Shown here: in pieces, positions 1 to 64,000 of the stretch
Position numbering within the stretch: the stretch's first letter is position 1
How the letters are laid out: each line of letters opens with the position of its first letter
Assembly (NCBI RefSeq): GCF_019075875.1
Contig: NZ_JAHOOZ010000001.1
Location: forward strand, 3,906,001 to 3,970,000
From: Novosphingobium sp. G106
Lineage (GTDB): Bacteria > Pseudomonadota > Alphaproteobacteria > Sphingomonadales > Sphingomonadaceae
Length of the DNA: 64,000 nucleotides
Direction: 5' to 3'
Made by a program: the position numbers and the translations under genes
The notes under the pieces: model-generated
The model's input: only the letters and a program-made list of their open reading frames with translations
The model's database searches: none
What the model was told of the DNA's origin: nothing

Positions 1-684
1 ATCGTCCGCCGCGCCGATGCGCAAGGGCAAGGTCACGCCGTAGTGGTCGGGCTCGATGATGCGGCCCGTTTCCGCCAGCGCCGCTTCGATCTTCAGTTTG
101 GTCTCGCCGGCCTTGCCGGCATCGAGCAGGCCGCCCAGCCAGCCGTTGCCGAGTAGCGCGGTGCGACGGACGGCGGCGGCGGAGTGCCCGCCCATCCACA
201 GCGGGATCGGCCGCACCGGCCGGGGCAGGACGCCTGGGCCGTGGTACTGGAAATGCTGGCCGGCGAAGTCGACTTCGTCCTGCTCTAACAACAGCCGGAT
301 CAGCGCAAGCGCCTCGTTGCCCCTTCGCCCGCGCTCGGTGGGATCGGCAGAGGTGGCGGTGTAGAACGGATCCGAAGCGCGACCGATGCCAAAAACCGGG
401 AACACCCGACCTTCACTCAGATAGTCGATCGTCGCGAGCTGCTTGGCGACGAGCACCGGATCGCGAAACGGCACGACCAAGGCGTTGGTGCCGAAGCGCA
501 TGCGCTCCGTCCGGCCTGCGAGCGCGGCAAGCATGGCCAGCGGCTCGGGCGTGGCGCCGAGCAACTGGTCCGAATGCCAGATAGAGTCGATCCCGCTTTG
601 CTCGCAGAGATCGACCCATGCGAAATAGTCGCGCGGCGAGAGCGGTGCGGCCAGCCCCGAGCTGACGCCGATCCGCACGCTCAT
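1..684 (-). CDS. LLM-class flavin-dependent oxidoreductase (partial, C-terminus off the left edge)
   Basis: This is the first 228 codons of a luciferase-like monooxygenase. The protein starts MSVRIGVSSGLA and continues through the TIM-barrel signatures WHSDQLLG, TNALVVPFRDPVLVAKQLATID and RPVRPIPLWMGGHS, which are typical of F420- or FMN-dependent luciferase-like enzymes. The gene is open to the left window edge, so the stop is not visible. It is the last visible gene of a minus-strand group, with its start 13 bases after the stop of the DapB-like reductase. That linkage suggests a shared catabolic pathway, but the substrate cannot be read from sequence. The family is clear; the reaction is unknown. 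Confidence 0.87.
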   Translation of the reverse strand, partial: MSVRIGVSSGLAAPLSPRDYFAWVDLCEQSGIDSIWHSDQLLGATPEPLAMLAALAGRTERMRFGTNALVVPFRDPVLVAKQLATIDYLSEGRVFPVFGIGRASDPFYTATSADPTERGRRGNEALALIRLLLEQDEVDFAGQHFQYHGPGVLPRPVRPIPLWMGGHSAAAVRRTALLGNGWLGGLLDAGKAGETKLKIEAALAETGRIIEPDHYGVTLPLRIGAADD

Positions 685-697
685 CGCCTGCGGGCCT

Positions 698-1756
698 CTA
701 CCCGGCCAGCCCCGGCATCTGCACGACGCCGAGGTCGATGTGGCTGACCACGCCGGGCGCCGCATCGCAGACTGCTGGCACCGCGGTGGCGCCGACGATG
801 CCGGTCCAGGGCAGGCCGTGGAACGGGCGGCGGCCGTCGGCCTCGGGCATGCCCATCACCTTCACTTCCATCGGCGGGTCGCCGTGGATGCGGACGCGAT
901 AGCAGGACTCGCCCTCTTCCCAGAGCGGGTCGAGATCGTCGGTGCTGTCGCCGAGCTGCCAGAAGAAGTTGAAGATGATCAGCGGCTTGCCGTCGGCCCA
1001 GGCGGTCCATTCATAGTGCTGGCCGCCGACGGTTCCCTTCTTCACTTCGCCGTAGAGATGGGTGATGTCGCGTTTGGCCTTGGCGACCTCGAACTTGACC
1101 GTAACCTTCTCTATCTCCTTGCCCAGGCCCTTGGCCAGCATGTCCATCGACGAATAGAACGCTTTGTAAGTCTCGGGCGAGCGGCGCGGATTGGCGAGCA
1201 GGAATTCGGGATCGAGCCCAAAGCCGGCCATCTCGGTATAGATCATCGGGTTGCGGACCTTGTCGATGATCTCTGTGACCTCGACCGTGTCGACCCGCGC
1301 CATCAGCCGCGCGAGGGTCAGCGGCAGGATGTCGCCCGAGAAGCCCGGATGGACGCCGCAGCCGTGGAACGAGACGTTGCCTTTGGCGCAGGCCGCCTCG
1401 ATCTGCGCGGCGGCTTCGGGGAACCACTTGTTCGGCAGGAACGGTCCGGCCGGCGAGACGACGTTCTTGCCCGATTCGAGCAGGCGGCATGCGGTCTCGA
1501 TCAAGGTCGGCCCCTGCGCCGGCGCATAGAGCACGCAGTCGGCGTCGAGCGCGATCATCGCCTCGAAGTCATCACTGGCGAGGACGCCCGTCTTGGGCAG
1601 GCCGGCGAGATCGCCCGCATCCTTGCCCGCCTTTTCGGGATTGGTGACATAGACGCCGACCAGCTCGATCGCCGGGTTCTGGATGAAATGGCGGAGCGCC
1701 GCGGTGCCGACCGTGCCGGTGGCCCACTGGATGACGCGATATTTCTTCTCGGCCAT
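698..1756 (-). CDS. DapB-like NAD(P)-dependent reductase / amine dehydrogenase-like protein
   Basis: This 352-residue protein opens with a Rossmann-type nucleotide-binding segment (IQWATGTVGTAALRHF, residues about 8-23). It is followed by the conserved GVYVTNPEKAGKDAGDLAGL region seen in dihydrodipicolinate-reductase-like oxidoreductases of actinobacteria and sphingomonads. These proteins are longer than true DapB (about 270 residues) and are not lysine-biosynthesis enzymes by context. The start is the ATG at 1756, preceded by a GGAAGGG ribosome-binding site. The stop of the SDR gene lies 14 bases upstream and the monooxygenase begins 13 bases downstream, so the three genes look like one operon for an unidentified substrate. 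Confidence 0.82.
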   Translation of the reverse strand: MAEKKYRVIQWATGTVGTAALRHFIQNPAIELVGVYVTNPEKAGKDAGDLAGLPKTGVLASDDFEAMIALDADCVLYAPAQGPTLIETACRLLESGKNVVSPAGPFLPNKWFPEAAAQIEAACAKGNVSFHGCGVHPGFSGDILPLTLARLMARVDTVEVTEIIDKVRNPMIYTEMAGFGLDPEFLLANPRRSPETYKAFYSSMDMLAKGLGKEIEKVTVKFEVAKAKRDITHLYGEVKKGTVGGQHYEWTAWADGKPLIIFNFFWQLGDSTDDLDPLWEEGESCYRVRIHGDPPMEVKVMGMPEADGRRPFHGLPWTGIVGATAVPAVCDAAPGVVSHIDLGVVQMPGLAG

Positions 1757-1770
1757 AGGACTGCCCTTCC

Positions 1771-2577
1771 TTAGTTGAGGCTGCGGATCTGGCCGCCGTC
1801 GACGCGGTAGTTCGCGCCCGTGACATAGCCCGAGCGCGGGCTGGCGAGCGTGCAGATGATGATCGCGAGATCTTCGGGAATGCCGAGCCGGCCGGCCGGC
1901 GGCAAGGTGAACACGCCGGCGCCGACGAGCAGATCGGTCACTTCCTCGAAGCTCGCGTTCGGGTTGTTGAGACGGTCGCGGCCCATGCGCAGCAGCCCGT
2001 CGACCATGACGATGCCCGGCGACACGGTGTTGACCGTGATGCCCTTGCCCTTGAGCGCGCCTGCCAGGCTGACGGTGAAGTTGTTCATCGCCGCCTTGGC
2101 GGCCGAATAGTCGCCGCCCATGTTGTTCGGCTGAACCGCGACCGCGCTCGACACGTTGATCACCCGTCCGAACTTCGCCGCTTCCATATCGGGAATCGAG
2201 AGGTTGGTGAGCCGGATCGCCGCGAGCGCATTGGCGTTGAAATTGGAGAGGTAATGCTCGCCCGAGATCTGGTGCGGCGGCTTGGTCGAATTGCCTTCGG
2301 AATTGCCGCCGGCATTGTTGATCAGGATCTCGATATTGCCGCCGAGCGCGGCCACTGCCTCGGCGTGGACCGCGTCGCAGGCCTCCTGGGTGCTGAGCTC
2401 GCCGATCGCGACGCCTACCGCTCCCATCTCTTTGGCTACGGCCTCGGCCCGCGCGCGATCCCGACCATGGACCACGACTTTCGCGCCCTCTTCGGCCAGC
2501 ATCCGCGCAACCGCAGCGCCGATGCCGCTGCTGCTGCCGGTGACGAGCACGCGGCGGCCCGTGAGCTGTAGATCCAT
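1771..2577 (-). CDS. SDR family NAD(P)-dependent oxidoreductase
   Basis: This is a 268-residue classical short-chain dehydrogenase. The cofactor motif TGSSSGIG is at residues 13-20, NNAG at 87-90, the catalytic Ser near 143-144, and Tyr157-x3-Lys161 in YSAAK. All catalytic elements are present, so activity is expected. The start at 2577 places the protein at MDLQLTGRRVLVTG, the usual N-terminus of the family; longer upstream starts would add unrelated sequence. It is the promoter-proximal gene of the SDR / DapB-like / flavin monooxygenase group. The region between it and the divergent ParA gene (2578-2792) must hold both promoters. The substrate is unknown. Confidence 0.9.
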   Translation of the reverse strand: MDLQLTGRRVLVTGSSSGIGAAVARMLAEEGAKVVVHGRDRARAEAVAKEMGAVGVAIGELSTQEACDAVHAEAVAALGGNIEILINNAGGNSEGNSTKPPHQISGEHYLSNFNANALAAIRLTNLSIPDMEAAKFGRVINVSSAVAVQPNNMGGDYSAAKAAMNNFTVSLAGALKGKGITVNTVSPGIVMVDGLLRMGRDRLNNPNASFEEVTDLLVGAGVFTLPPAGRLGIPEDLAIIICTLASPRSGYVTGANYRVDGGQIRSLN

Positions 2578-2792
2578 CTGTCCGTCTCTCCCGAGTCTTC
2601 GCGCGCCCGATTCCGTCTCGCGCGCAGGGTAAGGCCGCCGGTCCCCAAGGGCCAGCGGCGAAGTGGCCGGAGCTACACCACAGCGGCCCAGCACCGCATA
2701 TCCCCAAATGGGAAGCAACGCGGCGAGGTGCGGCCTTGGTGACAGACGCCCTCACGAAGCGTATCCTGCTTCCTCGGAATGCAAGGAGCATC

Positions 2793-3419
2793 ATGGCGAC
2801 AGTCGCGATCGTGAGCCAAAAGGGCGGCTCGGGCAAAACCACGCTCGCCATCCACCTCGCCACCTCGGCGGCGATCCGCGGCAAGATCGCTTGCGTCATC
2901 GATACCGATCCACAGGCCAGCGCCGCCGCCTGGGGCGACTGGCGCGGCGACTTCCAGCCCGAAGTGATCACCTGTCCGCCGGTGCGGCTGCCGCGAACGA
3001 TCCAGGCCGCCGAGCAGAAGGGCGCGAAGCTGATCGTCATCGACACCCCGCCGCATGCCGATGCCGCCGCACGCGAGGCGGTGAAAGCGGCTGACCTTGT
3101 GCTTATCCCGACGCGGCCGCGCGCCTTCGACCTCCAGGCGATCGAGGCCACCGCCGATCTCGTCGCCAATACCGGCACGCCGGCCTATGTCCTGCTCAAC
3201 GCGGTGCCGGCGCGGGCAACCAACCTGATCGCCGAAGCCAGCAGCTTCATCGAAGGGCTGGGCCTGAAAGTCTGCCCGATCCGCTTCGGCGACCGCGCCG
3301 CCTTCCACCAGTCCTCGGCCGCAGGTCAGATCGCCAACGAAGCCGATCCAGAAGGCAAGGCAGCCGGCGAGGTCGAAGCCTTGTGGCAGTGGCTGCGCAA
3401 GGAATTGAAGATCAAGTAG
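2793..3419 (+). CDS. ParA family ATPase (orphan)
   Basis: This 208-residue protein has the deviant Walker A motif KGGSGKTT at residues 10-17, Asp37 in VIDTDPQ, and a Walker B-like VIDTPPHAD stretch. It is a single-domain, Soj/ParA-like ATPase without an N-terminal helix-turn-helix. The start at 2793 was chosen because AGGAG sits just upstream and the protein then begins MATVAIVSQKGG, the normal family N-terminus. No parB or parS-like element is adjacent, so a role in chromosome partition is not supported. Orphan ParAs often position other cargo such as chemosensory or secretion complexes. The cargo is not identifiable here. Confidence 0.87.
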   Translation: MATVAIVSQKGGSGKTTLAIHLATSAAIRGKIACVIDTDPQASAAAWGDWRGDFQPEVITCPPVRLPRTIQAAEQKGAKLIVIDTPPHADAAAREAVKAADLVLIPTRPRAFDLQAIEATADLVANTGTPAYVLLNAVPARATNLIAEASSFIEGLGLKVCPIRFGDRAAFHQSSAAGQIANEADPEGKAAGEVEALWQWLRKELKIK

Positions 3420-3425
3420 GCCCGC

Positions 3426-3740
3426 TCAGTCGCGATGGAAGAACGGCGGCCGGCCCATCAACACGTTGCGCGCCATCTCGCCCTTGTCGTGTGAGGCCAG
3501 CGACCCGCCGGGCAGCGCGTCGTCCCAGAACTCGGCATCGGCATAGGCGCGAAGCGCCGCTTCGTGGCGTTCGCTACGCACGGCCTGGGCTTCGAGCAGC
3601 GCCATCGCGGTGAGGACTTCGGGAAAGTCGTCGCCACCACCCGCCAGCACCATCGTCGCAAGATCCTGGCGGCGCATGCCGTTCAGAAAGGCCGCCGCCA
3701 GATCGCGCGCCTGCTCGACGAGCGAGGGCGCCTCAGCCAT
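3426..3740 (-). CDS. Hypothetical protein, 104 residues
   Basis: I do not recognise a family. The protein starts MAEAPSLVEQARDLAAAFLNGM and is predicted mostly helical, with an acidic, Ala/Leu-rich middle and a short C-terminal segment ending PPFFHRD. The ATG at 3740 lies inside the end of the upstream DUF983 gene (ATGGCTGA, 8-base overlap), which suggests translational coupling and a shared function. An upstream in-frame ATG at 3758 would add six residues. It converges with the ParA gene, with only six bases between the stops. Codon use matches its neighbours, so it is likely a real gene. Confidence 0.68.
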   Translation of the reverse strand: MAEAPSLVEQARDLAAAFLNGMRRQDLATMVLAGGGDDFPEVLTAMALLEAQAVRSERHEAALRAYADAEFWDDALPGGSLASHDKGEMARNVLMGRPPFFHRD

Positions 3741-4177
3741 CGGCCTTGTCGCGCGCATGGAGCTGCGCCCAGAGATGCTCGGTGCCCGCTTCCTGCGCCT
3801 TGTTGACGTATTGCGAGGCGACGAGCCAGCCCTTGATCGGCTGGAGCGGGAAGATGCAGCCGAGCCCCAGCAGAGGAAACGAAGTCAGCAGGTGGACCCA
3901 GAACGGCGGATCGAAAGCGACCTGCAGCCAGACCACGAAGAAGATCAGCGGGAAGGCGATGATGCAGAGCGAGAAGAAGGCCGGGCCGTCGTCGGGCGCG
4001 GCGAAGTTGTAGTCGAGCCCGCAGACGGGGCAGGTGTCGTTGAGCTTGAGCCACTTGCGGAACATCGCCCCCCTCGCCGCAGCGCGGGCAGAGGCCTTTC
4101 CAGCCGCAGTGGACGATCCACTCGAACTTCTCGCGACCTTCGAGAACAGTCTTGGCGAGAACGGGCTTGGTAGTCAT
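3733..4177 (-). pseudogene. DUF983 membrane protein, frameshifted at a C6 run (probably intact in the organism)
   Basis: Two frames together encode a DUF983 protein. The first part (from ATG 4177) gives MTTKPVLAKTVLEGREKF and then GLCPRCGEG. The second frame gives MFRKWLKLNDTCPVCGLDY followed by two hydrophobic segments and ends ARDKADG. The join falls at the C6 run 4068-4073. Deleting one base yields a continuous protein of 147 residues with the paired CxxC zinc-ribbon-like motifs and two transmembrane segments normal for the family. The function of DUF983 is unknown. It is divergent from the MocR-type gene and shares its promoter region. The break is more likely a homopolymer error than a true mutation. 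Confidence 0.82.
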
Positions 4178-4231
4178 GCCACACCTTTTCGCGACTCCGC
4201 CCTTGCGGAACCCTTGCACGGTCCATATGGT

Positions 4232-4260
4232 GTTTGTATGCAAACAAAGTCAATACAAAC
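4232..4260. promoter_or_regulatory. Candidate MocR operator overlapping the start codon
   Basis: GTTTGTAT at 4232-4239 is repeated inverted and perfectly as ATACAAAC at 4253-4260. The same bases also read as direct repeats, ATGCAAAC (4238-4245) and ATACAAAC (4253-4260), spaced 15 bases, with a third weaker TACAAA at about 4265. MocR-type regulators such as GabR, PdxR and TauR bind direct repeats of this size near their own promoters. The site covers the proposed ATG at 4238 and lies between the DUF983 gene and the regulator, so autoregulation and control of DUF983 are both possible. Binding is inferred. Confidence 0.5.
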
Positions 4261-5641
4261 TGACGTACAAAATTGGCTACCCGAAATCGGGCATGCTTCC
4301 GGTCCGAAATACCTCTCGATCAGCGCGGCGCTCGGCCGCGACATCGACGCGGGCCGACTGCGGCCCGGCGACCGCCTGCCGCCCCAGCGCGAACTGGCCG
4401 ATGCGCTGGGCGTCGATCTCGGCACCGTCACCCGCGCCTATGCCGAAGCCCGCCGACTCGGCCTGATCGACGCCGACGGCCGCCGCGGCAGCTTCGTGCG
4501 CGAGGCGGCCCCGGCGATCGAACAGATCGCACCCTTCGACACGGGCATGAACCTGCCGCCGTTGCCGCTGCGAAGCTCGCTGCCCGAACGCTACGCCGCC
4601 GGCCTGCGCGAAATCCTTTCCGGGCCCGCTGCCGCCAACCGCCTGCAGTACCAGCCCAGCGGCGGCGCCCCGCAGGACCGGCAGGCGGGCGCAGACTGGC
4701 TCGCCCAGCGCGGCATCGACGCCGACGAGGACAACGTACTCGTCGTCAGCGGCGCGCAGACCGCGCTCCACGCCATTGCCAATTCGGCGTTCGAGCCCGG
4801 CGACGCGATCTGCACGGGCCCCTTCGTCTATGCCGGCTGGCTGGCGATCGCGCGGCGCCTGGGCCTGCGGATCGTGCCCGTAGCCGCCGATGCCCAGGGG
4901 ATCGATCCCCAAGCGCTCGAACGCGCCTGCACCGAACAGACGATCCGCGCGGTCTACCTGGTGCCGACCAACGACAACCCGACCACCGCGACGATGGGCA
5001 TCGAGCGCCGACGCGCCCTGGCCGAGATCGCCCGGCGGCATGACCTGCGCATCATCGAGGACGACGCCTACGGCCGGCTCGGCTCCGATCCGCTGCCGCC
5101 ACTGGCCGCGCTCGCGCCCGAGCGGACCTGGCATGTCGCCAGCCTGTCGAAGATCATCTCGCCCTCGCTGCGCGTCGCCTACCTTCGCGCGCCCTCGCTG
5201 CGCGATGCCTGGCGGCTGGTCGCCGACGTTCACGAGACCACGATCATGGCTCCCTCACTCAACGTCGCGGTGGCGACGCAGTGGCTGCGCGACCAGACCT
5301 GGGCCGAACTGGTCGCCGAAGTCCGCGCCGAATGCATCGCCCGCCAGGCGATCGTGGCCGAGATCCTCCCACCCGGCAGCTACCGCGCCGACCCCGAGGG
5401 CTACCATCTGTGGATCCCGCTCGCCGGAGACATGACCCCTGCACAGTTGGTAAGCGCGCTCGCGCCGTCTGGCCTCTCCGCAGCCTCGAGCGAGGCCTTC
5501 GCCGCCGACCGCAGCGAACCGTCGCGCGGCATCCGCGTCTCGATCGGCGGTAGCCTCAGCCGCGAACGCCTGCCCCGCGCGCTGGCGCTGCTCGACGCGC
5601 TGCTCCACCACCGCGGCAATCGCGCCGCGCCCATGGTCTGA
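4238..5641 (+). CDS. MocR-type transcriptional regulator (GntR wHTH fused to class I aminotransferase)
   Basis: This 467-residue protein has a GntR winged helix-turn-helix in the first 90 residues (RLRPGDRLPPQRELADALGV, then TRAYAEARRLGLI). An aminotransferase-fold domain follows, with the PLP-binding lysine K305 in SLSKIISPS and the DDAYG and NPTT substrate-pocket motifs. MocR proteins sense PLP or amino compounds and usually control a neighbouring gene. The ATG at 4238 has no clear ribosome-binding site, so a leaderless message is possible. The GNAT gene begins 4 bases after the stop and is probably co-transcribed. The specific effector is not evident. Confidence 0.9.
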   Translation: MQTKSIQTDVQNWLPEIGHASGPKYLSISAALGRDIDAGRLRPGDRLPPQRELADALGVDLGTVTRAYAEARRLGLIDADGRRGSFVREAAPAIEQIAPFDTGMNLPPLPLRSSLPERYAAGLREILSGPAAANRLQYQPSGGAPQDRQAGADWLAQRGIDADEDNVLVVSGAQTALHAIANSAFEPGDAICTGPFVYAGWLAIARRLGLRIVPVAADAQGIDPQALERACTEQTIRAVYLVPTNDNPTTATMGIERRRALAEIARRHDLRIIEDDAYGRLGSDPLPPLAALAPERTWHVASLSKIISPSLRVAYLRAPSLRDAWRLVADVHETTIMAPSLNVAVATQWLRDQTWAELVAEVRAECIARQAIVAEILPPGSYRADPEGYHLWIPLAGDMTPAQLVSALAPSGLSAASSEAFAADRSEPSRGIRVSIGGSLSRERLPRALALLDALLHHRGNRAAPMV

Positions 5642-5645
5642 CGGC

Positions 5646-6128
5646 ATGATCATCCGCCCCGCCGAGCCGCGCGACGCCGTAGCGATCACGGCCATCATCA
5701 TGCCGACTATCCGCGACGGTACGACCTACGCGCTCGATCGCACGATGAGCGAAGCCGACGCCCTCGCCTACTGGACCGCGCCCGACAAGGCGACTTTCGT
5801 CACCGAGGAGGACGGCGTGATCCTCGGCACCTACTACCTGCGCGCCAACCAGGCGGGCGGCGGCAACCACATCGCCAACTGCGGCTACATGACCGCCACT
5901 GCCGCCACGGGCCGCGGCGTCGCACGTCGCATGTGCGAGCACTCGCTCGACCAGGCGCGGGCGCGCGGCTTCCGCGCGATGCAGTTCAACTTCGTCGTCA
6001 GCACCAACGAACGCGCCGTCCGCCTCTGGCAGAGCCTGGGCTTTGCGGTCGTCGGTACCCTGCCCGGCGCTTTCGCCCATCCGGTGCTGGGCGAAGTCGA
6101 CGCGCTGGTGATGTACCGAAGGCTCTAG
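5646..6128 (+). CDS. GNAT family N-acetyltransferase
   Basis: This 160-residue single-domain GNAT begins MIIRPAEPRDAVAI. It contains the acetyl-CoA-binding segment TGRGVARRMCEHSLDQARARG (a variant of the R/Q-x-x-G-x-G/A loop) and the C-terminal NERAVRLWQSLGFAVVGTLPGAF signature that is typical of GNATs of the L-amino-acid acetyltransferase type. It starts 4 bases after the MocR regulator stop, so the two are probably one transcript. It may act on the compound sensed by the regulator, but this is inference. The acyl acceptor is unknown. Confidence 0.88.
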   Translation: MIIRPAEPRDAVAITAIIMPTIRDGTTYALDRTMSEADALAYWTAPDKATFVTEEDGVILGTYYLRANQAGGGNHIANCGYMTATAATGRGVARRMCEHSLDQARARGFRAMQFNFVVSTNERAVRLWQSLGFAVVGTLPGAFAHPVLGEVDALVMYRRL

Positions 6129-6159
6129 TTACTGCTCCCGATCAATTTGCGCGCTCGAA

Positions 6160-6772
6160 TCAATCCGAGACCTTCTCAACCCATTGCCAAAAGGGGTCTG
6201 ATGAATCAGGATCTCCCGTGAACGCGAGCGATTTGACGATTTCTATCCCACGCCGCGGTATCGAAACATCAAATGTTTGCATCACCCAGTCCGCGAAGGC
6301 GTCGTTAGGCCCAATGATGTGTTCGGTATCCTCACCGTACATCTTTGCGAATTCGCTGCCCCAGCAAATTTCATCATAGCCGATGGCGATCAGTCGAAGA
6401 AAGTCGACCGGATCGTCAGCCAATACACAGGCCATAGTGGAGCCCGAACCGGAACCCATATGGACGATCTTCTGCGAACCATCATCGGCCAACCAGAACG
6501 CCGCCAACGACCCCTCGCTGCCGGTTTTGGCAAAAGCGCTCAATCTCCGTGCAATTTTCGGGTTGTCGGAACCGAACCAATATTTGAGGTCTGATGCGGC
6601 CTCCGCACCAAAACTGATGTCTGTGCCCCCCAGGTCGCCCCTCATCGGTCCAGCCTTCCCGCATCTTGTCTTGTGGGAAAAGAAAGCCTCGGCGCTCCTC
6701 CTCAGTATCTTCGTAAAGCCCATTCGCCTCGATCCAATAGAACAGTTGGATCAGCGGGTCCGGAAGTATCAT
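6160..6772 (-). pseudogene. SMI1/KNR4 family protein, frameshifted at a C6 run (probably intact in the organism)
   Basis: An N-terminal frame encodes MILPDPLIQLFYWIEANG through WTDEGRPGG. A second frame continues GTDISFGAEAASDLKYW, then VHMGSGSGSTMACVLADDP and DPFWQWVEKVSD. The two halves match one SMI1/KNR4-type fold protein. The join is at the C6 run 6626-6631, where removing one base restores about 203 residues. An in-frame ATG at 6865 could extend the N-terminus. SMI1/KNR4 proteins are often immunity proteins of contact-dependent or polymorphic toxins, but no toxin gene is adjacent. Codon use is less GC-biased than its neighbours, which hints at a later acquisition. Confidence 0.72.
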
Positions 6773-7008
6773 GCCCGGGGAGAGCGTGTCGCCAATTTCG
6801 CGGGCAAGCCGCGATTTGTGCTTACCGCGCAAGCGTCTTCTCGCCTCATGGAAGCTAATTATCATGGCGGACTATTTATCAGACACCGTGGCAGGTCCGA
6901 TAGGTTCGCCAGCCCGTGTTACATCCACAACCGACCAAGTTCGATCTCGAACCGGTCGTGCCGCCTATCCCGATTGCGCCTCCGCGCGCCTCATGCGACG
7001 AAGAACGC

Positions 7009-8157
7009 ATGACCGCGACGATCGATCCCTTCCACGCCATTGCCATCGGCGAACTCGCCTATGACCTTGCGAGCCAAGGCCGGTCGGTGATCCACATGGA
7101 GTACGGCCAGCCCTCGACCGGCGCGCCCGCCGCGGCGATCGCAGTGGCGCATCAGGTGCTCGACAGCGATCCGATGGGCTATTGGGAGAATCCCGGCCTG
7201 AAGGCGCGGATCGCGACGCTCTATGCCGAGCAGCACGGCGTTTCGATCCGGCCCGAGCAGGTGGTCCTGACCTGCGGCGCTTCGCCCGCGCTGGTGCTGG
7301 CACTGTCGACGCTGTTCGCCCCCGGCGCGCGGGTTGCGCTGGCCCGGCCCGGCTACGTCGCCTACCGCAACGTGCTGAAAGCGCTGCACATGGAGCCGAT
7401 CGAGCTCGACTGCGGCGAGGCCGAGCGCTTCCAGCTGACCGCCGCGGCGCTCGATGCGCTGGAGCCGGCGCCCGAAGGCGTGATCGTCGCCAGCCCGGCC
7501 AACCCCACCGGGACGGTGATCGCCGAGGACGAGATGGCGCGGATCGCCGAGGTCTGCCGGCGCCGCCGCATCCGCCTGGTCTCGGACGAGATCTACCACG
7601 GGATCAGCTATGTCGGCCCGGTGCGCTCGGCACTGGCCTTCGCGCCCGATGCGCTCGTGATCAACTCGTTCTCCAAGTACTTCTCCATGGCCGGCTGGCG
7701 GCTCGGCTGGCTGGTCGTGCCTCCGGAACTGATCGAGCCGGCGCGGGCGCGGATGGGCAACCTGTTCCTCACGCCGCCGAGCCTCGCGCAGCATGCCGGG
7801 CTCGCGGCGATGGACTGCCGCGAGGAGCTGGAGCGCCACGTCGCGACCTATGCGCGCAACCGCAGCGTGATGCTGGCGGGGATCGGCCGACTGGGCCTCA
7901 GCCACATCGCGCCGCCCGACGGCGCGTTCTACATCTATGCCGACGTGGGGCATCTATCCGAGGATAGCCTGTCCTTCTGCCGGCGGATGCTAGAGGAAAC
8001 CGGCGTCGCCACGGCGCCGGGGATCGATTTCGATCCCGTCCACGGCGGCCGCTTCATCCGCTTCAGCTTCGCGGTCTCGACCGCGCTGGTCGAGGAAGCG
8101 CTGGCCCGCCTCGAACCCTGGTTTGCCGCGCAACCGCGCCTGACGGTGCCGGCGTGA
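7009..8157 (+). CDS. PLP-dependent aminotransferase (class I/II)
   Basis: This 382-residue fold-type I aminotransferase has the cofactor lysine K223 in NSFSKYFSMAGWRLGW, together with SPANPTGT, SDEIYHG and the C-terminal RFIRFSFA arginine motif that binds the substrate carboxylate. All key residues are present. The start at 7009 (MTATIDPFHAIAI) is supported by weak GAAGAA upstream; an in-frame ATG at 6916 would add 31 residues of low-complexity sequence. The GFA gene follows with a GTGA overlap. The substrate is uncertain: sequence layout resembles aspartate/aromatic-type transaminases with broad specificity. Confidence 0.87.
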   Translation: MTATIDPFHAIAIGELAYDLASQGRSVIHMEYGQPSTGAPAAAIAVAHQVLDSDPMGYWENPGLKARIATLYAEQHGVSIRPEQVVLTCGASPALVLALSTLFAPGARVALARPGYVAYRNVLKALHMEPIELDCGEAERFQLTAAALDALEPAPEGVIVASPANPTGTVIAEDEMARIAEVCRRRRIRLVSDEIYHGISYVGPVRSALAFAPDALVINSFSKYFSMAGWRLGWLVVPPELIEPARARMGNLFLTPPSLAQHAGLAAMDCREELERHVATYARNRSVMLAGIGRLGLSHIAPPDGAFYIYADVGHLSEDSLSFCRRMLEETGVATAPGIDFDPVHGGRFIRFSFAVSTALVEEALARLEPWFAAQPRLTVPA

Positions 8158-8513
8158 CGCGGCCCGAGGCGCGCTACGAAGGCTCGTGCCACTGCGGCGC
8201 CGTGCGGTTCGCGATCACCACCGACTTTCCCGAACTGACCACCTGCGACTGCTCGATCTGCCGTCGCAAAAACGCGCTGATGGTGAAAGTCCACGAGAGC
8301 AAGTTCGAGCTTCTTTCCGACACCGACGGCCTCCAGGAATACCAGTTCCACACCCACACCGCGCGGCACTTCTTCTGCCGGACCTGCGGCATCTATCCGT
8401 TTCACCGCAAGCGCGTAACGCCCGACTTCCTGGGCATCAACGTGTTCTGCCTGGAGGATTTCGAACCTGACGGGATCCCGGTACGAGCCACGGTCGGCAA
8501 GGGTATGGCCTAA
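8154..8513 (+). CDS. GFA family (CENP-V/Gfa-type zinc) protein
   Basis: This 119-residue protein has zinc-ligand cysteines arranged as in glutathione-dependent formaldehyde-activating enzyme homologues: CHCGAVRF, then CDCSICRRK, then FFCRTCGIYPFHR. The family binds zinc and some members bind glutathione; most members have no proven reaction. The start is a GTG at 8154 that overlaps the stop of the aminotransferase by four bases (GTGA), a typical translational-coupling arrangement. Its end overlaps the convergent AraC gene by four bases. A second, only distantly similar GFA gene lies at 32438-32857. Confidence 0.88.
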   Translation: MTRPEARYEGSCHCGAVRFAITTDFPELTTCDCSICRRKNALMVKVHESKFELLSDTDGLQEYQFHTHTARHFFCRTCGIYPFHRKRVTPDFLGINVFCLEDFEPDGIPVRATVGKGMA

Positions 8514-9316
8514 GGCTCGCCACGCTCCGATTGATAGCGGCTCGGCGGAACACCCAGTGCGCGGCGGAACATCGTCGAGAAGCTCGCGGTACTCTCATAG
8601 CCCAGGTCGAGCGCGATCGTGGTCACCGAAGCCCCCTCCCCCAGCCGTTCGAGCGCCGCAGCGATGCAGGCCTGCTCGCGCCATTCGGCGAAACTCATGC
8701 CAGTCTCCTGGCGAAAGCGGCGCGTGAAGCTGCGGCGGTTGAGGCGCAGCGCCTCGGCCCATTCGTCGACCCCGCTCTTGATGCTGGGGCTTTCGAGGAA
8801 AGCATGGCACCGCGCCGCGAGCGCCGGTTCGCGCGGGAAGGGGATGGCGAGCGGGATCACCGGCGCCTGGGCCACTTCGGCGACGATCAGCCGCATGACG
8901 AGGCCGTCGCGCCCGGCCTCGTCGTATTCGTGCGGGATTGCGGCGGCATCCTCGAGCAGCGCGCTCAGCAGCGGCGATACCTCGACCACGCGGCAGCGCG
9001 GATCGAGCGCATCGCCGGGTGCCGGCTCGATCATCACGCTGCGCGTGCTGACCTTGCCGATCATGCGCACCGCATGCGGCGTACCAGCCGGAATCCACAC
9101 CCCGCGATGCGGCGGGCAGACCCAAGCCCCCTGCGGCGTGCTGACCGCGATTACACCCGTGGTCGCGTGGAGGAACTGGCCGCGCCTGTGCGTATGCCGG
9201 GCCAGCTCGAACGACGGCGGATAGTCATTGCCGATCCCGAGCACCGCACGCGGCACCTCGATGTCGGGATCGTTTTGCCATTGGCCCAAATTCATAACAG
9301 AAAGGCTTCTAGTCAT
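8510..9316 (-). CDS. AraC family transcriptional regulator with cupin sensor domain
   Basis: This 268-residue regulator has an N-terminal cupin-like effector domain (HTHRRGQFLHATTGVIAV, then WIPAGTPHAVRM) and a C-terminal double helix-turn-helix ending with LGYESTASFSTMFRRALGVPPSRYQ. Either ATG 9316 or the in-frame ATG at 9295 could be the start; neither has a strong ribosome-binding site. It is divergent from the fosmidomycin-type exporter at 9368, with about 50-70 bases between them, so it is the best candidate regulator of that pump. The effector is unknown. Confidence 0.88.
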   Translation of the reverse strand: MTRSLSVMNLGQWQNDPDIEVPRAVLGIGNDYPPSFELARHTHRRGQFLHATTGVIAVSTPQGAWVCPPHRGVWIPAGTPHAVRMIGKVSTRSVMIEPAPGDALDPRCRVVEVSPLLSALLEDAAAIPHEYDEAGRDGLVMRLIVAEVAQAPVIPLAIPFPREPALAARCHAFLESPSIKSGVDEWAEALRLNRRSFTRRFRQETGMSFAEWREQACIAAALERLGEGASVTTIALDLGYESTASFSTMFRRALGVPPSRYQSERGEP

Positions 9317-9367
9317 AAGCGGGACAAGTTGGAAGCTGCTAGGGAGCGCTCACGAAGGAGAATTCCA

Positions 9368-10591
9368 TTGGCCACTGTCAGCCCCGCAACCCAAACGAGC
9401 ATCAAGCCCAGCGCCGCAAACGCCACGGTCATGGGCGTGCTCGTGGCCATCAGCCTCTGCCACCTGATCAACGACATGATGCAGTCGCTACTGCCGGCAA
9501 TCTATCCGGGGCTGGCCAAGGAACTGACGCTGAACTTCAGCCAGATCGGACTGATCACGCTGGTCTACCAGATCACCGCATCGATCCTGCAGCCGATCAT
9601 CGGCCTTGTCGCCGACAAGAAGCCGGTGCCGCTGGCGCTGCCGATCGGCACGCTGTTCTCGATGGCCGGGCTGCTCGTGCTGTCGATCGCCCACGTTTAT
9701 GCGCTGGTGTTGCTCGGCGCGGCGCTGCTCGGCATGGGCTCGTCGATCTTCCATCCCGAAAGCTCGCGCGTCGCGCGCATGGCCAGCGGCGCCCGGCACG
9801 GTTTCGCGCAGTCGCTGTTCCAAGTCGGCGGTAATGCCGGGCAGGCGCTGGGGCCGCTGGCGGCGGCGCTGGTCGTCGTCCGCTACGGCCAGACCAGCCT
9901 CGCCTTCTTCGCGCTGCTGGCGCTGCTCTCGGCCGCGATCCTGTGGAACGTCAGCCGCTGGTACAAGCATCACGGCCTCGCGCGGCTGCAGGCCGGGCGC
10001 AAGGCCCGTGGTGCCGCGCCGCTGCCGAAGGGCAAGGCACGGATCGGCATCCTGGTGCTGCTGGGCCTCGTCTTCTCGAAGTACATCTACCTCGCCAGCC
10101 TGACGAGCTTCTACACCTTCTACCTGATCGAGAAGTTCCACCTGACGGTCGCCCAGGCACAGTTCCAGCTGTTCCTGTTCCTCGCCGCCGTTGCCGCGGG
10201 CACGATCGCCGGCGGGCCGCTGGGCGACCGCTTCGGGCGCAAGTACGTGATCTGGTTCTCGATCCTCGGTGCGCTGCCCTTCACCCTGCTGCTGCCCCAT
10301 GCCAGCCTGCTGTGGACGCCGCCGCTGGCGATGCTGGTCGGCCTGATCCTCGCCTCGGCCTTCCCCGCGATCGTCGTCTTCGCGCAGGAGTTGATGCCCG
10401 ACAGCGTCGGCATGGTCTCGGGCCTGTTCTTCGGCTTCGCCTTTGGCGTCGGCGGCATCGGCGCGGCGGCACTAGGCTGGACGGCAGACCGCGTCGGCAT
10501 CGAGACCGTCTACCAGTGGGTCGCCTTCATGCCACTGTTCGGGCTGCTCGCGATATTCCTGCCTAAGGTCGAGAAGGCACCGGCGCGCTGA
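9368..10591 (+). CDS. MFS transporter of the fosmidomycin-resistance (Fsr) type
   Basis: This 407-residue, 12-helix major facilitator contains the Fsr-family stretches SLCHLINDMMQSLLPAIYP near the N-terminus, GSSIFHPESSRVARMASGARHGFAQS in the middle, and the loop motif GDRFGRKYV. The Fsr group exports fosmidomycin and other small organics. The start is a TTG at 9368: GAAGGAG ends seven bases upstream, and the next ATG (9430) lies already inside the first membrane helix. The divergent AraC gene is the likely regulator. The 3' end overlaps the convergent PEP-CTERM gene by 29 bases. Confidence 0.88.
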   Translation: MATVSPATQTSIKPSAANATVMGVLVAISLCHLINDMMQSLLPAIYPGLAKELTLNFSQIGLITLVYQITASILQPIIGLVADKKPVPLALPIGTLFSMAGLLVLSIAHVYALVLLGAALLGMGSSIFHPESSRVARMASGARHGFAQSLFQVGGNAGQALGPLAAALVVVRYGQTSLAFFALLALLSAAILWNVSRWYKHHGLARLQAGRKARGAAPLPKGKARIGILVLLGLVFSKYIYLASLTSFYTFYLIEKFHLTVAQAQFQLFLFLAAVAAGTIAGGPLGDRFGRKYVIWFSILGALPFTLLLPHASLLWTPPLAMLVGLILASAFPAIVVFAQELMPDSVGMVSGLFFGFAFGVGGIGAAALGWTADRVGIETVYQWVAFMPLFGLLAIFLPKVEKAPAR

Positions 10592-11219
10592 TCCTGCGGC
10601 GGCGCATCGCAGCGCCGGTGAGCCCGAAGCCGAGAATGGCCATCATCCAGGTGGCCGGCTCGGGCACACCGGCGCCACGCAGCGAAGCCGTGAACGTGGC
10701 CGCCACCGGCGTCCGGTTGGGATCGAGCTTGAGGACGCCGCCGCTGGTATCGACGAAGCTGCGGAAGAAAGTACTGGCCGTCAGGTTGGCCGAAATCGGG
10801 CCCAGGCTCGATGCGCCGTCCCAAGTCGCGAACACCGATGGCGTCGTGACGAAGGCAAACGTATTACCGGTCGGCACCGGCGGATAGAACTCGATGAAGC
10901 CGAACGTGTTCTGCGGCATGTTGACGAAGCTTACGCTCGGATTGGTCAGCGTCACTTCGCCGAGCGAGCCGAGCTTGAGCACGGCGCTGCTGTTCAACAC
11001 GAAGTAGCAACCTGCGATCACGCCGCTCGCGTTTGAACACTGCTTACGCGTGGCAAGGTCGCCGATCGTCGTAATCGAGAAATTGCCAGAAAAGCTCTGC
11101 CCGGCAAGAGTGCCGCTCGCCGTGCTCGAAACGGTGTACAGCATTTCGGCCGCGGCCGCCGGCGTGGCCAATGCCAGACCAACAATCGCCCAGAATGCGG
11201 TAACGAAACCGCGCATCAT
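10563..11219 (-). CDS. PEPxxWA-CTERM sorting domain protein
   Basis: This 218-residue exported protein has a cleavable signal peptide (residues 1-23, ending PAAAA), a beta-rich central region without a recognisable enzymatic motif, and the tripartite C-terminal sorting signal: PEPATWMM at about residue 188, a hydrophobic helix and RRRR. In families with exosortase this tail is recognised and cleaved for surface or extracellular attachment. The WM after PEPAT is the sphingomonad-type PEPxxWA variant. No exosortase gene is in this window. A C8 run lies just upstream of the start, next to the GATAGG ribosome-binding site. GTTAACC, a CtrA-like half-site, is at about 11259. Confidence 0.88.
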   Translation of the reverse strand: MMRGFVTAFWAIVGLALATPAAAAEMLYTVSSTASGTLAGQSFSGNFSITTIGDLATRKQCSNASGVIAGCYFVLNSSAVLKLGSLGEVTLTNPSVSFVNMPQNTFGFIEFYPPVPTGNTFAFVTTPSVFATWDGASSLGPISANLTASTFFRSFVDTSGGVLKLDPNRTPVAATFTASLRGAGVPEPATWMMAILGFGLTGAAMRRRRISAPVPSRP

Positions 11220-11316
11220 CCTATCCCCCCCCTGTTTTCTGCCCTTCCGCGCATCGTGGTTAACCAGATGGGAAGAGTCAAATCAGTCCATGGAAATCAA
11301 TCCATTATGGAGGGGG

Positions 11317-12003
11317 TTAGACCCGCCAGTCGATTGCGCCGCGGCCGTTCGCTTCGAGGGAATTCGTTCGCCCGGCTGAAATGCTTGCAGCCGAAGAAGC
11401 CCGAATGGGCCGAGAGCGGACTCGGGTGCGGGGCGGTGAGGACGAGGTGCCTGCCGCCGGTCAGGCCGGGTAGGCGCGAGGCCTTGTTGCGGGCGTGACT
11501 GCCCCAGAGCAGGAACACTGCCGGTTCCTCACGCGCTGCCACCGCCGCCACGGCAGCGTCGGTGATCGCTTCCCAGCCGAGGTTCTGGTGCGATCCGGCG
11601 CGGCCTTCCTCGACGGTCAGCGCATTGTTGAGCAGCAGCACGCCCTGCTTCGCCCATTTCTCGAGATTGCCCTGCGCCGGCCGGTCGATGCCGAGGTCGC
11701 TGGCAATCTCCTTGTAGATGTTGAGCAGGCTCGGCGGCACTTTCACGCCCTCGGGCACCGAGAAGCTCAGGCCATGCGCCTGGCCGGGGCCATGATAGGG
11801 GTCCTGTCCGAGGATGACGACCTTGACCTGATCGAGCGGCGTCAGTTCGAGCGCGCGTAGCCGGCTGCCGCGCGGGGGATAGATTTCGTTTCCCCCGCTG
11901 CTTCTTCCGCCGTCAGGAACCCGCCGAGCTTCCTCGCCTCGCGCGTCGCCAGCACCGGCTCGATCGCGCCGCGCCAGCTTTCGGGAACCGCTTCCGCTGC
12001 CAT
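11317..12003 (-). pseudogene. ung: Uracil-DNA glycosylase with two compensating frameshifts (probably intact)
   Basis: Removes uracil from DNA in base-excision repair. The first frame (ATG 12003) encodes MAAEAVPESWRGAIEPVLA. The main frame carries the catalytic motif GQDPYHGPGQAHG and the HPSPLSAHSGFFG substrate loop. A third frame restores the standard ending GRGAIDWRV before TAA at 11317. The first shift needs one extra base in the C5 run 11892-11896; the second needs one fewer base in GGG at 11358-11360. After both corrections the length is 228 residues, like E. coli Ung (229). As written, the N-terminus and the last residues are scrambled. It is divergent from the RNase D gene. Confidence 0.88.
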
Positions 12004-12061
12004 CGTTTTGATCCCTAAACCCCTTTGATTTGCGCGCAGATAGGCCTAAGCCGCTTGCCCT

Positions 12062-12679
12062 ATGGCTGTCCATTTCCACGAAGAAGATCTCCCCGAAGGC
12101 GTGCTCGCGCCGGGTCCCGTCGCCGTCGATACCGAGACCATGGGGCTCATCACCCCGCGCGACCGGCTTTGCGTCGTACAGATTTCCGACGGGCAGGGTG
12201 ACGAGCATCTCGTCCGCTTCGCCGCGGACAGCGCCTATGCCGCGCCCAACCTCAAGGCCGTGCTGGCCGACCCTTCGCGGCTGAAGCTGTTCCACTTCGC
12301 GCGCTTCGATCTCGCCGCGATCGAACACTATCTCGGCGTCACCGCCGCACCGGTGTTCTGCACCAAGATCGCCAGCAAGCTGACGCGGACCTATACCGAC
12401 CGCCACGGCCTCAAGGACATCGTCCGGGAGCTGCTCGGCAAGGAAATCTCCAAGCAGCAGCAGTCGAGCGACTGGGGCGGCGCGGTGCTGTCCGACGCGC
12501 AGCAGGAATATGCCGCTTCGGACGTGCGCCATCTCCACGCCATGCACGCGATCTTCGTCGAGAAGCTGGCGCGCGAGCACCGCACCGAACTGGCCCAAGC
12601 CTGCTTCGATTTCCTGCCGTCGCGCGCCCGGCTCGACCTTGCCGGCTGGCCCGAGCACGACATCTTCAGCCACGAGTAA
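12062..12679 (+). CDS. rnd: Ribonuclease D-type 3'-5' exonuclease
   Basis: This 205-residue DEDDy exonuclease has the acidic metal ligands in VDTETMG (D23, E25), FARFDLAAIEHY and YAASDVRHL, including the tyrosine of the DEDDy subclass. It lacks the C-terminal HRDC domains of E. coli RNase D, as is usual for the short alphaproteobacterial form. It would trim RNA 3' ends such as tRNA precursors. It sits directly upstream of lptC and lptA, a gene order widely seen in alphaproteobacteria. The promoter region is shared with the divergent ung gene (58 bases). Confidence 0.88.
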   Translation: MAVHFHEEDLPEGVLAPGPVAVDTETMGLITPRDRLCVVQISDGQGDEHLVRFAADSAYAAPNLKAVLADPSRLKLFHFARFDLAAIEHYLGVTAAPVFCTKIASKLTRTYTDRHGLKDIVRELLGKEISKQQQSSDWGGAVLSDAQQEYAASDVRHLHAMHAIFVEKLAREHRTELAQACFDFLPSRARLDLAGWPEHDIFSHE

Positions 12680-12703
12680 CAGCCGGGCGATGACCACACG
12701 ATC

Positions 12704-13351
12704 ATGACTACTCAGGCGGACATCATCCGGGGCAAGCGGCAGCGCTTCGCTGCACCCGGCGGATTCCACGACAAGCTGGTCGGCTTCCTGCAGAAGGCAC
12801 TGCCGGCGGGGATCGGCGTAGTCGCCGCGGTGATGATCCTGGTGCCGCTAAGCCCACGCCACGAGATCAGCTTCCTGCTCGACCGCAACAAGGTGGCGGT
12901 GACGCCCGAGCGCATCCACGTCGACAAAGCGAAGTATCGCGGCGAGGACGACGACGGCCGGCCCTTCGAACTGACCGCCGGCAGCGCGATCCAGCCTTCG
13001 CCGGCTTCGCCGATCCTCGATCTTACGGATCTCGTCGCTTCGATCCAGCTCAAGGACGGCCCTGCCCAGCTCAATGCACCGGGCGGCAACTACAATTTCG
13101 ACACCAGCCTGGTGGCGGTGCCCGGCCCGGTCAACTTCTCGGCCTCCGATGGCTACTCGATGGTGACCAACAACGTCGCCATAGATCTCAAGACGAAGCG
13201 CATGGCCGGCGCAGGCGGCGTTTCGGGGACGGTCCCCGCTGGCACTTTCGCCGCGAACCGGATAGTCGGCGATCTCGGCGAACGAACCGTGACGCTCGAA
13301 GGAAACGCAAGGTTGCACATGACGCCCGGCAAGATGAGGATGCCCCAATGA
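12704..13351 (+). CDS. lptC: LPS export ABC transporter periplasmic protein LptC
   Basis: This 215-residue protein has a cytoplasmic N-terminus, one membrane anchor at residues about 34-52 (LPAGIGVVAAVMILVPL) and a periplasmic beta-jellyroll domain. LptC receives lipopolysaccharide from LptB2FG at the inner membrane and passes it to LptA. Identification rests on this topology and on position directly before lptA, with an ATGA overlap; LptC sequences diverge strongly. It begins 24 bases after the RNase D stop, so rnd-lptC-lptA is probably one transcript. Confidence 0.85.
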   Translation: MTTQADIIRGKRQRFAAPGGFHDKLVGFLQKALPAGIGVVAAVMILVPLSPRHEISFLLDRNKVAVTPERIHVDKAKYRGEDDDGRPFELTAGSAIQPSPASPILDLTDLVASIQLKDGPAQLNAPGGNYNFDTSLVAVPGPVNFSASDGYSMVTNNVAIDLKTKRMAGAGGVSGTVPAGTFAANRIVGDLGERTVTLEGNARLHMTPGKMRMPQ

Positions 13352-13902
13352 CGTTTCGTGCAGCTTCCAAAATCGCGCTCGGCGCCTTTTTCCTGAGCGG
13401 CGCGGCGCTGGTCGGGCTGCAGCAGCTCGGCGCCCAGGCCATCAGCGGGCACGACAGCAACGCGCCGGTCGACTACGCGGCCGACCGCATCGAGCTGCAG
13501 GACAAAGCCAATCGCGTCGTCCTGTCTGGCAATGTCGACATCACCCAGGGCGATCTCAAGATGCGCGCCGCGCGCACCACGGTGGCCTATACCAACGCCG
13601 ATGCGCTCAAGATCCAGCGGCTCGACGCGACCGGCGGGGTCACGGTGACGCGCGGCAATCAAAGCGCGAAGGGCGATGTCGCGGTCTATGACTTCAACCG
13701 CCGCATCATCACGATGGCGGGCAACGTCGCGCTGCGCCGCGGCACCGACACCTTGAACGGCGGCCGGCTGGTGATGGACCTCAACACCGGCTTGTCCAGC
13801 GTCGATGGCCGCCCCGGTGGCTCCTCCTCGGCGCTCGGCGGAGCGAGCGGCGGCGGTGGGCGCGTCTCGGGCTCGTTCTCGGTGCCCAAGCGCACCAACT
13901 AA
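13348..13902 (+). CDS. lptA: LptA/OstA family LPS transport periplasmic protein
   Basis: This 184-residue protein has a signal-type N-terminus and one OstA/LptA beta-jellyroll domain (VDYAADRIELQDKANRVVLSG, then VTQGDLKMRAARTTV-like repeats). It forms the periplasmic bridge for LPS. The start overlaps lptC by four bases. The C-terminus carries a Gly/Ser-rich tail (residues about 155-176) that is likely disordered. In most relatives lptB and rpoN follow; here the next gene is an EamA exporter, so the cluster ends early. Confidence 0.88.
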   Translation: MTFRAASKIALGAFFLSGAALVGLQQLGAQAISGHDSNAPVDYAADRIELQDKANRVVLSGNVDITQGDLKMRAARTTVAYTNADALKIQRLDATGGVTVTRGNQSAKGDVAVYDFNRRIITMAGNVALRRGTDTLNGGRLVMDLNTGLSSVDGRPGGSSSALGGASGGGGRVSGSFSVPKRTN

Positions 13903-13951
13903 CCGACAGCAGGGGTTCAATCCGCTCACCAAGCGCTCTAAGCCGCGGCGC

Positions 13952-14875
13952 ATGACGCACGCCCGCTCCCCACTACCATTCCTGTCGGTAACCGCGGGGA
14001 TCGCCACCTTCAGCACGATGGACGCGCTGATGAAAAGCGCCTCGATGGCCGGCGGCGTCTACAATGCCCTGCTGCTGCGCTCGATCATCGGCGGTCTGCT
14101 GATGCTGCCGATCTGGCTGCTGGCACGCGGTCGTTGGCCGGCGCTGGCGGTCCTCAAGATCCACGCGCTCCGCTCTGCCGTGGTGGCGGCGATGGCCGGG
14201 CTGTTCTTCTGGGCGCTGGTGCGGCTGCCGATGGCGGAGGCCATGGCGCTGTCGTTCATCGCGCCGCTGATCGCGCTCTACCTCGCGGCGGTGGTCCTGG
14301 GCGAGACGATCCGGCCGACGGCGATCGTCGCCTCGGTGCTGGGGCTTGCCGGCGTCGCCGTGATCACCGCAGCGCGTTTCAGCACGGAAAGCCCCGCCGA
14401 GGCGGCGCCGGCGATCGGTGCGGTCCTGCTGTCGGCCTTCTTCTACGCCTGGAACCTGATCCTGCAGCGGCAGCAGGCGTTGGTGGCGAAACCCTTCGAC
14501 GTGGCGCTGTTCCAGAGCCTGTTCATGGCGCTGTTCCTGATCCTTGCCGCGCCCGTGATCATGCTGGCCTGGAAGTCCGCCCCCGCCTGGCCGACTCCGG
14601 CCTTGCTGCGCGACGTCACGGGCGCCGCGGTCCTCGCGGCGATTGCGCTGATGCTGCTGAGCTGGGGCTATGCGCGCGCCGAGGCGCAGGCGCTGGTACC
14701 GCTCGAGTACACCGCCTTCGTCTGGGCGGCGCTGGCCGGCTACGTCTGGTTCAGCGAAGCCGTGACCGCGGCCACGATCGCCGGCACGGCGCTGATCGTC
14801 CTGGGCTGCTGGATCGCCACGCGCAGTCCGGCAACGCCGACGGTGCCCGCGGCCGCCCTGCCGCCGGCACCCTGA
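13952..14875 (+). CDS. EamA/DMT family transporter
   Basis: This 307-residue protein has about ten transmembrane helices arranged as two EamA repeats, with the family stretches ALMKSASMAGGVYNALLLRS and PLIALYLAAVVLGETIRPTA in the first half and YTAFVWAALAGYVWFSEAVT in the second. The second-half segment matches the RhaT/S-adenosylmethionine-uptake/drug-metabolite exporter type. The start at 13952 is preceded by only a weak ribosome-binding site. The gene follows lptA by 49 bases and may be read through from it. The substrate is not predictable. Confidence 0.86.
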   Translation: MTHARSPLPFLSVTAGIATFSTMDALMKSASMAGGVYNALLLRSIIGGLLMLPIWLLARGRWPALAVLKIHALRSAVVAAMAGLFFWALVRLPMAEAMALSFIAPLIALYLAAVVLGETIRPTAIVASVLGLAGVAVITAARFSTESPAEAAPAIGAVLLSAFFYAWNLILQRQQALVAKPFDVALFQSLFMALFLILAAPVIMLAWKSAPAWPTPALLRDVTGAAVLAAIALMLLSWGYARAEAQALVPLEYTAFVWAALAGYVWFSEAVTAATIAGTALIVLGCWIATRSPATPTVPAAALPPAP

Positions 14876-15325
14876 TCACTCTTCGTTTTCGCTGGCCCGG
14901 CGCTGGAGCAAACGAACCAACTGCCTGGAATGCAGCTTCTCGATGTGCCGGTAGCCGGCGAAGAGTTCGCGCCGGCCCGTGGCGGCCTGGGCCTGCTGAC
15001 CCAGCAGCTCGGCCGCGGCGACTTGCAGCGCACCATTGACCATTTCGCGGACGGCGCGGTCCCAGACGGGCCAGAGCTCATCCTCGTCTTCGATGATATG
15101 CTCGAGCCTGAGCGCCTCGGTGATATCCGATGGCTTCAGATCGCCCTCCGTAGCGTCGCGATAAGCGGCGAAGAGCTCGACGAGTGCAGTGACCTGCGCG
15201 ACGATCAGTTCGGGTCGCCCCGCACCGCGGGCAACGCGGAGGAGATTGGCAGTCATTTCGCGAAGACCTTGGCGAACCGCTGTTGCCGACGCCTGAGCTG
15301 CCGAGCAGTCGGCGCGATCGGGCAT
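14876..15325 (-). CDS. Hypothetical protein, 149 residues, all-helical
   Basis: I do not recognise a family. The protein is hydrophilic and predicted helical throughout, with an acidic central part (LRLEHIIEDEDELWPVWDRAV) and a basic C-terminus (KLHSRQLVRLLQRRASENEE). The start at 15325 was chosen because AGGAG lies eight bases upstream; a longer frame to 15361 lacks such a site. It has no signal peptide or membrane segment. It converges with the EamA gene without a gap (its stop begins right after the EamA stop). Confidence 0.65.
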   Translation of the reverse strand: MPDRADCSAAQASATAVRQGLREMTANLLRVARGAGRPELIVAQVTALVELFAAYRDATEGDLKPSDITEALRLEHIIEDEDELWPVWDRAVREMVNGALQVAAAELLGQQAQAATGRRELFAGYRHIEKLHSRQLVRLLQRRASENEE

Positions 15326-15529
15326 AGAGTTTCTCCTGCGGATTTGAAGCACATCCCTCAATGCAAATGCAAATCCGCCTGGGGGTTTCTCGATTGTTTC
15401 TCTGCCCTATCAATCGCTTACTTTGAGCGCAAGCGCACCCATTGCCCAGAATTGGAACAGTATTGGACGCTGTTTCAATCAAAGTAGCGCGGTATCGGCC
15501 ATTCGGTCGCACCGCGCGGGTACCGGGCT

Positions 15530-15718
15530 TTAATGCAGCGCCGGCAAGGTCCAGCGCTCGCAGTCGCCCTCGTCGGGGATGCCGATCAGATCCTGGGCAG
15601 AGACCAGCGACGATTCCGCCGCAGCCAGCATCCTGCGAACCTGCTGCAGTCGCCGAAGCTGATCGACCCTTTCCGCCATGGCCTGTGGGCGCTGCGTCAG
15701 GAATTTCTTGCGGAACAT
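15530..15718 (-). CDS. Small hypothetical protein, 62 residues
   Basis: A short frame encodes MFRKKFLTQRPQAMAERVDQ followed by a helical Leu/Arg/Ala stretch and a C-terminal DEGDCERWTLPALH. A strong ribosome-binding site, AAGGAGG, lies nine bases before the ATG at 15718, which is the main reason to call it. The lone Cys and the acidic tail after a basic helix give no family hint. It sits 98 bases downstream of the AraC gene on the same strand. No homologue is recalled. Confidence 0.5.
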   Translation of the reverse strand: MFRKKFLTQRPQAMAERVDQLRRLQQVRRMLAAAESSLVSAQDLIGIPDEGDCERWTLPALH

Positions 15719-15816
15719 CGGCCAGGGCCTCCTTGAGCCCGAGTCATAGCTCGGCCAGCCTTTGGGCCGCTTCGCAGATCCCGACAGTTTGTTGGCAGTC
15801 CCGTTGCGCTCGGGGC

Positions 15817-16914
15817 TCAGGCCCAGGCGGGACTGCCCGAGGCGTATTTCACCGGCTCCGGGCGATATTCGCGCCCCAGGGTCGGCACGCCGCGTTCGGC
15901 GTTGCGCCACGAGGCGGGCGACTTGCCAAACTCGACGGTGAACCAGCGCGAGAACGAGCTGAGCGTCGAATAGCCGAGCAGCATCCCTACATCGGTAACC
16001 GAATGGTTCGACGTCGAGAGGTAACGCACGGCCAGATCGCGGCGCGCCTCGTTCAGCAGCGCGGCAAAGGTCGCGCCTTCCTTTTCGAGCAGCCGCTGAA
16101 GCATGCGCGGATGCAGGCTGAGGTTGTCGGCGACGCTTTCCATCGTCACGTTGCAGCGGCTGAGCAGGCTGTTGATCGCGCGGCGGACCTGGTCGGTGAC
16201 CGTGCTCGTCGCGCGCTGGCCCGCCAGCATCTCAAGGCACTGCTCGGCATGGCGCGCCATGAGCTCGTTCGCGGTGCGATTGACCACGTCGAGCGAGGCG
16301 GACTGGCAGGAAATGCCGTCGAAATCGCTATCGAACTGGATGGGAAACCCGAAAGTCCGGCGGTGGATCTTGAGATCGGCGGGGGCTGAATGCCGGAAAT
16401 GGATGCTTTCCGGTCGCCAGCGGCCATCTGCCATCTCGCGCAGCGCTCCGAACATGACCGCAACTGTGAATTCGATCGTCTGGCGCGAAGCGCAGCCGTA
16501 CATGATCTCGGCACGGAGCATCGCCGTCTCGCCATCGTCTTCGAGCACGTAGTCGATGATGTCGCTGATCATGTGGCGGTGCTTGGCGAGCGATTCGAAG
16601 GCACCGCGGACATTGGCGCGATGCTGAAGCAGCAGGCTTATCGGGCCCAGCGAGGCGAAATTACGCGGCTCGGCCAGGAGCAGGCCCAGGGCTTCGCAGC
16701 CGGTGGCCCGGGCCGTATCTTCCGCCAGCCTGGTCACCGTGGTGGCGGAGAGGCGCGTTTCCGGATCGGTCAGTTCCTCGGGCCTGATCCTGGCGCTGCG
16801 CAGCATGGCAAACGGATCGGCACCCAGGCCCCGCACGACGTCGACATAGGCCGACAGAGTCACGGCGCGAACCTGTGGAACCATCTCCGACTTGACCGAC
16901 TGCAGCTTCGACAT
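15817..16914 (-). CDS. AraC family regulator with arabinose-binding-like sensor domain (copy 1)
   Basis: This 365-residue regulator has a long N-terminal effector domain of the type found in OruR/ArgR-like AraC proteins (FASLGPISLLLQHRANVRGA, then SIHFRHSAPADLKIHRRTFG). A C-terminal AraC helix-turn-helix pair follows (SVADNLSLHPRMLQRLLEKEG and VGMLLGYSTLSSFSRWFTVEFG). ATG 16914 or the in-frame ATG at 16884 could be the start. A clear paralogue with the same domain plan lies at 28715-29760. The target genes are unknown; the divergent histidine kinase at 17244 is the nearest candidate. Confidence 0.88.
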   Translation of the reverse strand: MSKLQSVKSEMVPQVRAVTLSAYVDVVRGLGADPFAMLRSARIRPEELTDPETRLSATTVTRLAEDTARATGCEALGLLLAEPRNFASLGPISLLLQHRANVRGAFESLAKHRHMISDIIDYVLEDDGETAMLRAEIMYGCASRQTIEFTVAVMFGALREMADGRWRPESIHFRHSAPADLKIHRRTFGFPIQFDSDFDGISCQSASLDVVNRTANELMARHAEQCLEMLAGQRATSTVTDQVRRAINSLLSRCNVTMESVADNLSLHPRMLQRLLEKEGATFAALLNEARRDLAVRYLSTSNHSVTDVGMLLGYSTLSSFSRWFTVEFGKSPASWRNAERGVPTLGREYRPEPVKYASGSPAWA

Positions 16915-17243
16915 GCGTTACGCCCCCGTTATTCTCCCCCACTACCCAGGCCGATGGCAAAAACGATATCGGAGAACTACCGCATCCCCCGCAGGCTGGC
17001 GTTCACCATGGGATCCGGCGGAGCCTCCGGAACAGCGGGCGAAACCCGGGCATTCGCGCCATCGGCTTGATGCCGCGGGCTTTTCCGGGGATAAGTAAAA
17101 CACGTGCTGCTGCCACTTCTACAATGGCTTGGCGCTTCAAGCCGCGGCTTACGAACCGACTTCAAGACCAGTACCGTAGTATCGCTATATTGCTTAACGA
17201 GCGTCGGACCATGATTATTAAAGGTTATATGGGGCGGCGCTAA
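16915..17243. other. Intergenic region between divergent AraC and histidine kinase genes
   Basis: This 329-base gap holds the promoters of both flanking genes. It contains GGCTTG (17126-17131) inverted as CAAGCC (17138-17143), overlapping the perfect palindrome AAGCCGCGGCTT (17139-17150), so three GGCTT half-sites fall within 25 bases. No gene of convincing length is seen. Confidence 0.6.
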
Positions 17244-19712
17244 ATGCTTGAAGCGGAGGATCGATGGCTGGCCGCCCACGAGGCGTCGGGTATGGGCGTC
17301 TGGGACTGGGACGTCGCTGCCAAGCAGATCTATTATTCCAAGATATGGAAAGCGATGCGGGGCATCGCCGAGGATGAGGACGGCCCGGCCGTCGACGAAT
17401 GGGACGATTGGCTGCACCCCGAGGATCGCGCCCGTTGCGCCGCCGCGCTCCAGGCGCACCTGGACGGCCAGACACAACTCTATGAACTGGAACAGCGGGT
17501 CCGCTGCACCGACGGCAGTTTCAAATGGGTCCTGGCCCGCGGCATGGTCTACGAGCGCGACGCCGACGGGGGACCTCTCCGCATCATCGGCACCAATCTC
17601 GACATCGACGACGCCAAGAAGGCCAGCCTGCGCGCCCAGCGCCACGCCCGCCTCCAGGATGCGGTGGCGGCCTGCAATATCGCCATAGCCCGTCGCGAGT
17701 CGATCGACGAGCTTTCGAACGCGGTCTGCCGGATCCTCGTCGAGCGTGGCGATATGAAGATGGCCTGGTTCGGCCGGCTCAATCCGGACGGCGACCATAT
17801 CGAGCCGGTTACCCAGTTCAGCCAGAACTTCGCCAAGAACGGCCTCGACGGCATCCGCTTCTCGACCAGCCCGAACGAACCCTCCGGACGCGGCCCCGTC
17901 GCAAGGGCCTATCGCAGCGCCGAGGCACAGTGGGTCGACGACCTCGCAACGGAATCCAATATGGCGATCTGGCAGGATCGTGCGGAGGGTTCCGGCCTGC
18001 GCGGCACGGCGGTACTGCCGATCCACCAACGCAGCGGGACGACGGCGCTACTCGCGCTCTACACCGACGAGCCGGCGTTTTTCGACGAAAAGACCCGGTC
18101 GCTGCTGCTCGAGATGGTCTGGCAGTTCGGACTGGCGCTGGACGCGCTGGAGGCCGAGCGCGCGGCGGAGGAATTCCAGGAAAGCGCCCGCAAGTCGGAA
18201 TGGCGCGCGCGCGCGATCTTCGAACGCGCGCCGCTCGGCATCGCCCTGATCGATTCTTCGACGGGCCGCTACATCGACGCGAACGCAAAGTTCCAGGAGA
18301 TCGTCGGCCGCGACCTTGCGGATCTGCGCAACTATTCCTGGCAGGAACTCACGTTTCCCGATGACCTGGAACGCTGCGTTACGTCGGCCGTGCCTTTCCT
18401 GGCCGGCGAAGAGACTAGTTATCAGACCGAAAAACGTTTCGTGCGGCCCGACGGGGTCGTCGTCCCAGTCAACCTGACGGCTACCCATTTCGATGCCCCC
18501 GCCGGTGACCACCCGCGCCATATGGTGATGATCGAAGACGTCACCGAACGCATGGAGCTCCAGCAGCAGCTATCCCAGCGTCAGCGGCTCGAGGCGCTCG
18601 GCCAGCTGACCGGCGGCATCGCGCACGATTTCAATAACCTGCTGACCGTGATCATTGGCAACAGCGAGGCGCTGGCCCAGGAACTCGGCGAAGGCGATCT
18701 CGGCGAACTGGCCGGCCTGATCCTGAGCACGGGCGAGCGCGCCGCGGACCTGACCGAGCGCCTGCTGACTTTCGCCCGCAAGCAATCGCTCATGCCTCGT
18801 TCGGTGAAAGTCGGCGATCTCGTCGACGGGCTGTTGCCCCTGCTGCGGCGCGCGGTCCCCGAAACGATCGAGTTGAAGCTTTCGGCGCGGTTCTCGTCGC
18901 GCTCGGTCTATGCCGACCCGGCGCAGCTGGAGATGGTACTGCTCAACCTCGTGCTCAATGCGCGCGATGCCCTGCCGGACGGCGGCAGGATCGACATCTT
19001 CTCGGAAAACATCGTCGTCGGTGCGAATTCCGTGCAGCATGCCGAGCTCCAGCCGGGCAAATACGTCATGCTGTGCCTTAGCGACAACGGCGTGGGCATG
19101 AGCGAGGATACGGTCGAGAAGGCGTTCGATCCCTTCTTCACTACGAAGGGCCCGGGCCAGGGCAGCGGACTGGGCCTCAGCATGGTCTACGGCTTCGCGC
19201 GCCAGTCGGGCGGCCACGTCGAACTGAGCTCGCGGCTCGGTGGGGGGACCACGGTGCGGCTCTATCTGCCGGCGACGACAAAATCCTCACCCGAGGCCGA
19301 GGCAGCGGACGAAACGCCCCAGAATCGCGGCTCCGGCGAAACCGTGCTCATCGCCGAAGACGACGCGATGGTGCGCAAATACGTCACCTCGCAAGTCGAC
19401 AGCCTGGGCTATCGGACAGTCTCGATGCCCGACGGCAAGTCGGCGCTGGAACTGTTGTGGAGCGGGGCCAAGGTCGATCTGCTGTTCACCGACATCGCCA
19501 TGGACGGCGGGATGGACGGTATCGAACTGGCCGTCCAGGCACGCGCAATGCGGCCCGATCTGCCGATATTGTTCACCTCGGGCCATGCCGAGCAGCATCT
19601 CGACCGGCTGGCCGCGATCGAAGCCCTTTTGCTTCGCAAGCCCTATCGCAAGAAAGAGCTGGCGGACAGCCTGCGCAAGGCGCTGTCGCCGGCCATGGCC
19701 GAGCGGTCCTGA
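17244..19712 (+). CDS. Hybrid sensor histidine kinase (PAS-GAF-PAS-HisKA-HATPase-REC)
   Basis: This 822-residue cytoplasmic kinase has no transmembrane segment. It has an N-terminal PAS/PAC (residues about 10-120), a GAF domain (130-300), a second PAS (320-445), a HisKA box with phospho-acceptor H461 in GIAHDFNNLL, an ATPase domain with N-box LVLNARDALPDGG and GQGSGLGLSMVYG, and a C-terminal receiver domain with phosphorylation site D750 in LLFTDIAMDGG. The HDFNN H-box and the attached receiver are of the FixL-like/blue-light-type HWE-related group. It converges with a FixJ-like regulator three bases away, which is the likely partner. The signal sensed is unknown. Confidence 0.9.
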   Translation: MLEAEDRWLAAHEASGMGVWDWDVAAKQIYYSKIWKAMRGIAEDEDGPAVDEWDDWLHPEDRARCAAALQAHLDGQTQLYELEQRVRCTDGSFKWVLARGMVYERDADGGPLRIIGTNLDIDDAKKASLRAQRHARLQDAVAACNIAIARRESIDELSNAVCRILVERGDMKMAWFGRLNPDGDHIEPVTQFSQNFAKNGLDGIRFSTSPNEPSGRGPVARAYRSAEAQWVDDLATESNMAIWQDRAEGSGLRGTAVLPIHQRSGTTALLALYTDEPAFFDEKTRSLLLEMVWQFGLALDALEAERAAEEFQESARKSEWRARAIFERAPLGIALIDSSTGRYIDANAKFQEIVGRDLADLRNYSWQELTFPDDLERCVTSAVPFLAGEETSYQTEKRFVRPDGVVVPVNLTATHFDAPAGDHPRHMVMIEDVTERMELQQQLSQRQRLEALGQLTGGIAHDFNNLLTVIIGNSEALAQELGEGDLGELAGLILSTGERAADLTERLLTFARKQSLMPRSVKVGDLVDGLLPLLRRAVPETIELKLSARFSSRSVYADPAQLEMVLLNLVLNARDALPDGGRIDIFSENIVVGANSVQHAELQPGKYVMLCLSDNGVGMSEDTVEKAFDPFFTTKGPGQGSGLGLSMVYGFARQSGGHVELSSRLGGGTTVRLYLPATTKSSPEAEAADETPQNRGSGETVLIAEDDAMVRKYVTSQVDSLGYRTVSMPDGKSALELLWSGAKVDLLFTDIAMDGGMDGIELAVQARAMRPDLPILFTSGHAEQHLDRLAAIEALLLRKPYRKKELADSLRKALSPAMAERS

Positions 19713-19715
19713 ACC

Positions 19716-20312
19716 TCAGATCAGCCTCGCATCCTTTGCCATCACGAGCGCCGCGCCGATATTGGACACGTTCAGCCGCTTGATGATCCGGGCGCGATGC
19801 ATGTCGATCGTCCTGATGCTCAGGCCCAGCTCATAGGCCACGACCTTGCTCTGCTTGCCCGTCGCCAGCGCACGCAGGACCTCCAGCTCGCGCTCGGACA
19901 GCGTATTGACGGCCCCGAGCTTCGCGCGCTCGGCACGCTGGCGCAGATTGTCCTCGATCTGCTCTCCCGCCCGGCTCAGCGCATCGAGCAGGTTCTCCCG
20001 GCGATAGGGCTTGCGCAGGAAATCGACGGCGCCCGCGCGCATCGCCGAGACCGCGTCGGGCACTTCGCCGAAGCCCGTCAGCAGCACCACGGCGTGATCG
20101 GTATCGAGCTCGCCAAGCCGATGCTGCACTTCCAGCCCGTCGAGATCGGGCAGCCGCAGGTCGAGCAGGACGCAGCCCGGCGGCAGCTCGGATGCAACCG
20201 CGAGGAATGCCTCGCCGGTGGGGAAAGTCTGCACGTCGTGACCTTCGCGCCTCAGGATCAAAGAAAGCGAGGCGAGCAATTCTGGTTCATCGTCGACGAT
20301 ATGGATGTGCAA
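19716..20312 (-). CDS. FixJ-like response regulator (receiver + LuxR-type HTH)
   Basis: This 198-residue regulator has a receiver domain with the acidic pair DDE at residues 7-9, the phosphorylation site D51 in LLDLRLPD, T79 in LLTGFG and K101 in RKPYR, followed by a LuxR/FixJ helix-turn-helix (TLSERELEVLRALATGKQSK, then LSIRTIDMHRARI). All phosphorelay residues are present. It converges with the hybrid kinase gene, with three bases between the stops, which suggests that the two form one pathway even though they are not in one operon. The target genes are unknown. Confidence 0.9.
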   Translation of the reverse strand: MHIHIVDDEPELLASLSLILRREGHDVQTFPTGEAFLAVASELPPGCVLLDLRLPDLDGLEVQHRLGELDTDHAVVLLTGFGEVPDAVSAMRAGAVDFLRKPYRRENLLDALSRAGEQIEDNLRQRAERAKLGAVNTLSERELEVLRALATGKQSKVVAYELGLSIRTIDMHRARIIKRLNVSNIGAALVMAKDARLI

Positions 20313-20432
20313 GATGTGCCCCTGACACGCACGATGGAGCGAGCCTATGCCTAGTATAGTCCCGTATCAAGCCGGATAGAGCAGCAGAGTAGCGCATTCG
20401 TTAATCTTTCGCCGCAACCATAGCTCACGGCA

Positions 20433-20732
20433 TCAATAACGTTGCCTGCGCTCAAAAAGATCGCGGTACTTTTGCGTGCGTGTAACCCACAGTCCGCGCA
20501 TGCCGAGACGGTCCACGCCGCGCTGCCAGGATACGAATTCTTCCAGCGCGATGCCGTAGCTTTCGCAGACTTCCTCGATCGAGAGGAGCCCGCCGTCGAC
20601 GGCGGCGACGAGTTCTGCCTTGCGATGCGCAATCCACCGCTTGGTCGAAGTCGGGGGCAGCGTTTCGAGCGTCAGAGGCTGGCCCAGGGGCCCGATCACG
20701 GATTGCGGACGGGTCCGCGCGGCTTCGGTCAT
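20433..20732 (-). CDS. sciP: SciP (DUF1153) CtrA-inhibitory regulator
   Basis: This 99-residue protein contains the DUF1153 signature VIGPLGQPLTLETLPP, KRWIAHRKAELVAAVDGGLLS and EEFVSWQRGVDRLGMRGLW. In Caulobacter, SciP binds CtrA at target promoters and blocks transcription in the G1/swarmer phase. The DNA- and CtrA-binding helix residues (RKAE and SWQR) are conserved here. The ATG overlaps the end of the HisKA-domain gene by four bases, so both are probably translated from one message. A CtrA half-site TTAACCAT lies upstream of that message (21170-21177), consistent with CtrA control as in Caulobacter. Confidence 0.9.
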   Translation of the reverse strand: MTEAARTRPQSVIGPLGQPLTLETLPPTSTKRWIAHRKAELVAAVDGGLLSIEEVCESYGIALEEFVSWQRGVDRLGMRGLWVTRTQKYRDLFERRQRY

Positions 20733-21127
20733 GGCCTGCCCGACCGCCCCTTGCGCTGCTGGCGGCGCTGCGAGCCCCAGCGGCTGGCGCGCGTGAAGAG
20801 CGAGCCGCGCGGCAACGGCTGCGCCTCACCGAACGATTTGTGACTCGGCCCGGTGACGGCCTTGGCAGCGGACGCCGAAGCGCGCGTCTCCACCCGGTCG
20901 AGCAGCGCCACCACGGCCACCGTCAGCGCCTCGCTGCCCGTCAGGATGGCGCGGACATAGTCGGCGTGCGCGGTGCTCAGACCCTCGTCCATGAGGAGCA
21001 GTTCGGCGAACCCGCTGATCGAGTTCAGCGGGTTCCTGAGCTCGTGCGAAATCTGATGGAATACAGAGCCGAAGCCCTGCGCATCGGTTTCAATTGTAGT
21101 GAATTCATGCCCCTGTATGCCCATCAC
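20729..21127 (-). CDS. Stand-alone HisKA (DHp) phosphoacceptor-domain protein
   Basis: This 132-residue protein carries a histidine-kinase dimerisation/phosphoacceptor box with H28 in FHQISHELRNPLNSISGFAELL, but has no HATPase domain and no sensor domain. The C-terminal 40 residues are basic (RASRWGSQRRQQRKGRSGRP), which could bind nucleic acid or protein. It is not a simple truncation, because the following gene begins within its stop codon (ATGA overlap with sciP). It could act as a phosphotransfer or dimerisation partner for another kinase or as a decoy. The pairing with sciP suggests a cell-cycle role. Function is inferred. Confidence 0.8.
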   Translation of the reverse strand: MMGIQGHEFTTIETDAQGFGSVFHQISHELRNPLNSISGFAELLLMDEGLSTAHADYVRAILTGSEALTVAVVALLDRVETRASASAAKAVTGPSHKSFGEAQPLPRGSLFTRASRWGSQRRQQRKGRSGRP

Positions 21128-21371
21128 AAGAACCCCGTGTGAAATCTTAAACAGCCCAGCGATTCGCTGTTAACCATGTTGGGGTAACCCACGTTCGGGG
21201 CACTCCCTTCACAATCAGCGACACTGGATTGCCAATCCAAGACTCTTGTTCTCGGACGGTAGAATCACCGTAAGGGGCATGTCTATTGAGACGATGCCTG
21301 CCAAATATTGGCTTGGATTATGTAAGTTAGCTGACGGTATTTAACGTCGCGCGATCTGGACTCAGCCAACC
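21128..21371. other. Promoter region of the HisKA-sciP pair
   Basis: This 244-base gap contains TTAACCAT at 21170-21177, matching a CtrA half-site, and the perfect inverted repeat TGGATTGCCAATCCA at 21225-21239 (seven-base arms around one base). No gene is seen in either strand. Confidence 0.55.
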
Positions 21372-22742
21372 TCAGTAGGCGGCGGAAGCCAGCCCGCCGC
21401 GCGAACCCGGCATGGCCTGCGCGAAAGTGCCGCGCGGCGCGGGATCGGATGCGGGCGAGGGCTGCAGCCGCGTCCAATGCGCCATGTCGGCCGTGCTCAG
21501 CCACTGCGCCCGCGCGAAAGGCGTGGCGTTAGTCATGGCATAGAACGCCCGCGCCTCGCCCTCGCTCATGCCCATCGTCCGGTAGTAGTCGAGATAGGAC
21601 CGGTTCTTCGGCGCATCGACCGAATAGTCGTTCGGCCCGCGGCCGGTGTCGTCCTCCCACGAATGCACGGCGGATCGTGCGGTGGGCTCGGCCGAGCGCT
21701 GCGTGCCGGCGAGGAACAGCTCGACTGCGCCCGAAGCGACCCAGCCATTGGCCGGAACATAGGTGACGAGGCCCTTGGCGCGGATCATCCGGCCGAGGCG
21801 CAGGTTGGCGCGGTCGTCCTCCGTCCCCGGGCAATCGACCATGTCGAGCCGGGCGATGCCGGGATAGTCGCGCAGCATCGCCTCGAAGGCGGCCGGGGTG
21901 CGTGCGTCGGTGACTCCCGCCATTGCCGCGTGGGTATCGTCGATTACCCGGAAAGGACCGTAAATGACCGGCCGTGTGGCCGGCGAGGCGGGCGCGGCGC
22001 GGGCAAATTGCGGCGCGTCTGCCTGGACCGGCAACGGCTTGCGTGCGGGATCGTCGAACCGCGTCCAGCGGTCCATCTCGCCCGCGGTCATCCACTTGGC
22101 GCTGGAGAAGGGCACCGAGTTGGTCATCGCGTAGAACGAGCGCGCCTCGTCCTCGCTCATGCCCATGGCGCGGTAATAGTCGAGGTAGGCGCGATTCTGC
22201 GGCGCGTCGGCGGCATAGTCGCCGGGTTCGCGGCCGGTATCGTCCTCCCACGAATGCACCGCGAATTCCGCGCCGGGTTCGGCGCGGCGGCGGACGCCGG
22301 CGAGGTAGAGCTCGACCGCACCCGAACCGACGAAGCCGTCGCCGGGGACATGGGTCGCGATGCCGCGGGCGCGGATCATCCGGCCGAGGCGCAGGTTGGC
22401 GCGATCGTCCTCGGTACCGGGGCAGTCGATCATCTCGATCGTCGCGATGCCGGGATGGTCGCGCAGCATTGCTTCGAAGGCGGCGACGGAGGTTTCGTCC
22501 GTAATCCCCTCGAGCGCGGCCCGGGAATCGTCGATCAGGCGAAACGGGCCATAGGCCTGGCCGCCGTGCGAGGCTTGCGGCTGTGCCAGTTCGACCACCC
22601 GCTCGCTGCCATTGTCCGGCACGGGCGAGACGGGCGCGGGATCGGCTTCGACGAAGGCGAGATCATAGGAGATGACCTGCGCCGCGATCGGCTGCGGAAG
22701 CAGGGCAAGCAGGGGAAGGAGGGAACGGACAAACTGGCGCAT
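21372..22742 (-). CDS. Secreted protein with two tandem ClpP/crotonase-like domains
   Basis: This 456-residue protein has a signal peptide (residues 1-21, ending PIAAQ) and two homologous repeats at about 65-229 and 262-426 that share long identical stretches such as CPGTEDDRANLRLGRMIRA and HSWEDDTGR. Each repeat resembles a periplasmic ClpP-like serine-protease fold: a candidate nucleophile in GSGAVELYLAG (S140; S338 in the second copy) and a histidine 22-23 residues later in VHSWEDD (H163 and H360). The similarity to ClpP-like proteases is from pattern only, so activity is uncertain. A perfect CtrA box lies 49 bases upstream of the start. It ends in a Pro/Ala/Gly-rich tail. Confidence 0.75.
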   Translation of the reverse strand: MRQFVRSLLPLLALLPQPIAAQVISYDLAFVEADPAPVSPVPDNGSERVVELAQPQASHGGQAYGPFRLIDDSRAALEGITDETSVAAFEAMLRDHPGIATIEMIDCPGTEDDRANLRLGRMIRARGIATHVPGDGFVGSGAVELYLAGVRRRAEPGAEFAVHSWEDDTGREPGDYAADAPQNRAYLDYYRAMGMSEDEARSFYAMTNSVPFSSAKWMTAGEMDRWTRFDDPARKPLPVQADAPQFARAAPASPATRPVIYGPFRVIDDTHAAMAGVTDARTPAAFEAMLRDYPGIARLDMVDCPGTEDDRANLRLGRMIRAKGLVTYVPANGWVASGAVELFLAGTQRSAEPTARSAVHSWEDDTGRGPNDYSVDAPKNRSYLDYYRTMGMSEGEARAFYAMTNATPFARAQWLSTADMAHWTRLQPSPASDPAPRGTFAQAMPGSRGGLASAAY

Positions 22743-22790
22743 GCCGCATTGCTGCGGCCGAGCTGGTTACAGTGAGGCTGAATTCCACGG

Positions 22791-22806
22791 TTAAAGCAGA
22801 GTTAAC
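22791..22806. promoter_or_regulatory. CtrA binding site (TTAA-N7-TTAAC)
   Basis: TTAA at 22791-22794, seven bases, then TTAAC at 22802-22806 gives an exact match to the full CtrA consensus. It lies 49 bases upstream of the start of the minus-strand tandem ClpP-like gene and about 455 bases before acnA, so the former is the likely target. SciP, which modulates CtrA, is encoded 2 kb away. Confidence 0.65.
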
Positions 22807-22883
22807 CATGCGATTTAGCTACAAACGACTAACCCGGATCGAAGCGCGACTGTTTCGCCGCAGTCCAGCGCGGTGGCAGGCAC

Positions 22884-22917
22884 AAAAAAACGGAGAGAGC
22901 CGGCACGGCTCCCTCCG
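22884..22917 (-). terminator. Intrinsic terminator reading on the minus strand
   Basis: A 12-pair stem with one mismatch (22891-22902 with 22906-22917) and a three-base loop is followed on the minus strand by seven U residues (A7 at 22884-22890 on the plus strand). No annotated minus-strand gene ends just upstream of it, which suggests a short non-coding transcript. Confidence 0.7.
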
Positions 22918-22990
22918 ATATTCGAGGTTGAGGAATGATCTAAATGCGACTCAAGTATGCGGGTAGAGGAAAAGAGGAACCCCGCACGCT
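22884..22990 (-). ncRNA. Candidate small RNA with CCUC-rich hairpin loop
   Basis: On the minus strand a hairpin with a six-pair stem (22981-22986 with 22958-22963) exposes the loop TTCCTCTTTTCCTCT, which contains two CCUC anti-Shine-Dalgarno-like motifs. About 40 bases of linker follow, then the intrinsic terminator at 22884-22917. This layout resembles the alphaproteobacterial CCUC-loop sRNAs (the suhB/alpha-r14 and CcsR groups). The transcription start is a guess near 22990, and I see no convincing -35/-10 pair. The terminator is solid; the RNA gene is inferred. Confidence 0.42.
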
Positions 22991-23261
22991 GTCTATCTTG
23001 CATGGATTAGCGCAGCTTGCTTCGCGGATCGCGACGATAGTTTTGCAGTTTTCGCCAAAATCGTCGGGGGGACGGGGAATTTCCAACCTCGGCCAGGCTC
23101 GCCCGAATGGGCCGCGATTCTCCCGGAATCCCGCGCGCCCCTTGACCTGACGCGACGGAACGCGCATCGGCGGCGCCAACAGAATCCGTTCCGCGCTGCA
23201 GCATTTGCTTGGCCGCGGGCCGCTCGGCACAGACAAAAAACCATCGAGGGAAAAAAGGCGC

Positions 23262-25934
<2,673 letters not shown>

Positions 25935-25943
25935 TCATCGGCT

Positions 25944-25971
25944 CGTCGTCCCGGCTCCGGCCGGGACGACG
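25944..25971. repeat. Perfect 12-bp inverted repeat after acnA
   Basis: Arms 25944-25955 and 25960-25971 (CGTCGTCCCGGC and its exact complement) flank a four-base loop TCCG. No T-run follows, so it is either a weak terminator / mRNA-stabilising hairpin for acnA or a dispersed REP-like palindrome. Copies elsewhere in the genome would decide. Confidence 0.6.
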
Positions 25972-26039
25972 CCGCATTCAGCGCGCATAAACCCGATGCG
26001 CAGCAATCTTCCGTCCCGACAGGGATGCGGGAGATTGCC

Positions 26040-26582
26040 ATGAAGCATGCTTTGACGGCTCTGCTGGCGGCCTTCGCCGTGCCCGCGGCAGCGCAGGAAC
26101 GCCCGGCCAATCCACAGTTCGACTATGCCGGCTTCTCACGGCTGGTCGAGGAACTCGGCCCGGTGCGCGAGGCGCATCGCCTGCCCTGGGCTGAATTTTA
26201 CGCCCGCGCGCGGACTGGGGGCGCCATCCTGCTCGATGCCCGCTCGACGAGTGCCTTCGCGCGCGGACACCTCAAGGGCGCGGTCAACCTGCCTTTCAGC
26301 GACTTCTCGGCCGAGACGCTACGCGAAGCCCTGGGTACGGACACGAACCGACCTATCTACATCTATTGCAACAACAATTTCCGCGATCATCGCCCACCGG
26401 TCATCCTCAAGGCCGCGCCGCTGGCGCTCAATATCCCGACTTTCGTCAACCTTCACGGCTATGGCTACACCAACGTCTGGGAGCTTGCCGACCTGATCGG
26501 CACGACCGACGCAGGGGTCGAATGGGTCTCCTTGGAAGGTGCCGAACCCGCCACGGCGGCGCCGCTCGGGCGAATCCGCTAG
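26040..26582 (+). CDS. Exported rhodanese-like domain protein
   Basis: This 180-residue protein has a signal peptide (MKHALTALLAAFAVPAAAQ) and one rhodanese domain: LLDARSTSAFARGHLKGAVNLP at about residues 64-85, then the active-site cysteine C110 in IYIYCNNNF. The active-site loop is atypical (CNNNF rather than CxxGxR), so sulfurtransferase activity may be altered. The start at 26040 has GGGAG upstream; a start at 26025 would put charged residues before the signal peptide. It is probably periplasmic. Its partner is unknown. Confidence 0.8.
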   Translation: MKHALTALLAAFAVPAAAQERPANPQFDYAGFSRLVEELGPVREAHRLPWAEFYARARTGGAILLDARSTSAFARGHLKGAVNLPFSDFSAETLREALGTDTNRPIYIYCNNNFRDHRPPVILKAAPLALNIPTFVNLHGYGYTNVWELADLIGTTDAGVEWVSLEGAEPATAAPLGRIR

Positions 26583-26739
26583 CGGTTTCAACTGCTAAGC
26601 GCTTGTCGGCGAAAGCGGAGCAGGCTGCGCTGCGATGTCCTAGGGGTCATCGTGAGCCAATCGGTCGTTTCCGTCCCTCCTAGGGCCGGTTGGCTCCACC
26701 TTTCGCGCTCTTCGCAGGCGCAGCCCCGGTGGAGTTCCA

Positions 26740-28704
26740 ATGGACATGTTCGAGCCGCCGTTCTCCCAGTTCGCTGCCGGCCTTGCCGGGCGGCTGCGGC
26801 GGCGCGCGCAGGCCATCGGCGCAGAAGCCGATACGCAGGAGCGCATGCAGGCGATCGCCGAATATGCGATCCTCGACACCGCGCCCGAACCCGCATTCGA
26901 TTCGCTCGCCCAACTCGCCGCGGAGATCTGCACCACCAACATGGGCGCGATCTCGCTGGTCTGCGATCATCGCCAGTGGTTCAAGGCCGCTTACGGCACG
27001 AGCCTGCGCGAGACGCCGATCGAGCAATCGATCTGCGCCCACGTCATCGCCGATACGGGCGTCTTCGTCGTCACCGACGCGCAGAACCATCCGGTGTTCG
27101 GCAGCAACGAACTGGTCCGCGGCGAGCCGGGTGTGCGGTTCTACGCCGGCGTGCCGATCCATTCGCGCGACGGCGTGCCGATCGGCGCGCTCTGCGTGGT
27201 CGATACCGTGGCCCGGCCCGAGGGCCTCACCGCGGTCCAGGCGCGCGCGCTCACCGTTCTGGGCCAGCAGGTCGAGACCCAGCTCGAGCTGCGCCGCGAG
27301 ATCCTCGTGCAGGAAGGCCGGATCGAGCGCGAACAACGCCTGTCGCGCAAGCTCGAGCATTCGGCCAACCACGACAGCCTGACCGGGCTGGCCAATCGCG
27401 GCCACCTGATCCGCGAGTTCGAAAAGCGCATGAGCGCGCCGCTCGGCTATCGCCACCCGCCCGCGCTGCTGCTGATCGACGTCGACAATTTCAAGACGAT
27501 CAACGACGGCTTCGGCCATGCCGCGGGCGACCTCGTGCTGATCGAAGTGGCGAACCGCCTGCGCGAGACGCTGGGCGAAGATGCCGTCGCCGCGCGCGTC
27601 GGCGGTGACGAATTCGCCATCCTGCTGCGGCAATGCGCTTCGCCCGAAGCGGCGGTGGAGATCGCAGGCACCCTGCTCCACGCGGTGAACCTGCCTTTCA
27701 TCCACGACGGGCGGACGCTCGATTGCCGGATCGGCATCGGTTATGCGCTCGCCGAGGCGGAGGACGAGACCTTTGCCGCGCTGCACCGCAAGGCCGATCT
27801 CGCGCTGGTCAGCGCCAAGGCCGCGGGGCGCGGCTGTGCCCGCGCCTTCAACGCCGTCCTGGCGTGCGCCTACGATCGCGAGCGCGAGATGATCGAGCAG
27901 GCGCAGGACGCGCTCGTTGATGGCCGCATCGTGCCTTTCTACCAGCCCAAGGTGGAACTCGGGACCGGGCGTCTGGCCGGTTACGAAGCCCTGCTTCGCG
28001 TGCTGACCCGCGAGGGCCTGGTCGAGCTGCCCGCCTCGATCGCCGCAGCCTTCGAGGACCGCGAGCTTGCCGTCGCGATCACCGACTGCATGGTCCACTG
28101 CGTGCTGTCCGACATCGCCGATGCCATGGCCCGCGGCATCGACCTCGGCCATGTCGCGATCAACACCACCTCGTTCGACTTCGCCACCGGGGACTTCGCC
28201 GACCGTCTGCTCGCCAGGCTGGCGCTGCGCGGCATCCCGCCCGCGATGATCGAAGTCGAGGTCACCGAATCGGTCGTGCTGGGCCGCGGGCGCGACCATG
28301 TGCGCCAGGCGCTGGTCGAGCTGGCCGAGGCCGGCGTGCGCATCTCGCTCGACGATTTCGGCACCGGCTATGCCTCGCTGACCAACGTCAAGCAGCTGCC
28401 GATCACCCCGCTGAAGATCGACCGCAGCTTCGTCTTCGATCTCGGCAGCGAGACCGACGATTCGATCATCCTCGCCATATCGACGCTCGGCACGCGCATG
28501 GGCCTGGCCATCGTCGCCGAGGGCATCGAAACCGAGCGCCACATGACGATGCTCCGCCGCTTCGGCGTGCCCTATGGCCAGGGAAATTACTTCAGCCCGG
28601 CCGTGCCGAGCGGGCAGTTCGCCAGGCTTACGGAAATGTCGGCGAGCGGCCGCTGGGCGCCTGCCAAGCCGGACAGCACCGGCGAGAAGACACAAACGGC
28701 CTGA
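26740..28704 (+). CDS. GAF-GGDEF-EAL cyclic-di-GMP protein
   Basis: This 654-residue cytoplasmic protein has a GAF sensor domain (residues about 40-195), a diguanylate cyclase domain with intact GGDEF at 288-292, and a phosphodiesterase domain with EAL at 416-418, plus the EVTES, DDFGTGYASL and AEGIET metal and substrate motifs. Both activities look possible, so the protein could make or break c-di-GMP depending on the GAF ligand. The ATG at 26740 begins MDMFEPPFSQF. No regulator is adjacent on the same strand. A second GGDEF gene lies at 46824. Confidence 0.93.
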   Translation: MDMFEPPFSQFAAGLAGRLRRRAQAIGAEADTQERMQAIAEYAILDTAPEPAFDSLAQLAAEICTTNMGAISLVCDHRQWFKAAYGTSLRETPIEQSICAHVIADTGVFVVTDAQNHPVFGSNELVRGEPGVRFYAGVPIHSRDGVPIGALCVVDTVARPEGLTAVQARALTVLGQQVETQLELRREILVQEGRIEREQRLSRKLEHSANHDSLTGLANRGHLIREFEKRMSAPLGYRHPPALLLIDVDNFKTINDGFGHAAGDLVLIEVANRLRETLGEDAVAARVGGDEFAILLRQCASPEAAVEIAGTLLHAVNLPFIHDGRTLDCRIGIGYALAEAEDETFAALHRKADLALVSAKAAGRGCARAFNAVLACAYDREREMIEQAQDALVDGRIVPFYQPKVELGTGRLAGYEALLRVLTREGLVELPASIAAAFEDRELAVAITDCMVHCVLSDIADAMARGIDLGHVAINTTSFDFATGDFADRLLARLALRGIPPAMIEVEVTESVVLGRGRDHVRQALVELAEAGVRISLDDFGTGYASLTNVKQLPITPLKIDRSFVFDLGSETDDSIILAISTLGTRMGLAIVAEGIETERHMTMLRRFGVPYGQGNYFSPAVPSGQFARLTEMSASGRWAPAKPDSTGEKTQTA

Positions 28705-28714
28705 CGGGTACGGC

Positions 28715-29760
28715 CTATGCCGCAAAGGCGGCGATCACCTCCTGCGGCGGTGCCTTGCGCCAGGCGGCGGGGGACTTGCCGAACTCCTCGGTGAACCAGC
28801 GGCTGAACGAGCTGATCGTCGAATAGCCGAGCAGCAGCGCGATATCGGTCACCGACTGATTGGAACCGCTGAGATAGCGCAAGGCCAGCTCGCGCTTTGC
28901 CTCGCTCAGCAGTTCGCCGAAATTGGTATCCTCGCGGCTCAGGATGCGCTGCAGCGCGCGCGGGTGGATCGCCAGGTTCTCGGCGACCTTTTCCTTGGTG
29001 GCATTGCCGCTGCTGATCAGCAGGAAGATCGCCTGGCGCGCCTGCTCGGTCACCGAGCTCGAAGGGCGCTGCTCGGTCAGCATGTCGATGAAACGCTGCG
29101 CATGCGCCGCCATCGCCGGGTCGGCCCAGGGGTTGGGTACGTCGAGCGAGGCGGAAGTGCAGAGGATACCGTCGAACTCGCTGTCGAACACGATCGGGCA
29201 GCCGAAGACGCGCTTGTGCGTCGCCAGATCCGGGGGGCTCCATGGCGGAAGTGGATGGATTCGGGCTGCCAGGCGCCGACCATGAGCTCGCAGTAGGACC
29301 GGCAGGCGATCGCCACGGTCGATTCGATCGTCTGGCGCGAGGCGAAGCCGGGCAGCATCTCGATCCTGACCATGGCGATCTGGCCATCGTCCTGGATACG
29401 CGCCTGGACGATGTCATTGAGCAGCCGCATGTTGATCGCGACCTGATCGATGATCGAACGGACCGTGGGCTGGTAGCGTAGCAGCAGGCTGATCGGCCCG
29501 AGCGACGCGACGCTGCGGCTTTCCGCGATCAACAGGCCGAAGTCCGGCCGGCCCGAGGCGACGGCACTGTCCTCGTAGAGCTTGAGCAGCGCGCTCGCCG
29601 CAATCATGTTCTGGGGGTCGGCAATATCTTCGGAACGGATGTTGTTCTTGCGCATCCAAAGATAAGGATCGAGCCCAACGAATCGGGCAACGCTGAAGTA
29701 GGTTTGCAACGCGGAAGCCCGGACCTGCCGTATGAGACGCGGTCCCATCGCCTTTGTCAT
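28715..29760 (-). pseudogene. AraC family regulator (copy 2), frameshifted at a G6 run (probably intact)
   Basis: This is a paralogue of the regulator at 15817 with the same plan: N-terminal sensor (VASLGPISLLLRYQPTVR, then ESIHFRHGAP) and C-terminal AraC helix-turn-helix (LGYSTISSFSRWFTEEFGKSPAAWR). The frame breaks at the G6 run 29232-29237. Adding one base gives APPDLATHKRVFG, which lines up with SAPADLKIHRRTFG of copy 1, and a protein of about 348 residues. The two genes share a family-level identity along their length. The gene converges with the GGDEF-EAL gene, with a ten-base gap. It is more likely a sequencing error than decay. Confidence 0.85.
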
Positions 29761-29884
29761 AGCTTTGCACCGATTCTTATCTTTGGGTGAGCCTACTCTC
29801 AACTTATTGATGCGATACCGGAAAACTAATCCGATTTGGATACGACCCGACGAAACGAGGTTCCCGGTCGTTCAGTCCATTCCA

Positions 29885-29914
29885 TAAGAAAAGGGCGGCC
29901 TTTCGGCCGCCCTT
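29885..29914 (-). terminator. Intrinsic terminator of the Ser/Gly-rich gene
   Basis: A perfect ten-pair stem (29891-29900 with 29905-29914, arms AAGGGCGGCC) with loop TTTC is followed on the minus strand by TTTTCTTAT. It lies 26 bases past the stop of the Ser/Gly-rich surface-protein gene. Confidence 0.8.
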
Positions 29915-29939
29915 CCCCCCGCTTTCAATGTACCGGATC

Positions 29940-31174
29940 TCAGGCCGCAGCGCGCTGCTTCGCCAGGCGGCGACGGCCGAAGACCGTCGCCGCGGCGGCG
30001 CCGAACAGGACCAGCATCGGCGGAGCGGGAACCTTGTGCCCGCCGCTCGTGCTGGTGCTTCCGCTGGTCGAGGAGGAACTCGACGACGAACTGGAGGACG
30101 ACGAGCTCGACGACGAAGACGAACTGGTCGATCCGCCCGACGAAGTCGTCGTGGTGCTCGTCATGCCGCCCGTCGAGGTCGAGGTCGAACCGCTCGACGA
30201 CGAGGAGCTGCTGCCGCTGGTGCTCGTGCTGGTCGATCCGCCCGAGGTAGCGCCGCTGGAAGTCGCGCCGCCCGAGCTCGAGGTCGACGAGGAGCCGCTC
30301 GACGAGGACGAACCGGACGACGAGCTCGAACCCGACGAACCGCTGGAACCGGAGCTGCCGCTCGATCCCGAGCTGCCGCTGCTGCCGTGATGGCCGCCCG
30401 AACTGCTGCCGTGATGATGATCCTTGCCGCCGGTGCTGCCGCCCGACGAACCCGACGAGGAGCCGGAGGACGACGACGAGCTGGAACTCGAAGACGAGGA
30501 CGACGAAGAGGACGAACTGCTCGAACCGCCCGACGAGGTGGTCGTCGTGCTGGTCATGCCGCCCGTCGAGGTCGAGGTCGAACCGCCGCTGGTGGAAGTG
30601 GAGCCGCCGCTGGTCGACGTCGAGCTGCCGCCCGTCGTGCTCGTCACGCCGCCGGTAGTGCTGGTAACACCGCCGGTCGAGGTCGAGCTGCCGCCCGAGC
30701 CACCGCTGGAGGTCGAGGTGGAACTACCGCCCGATCCGCCGCTCGAGGTCGAAGTCGAGCCGCCGGTGCTGGTCGACGTGATGACGATCGAGCCGCCGCT
30801 GCTACCGCCGCTGCCACCGAAGAAACCGCCGAAGAAGCCGCCGCCGAAGCCGCCGCCGCTCGATCCGCCGACAATCACCGGCGCGCCGCCACCCGACGTG
30901 GTCACGACGACCTGCGGCGGCGGGGGCGGAATGTAGGCCGGGGAGCAGGCTGCTCGATCACGCGGCGGGCAGGCGGTTCGATCACCCGCGCCGCCCGCGG
31001 CACGACGCGACGCGCCGGACGCTTGACCACGCGGCGGGCCTTAGCCTGCTTGACGTGCTTGACGTACTGCGGGTTTTTGGCCGGCGGCTCGGCGACGTGA
31101 ACCGCCCCGCCCCCGATCAGCGCACCGCCCGCAACGGCGGCGGACAATTTCGCGATGGCCATACGAACCGACAT
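29940..31174 (-). pseudogene. Ser/Gly/Thr-rich surface protein with PEP-CTERM-like tail, frameshifted at a G4 run
   Basis: The N-terminal frame begins MSVRMAIAKLSAAVAGGAL (signal-like), then a basic region of RRVV/RRVIEQP repeats. After a one-base deficit at the G4 run 30940-30943 the second frame continues IPPPPPQVVVTTSGGGAPV into about 250 residues of almost only Ser, Gly and Thr. It ends with VPAPPMLVLFGAAAATVFGRRR, a sorting-signal-like tail (VPAP in place of PEP, hydrophobic helix, Arg cluster). The restored length is about 411 residues. It looks like a cell-surface or biofilm-type protein. Its terminator is at 29885-29914. Function is inferred from composition only. Confidence 0.7.
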
Positions 31175-31398
31175 AAGCAGTGCTCTCTTCGTTTCCCTGT
31201 GCGACGGCCTTGGAAAGGTCCTGGCCAGATCGCCCCATGTCATGAAAAGCGCAGAGAGTTATTAATGGGACAACGGCGTTAACCCTGTTCCGCCTGTCCC
31301 GAAGTGAGATTTTTCCTTTATTTACCAAGTGTCGAACAGGACTGTCCCGGAATGGAACTGTTCATTAGCAAACCCCAAACAAACCCGACTATCGCCGC

Positions 31399-32445
31399 CT
31401 AGAAAGGTCCGTCATCAGGGGCTGGATCGAAAAGGCCCGTCTGGCTTCCCGCCGGCGGTGAAAGCTCCAGATGGCGCCAGGCGAGATCGTTGAGGCAGCG
31501 CCCACGCGCGGTGCGCGCGACGAGACCGAGCTGGATCAGATAGGGCTCGATCACTTCCTCGATCGTGTCGCGCGGCTCGCTGAGACCGGCCGCCAGCGTC
31601 TCGACACCGACCGGGCCGCCTTTGTAGATTTCGGCGATCATCCGCAGGTAGCGCCGGTCCTGTGCATCGAGCCCGAGCGGATCGACTTCCAGCCGGGTCA
31701 GCGCATCGTCGGCGCCGGCGCGCGTCACCACGGCGCTGCCCGCGACATGAGCGAAATCGCGCACGCGCCGCATCAGCCGGCCCGCGACGCGCGGCGTGCC
31801 GCGCGCCCGGCGGGCGATCTCGCGCGCGCCGGCCGGCTCGATCGCCATGCCGAGCAGGTTTGCGCCGCGCGTGACGACGCTCTCGAGCTCATCCACCGTA
31901 TAGAAGTTCAGCCGCACCGGAATGCCGAAGCGGTCGCGCAGCGGCGTCGTCAGCAGGCCCTGCCGCGTGGTTGCGCCGATCAAGGTGAACGGCGGCAGGT
32001 CGATCCGCACCGAGCGCGCCGAAGGCCCCTCGCCGATGATCAGGTCGAGCGCACGGTCCTCCATCGCCGGGTAGAGCACTTCCTCGACCACGGGATTGAG
32101 CCGATGGATCTCGTCGATGAAGAGGACGTCGCCCTCTTCCAGATTGGTCAAAAGCGCGGCGAGGTCGCCCGACTTGGCGATCACCGGGCCTGAAGTGGCG
32201 CGAAAGCCCACGCCCAGCTCGCGCGCGACGATCTGCGCCAAGGTCGTCTTGCCGAGCCCCGGCGGGCCGAAGAACAGCACATGGTCCATCGCCTCGCGCC
32301 GCGACCGGGCGCTCTCGATGAACACGCGCAGATTGCCCTTGGCGGCCGCCTGGCCGACGAATTCGTCCAGCGTCTTCGGACGCAGCGCCGCGTCGACATC
32401 TTCGGCCTGGCGTTCGGGCGCAGTGATGCGCTGCGGTTCAGTCAC
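31399..32445 (-). CDS. ruvB: Holliday junction branch migration helicase RuvB
   Basis: This 348-residue AAA+ motor has Walker [10 protein letters not shown] at residues 60-68, Walker [10 protein letters not shown], sensor motif GATTRQGLL and the C-terminal winged helix ending near [11 protein letters not shown]. It drives branch migration with RuvA at recombination and stalled-fork junctions. The start overlaps the end of the GFA gene by eight bases, and the gene belongs to a minus-strand run reaching back to yebC. Length is typical. Confidence 0.97.
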
Positions 32446-32857
32446 TGTGCTCTATCCCCTCGCCGACGATCTCCACCCAGGGATGGCGGCGATCTTCGTA
32501 GACCGAGAACCAGGGTGCGGGAAACGCCGGATCGGCGAAGGCGCCGATCGGGACCGCAACCGCGTCCGACAACGGCCGCGACCGGTACCAGACCGTCGAA
32601 CCGCATTCGGGACAGAAATGATGCTCGACCGGCTGGCCGCTGTCGGCGATCCGCGTCCATTCGCGAGATTGCCCTGCGATCCGGACCTGCGCGTCGGGAA
32701 ACCGCACCTGCGCAGCGAAAGGTCCTCCGCTGCGCTTCTGGCAGGCAAGGCAATGGCAGACCGAGATACGCACCGGCTCGCCCCAGCAGGCAACCTGGAG
32801 CTGGCCGCACTGGCAGGATGCGTGCCGCGCGTCGGCGGGGATGGGGGCGTCAGCCAT
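32438..32857 (-). CDS. GFA family zinc protein
   Basis: This 139-residue protein has cysteine clusters [23 protein letters not shown] and [13 protein letters not shown], the conserved zinc-ligand set of glutathione-dependent formaldehyde-activating enzyme homologues. The ATG at 32857 lies inside the 3' end of the ParA gene (8-base overlap), and its own stop overlaps the start of ruvB by eight bases, so it is embedded in the ruv cluster. It is distinct from the GFA gene at 8154. No link to recombination is known. Confidence 0.9.
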
Positions 32858-33611
32858 TCCGCTCCTCGGGCCACCACTTGGCCAAGGCCTGCTCGACCTT
32901 GCTCCAGGCCTGCGCGACGGCCTGTACGCCCGGCGAGCGGCGCGAGGTGAACGCACCCAGCGGCGCGCGGCGCTGGCTCATCGCTTCGAAAGCGCTAGCC
33001 ATCGGGATCACAGGCCAGTCGGGCTCGGCGGCAAGCGCGTCGCGGTGGAGCGCGCGGCGGCGGTCGGTCATCGAGAAGACCGGCAGCAACGGCGCGTCGA
33101 AGGCCTTGCGCCCCGCGACGTGCTCGGCGACGGTCGCCAGCGCGCGTTGGGCGAGCGGCGACGGGATCACCGGCACGACCACCAGATCGGCCGCGCGCAA
33201 GATCTGCTCCGAGGTGTCGGTCAGCCCCGGTGGGCAATCGATGACGATCAGCTCGCGCGACGGACCGCCGAGTTCCTCGGCCATCTTGGCCAGCCGCTTC
33301 TTCTTGTCGAGATCGTGGAAGGTCACGTCGAGATCGCGCAGCGAGGCGTCAGCCGGGAGCAGATCCAGCCCCTCCACCGCAGTCGGTACGACGAGCTTCG
33401 CGGCATCGCCGCCCTTGCGGATCGCGGCTTCCGCCTTCTTTCCGTCAGCGTCATGGCCCAGCAGGTAGGTTGCCGCCGCCTGGGCATCGAGATCCCAGAG
33501 CAGGGTTCGCCGGCCCGACAGCACCGCCGCCGCCCAGGCCAGATTGACCGCCAGCGTCGTCTTTCCGACGCCGCCCTTGAGGCTGTAGACCGCCACGATC
33601 GGAGTTTTCAT
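32850..33611 (-). CDS. ParA family ATPase in the ruv cluster
   Basis: This 253-residue ATPase has the deviant Walker A KGGVGKTT at residues 12-19, Walker B-like LIVIDCPPGLTD and the usual ParA helical tail. It has no ParB neighbour. It is joined to its neighbours by overlaps (four bases with ruvA, eight with the GFA gene), so it is expressed with the Holliday-junction genes. A role in DNA dynamics is plausible from context but not proven. It is not closely similar to the shorter ParA at 2793. Confidence 0.9.
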   Translation of the reverse strand: MKTPIVAVYSLKGGVGKTTLAVNLAWAAAVLSGRRTLLWDLDAQAAATYLLGHDADGKKAEAAIRKGGDAAKLVVPTAVEGLDLLPADASLRDLDVTFHDLDKKKRLAKMAEELGGPSRELIVIDCPPGLTDTSEQILRAADLVVVPVIPSPLAQRALATVAEHVAGRKAFDAPLLPVFSMTDRRRALHRDALAAEPDWPVIPMASAFEAMSQRRAPLGAFTSRRSPGVQAVAQAWSKVEQALAKWWPEERNG

Positions 33612-34213
33612 CTCGCCGCCTTTTTCAGCGCCACGCGGATCAGCGCATCGAGCTGAGCGCCTTCGCCCAGCTCGTCAAGCGCCTGCGCCACCGCTTGCGT
33701 GGCGACCAGAGGCTTGAACCCGAGATTTTGCAATGCGGAGACAGCGTCGTTGCTCGCCGCACCGGCGGGCAACGCGGCGGCCAGGCCCGGCGCGCCGGGA
33801 GCCGTGGGCAGCGCGCCGGCCTTGTCCTTGAGCTCGTTGACGATGCGGCTTGCGAGCTTCGGCCCGACGCCCTGCGCGCGCGCCACCGTGGCCGCGTCGC
33901 CGCCGCCGCAGGCGCGCTGCAATTCCTCGGTCGACAGCGCCGAAAGTACCGCCAGCGCCATCTTGCTGCCGACGCCCTGGACGCCGGTGAGCAGCCGGAA
34001 CCACTCGCGCTCGGCGCCGCTGGCGAAGCCGATCAGGCGCATGTCGTTCTCGCTGACCTGGAGCTCGGTATGCACTGTGGCGACATCGCCGCGAATGCCC
34101 AGCGCGGCCAGCGTCTTGGCCGAGCAATGGACCAGATAGCCGACGCCGGCGACATCGATCACCGCCCAGTCGGGGCCGGTATCGTCGAGTATGCCGGTCA
34201 ATTTGGCGATCAT
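33608..34213 (-). CDS. ruvA: Holliday junction DNA helicase RuvA
   Basis: This 201-residue protein has the N-terminal OB fold (MIAKLTGILDDTGPDWAVID), the helix-hairpin-helix pair in GVQGVGSKMALAVLS and AQGVGPKLASRIVNELKDK, and the flexible C-terminal RuvB-binding domain (DAVSALQNLGFKP). The start at 34213 gives the standard MIAKLTG N-terminus; an upstream in-frame codon would add six unrelated residues. It overlaps the ParA gene by four bases. Confidence 0.96.
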   Translation of the reverse strand: MIAKLTGILDDTGPDWAVIDVAGVGYLVHCSAKTLAALGIRGDVATVHTELQVSENDMRLIGFASGAEREWFRLLTGVQGVGSKMALAVLSALSTEELQRACGGGDAATVARAQGVGPKLASRIVNELKDKAGALPTAPGAPGLAAALPAGAASNDAVSALQNLGFKPLVATQAVAQALDELGEGAQLDALIRVALKKAAR

Positions 34214-34249
34214 GCTTTGTTCCTGCCGCATGTCGGCAGGCGATGCAAG

Positions 34250-34807
34250 CTAGCCGAGCAGCGTGCTCAACAGGTCCGGGTGGAAAGCCCAGCCCATGAA
34301 GCCGCAAAGCCCCATGAACAGCCCGAAGGCGCCGAAGAACCACGATGCCCAGAGCAGCCAGCCACTTTCGGCAAGCGCCGCCACAGCCGCGATCGAGATT
34401 GCCGTGGCAGTCGCCGCATCGCTGGCGTCGAACTGGTCGTCGTGGACGTTGAGCGCGTCGTAGAGCGCCGATTGCTGCTTGGCCTGAGCAGACAGCGCCG
34501 GGCCTTCGGTGCGGTACTTGGCGATGTCCCCGTCGAGCTTCGCCAGCGCCGGCGCGGCTAGAGCGGGACTGGCCGTCAAGGTAGCGATCTGCAGGCGGCT
34601 GTTCTCGGCGAGGTGCAGCTTCGTGCGGCTCGCCTGATATTCGTTCCAGCGGTCGACCGAAGAGGCCTGCGCCTGCTGCATGGCCTGGACGATGTTGCCG
34701 TCCTTGATGTTGCAGAGCCCGGCGCAGACCGAGAGCACGACGACGGTCACGGCGACCTGGCGGTTGAGCCGCTTGTCCTTGGCTTCGGCGCTGACTTCGA
34801 TCTCCAT
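34250..34807 (-). CDS. DUF4337 membrane protein
   Basis: This 185-residue protein has an N-terminal hydrophobic segment (VAVTVVVLSVCAGLCNI, residues about 18-34), a soluble helical middle with the DUF4337-type SSVDRWNEYQASRTKLH stretch, and two C-terminal transmembrane segments (TAISIAAVAALAES; FFGAFGLFMGLCGFM). The function of the family is unknown. It sits between ruvC and ruvA on the same strand and probably belongs to the same transcript. Confidence 0.85.
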   Translation of the reverse strand: MEIEVSAEAKDKRLNRQVAVTVVVLSVCAGLCNIKDGNIVQAMQQAQASSVDRWNEYQASRTKLHLAENSRLQIATLTASPALAAPALAKLDGDIAKYRTEGPALSAQAKQQSALYDALNVHDDQFDASDAATATAISIAAVAALAESGWLLWASWFFGAFGLFMGLCGFMGWAFHPDLLSTLLG

Positions 34808-34872
34808 GCCGCCTGAATGACAGGCGCGACATGGCGCCAGGGTGGCCCCGACCCTACCGTTTCTTCATCTTG

Positions 34873-35349
34873 TCAGCGGTGGCTGCCGAGCATGTTGCCG
34901 TGGGTGATCGCCACCGCGAGCGCGTCGGCCGCGTCTGCCCCGGCGAGCTTCACGCCCGGCAGCAGGATCCGCAGCATCGCCTGGACCTGCTGCTTCTCCG
35001 CGCCGCCGGTGCCGACCAGCGCCTTCTTGACCACCTTGGTCGGATATTCGGCGACGGGCAGCCCGGCCCGCGCCAGGCTGAGCATGGCGACGCCCCGCGC
35101 CTGGCCGAGCTTGAGCGTCGACTGCGGATTGACGTTTACGAAGACCTCCTCGACCGCGCCGGCATCGGGCTGGTGGCGCAGGATCACGTCGGTAAGCGCG
35201 GCGTCGAGCTCGACCAGCCGCTCGGCCATCGACAGCGCAGTATCAGTGCGGATCTGGCCGTTGGCGACGTGGCTGAGCCGGCTCCCCGCCTTGGCGATGA
35301 TGCCCCAGCCGGTACAGGTCAGACCGGGGTCGATGCCGAGGATGATCAT
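34873..35349 (-). CDS. ruvC: Crossover junction endodeoxyribonuclease RuvC
   Basis: This 158-residue resolvase has the catalytic acids D7 (LGIDPGL), E68 (GAVEEVFV) and the C-terminal [12 protein letters not shown] motif. It cuts Holliday junctions after RuvAB migration. Length is standard for the family. The start follows the DUF3147 stop by one base. ruvC, ruvA and ruvB are in the usual order, but with extra genes between them. Confidence 0.96.
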
Positions 35350-35350
35350 G

Positions 35351-35701
35351 TCAGAGCCGGATGCCCAGGCTCGGCCCGAACCGCGCCGTCACGAGATAGA
35401 GCGCCACGGTCAGCGCACAGCCCAGCCCCAGCGAGAGCCAGAAACCCACGCCGTGTCGCAGCAGCACCGGGATCAGCAGGAACATCGGCAGCGAGGGCAG
35501 CACGTACCAGAATGTCGCCTGCGCATGCACGGCCATGTTCTCGGCATCGGGCCGGGCGCGCCAGAGCAGGATCATGCCGAGCACCGAAACCAGCGGCAGC
35601 GAGGCGACGAGCGCCGCCACCGTGGGCATACGCTTGCCGATTTCCGAAATGAGCGCGATCAGCAGGCCGGAGACGAGCGCCTTGGCGAGCAAGGCGCCCA
35701 T
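35351..35701 (-). CDS. DUF3147 small membrane protein
   Basis: This 116-residue protein consists of four predicted transmembrane helices (starting [24 protein letters not shown] and ending [14 protein letters not shown]), matching the DUF3147 family in size and topology. Function is unknown. It is packed between yebC and ruvC with one-base gaps on each side, so co-transcription is very likely. Confidence 0.87.
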
Positions 35702-35702
35702 A

Positions 35703-36455
35703 TCAACCGAGCTTCTCCATGATCTCGTCGGAGATGTCGTAGTTGCCCCAGACGGTCTGGACGTCGTCGTCGTCGTCGAGCACGTCGATCAGCTTGAGCA
35801 GCGTGCGCGCCTCGTCCTCGCCGACTTCGGCCTTGAGGCTGGGCCGCCAGGCGAGCTTCACCGCCTCGGCCTCGCCGAGCGCCTTCTCGAGCTCGCGCGA
35901 CACGGGGTGGAGGTTCTCGACAGAAGTCCAGATCGAGTGAATGCCGTCCTCGCCGGTATCGCTCTCGACGTCGTCGGCACCGGCCTCGATCGCGGCTTCG
36001 AGGACCTTCTCCTCGTCACCGACCTTGGCCGGGTACTCGATCAGGCCGAGCCGCTCGAAGCCGTGGCTCACCGCGCCGGAGGCACCGAGGTTGCCGCCGT
36101 TCTTGGCGAAAGCGGTGCGGACATTGGTGGCGGTGCGGTTGCGGTTGTCGGTCAGCGCCTCGACGATCAGCGCGACGCCGCCGGGGCCGTAACCCTCGTA
36201 GCGCACTTCCTCGTAATTCTCGCCGTCACCCTTGCTGGCCTTGTCGATCGCGCGCTGGATGTTGTCCTTGGGCATCGACTGCGCCTTTGCGGCGTTGACC
36301 GCGGCGCGCAGGCGGGGGTTCATGTCGGGGTCGGGCATGCCCATCTTCGCGGCGACGGTGATTTCGCGGCTGAGCTTGGAGAACTGCGCCGAGCGCTTCT
36401 TATCCTGCGCACCCTTGCGGTGCATGATGTTCTTGAATTTGGAATGGCCTGCCAT
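35703..36455 (-). CDS. YebC/PmpR family regulatory protein
   Basis: This 250-residue protein begins [21 protein letters not shown], the hallmark YebC N-terminus, and contains the family motifs [29 protein letters not shown] and [22 protein letters not shown] in near-standard form. YebC-type proteins act as transcriptional regulators and, for one subgroup, in translation of proline-rich stretches. It lies at the head of the ruv run (yebC-DUF3147-ruvC-DUF4337-ruvA-parA-GFA-ruvB), an association with ruvC seen across many bacteria. Confidence 0.95.
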
Positions 36456-36583
36456 TGGGTTGCCTTCGGGCTCGTTTCGTCAGCGGGATTGGTTGCGCCG
36501 CCCCTAGCCCAGCAAAGCCAAATCGGCAATCCGCCCCCGCCCGCTGCGCGGGCGAGGGAACATGCAGTCCTCAGCCCCGGAGA

Positions 36584-36820
36584 TCAACCAAGCCCGAGCG
36601 CGGCCTTGTAGAGGTCGAGGATCGCTTCCATTTCCTTGCGGTCGTCAGGCGCCATCTTCCGCAGGCGGACGATCTGGCGCATGATCTTGACGTCGTAGCC
36701 GACGGCCTTGGCTTCCAGGTAAACGTCCTTGATGTCGTCGCCGATGCCCTTCTTCTCTTCCTCGAGGCGTTCGACTCGTTCGATCAAAAGGCGCAGGCGG
36801 TCGTCACTGGCATCGGCCAT
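36584..36820 (-). CDS. gapR: GapR (DUF2312) nucleoid-associated protein
   Basis: This 78-residue protein contains the DUF2312 core [49 protein letters not shown]. GapR is an alphaproteobacterial nucleoid protein that clamps overtwisted AT-rich DNA ahead of replication and transcription forks and supports topoisomerases. The protein is coiled-coil forming. It is slightly shorter than Caulobacter GapR (89 residues), mainly at the N-terminus. It is monocistronic, upstream of yebC by 128 bases. Confidence 0.93.
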
Positions 36821-36906
36821 CGGGGTGTCTCCAAGGGTCAGGGTGAATCGGTTGGCCGGGCCTTAGCGGCGGCTGGCGAAACTGCAAAGCGCGGCGAGGC
36901 TACTTT

Positions 36907-36930
36907 CCCCCCTCCCGCTTGCGGGAGGGG
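36907..36930. repeat. Palindromic intergenic repeat
   Basis: A perfect ten-base inverted repeat (36909-36918 with 36921-36930) around TT, preceded by C residues and followed by a GTCAGGGGTGGGC tail. This form of G/C-rich palindrome with a GGGGT tail is a dispersed intergenic repeat in many alphaproteobacterial genomes. It lies between gapR and the small gene at 36995. Confidence 0.65.
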
Positions 36931-36994
36931 TCAGGGGTGGGCCTTTTGGTCGTGGTAGAGCATCTCGCAGCTGCCTCGTGAGACAATGCCGAAT

Positions 36995-37237
36995 CTAGTC
37001 CGTGATTTCTACCAGGCCCCGTACTGCATATCGCAGGATATAAGGCATCTCGGCGGGCTTACCCTCTGGGAAGACCTGGCCGAAGAACGCGATATAGCAA
37101 TCGAACATGCCCATCTCGTCGTCGAACCAGCAGTGAACCACTATCCCGAATTCGGAGGTAGGATGCTCGTCGTCATTCCAGACGGCATCCCGGCGAACTT
37201 TCGTGCCCGGAGCGATATAACGATCTTCTAGAACCAT
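36995..37237 (-). CDS. Small hypothetical protein, 80 residues
   Basis: The protein MVLEDRYIAPGTKVRRDAVW continues into a segment with mixed beta and aromatic residues (GIVVHCWFDDEMGMFDCYIAFFG) and ends RYAVRGLVEITD. It is a compact, folded-looking sequence with no membrane segment, and I recall no named family. The opposite-strand frame of similar length has the weaker composition and is taken as its shadow. It may be a small regulatory or immunity-type protein; function unknown. Confidence 0.62.
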   Translation of the reverse strand: MVLEDRYIAPGTKVRRDAVWNDDEHPTSEFGIVVHCWFDDEMGMFDCYIAFFGQVFPEGKPAEMPYILRYAVRGLVEITD

Positions 37238-37280
37238 AGCAGAAACGGTCCTCCCTCATGCAAAACGAGGGCGGGAGATT

Positions 37281-37595
37281 TCAATGCGTCCCGCCGTTCA
37301 GCTTCAGGCTCTCTTCCATCCGCGCCATCTGCTCGGGCGTGGCTTCGGCCTGGAACTTGTCCTTCCACTCGCCCGCCGGCATGCCGTGGATCAGCTCGCG
37401 CGCCGCGGCCTTGTCGCCCTCGTAACCGGCATCGCGAATCCAGTCGGCCAGGCAGTTGCGGCAGAAGCCTGCGAGGCCCATCAGGTCGATGTTCTGCGCA
37501 TCGTGGCGGTTGCGGAGGTGGCGCACCAGCCGGCGGAAAGCCGCCGCGGCCTGTGCGTCATCCAGCGTATCCAACTTGTCATTTGGCTCGGTCAT
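37281..37595 (-). CDS. DUF1244 family protein
   Basis: This 104-residue protein carries the DUF1244 signature FRRLVRHLRNRHDAQNIDLM and GFCRNCLADWI, with the two conserved cysteines of CRNC. The start at 37595 is supported by GAGAGG seven bases upstream; a frame reaching 37655 would add a basic 20-residue extension. The family is found in many alphaproteobacteria and its function is unknown. It is divergent from the pyruvate kinase gene. Confidence 0.9.
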   Translation of the reverse strand: MTEPNDKLDTLDDAQAAAAFRRLVRHLRNRHDAQNIDLMGLAGFCRNCLADWIRDAGYEGDKAAARELIHGMPAGEWKDKFQAEATPEQMARMEESLKLNGGTH

Positions 37596-37701
37596 CTTGG
37601 GGCCTCTCGATTTTCGGACGCGATCATCCTTGGTCTTTGCCCGCCGCTTTGCCATAGGCCGGTCGCCTTTGGAATTGGGCGCATTTGAAAGAGGTATCGT
37701 C

Positions 37702-39184
37702 TTGGCCAAACCCGCTCCCCGTTCTCCCTCGGACGAACCGCCGGTCGAGGGCCGCAAGGTCAAGATCCTGGCGACGCTCGGGCCGGCCAGCCGCAGTCCG
37801 GAGATGATCGGCAAGCTGCTGCGCGCCGGCGCCAACGCCTTCCGCGTCAACATGAGCCACGGCGACCACGAAACCCACGCCGCGACGATCGCCGCGATCC
37901 GTGCCGCCGAGAAGGATTTCGGCAAGCCCATCGGCGTGCTCTGCGACCTGCAGGGCCCCAAGCTGCGCGTCGGCACGTTCAAGGACGGCCGCGCGGTGAT
38001 TCGCCACGGCAGCCATTTCACCCTCGACCGCGATCCGACCCCCGGCGACGAGACACGCGTCTGCCTGCCGCACCCCGAGCTGTTCGGCATCCTGCAAAAG
38101 GGCCAGCGCCTGCTGATCGACGACGGCAAGCTGCGGCTGCGCGTGCTCCGCGCCGATGCCGACGCGATCCTCTGCTCGGCGGAAGTCGGCGGGCCGATCT
38201 CCGACCGCAAGGGCGTCAACGTGCCCGATGCCGTGGTGCCGGTGCCGGCGCTGACCGACAAGGACCGCCGCGACCTCGCCTTCGCGGTCGAGCACGGCGC
38301 CGACTGGATCGCCCTGTCCTTCGTCCAACGTCCCGAAGACGTGGCCGAGGCGCGGCGGCTGATGGGCGGCTACGGCGCGCTGATCGCCAAGATCGAGAAG
38401 CCCGCGGCGATCGACCGGCTCGACGAGATCATCGAGCTGTCGGACGGCATCATGGTCGCGCGCGGCGACCTCGGCGTCGAGCTCAATCCCGAGGAAGTGC
38501 CGCCGCTGCAGAAGCGCATCGTCGCCGCGACGCGCCGCTCGGGCAAGCCAGTGATCGTCGCCACGCAGATGCTCGAATCGATGATCGAGAGCCCGGCACC
38601 GACCCGCGCCGAAGTGTCCGACGTCGCCAACGCGGTCTACGACGGCGCCGATGCCGTGATGCTCTCGGCCGAAACCGCCGCGGGCGCCTGGCCGGTCGAG
38701 GCGGTGACGATCATGCACCGCATCGCCACCCAGGTTGAGAACGACCCGGGCATCGGCGAGCAGATGTCCTATTCGAAGGTCGTCCCCGACCACACCACCG
38801 CCGATGCGCTGGCCGCGGCCTGCGCGCAGATCGCGAGCACGGTGACGCTGTCAGGGATCATCGTCTTCACCGGCTCGGGCTCGACCGCGCGGCGCGTCGC
38901 GCGCGAGCGGCCGGCCGTGCGGATGCTGGTGCTGACCCCCTCGCTCAAGACCGCGCGCAAGCTGGCGCTGCTCTGGGGTGCCTATCCGGCACACACCAAG
39001 GATATCGGCTCGTTCGAGGAGATGATCGCCAAGGGCAAACGCATGGCGCTGCGCCACGGCTTCGGCGTGGCCGGCTCCAAGCTGATTGCGCTGGCCGGCG
39101 TCCCCTTCGGCACGCCGGGGGGCGACGAACCTGCTGCACGTCGTGACGCTCGCCGGCGACGAGTTGAAACGGCACGGGGGGTAG
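37702..39184 (+). CDS. pyk: Pyruvate kinase, with a frameshift in the last 25 codons
   Basis: Catalyses the last step of glycolysis. The motifs ILATLGPASRSPEMI, RVNMSHGDHE, CDLQGPKLR, IAKIEKPAAIDRLDEI and IMVARGDLGVEL are intact, as is the C-terminal regulatory lobe. The start is a TTG at 37702 with AAAGAGG seven bases upstream. At the G6 run 39117-39122 one extra base moves the frame: the standard ending PGATNLLHVVTLAGDELKRHGG and the stop at 39184 appear after deletion of one base. As written, the frame runs on to 39399 with an unrelated tail. Corrected length is 493 residues. Confidence 0.95.
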
Positions 39185-39340
39185 GATCAGGTCAGCGACC
39201 GATCGAGTTATCCACTTCGGACCTATTCGGCATTGTGAATCAATGCCATATCGAGCAGAATATAGCGGGGCTGTCGTCCTCGCGACCTCTATTCCCGTTT
39301 ACCACCCCAAACGGGGCGGCGACGGCAGCCTCGTTCGACC

Positions 39341-40003
39341 CTATCCGCGCGCGCCGAACAGGGCCGAGCCCACGCGAACATGCGTCGCGCCGAGCGTGAC
39401 GGCGGTATCGAAATCGTCGCTCATCCCCATCGACAGTCCGGTCAGGCCATGGTCGTCGGCCAGCTTGGCCAGCAGGGCGAAGAAGGGAGCCGGCTCCAGC
39501 TCGAGCGGCGGCACGCACATCAGCCCGGCGAGCGGGATCTGCGCGGCACGTGCTTCGGCGAGCAGCAGCGGCAGGTCGGCAATCGCGCAACCGCCCTTCT
39601 GCTCCTCGGCGCCGATATTGACCTGGACGAAGCAAGGAACCTGCCGCCCGGCCTTGTCCATCGCCTTTGCGAGCGCGGCAACCAGCGAGGCACGGTTGAG
39701 CGAGTGGATGCAGTCGAACAGCGCGACGGCATCCTCGGCCTTGTTCGACTGGAGCTGGCCGACGAGATGCAGCGCGATGCCCTCATGCCGCTCGCGCAGC
39801 GCGGGCCATTTCGCCTCGGCTTCCTGGACGCGGTTTTCGCCGAAGACGCGCTGGCCGGCGGCGATCAGCGGCGCGATGCGCTCGGCGGCGTGCGTCTTGC
39901 TGATCGCGACGAGCGTGACTTCGTCCGCCTGACGGCGGGCAACCTTGGCGGCGGTGGCGATGCGGTGCTGAATGTCCGCGAGCAGGGTGGCTGGTTCCTC
40001 CAT
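39341..40003 (-). CDS. YggS family pyridoxal phosphate-binding protein (PLPBP)
   Basis: This 220-residue PLP-binding protein has the cofactor lysine in VAISKTHAAERI, the FGENRVQEAEAKW and HLVGQLQSNKAEDA stretches, and the phosphate-binding SMGMSDDFDTAVTLGATHVRVGSALFG. The YggS/PROSC group keeps vitamin B6 homeostasis without known enzymatic activity. It is divergent from the ThiE-like gene at 40026, with 22 bases between starts. All conserved residues are present. Confidence 0.95.
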   Translation of the reverse strand: MEEPATLLADIQHRIATAAKVARRQADEVTLVAISKTHAAERIAPLIAAGQRVFGENRVQEAEAKWPALRERHEGIALHLVGQLQSNKAEDAVALFDCIHSLNRASLVAALAKAMDKAGRQVPCFVQVNIGAEEQKGGCAIADLPLLLAEARAAQIPLAGLMCVPPLELEPAPFFALLAKLADDHGLTGLSMGMSDDFDTAVTLGATHVRVGSALFGARG

Positions 40004-40025
40004 GGCGCGCTGCTATAGCGGCGCG

Positions 40026-40574
40026 ATGCCGCAGCGCTACCCCGCACTTCCCCACATCTGGCTGATCAGCGATGCGCGCAACGACGCGCAGCTGGAACGG
40101 GCATTGGCCAACCTCCCGCGCGGCTCGGGGCTAATCTACCGGCACTATCACCTCGCGCCTGCCGAACGGCGCGCGCGGTTCGACAGACTAGCGAGGCTGG
40201 CGCGGCGGCGGGGGCACTGGCTGGTGCTGGCAGGTTCGGCTCGGGACGCCCGCAGCTGGCGTGCTGATGGCGCCTATGGATCGCCCACACAGCTCGCCGG
40301 CGGTGCCGCCATGCCGCGCCTGGTTACCGCGCATTCGCTGGCCGAGATCGGCGCGGCCCGCCACACCCGCGCCGACGCGATTCTGCTCTCGCCGGTCTTC
40401 GCCACGCGCTCGCATCCTGGCGCCGCTACGCTTGGCGCACTGCGCTTTCGCCTGCTCGCGGCCCACGCCGGCGTGCCCGTGATCGCGCTCGGCGGTATGA
40501 CCGCGGCGCTCGCGCAGCGCATTGGCGCAACACATTGGGCCGCTATCGACGGACTGATTCCCAAGGATTCTTGA
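40026..40574 (+). CDS. Thiamine-phosphate synthase-like / TenI-type protein
   Basis: This 182-residue protein has the TIM-barrel signatures of the ThiE/TenI superfamily: TAHSLAEIGAA (usually SxHxxxE), ILLSPVFATRSHPGAATLG and VPVIALGGM. The usual pyrophosphate-binding N-terminal motifs of true ThiE (QxRxK, DD) are replaced, so a thiazole-tautomerase-like or regulatory role is possible. The start at 40026 overlaps the promoter region of the divergent yggS gene. FtsK follows 49 bases later. Confidence 0.78.
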   Translation: MPQRYPALPHIWLISDARNDAQLERALANLPRGSGLIYRHYHLAPAERRARFDRLARLARRRGHWLVLAGSARDARSWRADGAYGSPTQLAGGAAMPRLVTAHSLAEIGAARHTRADAILLSPVFATRSHPGAATLGALRFRLLAAHAGVPVIALGGMTAALAQRIGATHWAAIDGLIPKDS

Positions 40575-40623
40575 CGGGGAGTCGCCGCAAGGCGCATTAT
40601 CGAGCCAGGATCAGGGGAAGACC

Positions 40624-42981
40624 ATGGCTACACGCGCAACAGTACCCAGCGGACGGATCGCCGCGCCGAACTGGCGGGCGGTGCTGCGGCGCAGTGTCCG
40701 CCGGTCCACCGAGATCGGCGGCGCGCTGCTGCTTTTCGGCGGAATGATCTTCCTCGCGCTCGCCATGATGAGCTACCACCAGACCGATCCCTCCTCGTCG
40801 ACGGCCTCCGGCAGCGCGGTGCAGAACTGGATGGGCCCGCTGGGCGCCTATGCTGCCGAGCGCGCGCTGTTCCTGTTCGGCCCCGTCGCCGTGCTGTTGC
40901 TGCCGCTGCTCTACGTCTTCGCGCGCAAGCTCTGGCGCATGGTCGAGGAAGAGGACGGCGTGCTCGAACACAGCGACCAGCGCTGGTGGCGGCCGATCGG
41001 CGTGCTGCTGCTGGGCATGGCGCTGCTGTCGACCGTGCTGTCGCTGTCCTTCACCCAGCCCGGCGGCTCGCTGCCCGCCTCGATGGGCGGCATATCGGGG
41101 CTACTCGGCGCCAAGGCCATCCGCAGCCTGGCCGCATTGCTGCCGGCCGCTTTCCAGTCGTGGACGATCCTTGCTGCGGCGCTGGCCTGCCTGGGCTCGG
41201 GCGCCATGCTGGCGGGCCGGGTCTTCGCGCTCGACTGGGCGGCGCTGCTGACCCTGCCCGGGCGCCTGCGCGGCCTGCGCCGGTATCAGGAGGGCGACGA
41301 GGCGATGCCTTTCATCGCCCCGCGCGAGAAGAAGGTGCGTGAGCCCAGGCCTGCTCCCGCTTCGGCCCTCACCGAAGTCCAGCGCCGGCCCACCGAGATC
41401 GCCGATCCCACCCGCCCGGCCAAGCCCGCGCAACTCAGCGCGAAGAGCCGCCAGGGCGACCTGTTCGACGCTCACGAACTCCCGAGCCTCGACCTGCTCG
41501 ACGATGCGCCGCCGAATGCGCACAAGAAGATCGACAAGCTCAGCCTCGAGCGCAACGCCCGCCTGCTCGAAACCGTGCTCGACGACTTCAACGTCAAGGG
41601 CGAGATCACCGCGGTGCGTACCGGCCCCGTCGTGACGATGTACGAGCTGGAGCCCGCGCCCGGCATCAAGGCCAGCCGCGTCATCGGCCTGGCCGACGAC
41701 ATCGCCCGCAACATGAGCGCGATCTCGGCGCGCGTCTCGTCGATCCCCGGCCGCACGGTCATGGGCATCGAGCTGCCCAACGCCGACCGCCAGATGGTCT
41801 CGTTCAAGGAGATGGTCGGCTCGGAAGTCTTTGCCGGCCACAAGGGCCTGCTGCCGATCATCCTGGGCAAGGACATCGCCGGCGAGCCGATCGTCGCCGA
41901 TCTCGCGACCATGCCCCACCTGCTCGTCGCCGGTACCACCGGCTCGGGCAAGTCGGTCGGCCTCAACACCATCCTGCTCTCGCTGCTCTATCGGCTGACG
42001 CCCGCGCAGTGCCGCCTGATCCTCGTCGATCCCAAGGTGCTCGAGCTCAAGAGCTACGACGATATCCCGCACCTGCTTTCGCCCGTAGTCACCGAGCCGG
42101 CAAAGGCCGTGCGCGCGCTCAAGTGGGCGGTCGAGGAGATGGAACGCCGCTACCGCATGATGAGCGAGATCTCGGTGCGCAACCTCGCCGGCTTCAACGA
42201 GAAAGTCCGCACCGCCGCCGCCAAGGGCAAGCCCCTCGGCCGCCGCATCCAGATCGGCTTCGATCCCGACACCGGTGAGGAACTCTACGAGGACCGCCAG
42301 CTCGACTACGAGGTGATCCCGCAGATCGTCCTGATCGTCGACGAGCTCGCCGATCTCATGATCACCGTCGGCAAGGAGATCGAAGTGCTAATCCAGCGGC
42401 TCAGCCAGAAGAGCCGCGCCGCGGGCATCCACCTGATCATGGCCACCCAGCGCCCCTCGGTCGACGTCATCACTGGCGTGATCAAGGCCAACATGCCGAC
42501 GCGCATTTCCTTTGCCGTGACCAGCCGCATCGACAGCCGCACGATCCTGGGCGAACAGGGCGCCGAGCAGCTACTGGGCAAGGGCGACATGCTCTACAAG
42601 CCCAACACCGACCCGATCAAACGCGTCCACGGCCCCTTCGTCAGCGACGAGGAGGTCGAACGCATCGCCGACCACTGGCGCGCGCAGGGCAAGCCCGAAT
42701 ATGTCGATTCGGTCACCGAGGAGCCCGAGGACGGCGGCTTCGGCTTCGACGACATCGACGCGGCTTCGGACAATCCCGACGAGCGCAAGTACCGCCAGGT
42801 CTGTCAGCTGGTGTTCGAAAGCCAGAAGGTCTCGGCAAGCTGGATCCAGCGGCAGATGGGCGTCGGCTACAACACTGCCTCGAAGTGGGTCGAGCGGATG
42901 GAGCAGGACGGCTTCGTCGGACCCGCCAACCACGTCGGCCGGCGCGACATCTATCGCGACCGGGACGGCAATCCGCTTTAA
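40624..42981 (+). CDS. ftsK: DNA translocase FtsK
   Basis: This 785-residue divisome translocase has four N-terminal membrane helices (residues about 33-190), a proline-containing linker, the motor with Walker A GTTGSGKSVG (K443) and Walker B LIVDELADLMI, and the C-terminal gamma winged-helix domain (RQVCQLVFESQKVSASWIQRQMG). The gamma domain reads KOPS polarity and activates XerCD at dif. It ends directly against the convergent epoxide hydrolase gene. Its length is typical for alphaproteobacterial FtsK. Confidence 0.96.
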   Translation: MATRATVPSGRIAAPNWRAVLRRSVRRSTEIGGALLLFGGMIFLALAMMSYHQTDPSSSTASGSAVQNWMGPLGAYAAERALFLFGPVAVLLLPLLYVFARKLWRMVEEEDGVLEHSDQRWWRPIGVLLLGMALLSTVLSLSFTQPGGSLPASMGGISGLLGAKAIRSLAALLPAAFQSWTILAAALACLGSGAMLAGRVFALDWAALLTLPGRLRGLRRYQEGDEAMPFIAPREKKVREPRPAPASALTEVQRRPTEIADPTRPAKPAQLSAKSRQGDLFDAHELPSLDLLDDAPPNAHKKIDKLSLERNARLLETVLDDFNVKGEITAVRTGPVVTMYELEPAPGIKASRVIGLADDIARNMSAISARVSSIPGRTVMGIELPNADRQMVSFKEMVGSEVFAGHKGLLPIILGKDIAGEPIVADLATMPHLLVAGTTGSGKSVGLNTILLSLLYRLTPAQCRLILVDPKVLELKSYDDIPHLLSPVVTEPAKAVRALKWAVEEMERRYRMMSEISVRNLAGFNEKVRTAAAKGKPLGRRIQIGFDPDTGEELYEDRQLDYEVIPQIVLIVDELADLMITVGKEIEVLIQRLSQKSRAAGIHLIMATQRPSVDVITGVIKANMPTRISFAVTSRIDSRTILGEQGAEQLLGKGDMLYKPNTDPIKRVHGPFVSDEEVERIADHWRAQGKPEYVDSVTEEPEDGGFGFDDIDAASDNPDERKYRQVCQLVFESQKVSASWIQRQMGVGYNTASKWVERMEQDGFVGPANHVGRRDIYRDRDGNPL

Positions 42982-44139
42982 CTAGCGGAAATCGCGGGCG
43001 AAGGTGCGCAGTTCGTCGATGAAGGCCACCGGCTGCTCGAAGGCGGCAAAGTGGCCGCCCTTGGGCATCTCGGTCCAGCGCACGATGTTCTTGTAGATCT
43101 GGTCTGCCCAGAGCCGCGGCGTCGGCCTGATCTCGGCCGGGAAGAAGGCGTGGCCGGTGGGCACGGTGATGTTCTGGATCAGCCCAGCGTTCTCGCGCCC
43201 CGGCCCACCCTCGTAGTAGAGCCGCATCGCCGAATTGATCGTGCCCGTGACCCAATAGAGCATGATGTTCTCGAGCAGCTGGTCCTTGGTGTAGGAGCTT
43301 TCGATATCGTCGCTGCAATCGCTCCAGGTCTTGAACTTCTCGACCACCCAGGCGGCGAGCCCGGCCGGTGAATCGGTCATGCCGTAGGCCAACGACTGCG
43401 GCTTGGTCGACTGGATGATGCGATAGCCGTGTTCGTGCAGGTCGTAGTTCGCCTTCCATTCGACCAGCGCGCGCTCCTTGTCGTTGAGCCCCGCAAGCGG
43501 GTTGGCCGGATCGGGAGGGAAGCCGACGATGAAATTGAGATGCAGCGCGATCAGCCGCTCGGGCGCCTTGGCCGCCATGGCGCTCGATATGCCCGATCCC
43601 CAGTCGCCGCCCTGCGCGATGTAGCGGTCGTAACCGAGCAGCTCCATCAGCCGCAGGTTCACGTCGGCCGCCTTTTCCAGGTTGAAACCCTTGTGCCGGG
43701 TCGGCCCCGAAAAGCCGTAGCCGGGGATCGACGGCGCGATCACATGGAAAGCGTCGCGCGGGTTGCCGCCGTGGCTGGCGGGATTGGACAAAGGCCCGAA
43801 GATGTCGAGGAATTCGGCGACCGTACCGGGATAGCCGTGGGTGATGATCAACGGCAGCGCGTCGGGCTCTGGCGAGCGGATATGATAGAAGTGGAGCTGC
43901 TCGCCGCCGATCTCGGTCATGAACTGCGGAAAGGCGTTGAACCGCGCTTCGGCCGCGCGCCAGTCGAAGTGATCGCGCCAATATCCGCAGAGCGACTGGA
44001 GGAAGCCCATTTCGGTGCCGTAGTCCCAGCCCGCGTCGGGCAGCTGATCCGGCCAACGCGTGCGCGCCAGGCGATCCTTGAGATCGGCCAGAACCTCGTC
44101 GGATACATGGCAGGTGAAAGGCCGGATTTCCTCGGTCAT
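42982..44139 (-). CDS. Epoxide hydrolase (N-terminal EHN domain, alpha/beta fold)
   Basis: This 385-residue protein has an N-terminal EHN domain (IRPFTCHVSDEVLADLKDRLARTRWP), oxyanion HGYPGTVAEF (101-110), the nucleophile D179 in QGGDWGSG and the catalytic His363 in PKGGHFAAFE. These residues fit a microsomal-type epoxide hydrolase that opens epoxides via an alkyl-enzyme ester. The start at 44139 has GGAGAGGA upstream. It sits on the minus strand 116 bases downstream of the secreted alpha/beta hydrolase. Substrate range is unknown. Confidence 0.9.
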   Translation of the reverse strand: MTEEIRPFTCHVSDEVLADLKDRLARTRWPDQLPDAGWDYGTEMGFLQSLCGYWRDHFDWRAAEARFNAFPQFMTEIGGEQLHFYHIRSPEPDALPLIITHGYPGTVAEFLDIFGPLSNPASHGGNPRDAFHVIAPSIPGYGFSGPTRHKGFNLEKAADVNLRLMELLGYDRYIAQGGDWGSGISSAMAAKAPERLIALHLNFIVGFPPDPANPLAGLNDKERALVEWKANYDLHEHGYRIIQSTKPQSLAYGMTDSPAGLAAWVVEKFKTWSDCSDDIESSYTKDQLLENIMLYWVTGTINSAMRLYYEGGPGRENAGLIQNITVPTGHAFFPAEIRPTPRLWADQIYKNIVRWTEMPKGGHFAAFEQPVAFIDELRTFARDFR

Positions 44140-44255
44140 ATTCCTCTCCGCAGCTGCATATTTCGAACGATATGCCGCAATTGGGAACGATCTTAGGCGG
44201 ACGCGAAGAGGCGGGCAAGCCGTAAGGCCTGCCCGCCACTCCACAATGGTCCGGC

Positions 44256-45014
44256 TTACTTCTCCGTCGCCGCGCGTTCGATCAGGTCGGCGACCGCATC
44301 GGGCTTGGAGACGTAGATCGCGTGGCTGCCCGCCGCTTCGACGACCTTCGCCTTGGCGCGCGCCGCCATCTGCCGCTGCGCCGGCGGCGGGATCATGTGA
44401 TCGTTCGAAGCAACGAGGTAGTAGCTCGGCTTGCTGCGCCAGGCCGGAACGGTCACCGCGCCGTTCAGCGCTTCGAGGCCCCAGGGCACCTGCGAGTCCG
44501 CCATGAAGCGGGCGGTGGCGGGATCGACGTCGGCGGCGAAGGACGCGGCGAACTTGCCCTTGTCGAGCGCCAGGAAACCGTCGACGGGCGGCAGGATCGG
44601 CGGAACGGGCGCGCCCAGAGGCGGATTGGCGATCAGGCTGGAAACGGATTCGCCTTTGTCGGGGGCGAAGGCGGCGATGTAGACCACCGCCTTGACCTTG
44701 GGATCGGTGCCCGCTTCGCTGACCACCACGCCGCCGTAGGAATGGCCGACGAGGATCACCGGGCCGTCCTGCTGGGCGATGGCGCGCTTGGTCACGGCGA
44801 CGTCGTCGGCAAGCGAAATCGTCGGGTTCTGGACGATGGTGACGTTGTAGCCGTCCTTGCGGAGGCGGTCGTAGACGCCGCGCCAGCCGCTGCCATCGAC
44901 GAAGCCGCCGTGAACGAGCACGACGTTCTTGGCACCGGCGGGGGTCTCGGCCTGGGCGGGCACTGCAAGCGTGGCAGCTGCGAGGCTGGCGGCGGAAATC
45001 AGGGTCTTGATCAT
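44256..45014 (-). CDS. Exported alpha/beta hydrolase
   Basis: This 252-residue protein has a signal peptide (MIKTLISAASLAAATLAVPAQA) and an alpha/beta-hydrolase fold with HGGFVDGSGW, the nucleophile S92 in GHSYGG and a C-terminal GSHAIYVSKPD histidine. It resembles salicylate esterase / MhpC-like secreted hydrolases. The start at 45014 has AAAGGAG seven bases upstream. It is divergent from an OhrR-like regulator, with repeated TATCGC half-sites between them, so it is probably under that regulator's control. Confidence 0.88.
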   Translation of the reverse strand: MIKTLISAASLAAATLAVPAQAETPAGAKNVVLVHGGFVDGSGWRGVYDRLRKDGYNVTIVQNPTISLADDVAVTKRAIAQQDGPVILVGHSYGGVVVSEAGTDPKVKAVVYIAAFAPDKGESVSSLIANPPLGAPVPPILPPVDGFLALDKGKFAASFAADVDPATARFMADSQVPWGLEALNGAVTVPAWRSKPSYYLVASNDHMIPPPAQRQMAARAKAKVVEAAGSHAIYVSKPDAVADLIERAATEK

Positions 45015-45033
45015 GGCTGGCTCCTTTGCTTTT

Positions 45034-45122
45034 GCGATATTTGTTATCGCGACAATTATTATCTGCCATGGGCGCACGGGCTTGTAAAGCAGGTATTTAT
45101 CGCGATATGCATTTTTGCGATA
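45034..45122. promoter_or_regulatory. Five TATCGC/GCGATA half-sites between divergent hydrolase and OhrR-like genes
   Basis: GCGATA at 45034-45039 is inverted to TATCGC at 45045-45050; TATCGCGATA at 45098-45107 is a perfect ten-base palindrome; GCGATA occurs again at 45117-45122. The cluster sits between the two starts and is the expected position for MarR/OhrR operators. OhrR operators in other bacteria are AT-rich palindromes of similar size. Binding is inferred. Confidence 0.55.
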
Positions 45123-45153
45123 GCAAGGCCGCATCCGGCCCGGAGACCTCTCG

Positions 45154-45609
45154 ATGACCAAGCCCGTCAGTTCTGCCCCGCCGCTCGATGCTCAGCTCTG
45201 TTTCTCCATCTATTCCGCGGGTTTGGCGATCAATCGCCTCTACAAGCCGATGCTCGATGCGCTGGGCGTCACCTATACCCAGTACCTCGCGCTCAGCGCT
45301 CTCTGGGAAAGCGACGCAATGACGATCTCGGCGATCGCCGCGCGTCTGTCGCTCGAACCGAGCACGATCACGCCTGCGGTCAAGCGACTCGAGTCGGCCG
45401 GTTTCGTCACGCGCAAGCGCAATCCGGCCGACGAACGCCAGGTCGAGGTGTATCTGACCGCCAAGGGCCGCGCGCTGCAGCCCGAAACCGATTGCCTGAC
45501 CGAGACGCTGCTGCGCAGTTCGGGCCTCGACATACCCGAGATCATCGCGCTCAACACGCAGGTGCGCCAGCTCTGCGACCGCGTGCGCGAAGCGTCGGAA
45601 AGCGCATAA
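45154..45609 (+). CDS. OhrR-like MarR family regulator
   Basis: This 151-residue MarR regulator has the OhrR-type N-terminus LDAQLCFSIYSA with the peroxide-sensing cysteine at C16, and LYKPMLDALGVTYTQYLALSALWE. The winged helix-turn-helix lies in SAIAARLSLEPSTITPAVKRLESAG. OhrR senses organic peroxides through that cysteine and normally represses ohr. No ohr gene is visible here; the divergent gene encodes an exported alpha/beta hydrolase instead. The operator cluster between them supports its control of both. Confidence 0.9.
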   Translation: MTKPVSSAPPLDAQLCFSIYSAGLAINRLYKPMLDALGVTYTQYLALSALWESDAMTISAIAARLSLEPSTITPAVKRLESAGFVTRKRNPADERQVEVYLTAKGRALQPETDCLTETLLRSSGLDIPEIIALNTQVRQLCDRVREASESA

Positions 45610-45681
45610 CCGCACAGTTCGATTGAACCTCGGCCCAGCGCTGCCCATCTAGCGCGCGAGGGTGAAGCGAAAGGAACAGCC

Positions 45682-46797
45682 ATGCGTGTCGGCACCGTCC
45701 GCGAGATCAAGGATCACGAGTACCGGGTCGGCCTGACGCCAGAGAGCGCGCGCGAGCTGGTGTCGCACGGCCATGAGGTCTGGGTGGAAAGCGGCGCCGG
45801 GCTCGGCATCGGCGCCACCGACCGCGACTACGAGGAGGCCGGCGCGGAGATCAAGGCGGGAGCAACCGAGGTTTTCGTCGGTTGCAAACTGATCGTGAAG
45901 GTCAAGGAACCGCAGCCCGCCGAGCGCAAGATGCTGCGCGAAGGCCAGGTGCTGTTCACCTATCTCCATCTCGCCCCTGATCCCGACCAGGCCGCAGACC
46001 TCGTGAAATCGGGCGTCACCGCCATCGCCTACGAAACCGTGACCGGTGCGGGCAATTCGCTGCCGCTGCTCAAGCCGATGAGCCAGGTCGCCGGGCGCAT
46101 GTCGGTCCAGGCCGGGGCAACCGCGCTCGAGAAGGAGCACGGCGGTCGCGGGGTGCTGCTCGGCGGGGTTCCGGGCGTGCTGCCGGCGAAAGTCGCGGTG
46201 ATCGGCGGCGGCGTGGTCGGCTTCAACGCGGCGCAGGTCGCGGTCGGCATGGGCGCCGACGTGACGATCCTCGACCGCGATCCTGAAGTGCTGGAAAGGT
46301 TAGGCATCCATTTCGAAAGCCGGGCCAAGACGCGCTTCTCCAACCGCGCCAACATTGCCGCCTGCGTCGCCGAGGCGGACCTCGTCATCGGCGCGGTGCT
46401 GGTGCCCGGCGCCGCGGCGCCCAAGCTCGTCACCCGCGACATGCTGCCGACGATGAAGCTGGGCGCGGTGCTCGTCGACGTCGCGATCGACCAGGGCGGC
46501 TGCTTCGAGACCAGCCATCCCACCACGCACAGCCACCCGACTTTCGTCGTTGACGGCGTGGTCCACTACTGCGTCGCCAACATGCCCGGCGCAGTGGCGC
46601 GGACCAGCACCTATGCGCTCAACAACGTCACCCTGCCGCACGTGCTCGCGATCGCCGAGAAGGGCTGGAAAGGCGCACTCCAGGCCAACCCACACCTCGC
46701 CGCCGGGCTCAATGTCCACGCCGGCAAGGTGACCTACGAAGCGGTGGCGCGCGAGCTCGGCTACGAGACCACCCCGCTCGCCGAAGCCTTGCGATAA
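45682..46797 (+). CDS. ald: Alanine dehydrogenase
   Basis: This 371-residue NAD-dependent enzyme interconverts alanine and pyruvate. The N-terminus [20 protein letters not shown], the catalytic [15 protein letters not shown] stretch, the Rossmann motif [18 protein letters not shown] and the [21 protein letters not shown] stretch are all standard. The start at 45682 follows AAAGGAA. It is 72 bases downstream of the MarR gene on the same strand but need not be in its operon. Confidence 0.96.
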
Positions 46798-46823
46798 GTT
46801 GCTTTGGATTAACCCTATTTTGA

Positions 46824-48554
46824 ATGTCCGGGCGCTATGCCTGGACGATGATCTGGGGGCCGATCCGTTTGCTGGTGCTGTGGCTCGCCGCAGCCATCGG
46901 CGTGGCAGCGGCTGGGCCGGCATTCGCCCAGGCTTTTGCCCCAGGCTCGACCTGCCATGCCGCCGCAGCGACGGATGAGAGCTACGATCGACTAGCCCGC
47001 CAGCCAGCGCGTTGGGTCTGCACCACCGGCGACTGGTCGGTCGATGCCCCCGCAGGCCTCCTGCGCTTCGACCTGCGCGGCGCGGGCTATACGCCGACCG
47101 CCTTCACCACCCGGCTGACTCGCTTCAAGGCGATGCAGCTGACTGTAGTCGGCGCCAAGGGGGGACAGTGCGACCCGCGAGGTGACCCAGGCGGACATGA
47201 CGCCAGCAACCAGCGATTGGCTGATGTCGACGCAGCTCCCCCGGATCGCCGGGCCGGTCGAGGCCGTGGTCGTGCGCGTCGAGGCATCGCGGCATGCCGG
47301 CATGCTGTCCGACGCCAGGCTCTCCGCCCAGGCCAGCGACACCCCCGAGACGCTGCGCCAGGAACTGCTCATCGCCGGGCTCTGCGGGATGCTGTGCATG
47401 CCGCTGCTGTTCAATTTCGCCTTCTTCCGCGTGCTGCGCGAGCGGTTCCTCCTGTGGCATGCGCTCTCGACCGCCTGCATGCTCGTGCACACGCTGGTGA
47501 CTTCGGGGCTGATCAACCGCTTCGTCACGCTCAGCCTCGACCAACTCAGCATCATATCGTCGATCACGGTCGGGGGGGCATGGCCGCCGCCTCGCTGTTC
47601 TCGGCCGACCTCGTCGAGCCGGGCAAGCTCGATCCGATCCACCGCCGGCTGCTGCGCTGCGTCGGGCTCTGGGTCGCGCCGTGGACCGCGTTCTACCTCT
47701 TTGCCGACGGGCCTTTCCGGCCCTACGCCGCGCCGCTCTATCTCGCCTCGTTCCTGCCGCTGATCGTGCTGTTCGTATGGGCGATGACCGTGGCGAAGCG
47801 CCGCGGCAGCCGTGCGGTCAATTACCAGATCGCGGCCTGGCTGCCGGTGATGACCACGGCCGCGATCCGCATCGTATCGGCGCTCGGTGCCACCGACGCG
47901 CCGATCGAGATGCTGGTCGCGCAGCACTATGCGATGGGCATGGAAGTGCTGATCACCTCGATGGGCGTGTTCGACCGGCTGCTCGCGATCCGCCGCCAGC
48001 GCGACCTCGCCATGGCCGACCTGCGCATCTTCGAGGACCGCTCCGAGCGCGATCCGCTGACCGGGCTGCTCAACCGCCGCGCGGTCGAGCGGCGCTTCGA
48101 GACGCTCCGCGCCGACGGCTATCACACCATGGCGGTGATCGACCTCGACAAGTTCAAGTCGGTCAACGACACCTATGGCCACGTCACCGGCGACACCGTG
48201 CTGCGTGTCGCCGCCCAGGCGCTCGAGTCCGACGCCGACACCTTGGCGATCCGCATGGGCGGCGAGGAATTCATGCTGCTGCTACGCGGCAAGGACGCTG
48301 CGGGCCGCGCCGAGCGCCGGCGCCAGGCGATCGCGGTGCGGATCTCCGCCCAAGTGCCCGGGCTCGACCGCGTCGTCACCGCCTCGATGGGAATGGTCGA
48401 GCAGCCGCAGAACGGCGACCTCCGCGCCGACTTCGCCACGCTCTACGGCCACTGCGACCGCCTGCTCTACGAAGCCAAGCATGCCGGCCGCAACCGCACG
48501 ATGCGCGAGAGGATGCAGAGCTTCGCCGCCGGCAAGAAGGCCCACGCCGCCTGA
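46824..48554 (+). pseudogene. Membrane-bound GGDEF diguanylate cyclase, disrupted by two homopolymer frameshifts
   Basis: The intended protein has a signal peptide (ending AGPAFAQ), a periplasmic beta-type region, about seven membrane helices (GLCGMLCMPLLFNFAFFRVL, then LVIVLFVWAMTV-like segments) and a C-terminal GGDEF domain with RMGGEEFMLLL. This is the 7TM-type layout. Two shifts break it: one extra base at the G6 run 47159-47164, and one missing (or two extra) at the G7 run 47572-47578; the tail resumes in the first frame. After repair it is about 576 residues with an intact catalytic GGEEF. TTAACC lies 15 bases before the start, a possible CtrA half-site. Confidence 0.85.
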
Positions 48555-48950
48555 TCAGACCATGAAAGTCGCGGTCACCTCGGCCGGCACGCGCATGATG
48601 CGGCCGCTGTTGCGGTCGATCATCACCCAGGTGGTCCGCGCTGCCACGATGACCTTGCCTGCGGAATTGCGGAATTCGACGCAGCGGTCGAACCGCGCGC
48701 CGCTCGGTTCGTCGGGAATGAAGGTCTCGGCGGTGACGCTCTCGCCCTCCAGTATATTGCCGCGATAGTCGATCTCGTGCCGCGACACGACCCAGGCATA
48801 GGCGGCCTGGTGCGCGGCCGGGGCGACCGCCTCCCAGTGCGCCGTGGCCAGCGCTTCCATCCACTGCACCCAGACCGCGTTGTTGACGTGGCCCATCACG
48901 TCGATGTGCTGCGGTTCGGCAGTGAAGGTCAGGGTGTAGCGATTGCTCAC
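48555..48950 (-). CDS. Acyl-CoA thioesterase (hot-dog, 4HBT family)
   Basis: This 131-residue hot-dog protein begins MSNRYTLTFTAEPQHIDVMGHVNNAVWVQWMEALAT, the YbgC/4HBT type, with the catalytic Asp17-x-x-GHVNN motif (DVMGHVNN). It hydrolyses acyl-CoA thioesters; chain-length preference is unknown. It converges with the GGDEF gene without any gap and is followed on the minus strand by the oligopeptidase gene, whose stop is 35 bases upstream of its start. Confidence 0.88.
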   Translation of the reverse strand: MSNRYTLTFTAEPQHIDVMGHVNNAVWVQWMEALATAHWEAVAPAAHQAAYAWVVSRHEIDYRGNILEGESVTAETFIPDEPSGARFDRCVEFRNSAGKVIVAARTTWVMIDRNSGRIMRVPAEVTATFMV

Positions 48951-48984
48951 GATTCCCTCGCTAGAAGTTTCGCTCGCCTCCGGC

Positions 48985-51072
48985 TCACGACGGGACGCCG
49001 AGCTGCCAGAGGATGAAAGCGAATTCCTCGGCCGTTTCGCGCAGGGACTCGAACCGCCCCGACTTGCCGCCGTGGCCCGCGCCCATGTTGGTCTTGAGCA
49101 GCAGCTCGTTCTGGTCGGTCTTGAGCTCGCGCAGCTTGGCGACCCATTTGGCCGGCTCCCAATAGGTCACGCGCGGGTCGTTGAGCCCGGCGGTGACGAG
49201 CAGCGGCGGATAGGCCTGGGCACTGACCTGGTCATAGGGGCTGTAGGAGCGGATCAGCTCGAAGGCGGCCTTGTCCTCGATCGGGTTGCCCCATTCGGGC
49301 CATTCGCCGGGGGTCAGCGGCAGGCTCTCGTCAAGCATCGTCGCCAGCACGTCGACGAAAGGCACATGCGCCGCCACTGCGCCGAACAGGCCGGGGTCCG
49401 AATTGATCACCGCCCCCATCAATTCGCCGCCGGCAGAGCCGCCCGAGATGGCGATCTTGCCCGCCTCGGTATAGCCGCGATCGACCAGGCCCTTGGCGAC
49501 ATCGACGAAGTCGTTGAACGTATTGGTCCGCCGCTCGAGCTTGCCCGCCTTGTACCAGGCCCGTCCGAGATCATCGCCGCCGCGGATATGGGCGATGGCA
49601 TAGGCGAAGCCGCGGTCGACGAGGCTCAGCCGCGCGGTCGAGAAGCCCGGATCGATCGAGATACCGTAGGCGCCGTAGCCATAGAGATAGAGCGGGCCGG
49701 CCCCCTTGCGGTCCTTGCGCATCACTACGCTGACCGGGATCGCCGTACCGTCGCGCGCGATGATCTCCAGTCGCTCGGTGCGGTAGAGCGAAGCGTCATA
49801 GCCCGAGGGAATCTCCTGCACCTTCAGCACTTCGAGGCGCTTGTCGGCAAGGTGGTAGTCGATGACCGAGGCGGGGCTCACCATCGACTCGTAGGACAAT
49901 CGCAGCTTGTCGACCGCCCATTCGGGATTGTCGCCCATGCCCGCCGAATAGCTCGCCTCGGGGAAAGCGACCGGCTCCATCCGCCCAGCATTGACAGGAT
50001 CATCGTCGTAGTAGCGCAGCTCGAGCTGATCGAGCCCGGCGCGGCGGCCTTCGACGACGTAGAAGTCACGGAACAGGTCGAAGCCGGTCAGGTAGAACGC
50101 GTCGCTGCCTTTGATCACCGTCGTCCATTCGCCGGGATTGGTCAGCGGTGCCGTGGCGAGGCGGAAGTTCTCGTGCGTGTCGTTGGCGTGGATGAATAGC
50201 GTGCCGTCGCGCTCGTCCACGTCGTACTCGACGCCCTTCTCGCGAGCCTTCACGAGGACCGGCGTTGCCAGCGGATCGGCCGCCGGAACCAGCCGGACCT
50301 CGCTGGTCTCGTGATCCGAGGCACCGATGATCAGCCACTTCTCATTGGCCGACAATGAGGAGCCCACACGGAAGCCCTCGTCGTCCTCGTGGTAAAGCTC
50401 AACGTCACTTGAGGTCGGCTGTCCGAGCCAGTGCAGCCGGGCATTGTCGGTCCGCCAGTTCTCGTTGGCGAGCGAATAGACGAGGCCCTTGTCGCCCGCG
50501 ACCCAGACCAGCGAGGACAGCGTGCCGGGGATCTCGTCGGGCAGCTCTTCGCCCGTCGCCAGCATCTTGATCCGCGCGGTGAAGCGTTCCGATCCGTTGT
50601 CGTCGATCGCGTAGGCGAGCAGCTTGCCGTCGTTGCTCACCGAGATCGCGCCGAGGCGGAAATATTCCTTGCCCTCGGCCAGCGCGACCTCGTCGAGCAT
50701 CAGTTCGTCCGCGGTACCATCGTCCTTGGCTGCCACGGGCCGGCGCCACCACTTCTTGTATTCAGCGCCTTCCTCGAACTCGATCCAGTAGAGGTAGTCG
50801 CCGTCCTTCTGCGGCACCGACTTGTCGGCTTCCTTGATGCGGCCGCGCATTTCCTTGAACAACGTGTCGATCAGCGGCTTCTGCGCCGCCATCCGCCCCT
50901 CGAACCAGGCGTTCTCGGCTTCGAGGTGCGCCAGCACTTCCTTGTCGGTGACTTCCGGGTAGCCGGGATCGCGCAGCCAGGCGTAGTCGTCCGCGACGGT
51001 GATCCCGTGATGGGTGACGCTGTGAGGCTTTTTCGCGGCGACGGGAGGGCGAGCACTTGTGGTATCGGTCAT
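48985..51072 (-). CDS. S9A family serine peptidase (oligopeptidase B-like)
   Basis: This 695-residue prolyl-oligopeptidase-family enzyme has an N-terminal beta-propeller and a C-terminal alpha/beta-hydrolase domain with the nucleophile in SGGSAGGELMG, the Asp in AGLNDPRV and the His in GAGHGGKSGR. The layout and length (about 690) are those of oligopeptidase B, which cuts after basic residues in short peptides. The start at 51072 gives MTDTTSARPPVAAKK; upstream in-frame sequence lacks a ribosome-binding site. It is divergent from the Xaa-Pro aminopeptidase gene. Confidence 0.92.
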   Translation of the reverse strand: MTDTTSARPPVAAKKPHSVTHHGITVADDYAWLRDPGYPEVTDKEVLAHLEAENAWFEGRMAAQKPLIDTLFKEMRGRIKEADKSVPQKDGDYLYWIEFEEGAEYKKWWRRPVAAKDDGTADELMLDEVALAEGKEYFRLGAISVSNDGKLLAYAIDDNGSERFTARIKMLATGEELPDEIPGTLSSLVWVAGDKGLVYSLANENWRTDNARLHWLGQPTSSDVELYHEDDEGFRVGSSLSANEKWLIIGASDHETSEVRLVPAADPLATPVLVKAREKGVEYDVDERDGTLFIHANDTHENFRLATAPLTNPGEWTTVIKGSDAFYLTGFDLFRDFYVVEGRRAGLDQLELRYYDDDPVNAGRMEPVAFPEASYSAGMGDNPEWAVDKLRLSYESMVSPASVIDYHLADKRLEVLKVQEIPSGYDASLYRTERLEIIARDGTAIPVSVVMRKDRKGAGPLYLYGYGAYGISIDPGFSTARLSLVDRGFAYAIAHIRGGDDLGRAWYKAGKLERRTNTFNDFVDVAKGLVDRGYTEAGKIAISGGSAGGELMGAVINSDPGLFGAVAAHVPFVDVLATMLDESLPLTPGEWPEWGNPIEDKAAFELIRSYSPYDQVSAQAYPPLLVTAGLNDPRVTYWEPAKWVAKLRELKTDQNELLLKTNMGAGHGGKSGRFESLRETAEEFAFILWQLGVPS

Positions 51073-51109
51073 CCACCGCAAATATGGTTCAGAGCGAAGG
51101 ACCGCAACC

Positions 51110-52930
51110 ATGCTGATGAATACCCATGAAGCCCGCCTTGATGCGCTGCGCCGCGAACTGAAGGCGCGCGGACTCGACGGCTTCGTCATTCCGATCTCCG
51201 ACGAGCACATGAGCGAATATGTCGGCGGCTATGCCCAGCGGCTCGCCTGGCTGACCGGCTTCGGGGGTTCGGCCGGCACCGCGGTGGTGCTGACCGACGA
51301 AACGCTGGAGCCGGCCGCGGCGATGTTCGTCGACGGGCGCTATACTTTGCAAGTGCGCGATCAGGTCGACGGGCGGTTCTATGCCTATGAAAACGTGCCC
51401 CAGACCAGTGTCGCCAAATGGCTGGGCGAGCATGTACCTGAAGGCGCCAAGATCGCCTATGACCCTTGGCTGCACGGCAAGGGCTGGGTTTCCGCCGTAA
51501 GCAAGGCGCTGGCCGAGAAGGGCGCCGAACTCGTCCCCGTCGATGGCAATCCGATCGACGCGGTCTGGGAAGACCGCCCTGCCCCGTCCGCGGCGCCGGC
51601 GCTGGTCCACGAGGACCGCTATGCCGGGCAGGCGAGCGAGGCCAAGCGCGCTGCGGTTTCCGAATGGCTGGCCGAGAAGAAGCTCGACGCTGCGGTGATC
51701 TCGGCGCTCGATTCGATCGCCTGGCTGCTCAACGTGCGCGGCACCGACGTCGACCGCACGCCGGTGACGCTGTCCTATGTCATCGCCCGCGCCGACGGCA
51801 CCGCCGACCTGTTCATCGAGGATGCCAAGGTAACGCCCGAACTGCGCGCGCATCTCGGCAACGCCGTACGCATCGCGCCGCGCAGCGCTTTCGTCCCAGG
51901 TTTGGCCGAACTTTCGGGCAAGCGCGTCGCGGTCGATCCCGACAGCGCGGTCCAGGCGATCTTCGGCGCGCTGCAGGATGCCGGCGCCGAGATCGTCGAG
52001 GAGCGCGACCCTGCGGTCCTGCCCAAGGCCTGCAAGAACGAGACCGAGCAGGCGGGTCAGCGCGCCGCCCAGGCACGCGACGGCGCCGCGGAATCACGCT
52101 TTCTCCATTGGCTCTCGGTAGAAGCTCCCAAGGGCGGCGTCGACGAGATGGCGGCCGGCGAAAAGCTCCACCAGTTCCGCCGCGACACCGGCGACCTGCG
52201 CGACCTGTCGTTCGATACGATCTCGGGGGCCGGGCCCAACGGCGCGGTGGTCCACTATCGGGTCAGCGAGGAAACCAACCGCCCGCTCGAACCGTCGAGC
52301 GTCTATCTCGTCGATTCGGGCGGCCAGTATCCCGACGGCACCACCGACATCACCCGCACCGTCTGGATCGGTCCCGGTGAGCCGCCCGCCGAGGTCAAGG
52401 ATCGCTTCACCCGCGTCCTCAAGGGCAATATCGCGCTCGCCCGCGCGGTCTTCCCCAGAGGCACCAAGGGCAGCCAGTTGGACGTGCTGGCGCGGCAGTT
52501 CCTGTGGTCGGCCGGGCTCGACTACCAGCACGGCACCGGCCACGGCGTCGGCTCCTTCCTGTCGGTCCACGAAGGCCCGCAGCGCATCGGCAAGAGCGGC
52601 GGCGCGCAGGGCGGCACCGAGCAGGAGTTGCTGGCCGGCATGATCCTTTCGGACGAGCCCGGCTACTACAAGGCGGGCGAATACGGTATCCGCATCGAGA
52701 ACCTGTTGCTGGTCGAGGAGCGCGAGGTCGCCGGGGCCGAAGGCGAATTCCTTGGCTTCGAGACGCTGACGCTGGCGCCGATCGAGCGCGCGCTGGTCGA
52801 CCGCCAGCTGCTGTCGGGCGAGGAGATCGCCTGGTGGAACGCCTATCATGCACGCGTGCTTGAAGTCGTCGGCCCGCTGGTCGATGGTGCGGCGAAGGCC
52901 TGGCTGCAGGAGCAGTGCCGGCCGCTCTAA
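51110..52930 (+). CDS. Xaa-Pro aminopeptidase (M24B, PepP-like)
   Basis: This 606-residue metallopeptidase has two N-terminal creatinase-like domains and a C-terminal pita-bread domain. The metal ligands are seen in LVDSGGQYPDGTTDITRTV (two Asp), HGTGHGVGSF (His), ILSDEPGYY (Glu) and GIRIENLLLVEE (Glu). It removes the residue N-terminal to proline. The start at 51110 is preceded by GAAGG; a second ATG six bases later is equally possible. It is divergent from the oligopeptidase gene and is followed by VOC and cupin genes. Confidence 0.94.
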   Translation: MLMNTHEARLDALRRELKARGLDGFVIPISDEHMSEYVGGYAQRLAWLTGFGGSAGTAVVLTDETLEPAAAMFVDGRYTLQVRDQVDGRFYAYENVPQTSVAKWLGEHVPEGAKIAYDPWLHGKGWVSAVSKALAEKGAELVPVDGNPIDAVWEDRPAPSAAPALVHEDRYAGQASEAKRAAVSEWLAEKKLDAAVISALDSIAWLLNVRGTDVDRTPVTLSYVIARADGTADLFIEDAKVTPELRAHLGNAVRIAPRSAFVPGLAELSGKRVAVDPDSAVQAIFGALQDAGAEIVEERDPAVLPKACKNETEQAGQRAAQARDGAAESRFLHWLSVEAPKGGVDEMAAGEKLHQFRRDTGDLRDLSFDTISGAGPNGAVVHYRVSEETNRPLEPSSVYLVDSGGQYPDGTTDITRTVWIGPGEPPAEVKDRFTRVLKGNIALARAVFPRGTKGSQLDVLARQFLWSAGLDYQHGTGHGVGSFLSVHEGPQRIGKSGGAQGGTEQELLAGMILSDEPGYYKAGEYGIRIENLLLVEEREVAGAEGEFLGFETLTLAPIERALVDRQLLSGEEIAWWNAYHARVLEVVGPLVDGAAKAWLQEQCRPL

Positions 52931-52949
52931 AACATTGGGGAGAGATAGA

Positions 52950-53321
52950 ATGATCGTCCACATCTGTTTCGGCACGACCGATCTCGAACGCGCCGGCAAG
53001 TTCTACGATGCGATCGCCAAGGAACTCGGCGCGGCGCGCGCCAATGCCACGGACACGGCGATCTACTGGTCGAAGCCCGGCTCGGGCATCGGCTTCGCCG
53101 CGACGATTCCCTATGACGGCAAGCCCGCGCATTTCGGCAACGGCGTGATGGCGACGATCGGCGCCGAGAGCCAGGACCAGGTCGACCGTATGCACGCCGC
53201 CGCGCTCGCCAACGGCGGCAGCGACGAAGGCGCGCCCGGTCCGCGGCCCAACGGCATGTACTGCGCCTACTGGCGCGATCCCGACGGCAACAAGATGAAC
53301 GCCGTCGCAATGGGCGGCTGA
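52950..53321 (+). CDS. VOC family (glyoxalase-like) protein
   Basis: This 123-residue protein has one vicinal-oxygen-chelate module: MIVHICFGTTDLERAGKFYDA, then FGNGVMATIGAE and YCAYWRDPDGNKMNAVAM with the typical DPDGN ending. Family members include lactoylglutathione lyases, dioxygenases and resistance proteins, so the function is not set. The start at 52950 has GGGGAGAGA upstream. It is 19 bases after the PepP stop, so it is probably co-transcribed. Confidence 0.86.
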   Translation: MIVHICFGTTDLERAGKFYDAIAKELGAARANATDTAIYWSKPGSGIGFAATIPYDGKPAHFGNGVMATIGAESQDQVDRMHAAALANGGSDEGAPGPRPNGMYCAYWRDPDGNKMNAVAMGG

Positions 53322-53332
53322 GGCGCTTTCCC

Positions 53333-53731
53333 ATGGCCGAGGCACGCTCGCTCGAACGCTTTCCGCTCCATCTAGGGCTGGGCGCAAGCGCCGTGCCGCA
53401 GCCCGAATTCACCGGCTTCGAATGGTACGCGGACTATGCCGCGCGCCATGACGGGGATGGGGCGGAGGGCCGCCTGGTCGCGCTCCACACGTTCAGCGAA
53501 AGCTGGACGAGTTGGGAAATGCACCCGGCTGGCGCCGAAGTGGTAGTCTGCACCGCGGGCGAGATCACGCTGATCCAAGAATCGCCGGGCGGCGAGACTG
53601 CCAGCGTCACGCTGCGCCCGGGCGAATATGCAATCAATCCCCCGGGCACCTGGCACACGGCGGACGTTGCCAATCAGGCGACGGCGCTGTTCATCACATC
53701 AGGGCTGGGCACCGATCACCGGCCGCGCTGA
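53333..53731 (+). CDS. Cupin domain protein
   Basis: This 132-residue protein carries a single cupin barrel. The first motif is SWEMHPAGAEVVVCTAGEITLI and the second is LRPGEYAINPPGTWHTADV, with metal-binding histidines present in both. It begins 11 bases after the VOC gene and probably ends the PepP-VOC-cupin transcript. The stretch from its stop to 53885 (154 bases) shows no gene. The ligand is unknown. Confidence 0.85.
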   Translation: MAEARSLERFPLHLGLGASAVPQPEFTGFEWYADYAARHDGDGAEGRLVALHTFSESWTSWEMHPAGAEVVVCTAGEITLIQESPGGETASVTLRPGEYAINPPGTWHTADVANQATALFITSGLGTDHRPR

Positions 53732-53885
53732 GGCGCAGAAACCGCTTTCCTACACGGGCGAAGTTCGTCAGCTTCCAACGGCTCTTTCTCGCCGTCACAA
53801 ACCGTTCAAATCGCACGAGAAGTTATATTTTCGCGCTTGAACTTACCATGCGCGAAATGTGCGACCTTGGAGAAGTTCCGGCCGC

Positions 53886-55322
53886 CTAGGCGACCAGCTT
53901 CTTCGCCGCGCGTTCGAACAGCGGCACGTCGTCACCGACTTCGCCGAGCAGCACGACCTCGCCGCTTTCGAGACGCCGGGCGACAAGCAAGGTGAACTCG
54001 CTGCCTCCGCTGGGCAGGTCGGCCAGCGCGACATGCTCGAGTTTGCGCAGCTTGCGCTGCAGCGTCTTGCGCGGAGCCTCGCGCGGCGTGATTGCCTTGC
54101 CGCTTTCCTCGCGGCGCAGGCGGCGCTCGTCGGCGACGATGCCCTTGAGGCCGCCGGGCGCTTCGACGAGGTGCCCGGCCAGCGCGCCGCGGTCGAGACC
54201 GACGCGCTGTGCGTAGCCCAGCACCGAGGCATATTCGGCAAGGCGCGTCTTGTCGTAGTCGGCGCCGAAGACCAGCTTCACCACCGGGGTCAGCGGCGCG
54301 CGCTCCTGGACGACGAGGCCGGCGTCTTCGAGCAGTTCCTTGAACTGCTCAGGCTCGGCCGCCGCGGCGAGCGAGAAGTCATAGGCGCGGCCGATCGCGG
54401 CGTAGAGCGCCTGGTGCGAGCGGTCTTCGCTGCCGCGCGCCAGGTCCGCCAGTTCGCGGGCCGAGGCCAGCCAGTCGGCGAGTTCCATGCCGTCGGCATC
54501 GCTGTCGGACAGGACCGGAAGCGGCATCCCGTCCTCTTGGCCGGCTTCTTGGTCGTCCTCTTCGTCGGCAAGCTCGCGGAAATGAATGCCGCCGAACATG
54601 GGATCGGGCCAGTCCTGCCCGTCCTCTTCGGGATCGAGCATGGTCACGAGTTCGAGCACCGAATCTTCGGCCGGGCCATCGGCCCAGGCGGTCAGCGGCG
54701 ACAGGTCGCGCATCGGTTCGACGGGGCCTTCGAGGACCTGGTCGATCTCGAGCAGCAGTTCGTCGGTGGTCTTCTGGTCGGCCAGTTCCTTCCAGTTGAT
54801 CACGCCATAGATGTGGTCGATGCGCTCGTCGTCGGCCGAGAACGGCAGAAGGATACCGCGGTAGAGGATCGTGCTGCCGCGCTGGTTGACGAATTCTGCC
54901 TCGAAGCCGATTGGCGCCTGGTTGGCGAGGATCTGCATGTAGTGGTCGGTGATCCGCGACAGCAACGAACGGCGCGGCACGTCGGAAAGCTGGCGAATCG
55001 TGCCTTCGGCGCCGCATTCCTCGGCAAGCTGGGCGCCCAGGAAGCCGACCCCGGGGTTCTCGATGCCGTCGGTGAAATCGAGCAGCACGCTGTAGGGGCC
55101 GAAATCGGGAAGGTTGTTCGGATCGAGCTGATCGACCGAAGGGAAGCTGCGATCTTCGAGCATCGAGGCCCAGAAATTGTAGGCGCGCACCTGCATGCGG
55201 CGCTCGTCCTGGCCGATCGCGGCTGGTGGCGCCTCGCGGCCGGCATCGTCTTCGGCAGTGTCGAAATGGTCGTCGCCGTATGGCAGCGGGCTGTCCGACA
55301 AACGACCGTACAAATTATCCAT
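53886..55322 (-). CDS. PAS-domain protein with acidic central region, function unknown
   Basis: This 478-residue protein has an N-terminal PAS-like domain (RAYNFWASMLEDRSFPSVDQL; GILLPFSADDERIDHIYGVIN), an acidic middle (LADEEDDQEAGQEDG) and a C-terminal helical part ending RAAKKLVA. The start at 55322 (MDNLYGRLSDSPL) was preferred over the in-frame ATG at 55346 because the shorter form begins with the family-like sequence. No kinase or output domain is recognised. It may be a sensor or scaffold found in sphingomonads. Confidence 0.75.
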   Translation of the reverse strand: MDNLYGRLSDSPLPYGDDHFDTAEDDAGREAPPAAIGQDERRMQVRAYNFWASMLEDRSFPSVDQLDPNNLPDFGPYSVLLDFTDGIENPGVGFLGAQLAEECGAEGTIRQLSDVPRRSLLSRITDHYMQILANQAPIGFEAEFVNQRGSTILYRGILLPFSADDERIDHIYGVINWKELADQKTTDELLLEIDQVLEGPVEPMRDLSPLTAWADGPAEDSVLELVTMLDPEEDGQDWPDPMFGGIHFRELADEEDDQEAGQEDGMPLPVLSDSDADGMELADWLASARELADLARGSEDRSHQALYAAIGRAYDFSLAAAAEPEQFKELLEDAGLVVQERAPLTPVVKLVFGADYDKTRLAEYASVLGYAQRVGLDRGALAGHLVEAPGGLKGIVADERRLRREESGKAITPREAPRKTLQRKLRKLEHVALADLPSGGSEFTLLVARRLESGEVVLLGEVGDDVPLFERAAKKLVA

Positions 55323-55414
55323 GACGCATTCCCTGCTACCCGTCATTCCGAGTAGTGGCGCAACATGGTGAAAAAGATGTTAAGTCGCGCCGATCTGGCC
55401 GCGACAAGCGCGCG

Positions 55415-56728
55415 TTAGCTAACCCGGCCTTCGTCGGGCCTGGGCATCGGCGCGACGATCCGGCCGACGATCAGCATCACGACCAGGAAGATCGAGGCGG
55501 AATGCAGCGCGAATGGCAGGTCACGGACATCGGCCAGCGTCCCCCAGGCCCAGGAACCGAGCGCCATGCCGCCGAAGGTCGCCGCCTGATAGATCGACAG
55601 GCAGCGGCCGATGATCGCCTCGGGCGAACGCATCTGCATCGCGACGTTGAGGCTGGTCAACGACAGGACCCAGCCACCGCCGGCGAGGAAGGCCGCGGGC
55701 AGCGCCTGATAGACCGAACTTGCCTCCGCCAGCACCGACTGGGCGAGAACGAAAGACAGCGTCGCGGCCGCGAGGACCGCTTCGACGCCGAAACGCCGCC
55801 GCACCTTGCCGATGAACAGCGCCGCGGTGATCGAACCGATGCCGAACAAGCCGAGCATCAGTCCGAACTGCAATTCGCTGCCATGAAGCCGGTCGCGCAC
55901 GGCCGCCGGGACAAGTGCCTGGTAGCCGGCGACACCGAAGCCGAAGGCACAGCCGCGTATCAGCACGCGCCGCAGCGGCGACGAGTTGAAGCAGAACTTG
56001 AGGCCATAAGCGATGGCCGGAAGCATCGGCTTGCGCTCGATGGGCGGGAAAGTCGGCCGCCAGCGCCAAAGCACGACGATCATGGCGATGAAGCTCGCCG
56101 CGTTGATCGCGAAGGCCAGGCTGACGTTCCACAGCGAGATCAGCAGGCCGCCCAGCGCCGGCCCGACGCTGCGCGCCAGGTTGAACGAGATCGTGTTCAG
56201 CGAGATCGCCTGCGGCAGATCGGTCAGGCCCACCTGCTGGCGCACCGAAGCCTGCCAGGCGGGGGAGTTGAGCGCCGTGCCGATCCCGACCGTGAGCGTG
56301 AAGGCGAGCAGCAGGTAAGGCGTGATCAGCCCGGCCCAGCTCATCAGCGCGAGCAACGCCGAGGTCAGCAGCATGCCGATTTGCGCCGCCAGCATCACGC
56401 GGCGGCGATCGTAGTTGTCGGCGATGGCGCCGGCGAAGATGCCGAACAGCATGATCGGGATCGTTGCCGAGGCCTGGACCAGCGCGATCATCCGGTGCGA
56501 TGTGGTCAGATCGGTCATCAGCCAGGCCGCGGCGACCGACTGGATCATCGAGCCGAGGTTCGAGGCGAGGTTGGCGATCCAGATGGCACGGAAGGCCGGA
56601 TAGCGGAACGGCGCGAACGTGGAGCCCGGCTGCGTCAGCCGCGCCTTTTCCACTTCCACTTCGGTTTCGACGTCGGCCACAGGGTCGCGGTTAGGCAGGG
56701 TGCCCCACCGGCGCAAGTGCCCGGTCAA
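55415..56728 (-). CDS. MFS transporter (MFS_3-like exporter)
   Basis: This 437-residue, 12-helix transporter is of the MFS_3/EntS-like type, with AWLMTDLTTSHRMIALVQASATIP, DNYDRRRVMLAAQ (loop motif A variant) and RSVGPALGGLLISLWN. The start at 56728 overlaps the stop of the upstream desaturase gene by four bases (ATGA), which supports this start and co-transcription. The first about 35 residues are a soluble, acidic extension. The substrate is unknown; this group includes siderophore and drug exporters. Confidence 0.88.
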   Translation of the reverse strand: MTGHLRRWGTLPNRDPVADVETEVEVEKARLTQPGSTFAPFRYPAFRAIWIANLASNLGSMIQSVAAAWLMTDLTTSHRMIALVQASATIPIMLFGIFAGAIADNYDRRRVMLAAQIGMLLTSALLALMSWAGLITPYLLLAFTLTVGIGTALNSPAWQASVRQQVGLTDLPQAISLNTISFNLARSVGPALGGLLISLWNVSLAFAINAASFIAMIVVLWRWRPTFPPIERKPMLPAIAYGLKFCFNSSPLRRVLIRGCAFGFGVAGYQALVPAAVRDRLHGSELQFGLMLGLFGIGSITAALFIGKVRRRFGVEAVLAAATLSFVLAQSVLAEASSVYQALPAAFLAGGGWVLSLTSLNVAMQMRSPEAIIGRCLSIYQAATFGGMALGSWAWGTLADVRDLPFALHSASIFLVVMLIVGRIVAPMPRPDEGRVS

Positions 56729-57873
56729 AATATGTAACGCATCCTGATGGTCTCGTGATGACCGGCCGCGCCGACGGCGAAGACGGCGCTGGCGAAGCGC
56801 GGCGGCCCCATCATGACCGGTGCGTTCCGCGAAAAGCCATAACCCTCGCGCGGAATCATCAGTCGCTTGTCGAGCTTGCCGTTACCGTTCTCGTCGTGGA
56901 ACAGCGAGATGGCGTAGCGGCCTTCCGGAACCAGGCCGAAATCGAGCACGATGCTCCTTGCCGCGGCGATCTTGAGCGTCCTCGCATGGGGATCGCGATT
57001 ACATTCGGGGAAGGTATCGGGGCGTGCTGTCAGGCAGGCGAGAACCTCGCCCTTGTTCGATCGCAGGTCGATCACGGTCGCACTGACGTCGCCTTCGGGC
57101 GTGGCGACTGTAGCGCCGGTCAGGAGGAGCGCACCGCAAAGTCCCCCCGACAATCCGCGATCCGTGCCGCAGAAGTGATCCCAGTGACGGAAGTATAGGC
57201 CGTAATTGCATGAATATGTCTCGTGGTGACGCTGGTGGTGGCTCGCGGTGATGAGCCAGCGGCCCGCACGAGAATGAACGAGGCGGCGGGGAAACATCTC
57301 CCAGCCCATGTGATTGGTGATGCCCATTACGGTCATGGTCAGGAGCACGAGCCCGAGCACCGCGGCGTGGACGGGGACGAGGAAGACCAGCGCCGGGATC
57401 ACCACGGCGCCAGTCAGCGCCTCGATCGGATGGAAGCTCATCGCCGCCCAGGCCGTGGGCGGACGGCTGGCGTGGTGCACCGCATGGGCCAGGCGGAACG
57501 GCCGCGGCCGGTGCATCCAGCGGTGGGTCCAGTAGAACCAGGCGTCGTGGAGGAGCAGGTAGGCGAGGAACGAGCCCGGCAGCCACCAGAGCGGATAGTC
57601 CGCCACCTCGGTATAAACTTTCGTCCAGCCGTGCGCCTGCCAGCCCCAGGCGACCACCCCGGCCGGAATGCCGTAGATCGCCGCCGAAGCCAGCGACCAG
57701 CCGATTTCGCGCCGGATTTGTGGTGCCTGCCCGCGGTATAGTCCGGGGCGGACGCGCTCAGTGAGCCAGGCGAATAGACCGCTGGTGGCGAGATAGCGCA
57801 GCGCGACGATCGCCGTCATGGCAATCGCCGAAAGCAGCATCGCGGCCAGGGGAGAGGTATTCGCGCCGAACAT
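56725..57873 (-). CDS. Sterol desaturase family hydroxylase joined to a DUF2141 domain
   Basis: The first about 240 residues are a fatty-acid hydroxylase/sterol desaturase with three membrane helices and the di-iron histidine boxes HDAWFYWTHRWMHRP, HAVHHASRPP and ITASHHQRHHE. The last about 115 residues are a DUF2141 domain (LRSNKGEVLACLTARPDTFPEC; FHDENGNGKLDKRLMIPREGYGF). The join is at the C6 run 57143-57148. If one base is removed, the desaturase stops at 57120 and DUF2141 would be a separate, overlapping gene with its own signal-like start near 57211. A real fusion or an assembly artefact are both possible. Confidence 0.8.
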   Translation of the reverse strand: MFGANTSPLAAMLLSAIAMTAIVALRYLATSGLFAWLTERVRPGLYRGQAPQIRREIGWSLASAAIYGIPAGVVAWGWQAHGWTKVYTEVADYPLWWLPGSFLAYLLLHDAWFYWTHRWMHRPRPFRLAHAVHHASRPPTAWAAMSFHPIEALTGAVVIPALVFLVPVHAAVLGLVLLTMTVMGITNHMGWEMFPRRLVHSRAGRWLITASHHQRHHETYSCNYGLYFRHWDHFCGTDRGLSGGLCGALLLTGATVATPEGDVSATVIDLRSNKGEVLACLTARPDTFPECNRDPHARTLKIAAARSIVLDFGLVPEGRYAISLFHDENGNGKLDKRLMIPREGYGFSRNAPVMMGPPRFASAVFAVGAAGHHETIRMRYIF

Positions 57874-57914
57874 TCCGCGCTTATGCCCTGCTCACCCGGC
57901 CGTCGATACTCTGT

Positions 57915-59516
57915 TTAGCCGGCGCGGCTGCCGCGGAAGCCGCCCTGACCGCCACTACTACCGCGGCGGCGAAACTCGCGGCGCTGGCCGCCTTCGCCCT
58001 CGGGCCGAGCCGGACGGCGATCCCCTTCGGGGCGCGCCGGACGGCGATCGCCCTCGGGACGGGCGGGACGACGCTCGCCCTCAGGACGCGGCGCACGCGC
58101 TTCGACGGTACCGCGTGCTTCGTTGCCGAGCGGGTTGAACACCGGGCCGCGCTCGCCGTTGCGGTCGCGGGCGATGCGCTCGTTGCGGGCGTGCTGGTCG
58201 CGCGACTGGCCGTCGCGGCTCTGGCCGCCGCGGCTGACGTTGTTGTTGCGCCTTTCGCCGCCACGACCGCCGGGACCACCACGACCGCGCGCATCGCGCT
58301 CGTCGCGGCGGGCGTCGCGGGCCTGCTCCTCAGGCTTGCGCGACGGTGCGGGCAACTTGGCGGCTTCGGCGAGGAAGGACTCGGGCAGCGGCAGCGAGGC
58401 GAGCGTGACACGGGTCAGCCGCTCGATGTCGCGCAGGTAGGGCTTCTCGTCAGGGGCAACGAAGCTCACCGAGACGCCATCGGCGCCGGCACGCGCGGTG
58501 CGGCCGATGCGGTGGACGTACTGCTCGGGGACGTTGGGCAGCTCGAAGTTGAAGACGTGGCTGACGCCCGAGACGTCGATGCCGCGCGCGGCGATATCGG
58601 TCGCGACGAGCACCGGAGTCGAACCCTGGCGGAAAGCGCCAAGCGCGGCAGTGCGCTGCGCCTGGCTCTTGTTGCCGTGGATCGCGGCGGCGTTGACGCC
58701 GGCGGCGTTCAGGTGCCGCACGACGCGATCAGCGCCGTGCTTGGTGCGAGTGAAGACCAGCGCCCGGTCGATTTCCTGCGACTGCAGGCCCTTGCGCAGC
58801 GAGATCGTCAGCAGCGCCTGCTTCTCGGACTGGTTGATGTGGATCGCATACTGCTCGACGCGCTCGGCGGTGGTCGCCTGAGGGGCGACTTCGACGCGCA
58901 CCGGGTTGTTGATGAACTGCTTGCCGAGATCGGCGATCGCCTTGGGCATCGTCGCCGAGAAGAACAGGCTCTGGCGTTCCTTGGGCAGCATGGCAGCGAC
59001 ACGCTTCAGCGGCACGATGAAGCCGAGGTCCATCATCTGGTCGGCTTCGTCGAGCACGAAGATCTCGACGTTGCGCAGGGTCAGCGCGCGCTGGTCGATC
59101 AAGTCGAGCAGGCGGCCGGGCGTGGCAACTAGGATGTCGGTGCCGCCGACGAGGGCGCGTGCCTGCTTGCCGACGGGCACGCCGCCGAAGATGCACTGGA
59201 CCGAAAGGTTCAGGTACTTGGCATAGCCGCGCATGTTCTCGGCGATCTGGGCGGCGAGCTCACGCGTGGGCGAAAGCACCAGCATGCGGCACGAGGCGTT
59301 CTGGCGCGGCTTGGGGTTGGCGGCGAGGCGGTGCAGCGAGGGCAGTGAGAAAGCTGCGGTCTTGCCGGTGCCGGTCTGCGCGATGCCGAGGATGTCGCGG
59401 CCTTCGAGCAGCGCGGGGATCGCCTGCTGCTGAATCGGGGTGGGATCGGAATAGCCCTTGGTGCCAAGCGCGCGGAGAATGGGCTCGGCCAGACCAAGGT
59501 CGGAAAAATAGGACAT
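57915..59516 (-). CDS. DEAD-box RNA helicase, RhlE type
   Basis: This 533-residue helicase has the Q motif (DPTPIQQQAIPALLEG), Walker A AQTGTGKTAAF, DEAD, SAT and the HRIGRTARAG motif VI. The C-terminal about 130 residues are basic and disordered, with Gly/Arg-rich stretches and repeats of RPEGDRRPA, a typical RNA-binding tail of RhlE proteins. It unwinds RNA duplexes in ribosome assembly and mRNA decay. A long leader (59517 onward) precedes it. Confidence 0.93.
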   Translation of the reverse strand: MSYFSDLGLAEPILRALGTKGYSDPTPIQQQAIPALLEGRDILGIAQTGTGKTAAFSLPSLHRLAANPKPRQNASCRMLVLSPTRELAAQIAENMRGYAKYLNLSVQCIFGGVPVGKQARALVGGTDILVATPGRLLDLIDQRALTLRNVEIFVLDEADQMMDLGFIVPLKRVAAMLPKERQSLFFSATMPKAIADLGKQFINNPVRVEVAPQATTAERVEQYAIHINQSEKQALLTISLRKGLQSQEIDRALVFTRTKHGADRVVRHLNAAGVNAAAIHGNKSQAQRTAALGAFRQGSTPVLVATDIAARGIDVSGVSHVFNFELPNVPEQYVHRIGRTARAGADGVSVSFVAPDEKPYLRDIERLTRVTLASLPLPESFLAEAAKLPAPSRKPEEQARDARRDERDARGRGGPGGRGGERRNNNVSRGGQSRDGQSRDQHARNERIARDRNGERGPVFNPLGNEARGTVEARAPRPEGERRPARPEGDRRPARPEGDRRPARPEGEGGQRREFRRRGSSGGQGGFRGSRAG

Positions 59517-59864
59517 GAAAGTCTCTCAGATTGAGCATGCGCGCCGGGCATCAGGCCGCGGCGCGGAGCAAGGGTTCGTTCAAAAAGCGACCCTGCGTGA
59601 AGAAGGAAGCATCAGCTTGTCGGCAACCGTAAGTCCGGGCAGGTCCTGCGCTGAAACGCTGACCTCACGCTGTCCGGGCTGCGGCGGGACAAGGCCCGCG
59701 CGCCGATTGCTGGACGGCCATCTAAGGTGCGTTGCAGCAAAACGCAAGAAAATTAGCGCAGGGTGACACAAGTGACACCCTGTAACCTGCCGGTAGGCGG
59801 TTTATCTACTTGATTATCAATACTTAATTTGGACTCTGCCATTGGCGACGTTATGGGGAGTCAT

Positions 59865-59883
59865 AAAAAACCCGATCGGGTTT
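59865..59883 (-). terminator. Palindromic hairpin with minus-strand U tract
   Basis: AAACCCGATCGGGTTT (59868-59883) is a perfect palindrome; read on the minus strand it gives a six-pair stem with loop GATC followed by six U residues. It resembles a short intrinsic terminator for a transcript coming from the Fur-box side, but the same bases lie inside a possible small plus-strand frame. Confidence 0.4.
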
Positions 59884-59981
59884 CAATGGATCTCGACGAT
59901 TTCAAGGAGCGGCTGGCAGGATCGCATGAACCGCGAGGTGTAGGAAAATGCTTTTTCGAACGCGCCTCGCAGTGACTTGCA

Positions 59982-59994
59982 AATGATAATCATT
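59982..59994. promoter_or_regulatory. Fur box
   Basis: AATGATAATCATT is a perfect inverted repeat matching the core of the Fur consensus. It lies 41 bases before the start of the DUF4198 gene and also faces left into the intergenic region. Iron-dependent repression of the DUF4198/DUF1289 pair is expected; control of a left-going transcript is possible. Confidence 0.75.
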
Positions 59995-60035
59995 CGCGAT
60001 TATTATGTGCCTGCAACGGACAGGGGGTGCCACAC

Positions 60036-60827
60036 ATGAACATTGCGATGCGCGTAACGACGACCATGATCGCGGCCTTTACGCTATCGGTGCCGGCACT
60101 CGCCCACATGCCCTATGTCGAGCCCGGCCTGTTCGACATAGGCGAGCGCAAGGCGGTGACGATCGAGGCCTCGTTCACCGAAGACGCCTTCCGCCCCGAC
60201 ATCGCGATGAAGGATGCGCCTTTCGATATCACCGCCCCCGACGGAAAGGTCACCAAGCTCGGCGCGCCGACGCTGCTGACCGACCGCGCGGTGATCGAAG
60301 CGCCAGTCGCGGGCGATGGTGTCTACCGCCTCTCCTCGGGCCAGCGGCTCGGCCGCATGGGCAAGATCTTCCGCGCGGGGACCGAGTGGAAAATGGTCGG
60401 CGAGGAAGGCGCCGCGCCGGCCGGCACCGAAGTGGCCGCCGTGCAAAGCACAACGCTCGCCGACGCCTATGTCCTGCGCGGCAAGCCCACCACGCCGGGC
60501 GCATTGACCCCGCGCGGAACTGCGCTGGAGATCCACCCGCTCGCCGATCCGACCGCGCTCGGCGCGACCGCCCCAGCGCAGTTCGAGATACTCTACGACG
60601 GCAAGCCGCTCGCCGGCGCCAGCGTCGCGCTGTTCCGTGAGGCCGGACTCTACGACGGCAAGAAGGAAGTCGCCGACGTCAAGACCGACGCCGCCGGCCG
60701 CTTCTCGGTCACCCCGCCCGACGCCGGGCGCTACCTGCTGCTCGTCCGCCACCGGGCCGCGGCGCCCGCCGGATCGCCCGCGCCGTTCTACAGCTATACG
60801 GTGACGCTGGCTTTCGAAGCCGGCTAA
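60036..60827 (+). CDS. DUF4198 domain exported protein (Fur-box-controlled)
   Basis: This 263-residue protein has a signal peptide (MNIAMRVTTTMIAAFTLSVPALA), a DUF4198/NikM-like N-terminal domain (HMPYVEPGLFDIGERKAVTIEASFTE) and a C-terminal carboxypeptidase-regulatory-like fold (FEILYDGKPLAGASVALFREAG). DUF4198 proteins often accompany metal uptake systems (for example nickel/cobalt NikM types). The start at 60036 has AGGGGG nine bases upstream. A Fur box lies just upstream, supporting a role in metal homeostasis. It is probably periplasmic. Exact function is unknown. Confidence 0.85.
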   Translation: MNIAMRVTTTMIAAFTLSVPALAHMPYVEPGLFDIGERKAVTIEASFTEDAFRPDIAMKDAPFDITAPDGKVTKLGAPTLLTDRAVIEAPVAGDGVYRLSSGQRLGRMGKIFRAGTEWKMVGEEGAAPAGTEVAAVQSTTLADAYVLRGKPTTPGALTPRGTALEIHPLADPTALGATAPAQFEILYDGKPLAGASVALFREAGLYDGKKEVADVKTDAAGRFSVTPPDAGRYLLLVRHRAAAPAGSPAPFYSYTVTLAFEAG

Positions 60828-60862
60828 AGTGATTTGAAATGTTTGGTGCTAGGGACGTGCAA

Positions 60863-61043
60863 ATGTTTCTGCGTCAGCCGCCCTCCCCCCTGCATCAGCG
60901 TCTGCCGGATCGATCCGGCGACGGGCTGGTGCGAGGGCTGCGCGCGCACGCTTCAAGAAATCGCCGACTGGCCGATGCTGAGCGTACGCGAGAAGGACAC
61001 GCTGTTGATCCGGCTGGCCGAGCGCACCAAGACTGCTCAGTAG
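60863..61043 (+). pseudogene. DUF1289 protein, frameshifted at a C6 run (probably intact)
   Basis: From ATG 60863 (AGGGA upstream) the frame reads MFLRQPPSP. The second frame continues [20 protein letters not shown], the DUF1289 signature with four conserved cysteines. The shift lies at the C6 run 60885-60890, where deletion of one base gives a 59-residue protein with the expected SPCISVC start. DUF1289 proteins are small and possibly zinc-binding. It lies 35 bases after the DUF4198 gene and probably shares its Fur-dependent transcript. It overlaps the convergent PPOX gene by seven bases. Confidence 0.8.
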
Positions 61044-61507
61044 AACGTACCCAGCTTGCCGTGGTCCCAGCTGACCGTGCGGAACGGGGTGAAGCGCAGC
61101 AGCACGCGCTTGGCGATCGACGCCCGGACCTGTTCGCTCATCGCGCCGCTGATGCTGCCCGAAAGCTGCGCGTCGGCATTGATCCGCGCCATGCCCGCGG
61201 CGATCTGGTCCGGGTCGGTCACGATCTCGGCATCGGCATAGGCGATCACCGACTTGAGCTCGGCATAGGTCTCGCCGCTTTCGACGAGCAAGGTCGCGCG
61301 CGGATCGCGTTCGAGATTCGTCACCTTCTGCGCCTTGCGGAAGCTGGTGATCAGGATGCGGCTTTCGTCGTCGAGCCCGTAATTCATCGGCACCGGATGC
61401 GGCATGCCGTCGGGGCCGTTGGTGACCAGGATGATCCGCCGCTGTGACAGCAGGTAGGCACGGACCTCCTCGGGCGTCATGCGGATCAGCTCACGGCGTG
61501 ACGGCAT
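61037..61507 (-). CDS. Pyridoxamine 5'-phosphate oxidase-like (PPOX) flavin protein
   Basis: This 156-residue split-barrel protein contains [49 protein letters not shown] and [19 protein letters not shown], the pattern of FMN- or F420-binding PPOX-class proteins. The start at 61507 ([10 protein letters not shown]) has GGGAG seven bases upstream; a longer frame to 61528 is less likely. The reaction is unknown. It overlaps the DUF1289 gene by seven bases. Confidence 0.87.
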
Positions 61508-61615
61508 TGGCTCTCCCTTCCCTCTCACGGTGGTGTATTACGTCGCCAGCCGTTTTGCTCGACAAAACCACCGCCAGGCGGGAAAGCGGAAGAGACACAG
61601 ACGAAGCGGGGGTCG

Positions 61616-62959
61616 ATGGCAGTTTTCGCGCAAGAACCGGGTCCTGCCGTGGCGCCCCCGCGATCGCAGCCCTGGTACCGCCACCTCTACGTCCAGGTGC
61701 TGATCGCCATCGCCGCCGGCGTGTTGCTCGGCCACTTCTTCCCCGCGACGGGCGAGGCGATGAAGCCGCTGGGCGACGCCTTCATCAAGGCGGTCAAGAT
61801 GATCATCGCGCCGGTGATCTTCCTGACCGTGGTGACCGGCATCGCCGGCATGCGCGACCTGTCGCGCGTCGGCCGGGTCGCGGCCAAGGCCTTCGCCTAT
61901 TTTCTGACCTTCTCGACCCTGGCGCTGATCGTCGGCCTGATCGTCGCCAACGTGGTTCGGCCAGGCGCCGGGCTGCATATCGATCCGGCGACGCTCGATG
62001 CCGGATCGGTCGCGCAGTACAGCAAGCAGGCGCATGAGACGACGGTGACCGGCTTCCTCCTCGCGATCATCCCCCAGACGGTGCTGTCAGGGCTGAGCGA
62101 AGGCAACGTCCTGCAGACGCTGTTCATCGCCATCCTGTTCGGGGTGAGCCTCGCCTCCGTCGGCGCGCGCGGCCAGCGCGTGCTGGCAGCGCTCGAGGAA
62201 CTGGCGACGATCCTGTTCAAGCTCGTCGCGATCGTGATGAAAGCGGCGCCGATCGGTGCCTTCGGCGCGATGGCCTTCACCATCGGCGCTTTCGGCATCG
62301 GCACGCTGGCCAACCTCGCCGCGCTGGTCGCGACCTTCTATTTCACCTCGCTGCTGTTCGTCCTGGTGGTGCTGGGCAGCGTCGCCCGGCTCGCCGGCTT
62401 CTCGATCCTCAAGCTGATCTTCTACCTCAAGGACGAGCTGCTGCTGGTGCTCGGCACCTCTTCGTCGGAAAGCGCGCTGCCCTCGCTGATCGAGAAGATG
62501 GAGCGCGCGGGCTGCCCGAAGTCGGTGGTCGGCCTCGTCGTGCCGACCGGCTATTCGTTCAACCTCGACGGCACCAATATCTACATGACGCTCGCCGCGC
62601 TGTTCATCGCTCAGGCAACGGGTGTGGAGCTGACGCTGGGCCAGCAACTCCTGTTTCTTTCGGTGGCGATGCTGAGCTCGAAAGGCGCGGCCGGAGTGAC
62701 CGGATCGGGCTTCATCACCCTGGCGGCGACGCTGTCGATCGTGCCAAGCGTGCCAGTCGCCGGCATGGCTCTGATCCTAGGCGTCGACCGCTTCATGTCC
62801 GAATGCCGTAGCCTGACCAATTTCATCGGCAATGCTGTGGCGACCGTGGTCGTCTCCCGCTGGGAACGCGCGCTCGACCGGGACCAGTTCGACGCTGCGC
62901 TGGCCGGCCGATTGCCGAGCGTCGATCAGCTGCCGCCGGAGATGGTCTCGGCAGAGTGA
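61616..62959 (+). CDS. dctA: C4-dicarboxylate transporter DctA
   Basis: This 447-residue dicarboxylate/amino acid:cation symporter has the serine-rich signature [20 protein letters not shown], the [15 protein letters not shown] motif of transmembrane segment 7 and the [19 protein letters not shown] segment. It belongs to the DAACS family and is expected to take up succinate, malate and fumarate. The start at 61616 is ATG; the leader 61508-61615 shows no gene. It converges with the thioredoxin gene. Confidence 0.93.
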
Positions 62960-62966
62960 GCGCCGG

Positions 62967-63482
62967 TTAGACCCACTGCGCCAACCAGTCGGCCAGGGCC
63001 TGCGGGGTCATGTGCCGCGCGTCCGACAGCGCGAAGATGCGGTCGGCGTTGACCAGCCTGTCGGACCTTGGGTCAACGACGAGCAGCGCGGGCACGCCTT
63101 TCAGCCGGTCGATCCCATAGTGCCTGGCGATCTGGGTGTTCTTGTCCAGCCGGCCTATATCGACGGTGACGAACACGTAGTGCCGCCGGACAAAGGCACT
63201 GACCTCGGGGAGTGCAATGATGCCGGCCAGGACGCGGCAGTCGGGGCACCAGTTTCCGCCGAGGTCGATCAGCAGCTTCTTGCCTTCGGCCCTTGCCCGC
63301 GCCTTGGCGGCTGCGACCTGACGATCTGCGTCGGCCGCCTCGTCGTAAGGCAGCGGCAGCGGCTGGTGCAGTCCGTCGATGCTAGCGATGCTTACACGCG
63401 GGCCGGGTCCAGCGATCGCGCTCGTCGCGCCCGCGGCCAGCAAAACGGCGGCCATGGAATTGAACAGGATCTGGCGTTTCAT
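62967..63482 (-). CDS. Thioredoxin family protein, exported
   Basis: This 171-residue protein has a signal peptide (residues 1-24, ending SAIA) and one thioredoxin fold with the redox motif WCPDC at 78-82 (LIDLGGNWCPDCRVLAG) and the cis-proline in KGVPALLVVD. WCPDC differs from the usual WCGPC, so the redox potential probably differs. The start at 63482 has GAGGAG upstream. It is expected in the periplasm. It lies just downstream of mmcB on the same strand. Confidence 0.85.
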   Translation of the reverse strand: MKRQILFNSMAAVLLAAGATSAIAGPGPRVSIASIDGLHQPLPLPYDEAADADRQVAAAKARARAEGKKLLIDLGGNWCPDCRVLAGIIALPEVSAFVRRHYVFVTVDIGRLDKNTQIARHYGIDRLKGVPALLVVDPRSDRLVNADRIFALSDARHMTPQALADWLAQWV

Positions 63483-63553
63483 CGGTACTCCTCGGGTCCG
63501 GCCCCCACCGCGCCACGCGGCGCCGCCGATTTGGCGCGTACCGAGGACAAATG

Positions 63554-64000
63554 CTAGCCCTCGATCCCCCACTGCAGCGTATGCGGGTCGGCCCCGGTGA
63601 CGAGCCGGCGCAGCGAAGCGCGGGCGAGGCGTTCGGTCTCCACCTTGCGCCGCGCTGCGGCGAGCGGGACCAGCGGGGCGGGGCGCAGGATCTCGGCGTC
63701 GTAGCCGTCGGCGACGATCACGCCGCAACGCTCGGGCAGGAACATCGGCGTCTCGAGCGGGGCGCGGTCGAGCTCGGGCGGCAGGCCCCAGTAGAACCGG
63801 TCGCAATAGTCGAGATAGTCGGGCCACTTGCCATCGCCGAGCAGGTCGGCGCGGCTCACCTTGATCTCGACGATGATGATCCGGCCCTTGGCGTCGACAC
63901 CCATCAGGTCCGCACGGCGGCCGCAGCGCAGCGGCATCTCGGCCAGGCACCAGGTATCGTTGCGCGCGAAGAGCCGGCAGATGCCTCGCGCCACCGCCAG
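63554..64000 (-). CDS. mmcB: MmcB family DNA repair protein (partial, N-terminus off the right edge)
   Basis: The visible 148 codons contain the MmcB-type core ADLMGVDAKGRIIIVEIKVSRADLLGDGKWPDYLDYCDRFYWG, with the PD-(D/E)xK nuclease residues in VEIK. In Caulobacter mmcB is induced by DNA damage and regulated by CtrA, and acts in an ImuABC-linked repair pathway. The frame is open at the right edge; an internal GTG at 63994 is not the likely start. Length is usually about 150-160 residues, so only a few residues are missing. Confidence 0.85.
   Translation of the reverse strand: MAVARGICRLFARNDTWCLAEMPLRCGRRADLMGVDAKGRIIIVEIKVSRADLLGDGKWPDYLDYCDRFYWGLPPELDRAPLETPMFLPERCGVIVADGYDAEILRPAPLVPLAAARRKVETERLARASLRRLVTGADPHTLQWGIEG

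Follow-up and report, generated by a model that had tools for sequence, protein, structure and literature searches.

A tandem ClpP-fold protein, predicted to be exported, in a few Novosphingobium genomes and its single-domain relatives upstream of rpmH

To our knowledge, ClpP-fold enzymes outside the cytoplasm are few. ClpP (PF00574) presumably corresponds to MEROPS S14, and the alphaproteobacterial proteins with a CxSAC motif are taken here to be COG3904-like. The layout of SppA is two tandem ClpP-fold domains in an envelope protein. In PMC9360617, SppA is described as having a Ser-Lys dyad and a membrane anchor. The tandem protein analysed here is encoded in a 64-kb window (the whole stretch of DNA that was analysed). 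Compared with ClpP, it is predicted to be exported, has two domains per chain, and has neither an Asp at the position of the ClpP catalytic Asp nor a Pfam PF00574 match. It resembles E. coli SppA (PDB 3bf0) in having two ClpP-fold domains in one chain, an arrangement that is alike only to a TM-score of 0.22, and differs from SppA in having its own Ser and His in each domain and no conserved Lys. A parent family of single-domain proteins in Sphingomonadaceae has the same domain, the same Ser and His, and in many cases an upstream element at the same place; however, these proteins have one domain and are encoded upstream of rpmH, whereas the tandem gene lies beside acnA. No description of the family was found in the literature searched, which covered COG3904, ClpP-like periplasmic, and rpmH-rnpA-yidC contexts and few subscription papers. 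Our preferred reading, which we give an even chance of being right, is that the tandem protein works as an enzyme outside the cytoplasm, probably in the periplasm, and that its pair of ClpP-fold domains originated by copying of a single-domain gene and tandem duplication.

The tandem gene is an open reading frame of 456 amino acids (21372..22742; here and below, features are on the minus strand unless stated otherwise). Residues 1-21 (22680..22742) form a predicted Sec signal peptide, a hydrophobic N-terminal export signal ending PIAA-Q, judged by eye and in agreement with the earlier note on this DNA. As that note also described, two strongly similar domains follow: domain 1 (residues 62-230, 22053..22559) and domain 2 (residues 258-430, 21453..21971) are identical at 114 of 169 aligned residues. 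An assembly artefact as the source of the tandem is rejected, given that one position in three differs between the domains and that other genomes have the gene as well. In particular, orthologues are kept at 71% identity (best segment) in two further Novosphingobium records, Novosphingobium sp. JCM 18896 (L003) and isolate PMG_125 (L004). Between the window and these orthologues, dN/dS is about 0.2 in each domain (window versus L003: domain 1, 0.134/0.652; domain 2, 0.149/0.774). Judged by these sequence comparisons, both tandem domains are under purifying selection, with Ser and His kept.

Searches with standard profiles give little. The window protein matches no Pfam or NCBIfam model at its cut-off, and 41 single domains have nothing significant in Pfam (best E 0.013) or NCBIfam (none at E up to 0.1). 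Solved structures searched by sequence yield nothing useful. Among phages, there is no match; among plasmids, seven records are matched, none with a place over more than 80% of the query, and the best (44.8% identity) is a Novosphingobium megaplasmid.

Structure models predict a ClpP/crotonase fold, so the fold proposed earlier is ClpP-like by prediction, not an unrelated one. The full-length model has two ClpP-fold domains in one chain, whose mutual placement is modelled with low confidence (pTM 0.46). The best whole-chain Foldseek match is E. coli SppA 3bf0 (E 5.2e-8), but with a TM-score of 0.22 and an rmsd of 17.9. This match would suit a working SppA whose two domains jointly form a Ser-Lys dyad, and SppA is likewise an envelope enzyme according to PMC9360617. 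However, the dyad is rejected by a search across the core domain of 68 distinct domains, in which no position has Lys conserved at more than 80%. Ser and His are kept in both domains of the tandem protein, and the TM-score is low, so that we consider a functional SppA very improbable. The Pfam profile Peptidase_S49 (SppA) has no match reported for the window protein (E up to 10) or for the 41 members (E up to 0.1).

Profile comparison relates the family to the CxSAC proteins, seven of which are among the weak matches of a class-wide search. The match between the two profiles in hhalign (prob 98.1, E 1e-13, 152 columns) is flattered, because a match to the family was how the seven CxSAC proteins had been chosen. 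The CxSAC profile matches ClpP with prob 95.1 and E 3.3e-8, the ClpP profile being built from 13 of 26 loci tried. A direct alignment of the family with ClpP, although weak (prob 5.9, E 0.0064), pairs the Ser, His, and Asp of ClpP with S140, H163, and A215, respectively; a global hhalign alignment of the two failed. Even with E values of up to 10 allowed, the window protein has no PF00574 match, and the families reported for the 41 members (E up to 0.1) do not include PF00574. The family and the CxSAC proteins share Ser and His, which are present in all seven examples, but in the family the two Cys residues flanking the Ser are replaced (V-x-S-G-A/G), and conserved motifs such as GPF, PGTxDD, HxW, and MTN are added.

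The candidate active-site residues are Ser140 (22323..22325) and His163 (22254..22256) in domain 1, and Ser337 (21732..21734) and His360 (21663..21665) in domain 2. The second serine had been placed at S338 in the earlier note; the correct position is S337. The Gly-Ser-Gly-Ala motif described there for each domain is present in domain 1 and reads Ala-Ser-Gly-Ala in domain 2, while His-Ser-Trp-Glu-Asp is present in both, beginning at 163 and 360, and the spacing from Ser to His, given as 22-23, is 23 in both. Conservation in homologues, proposed as a check on the two serines, is complete: all 68 domains compared carry both the Ser and the His. They are also kept in the 11 more distant relatives whose alignments were read (4/4 intermediate and 7/7 CxSAC relatives). 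Ser140 and His163 are thus supported as active-site residues by their alignment with the ClpP Ser and His and by their invariance. If so, each domain of the tandem protein would keep a Ser nucleophile and a His base, giving two active sites. Packing of the two domains against each other, as a dimer within one chain and perhaps as in SppA, is probable, and the enzyme would probably hydrolyse peptide or other acyl bonds in small envelope substrates, loosely like SppA.

The position of the ClpP catalytic Asp (A215) is Ala in all 68 domains, in a register that comes from the weak direct alignment, and the ClpP triad is therefore incomplete. The earlier designation as a ClpP-like serine protease accordingly stands for the fold, the Ser, and the His and does not extend to the Asp; the activity is putative. 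The main rival starts from the same Ala: the protein would have the ClpP fold but serve as a pseudo-enzyme or a scaffold for binding, with its conserved Ser, His, Trp, and Asn making up a site for a ligand or for assembly. That a residue is invariant is no proof of catalysis, because Trp165, Tyr190, Tyr204, Thr207, and Asn208 are invariant too, as are G109, T110, N116, and A215; D113 is kept in 67 of 68 domains. Moreover, 59 of 68 domains have an Arg at the position preceding Ser140, but all six tandem domains have Ala or Gly there. On the other side, the Ser and His extend unchanged to the 11 relatives, and the pair is retained in both tandem domains, which evolve under purifying selection. 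We regard a pseudo-enzyme as a possible but doubtful alternative. The Arg is also replaced by Ala or Gly in L006 and L009, two of the three single-domain copies of the tandem-bearing genomes; because the loss is shared in this way, the active site of the tandem clade may have shifted, and not via the tandem alone.

An acid might instead be supplied by Glu144, four residues past the Ser, which is Glu in 67 of 68 domains and Asp in the remaining one. This position presumably corresponds to the catalytic Glu of enoyl-CoA hydratase, and the putative enoyl-CoA hydratase 3g64 ranks 31 among the structural matches of the full-length model. With Glu144 as the acid, the active site would mix ClpP and crotonase features, and the protein would be a hydrolase of a different type (esterase, thioesterase, or acyl transferase). 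An acid is present at this position in three of the four intermediate relatives, but in only one of the seven CxSAC relatives, and acyl-CoA is not expected in the periplasm. We consider this quite unlikely and retain the two-site enzyme with Ser and His as the preferred reading.

Single-domain relatives are common in the genus. The family is matched in 155 of 195 genus genomes (own genome included), nearly all as single-domain proteins, and in 68 of 149 genomes sampled from Sphingomonadaceae (own genome included), some of these matches being weak (E up to 9e-4). Of 289 genomes of the class, 13 have matches; four of the 13, counting the window's genome, belong to the same family as the window. 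The two-domain form occurs in 3 of 195 genus genomes (G000, G275, and G151) among the matches listed, a count that rests on the alignment range of those matches; G275 and G151 are taken to be the same records as L003 and L004. In the genomes searched, the tandem protein is rare, and it is probably a duplicated derivative of a widespread single-domain protein whose gene precedes rpmH.

The single-domain genes have a conserved setting. An rpmH pattern lies 57-535 bases downstream on the same strand in 61 of 63 distinct single-domain loci, which remain from 76 after 13, for the most part tandem or duplicate, were left out beforehand; the two loci without it are contig ends, at 140 and 191 bases. 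Clusters of open reading frames read as rnpA, yidD, and yidC are present in 59, 57, and 56 of the 63 loci, respectively. In one locus (L007:4007-7578), Pfam identifies, on the downstream side, L34, the RNase P protein, YidD, and YidC and, on the upstream side, a divergent gene for a comM-like Mg-chelatase. The rpmH pattern was not found in the available flank of four loci from three genomes of other families (G600, G550, and G470; matches at E <=1e-25), so the link to rpmH is shown here for Sphingomonadaceae. The single-domain relative thus represents a conserved link of a predicted exported protein to genes for membrane-protein insertion.

The tandem gene has a different setting. In all three genomes, it lies between acnA and genes for HisKA, DUF1153, and LuxR-type regulator proteins. 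In the window, the divergent neighbour is the aconitase gene acnA (23205..25934, plus strand; named by eye, with an uncertain start codon), which starts roughly 500 bases from the start of the tandem gene. Downstream and on the same strand as the tandem gene, Pfam identifies a HisKA-domain protein (20729-21127) and a DUF1153 protein (20433-20732), together spanning 20433..21127, and a response regulator with a LuxR-type DNA-binding domain (19716..20312); the synteny is kept in L003 and L004. In 24 other loci (of 27 listed), the tandem gene is absent from the 760 to 1510 bases upstream of acnA. The HisKA-domain protein has 132 amino acids with no ATPase domain reported, and shares only 51-52% identity with the corresponding proteins of L186 and L187. 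DUF1153 is, by our assumption, linked to SciP. DUF1153 is matched 11 times in the window's genome (G000), compared with 0-3 times in each of 25 relatives, and a copy elsewhere in the genome matches better than the one in the window; the neighbouring gene is therefore no longer considered as the principal SciP-like gene of this genome.

Upstream of the tandem gene, the perfect CtrA box that had been noted earlier is found at 22790..22806 as GTTAA-N7-TTAAC, with the TTAA at -63 from the ATG. It is the sole TTAA-N7-TTAA in the 64-kb window, where 0.02 is expected. Genome-wide, TTAA-N7-TTAA is not enriched, with 11 places against 20 for a reversed control, and for the extended TTAAC-N6-TTAAC the 7.2-Mb genome has a single place, compared with two for the reversed control. 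The box lies within a conserved element at positions -64 to -24 (22766..22806), defined by the positional composition of 66 distinct upstream regions, in which one base exceeds 55% at -61, -60, -51 to -47, -39, -38, -36, -29, -28, and -26 to -24, among others; the start codons were chosen by script, and the positions depend on that choice. The best match to TTAA-N7-TTAA with at most two mismatches falls at -65 to -61 in 37 of the 66 relatives, compared with 0.56 in dinucleotide shuffles and 1, 0, and 8 for reversed, TATA, and ATTA control motifs. With at most one mismatch, 14 regions have a match (shuffles, mean 1.78, maximum 6), 13 of them at -62 or -63. These counts are not independent because the sequences share ancestry. 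In the tandem genes by acnA, the position of the element is unchanged; the window has a perfect copy, whereas those of L003 and L004 each carry two mismatches.

For several alphaproteobacteria, PMC7200025 and PMC9437464 describe TTAA-N7-TTAA(C) as the sequence bound by CtrA. From its sequence and position, the upstream box is likely a CtrA-type site, and CtrA would be the bound factor. The description of the gene as cell-cycle-controlled goes too far: it is the position of the box that is conserved, and CtrA is described as dispensable in Sphingomonas melonis in PMC7200025 and PMC8116508. The recurrence of the element suggests a tie between CtrA-type regulation and membrane-protein insertion genes in sphingomonads.

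In a 66-row tree, domain 1 forms one clade (99/93) and domain 2 another (100/98), and the two clades are sisters with moderate support (93/65). The tandem domains join single-domain copies of the same three genomes (98/88); each tandem-bearing genome also has such a copy (L002, L006, and L009). Most likely, a single-domain gene upstream of rpmH-rnpA-yidD-yidC was copied to the acnA side in an ancestor of a few Novosphingobium. The upstream CtrA-type element would have been carried along with the copied gene, and an internal tandem duplication would have doubled the domain. A ClpP-fold chain could thus double with both Ser-His pairs retained, unlike SppA. The family as a whole, with invariant Ser and His, no ClpP Asp, no Pfam or NCBIfam assignment, and linkage to rpmH in 61 of 63 loci, would be either a new envelope hydrolase or a new pseudo-enzyme. 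A fuller proposal combines an undescribed, exported ClpP-fold family of hydrolases tied to rpmH-rnpA-yidD-yidC and a CtrA-type promoter, a non-canonical Ser-His-Glu triad with the Glu on the nucleophile helix, and, in a few Novosphingobium, a single chain with two active sites acting on envelope peptides; taken together, we consider it unlikely.

The single-domain copy in the window's genome (L002:1453-2253) has a long branch (0.55) and no upstream element at the chosen start codon, as if the tandem copy had taken over. Many single-domain relatives outside Novosphingobium (e.g., L031, L027, and L018) carry a conserved C-terminal tail, [IL]AYLDL-x-x-x-LP, past a variable linker. Among the 11 places with TTAA-N7-TTAA in the genome, a Pfam scan covered three picked by eye (L090, L094, and L095), which lie upstream of chemotaxis receptor, PilZ, and DUF3391 genes.
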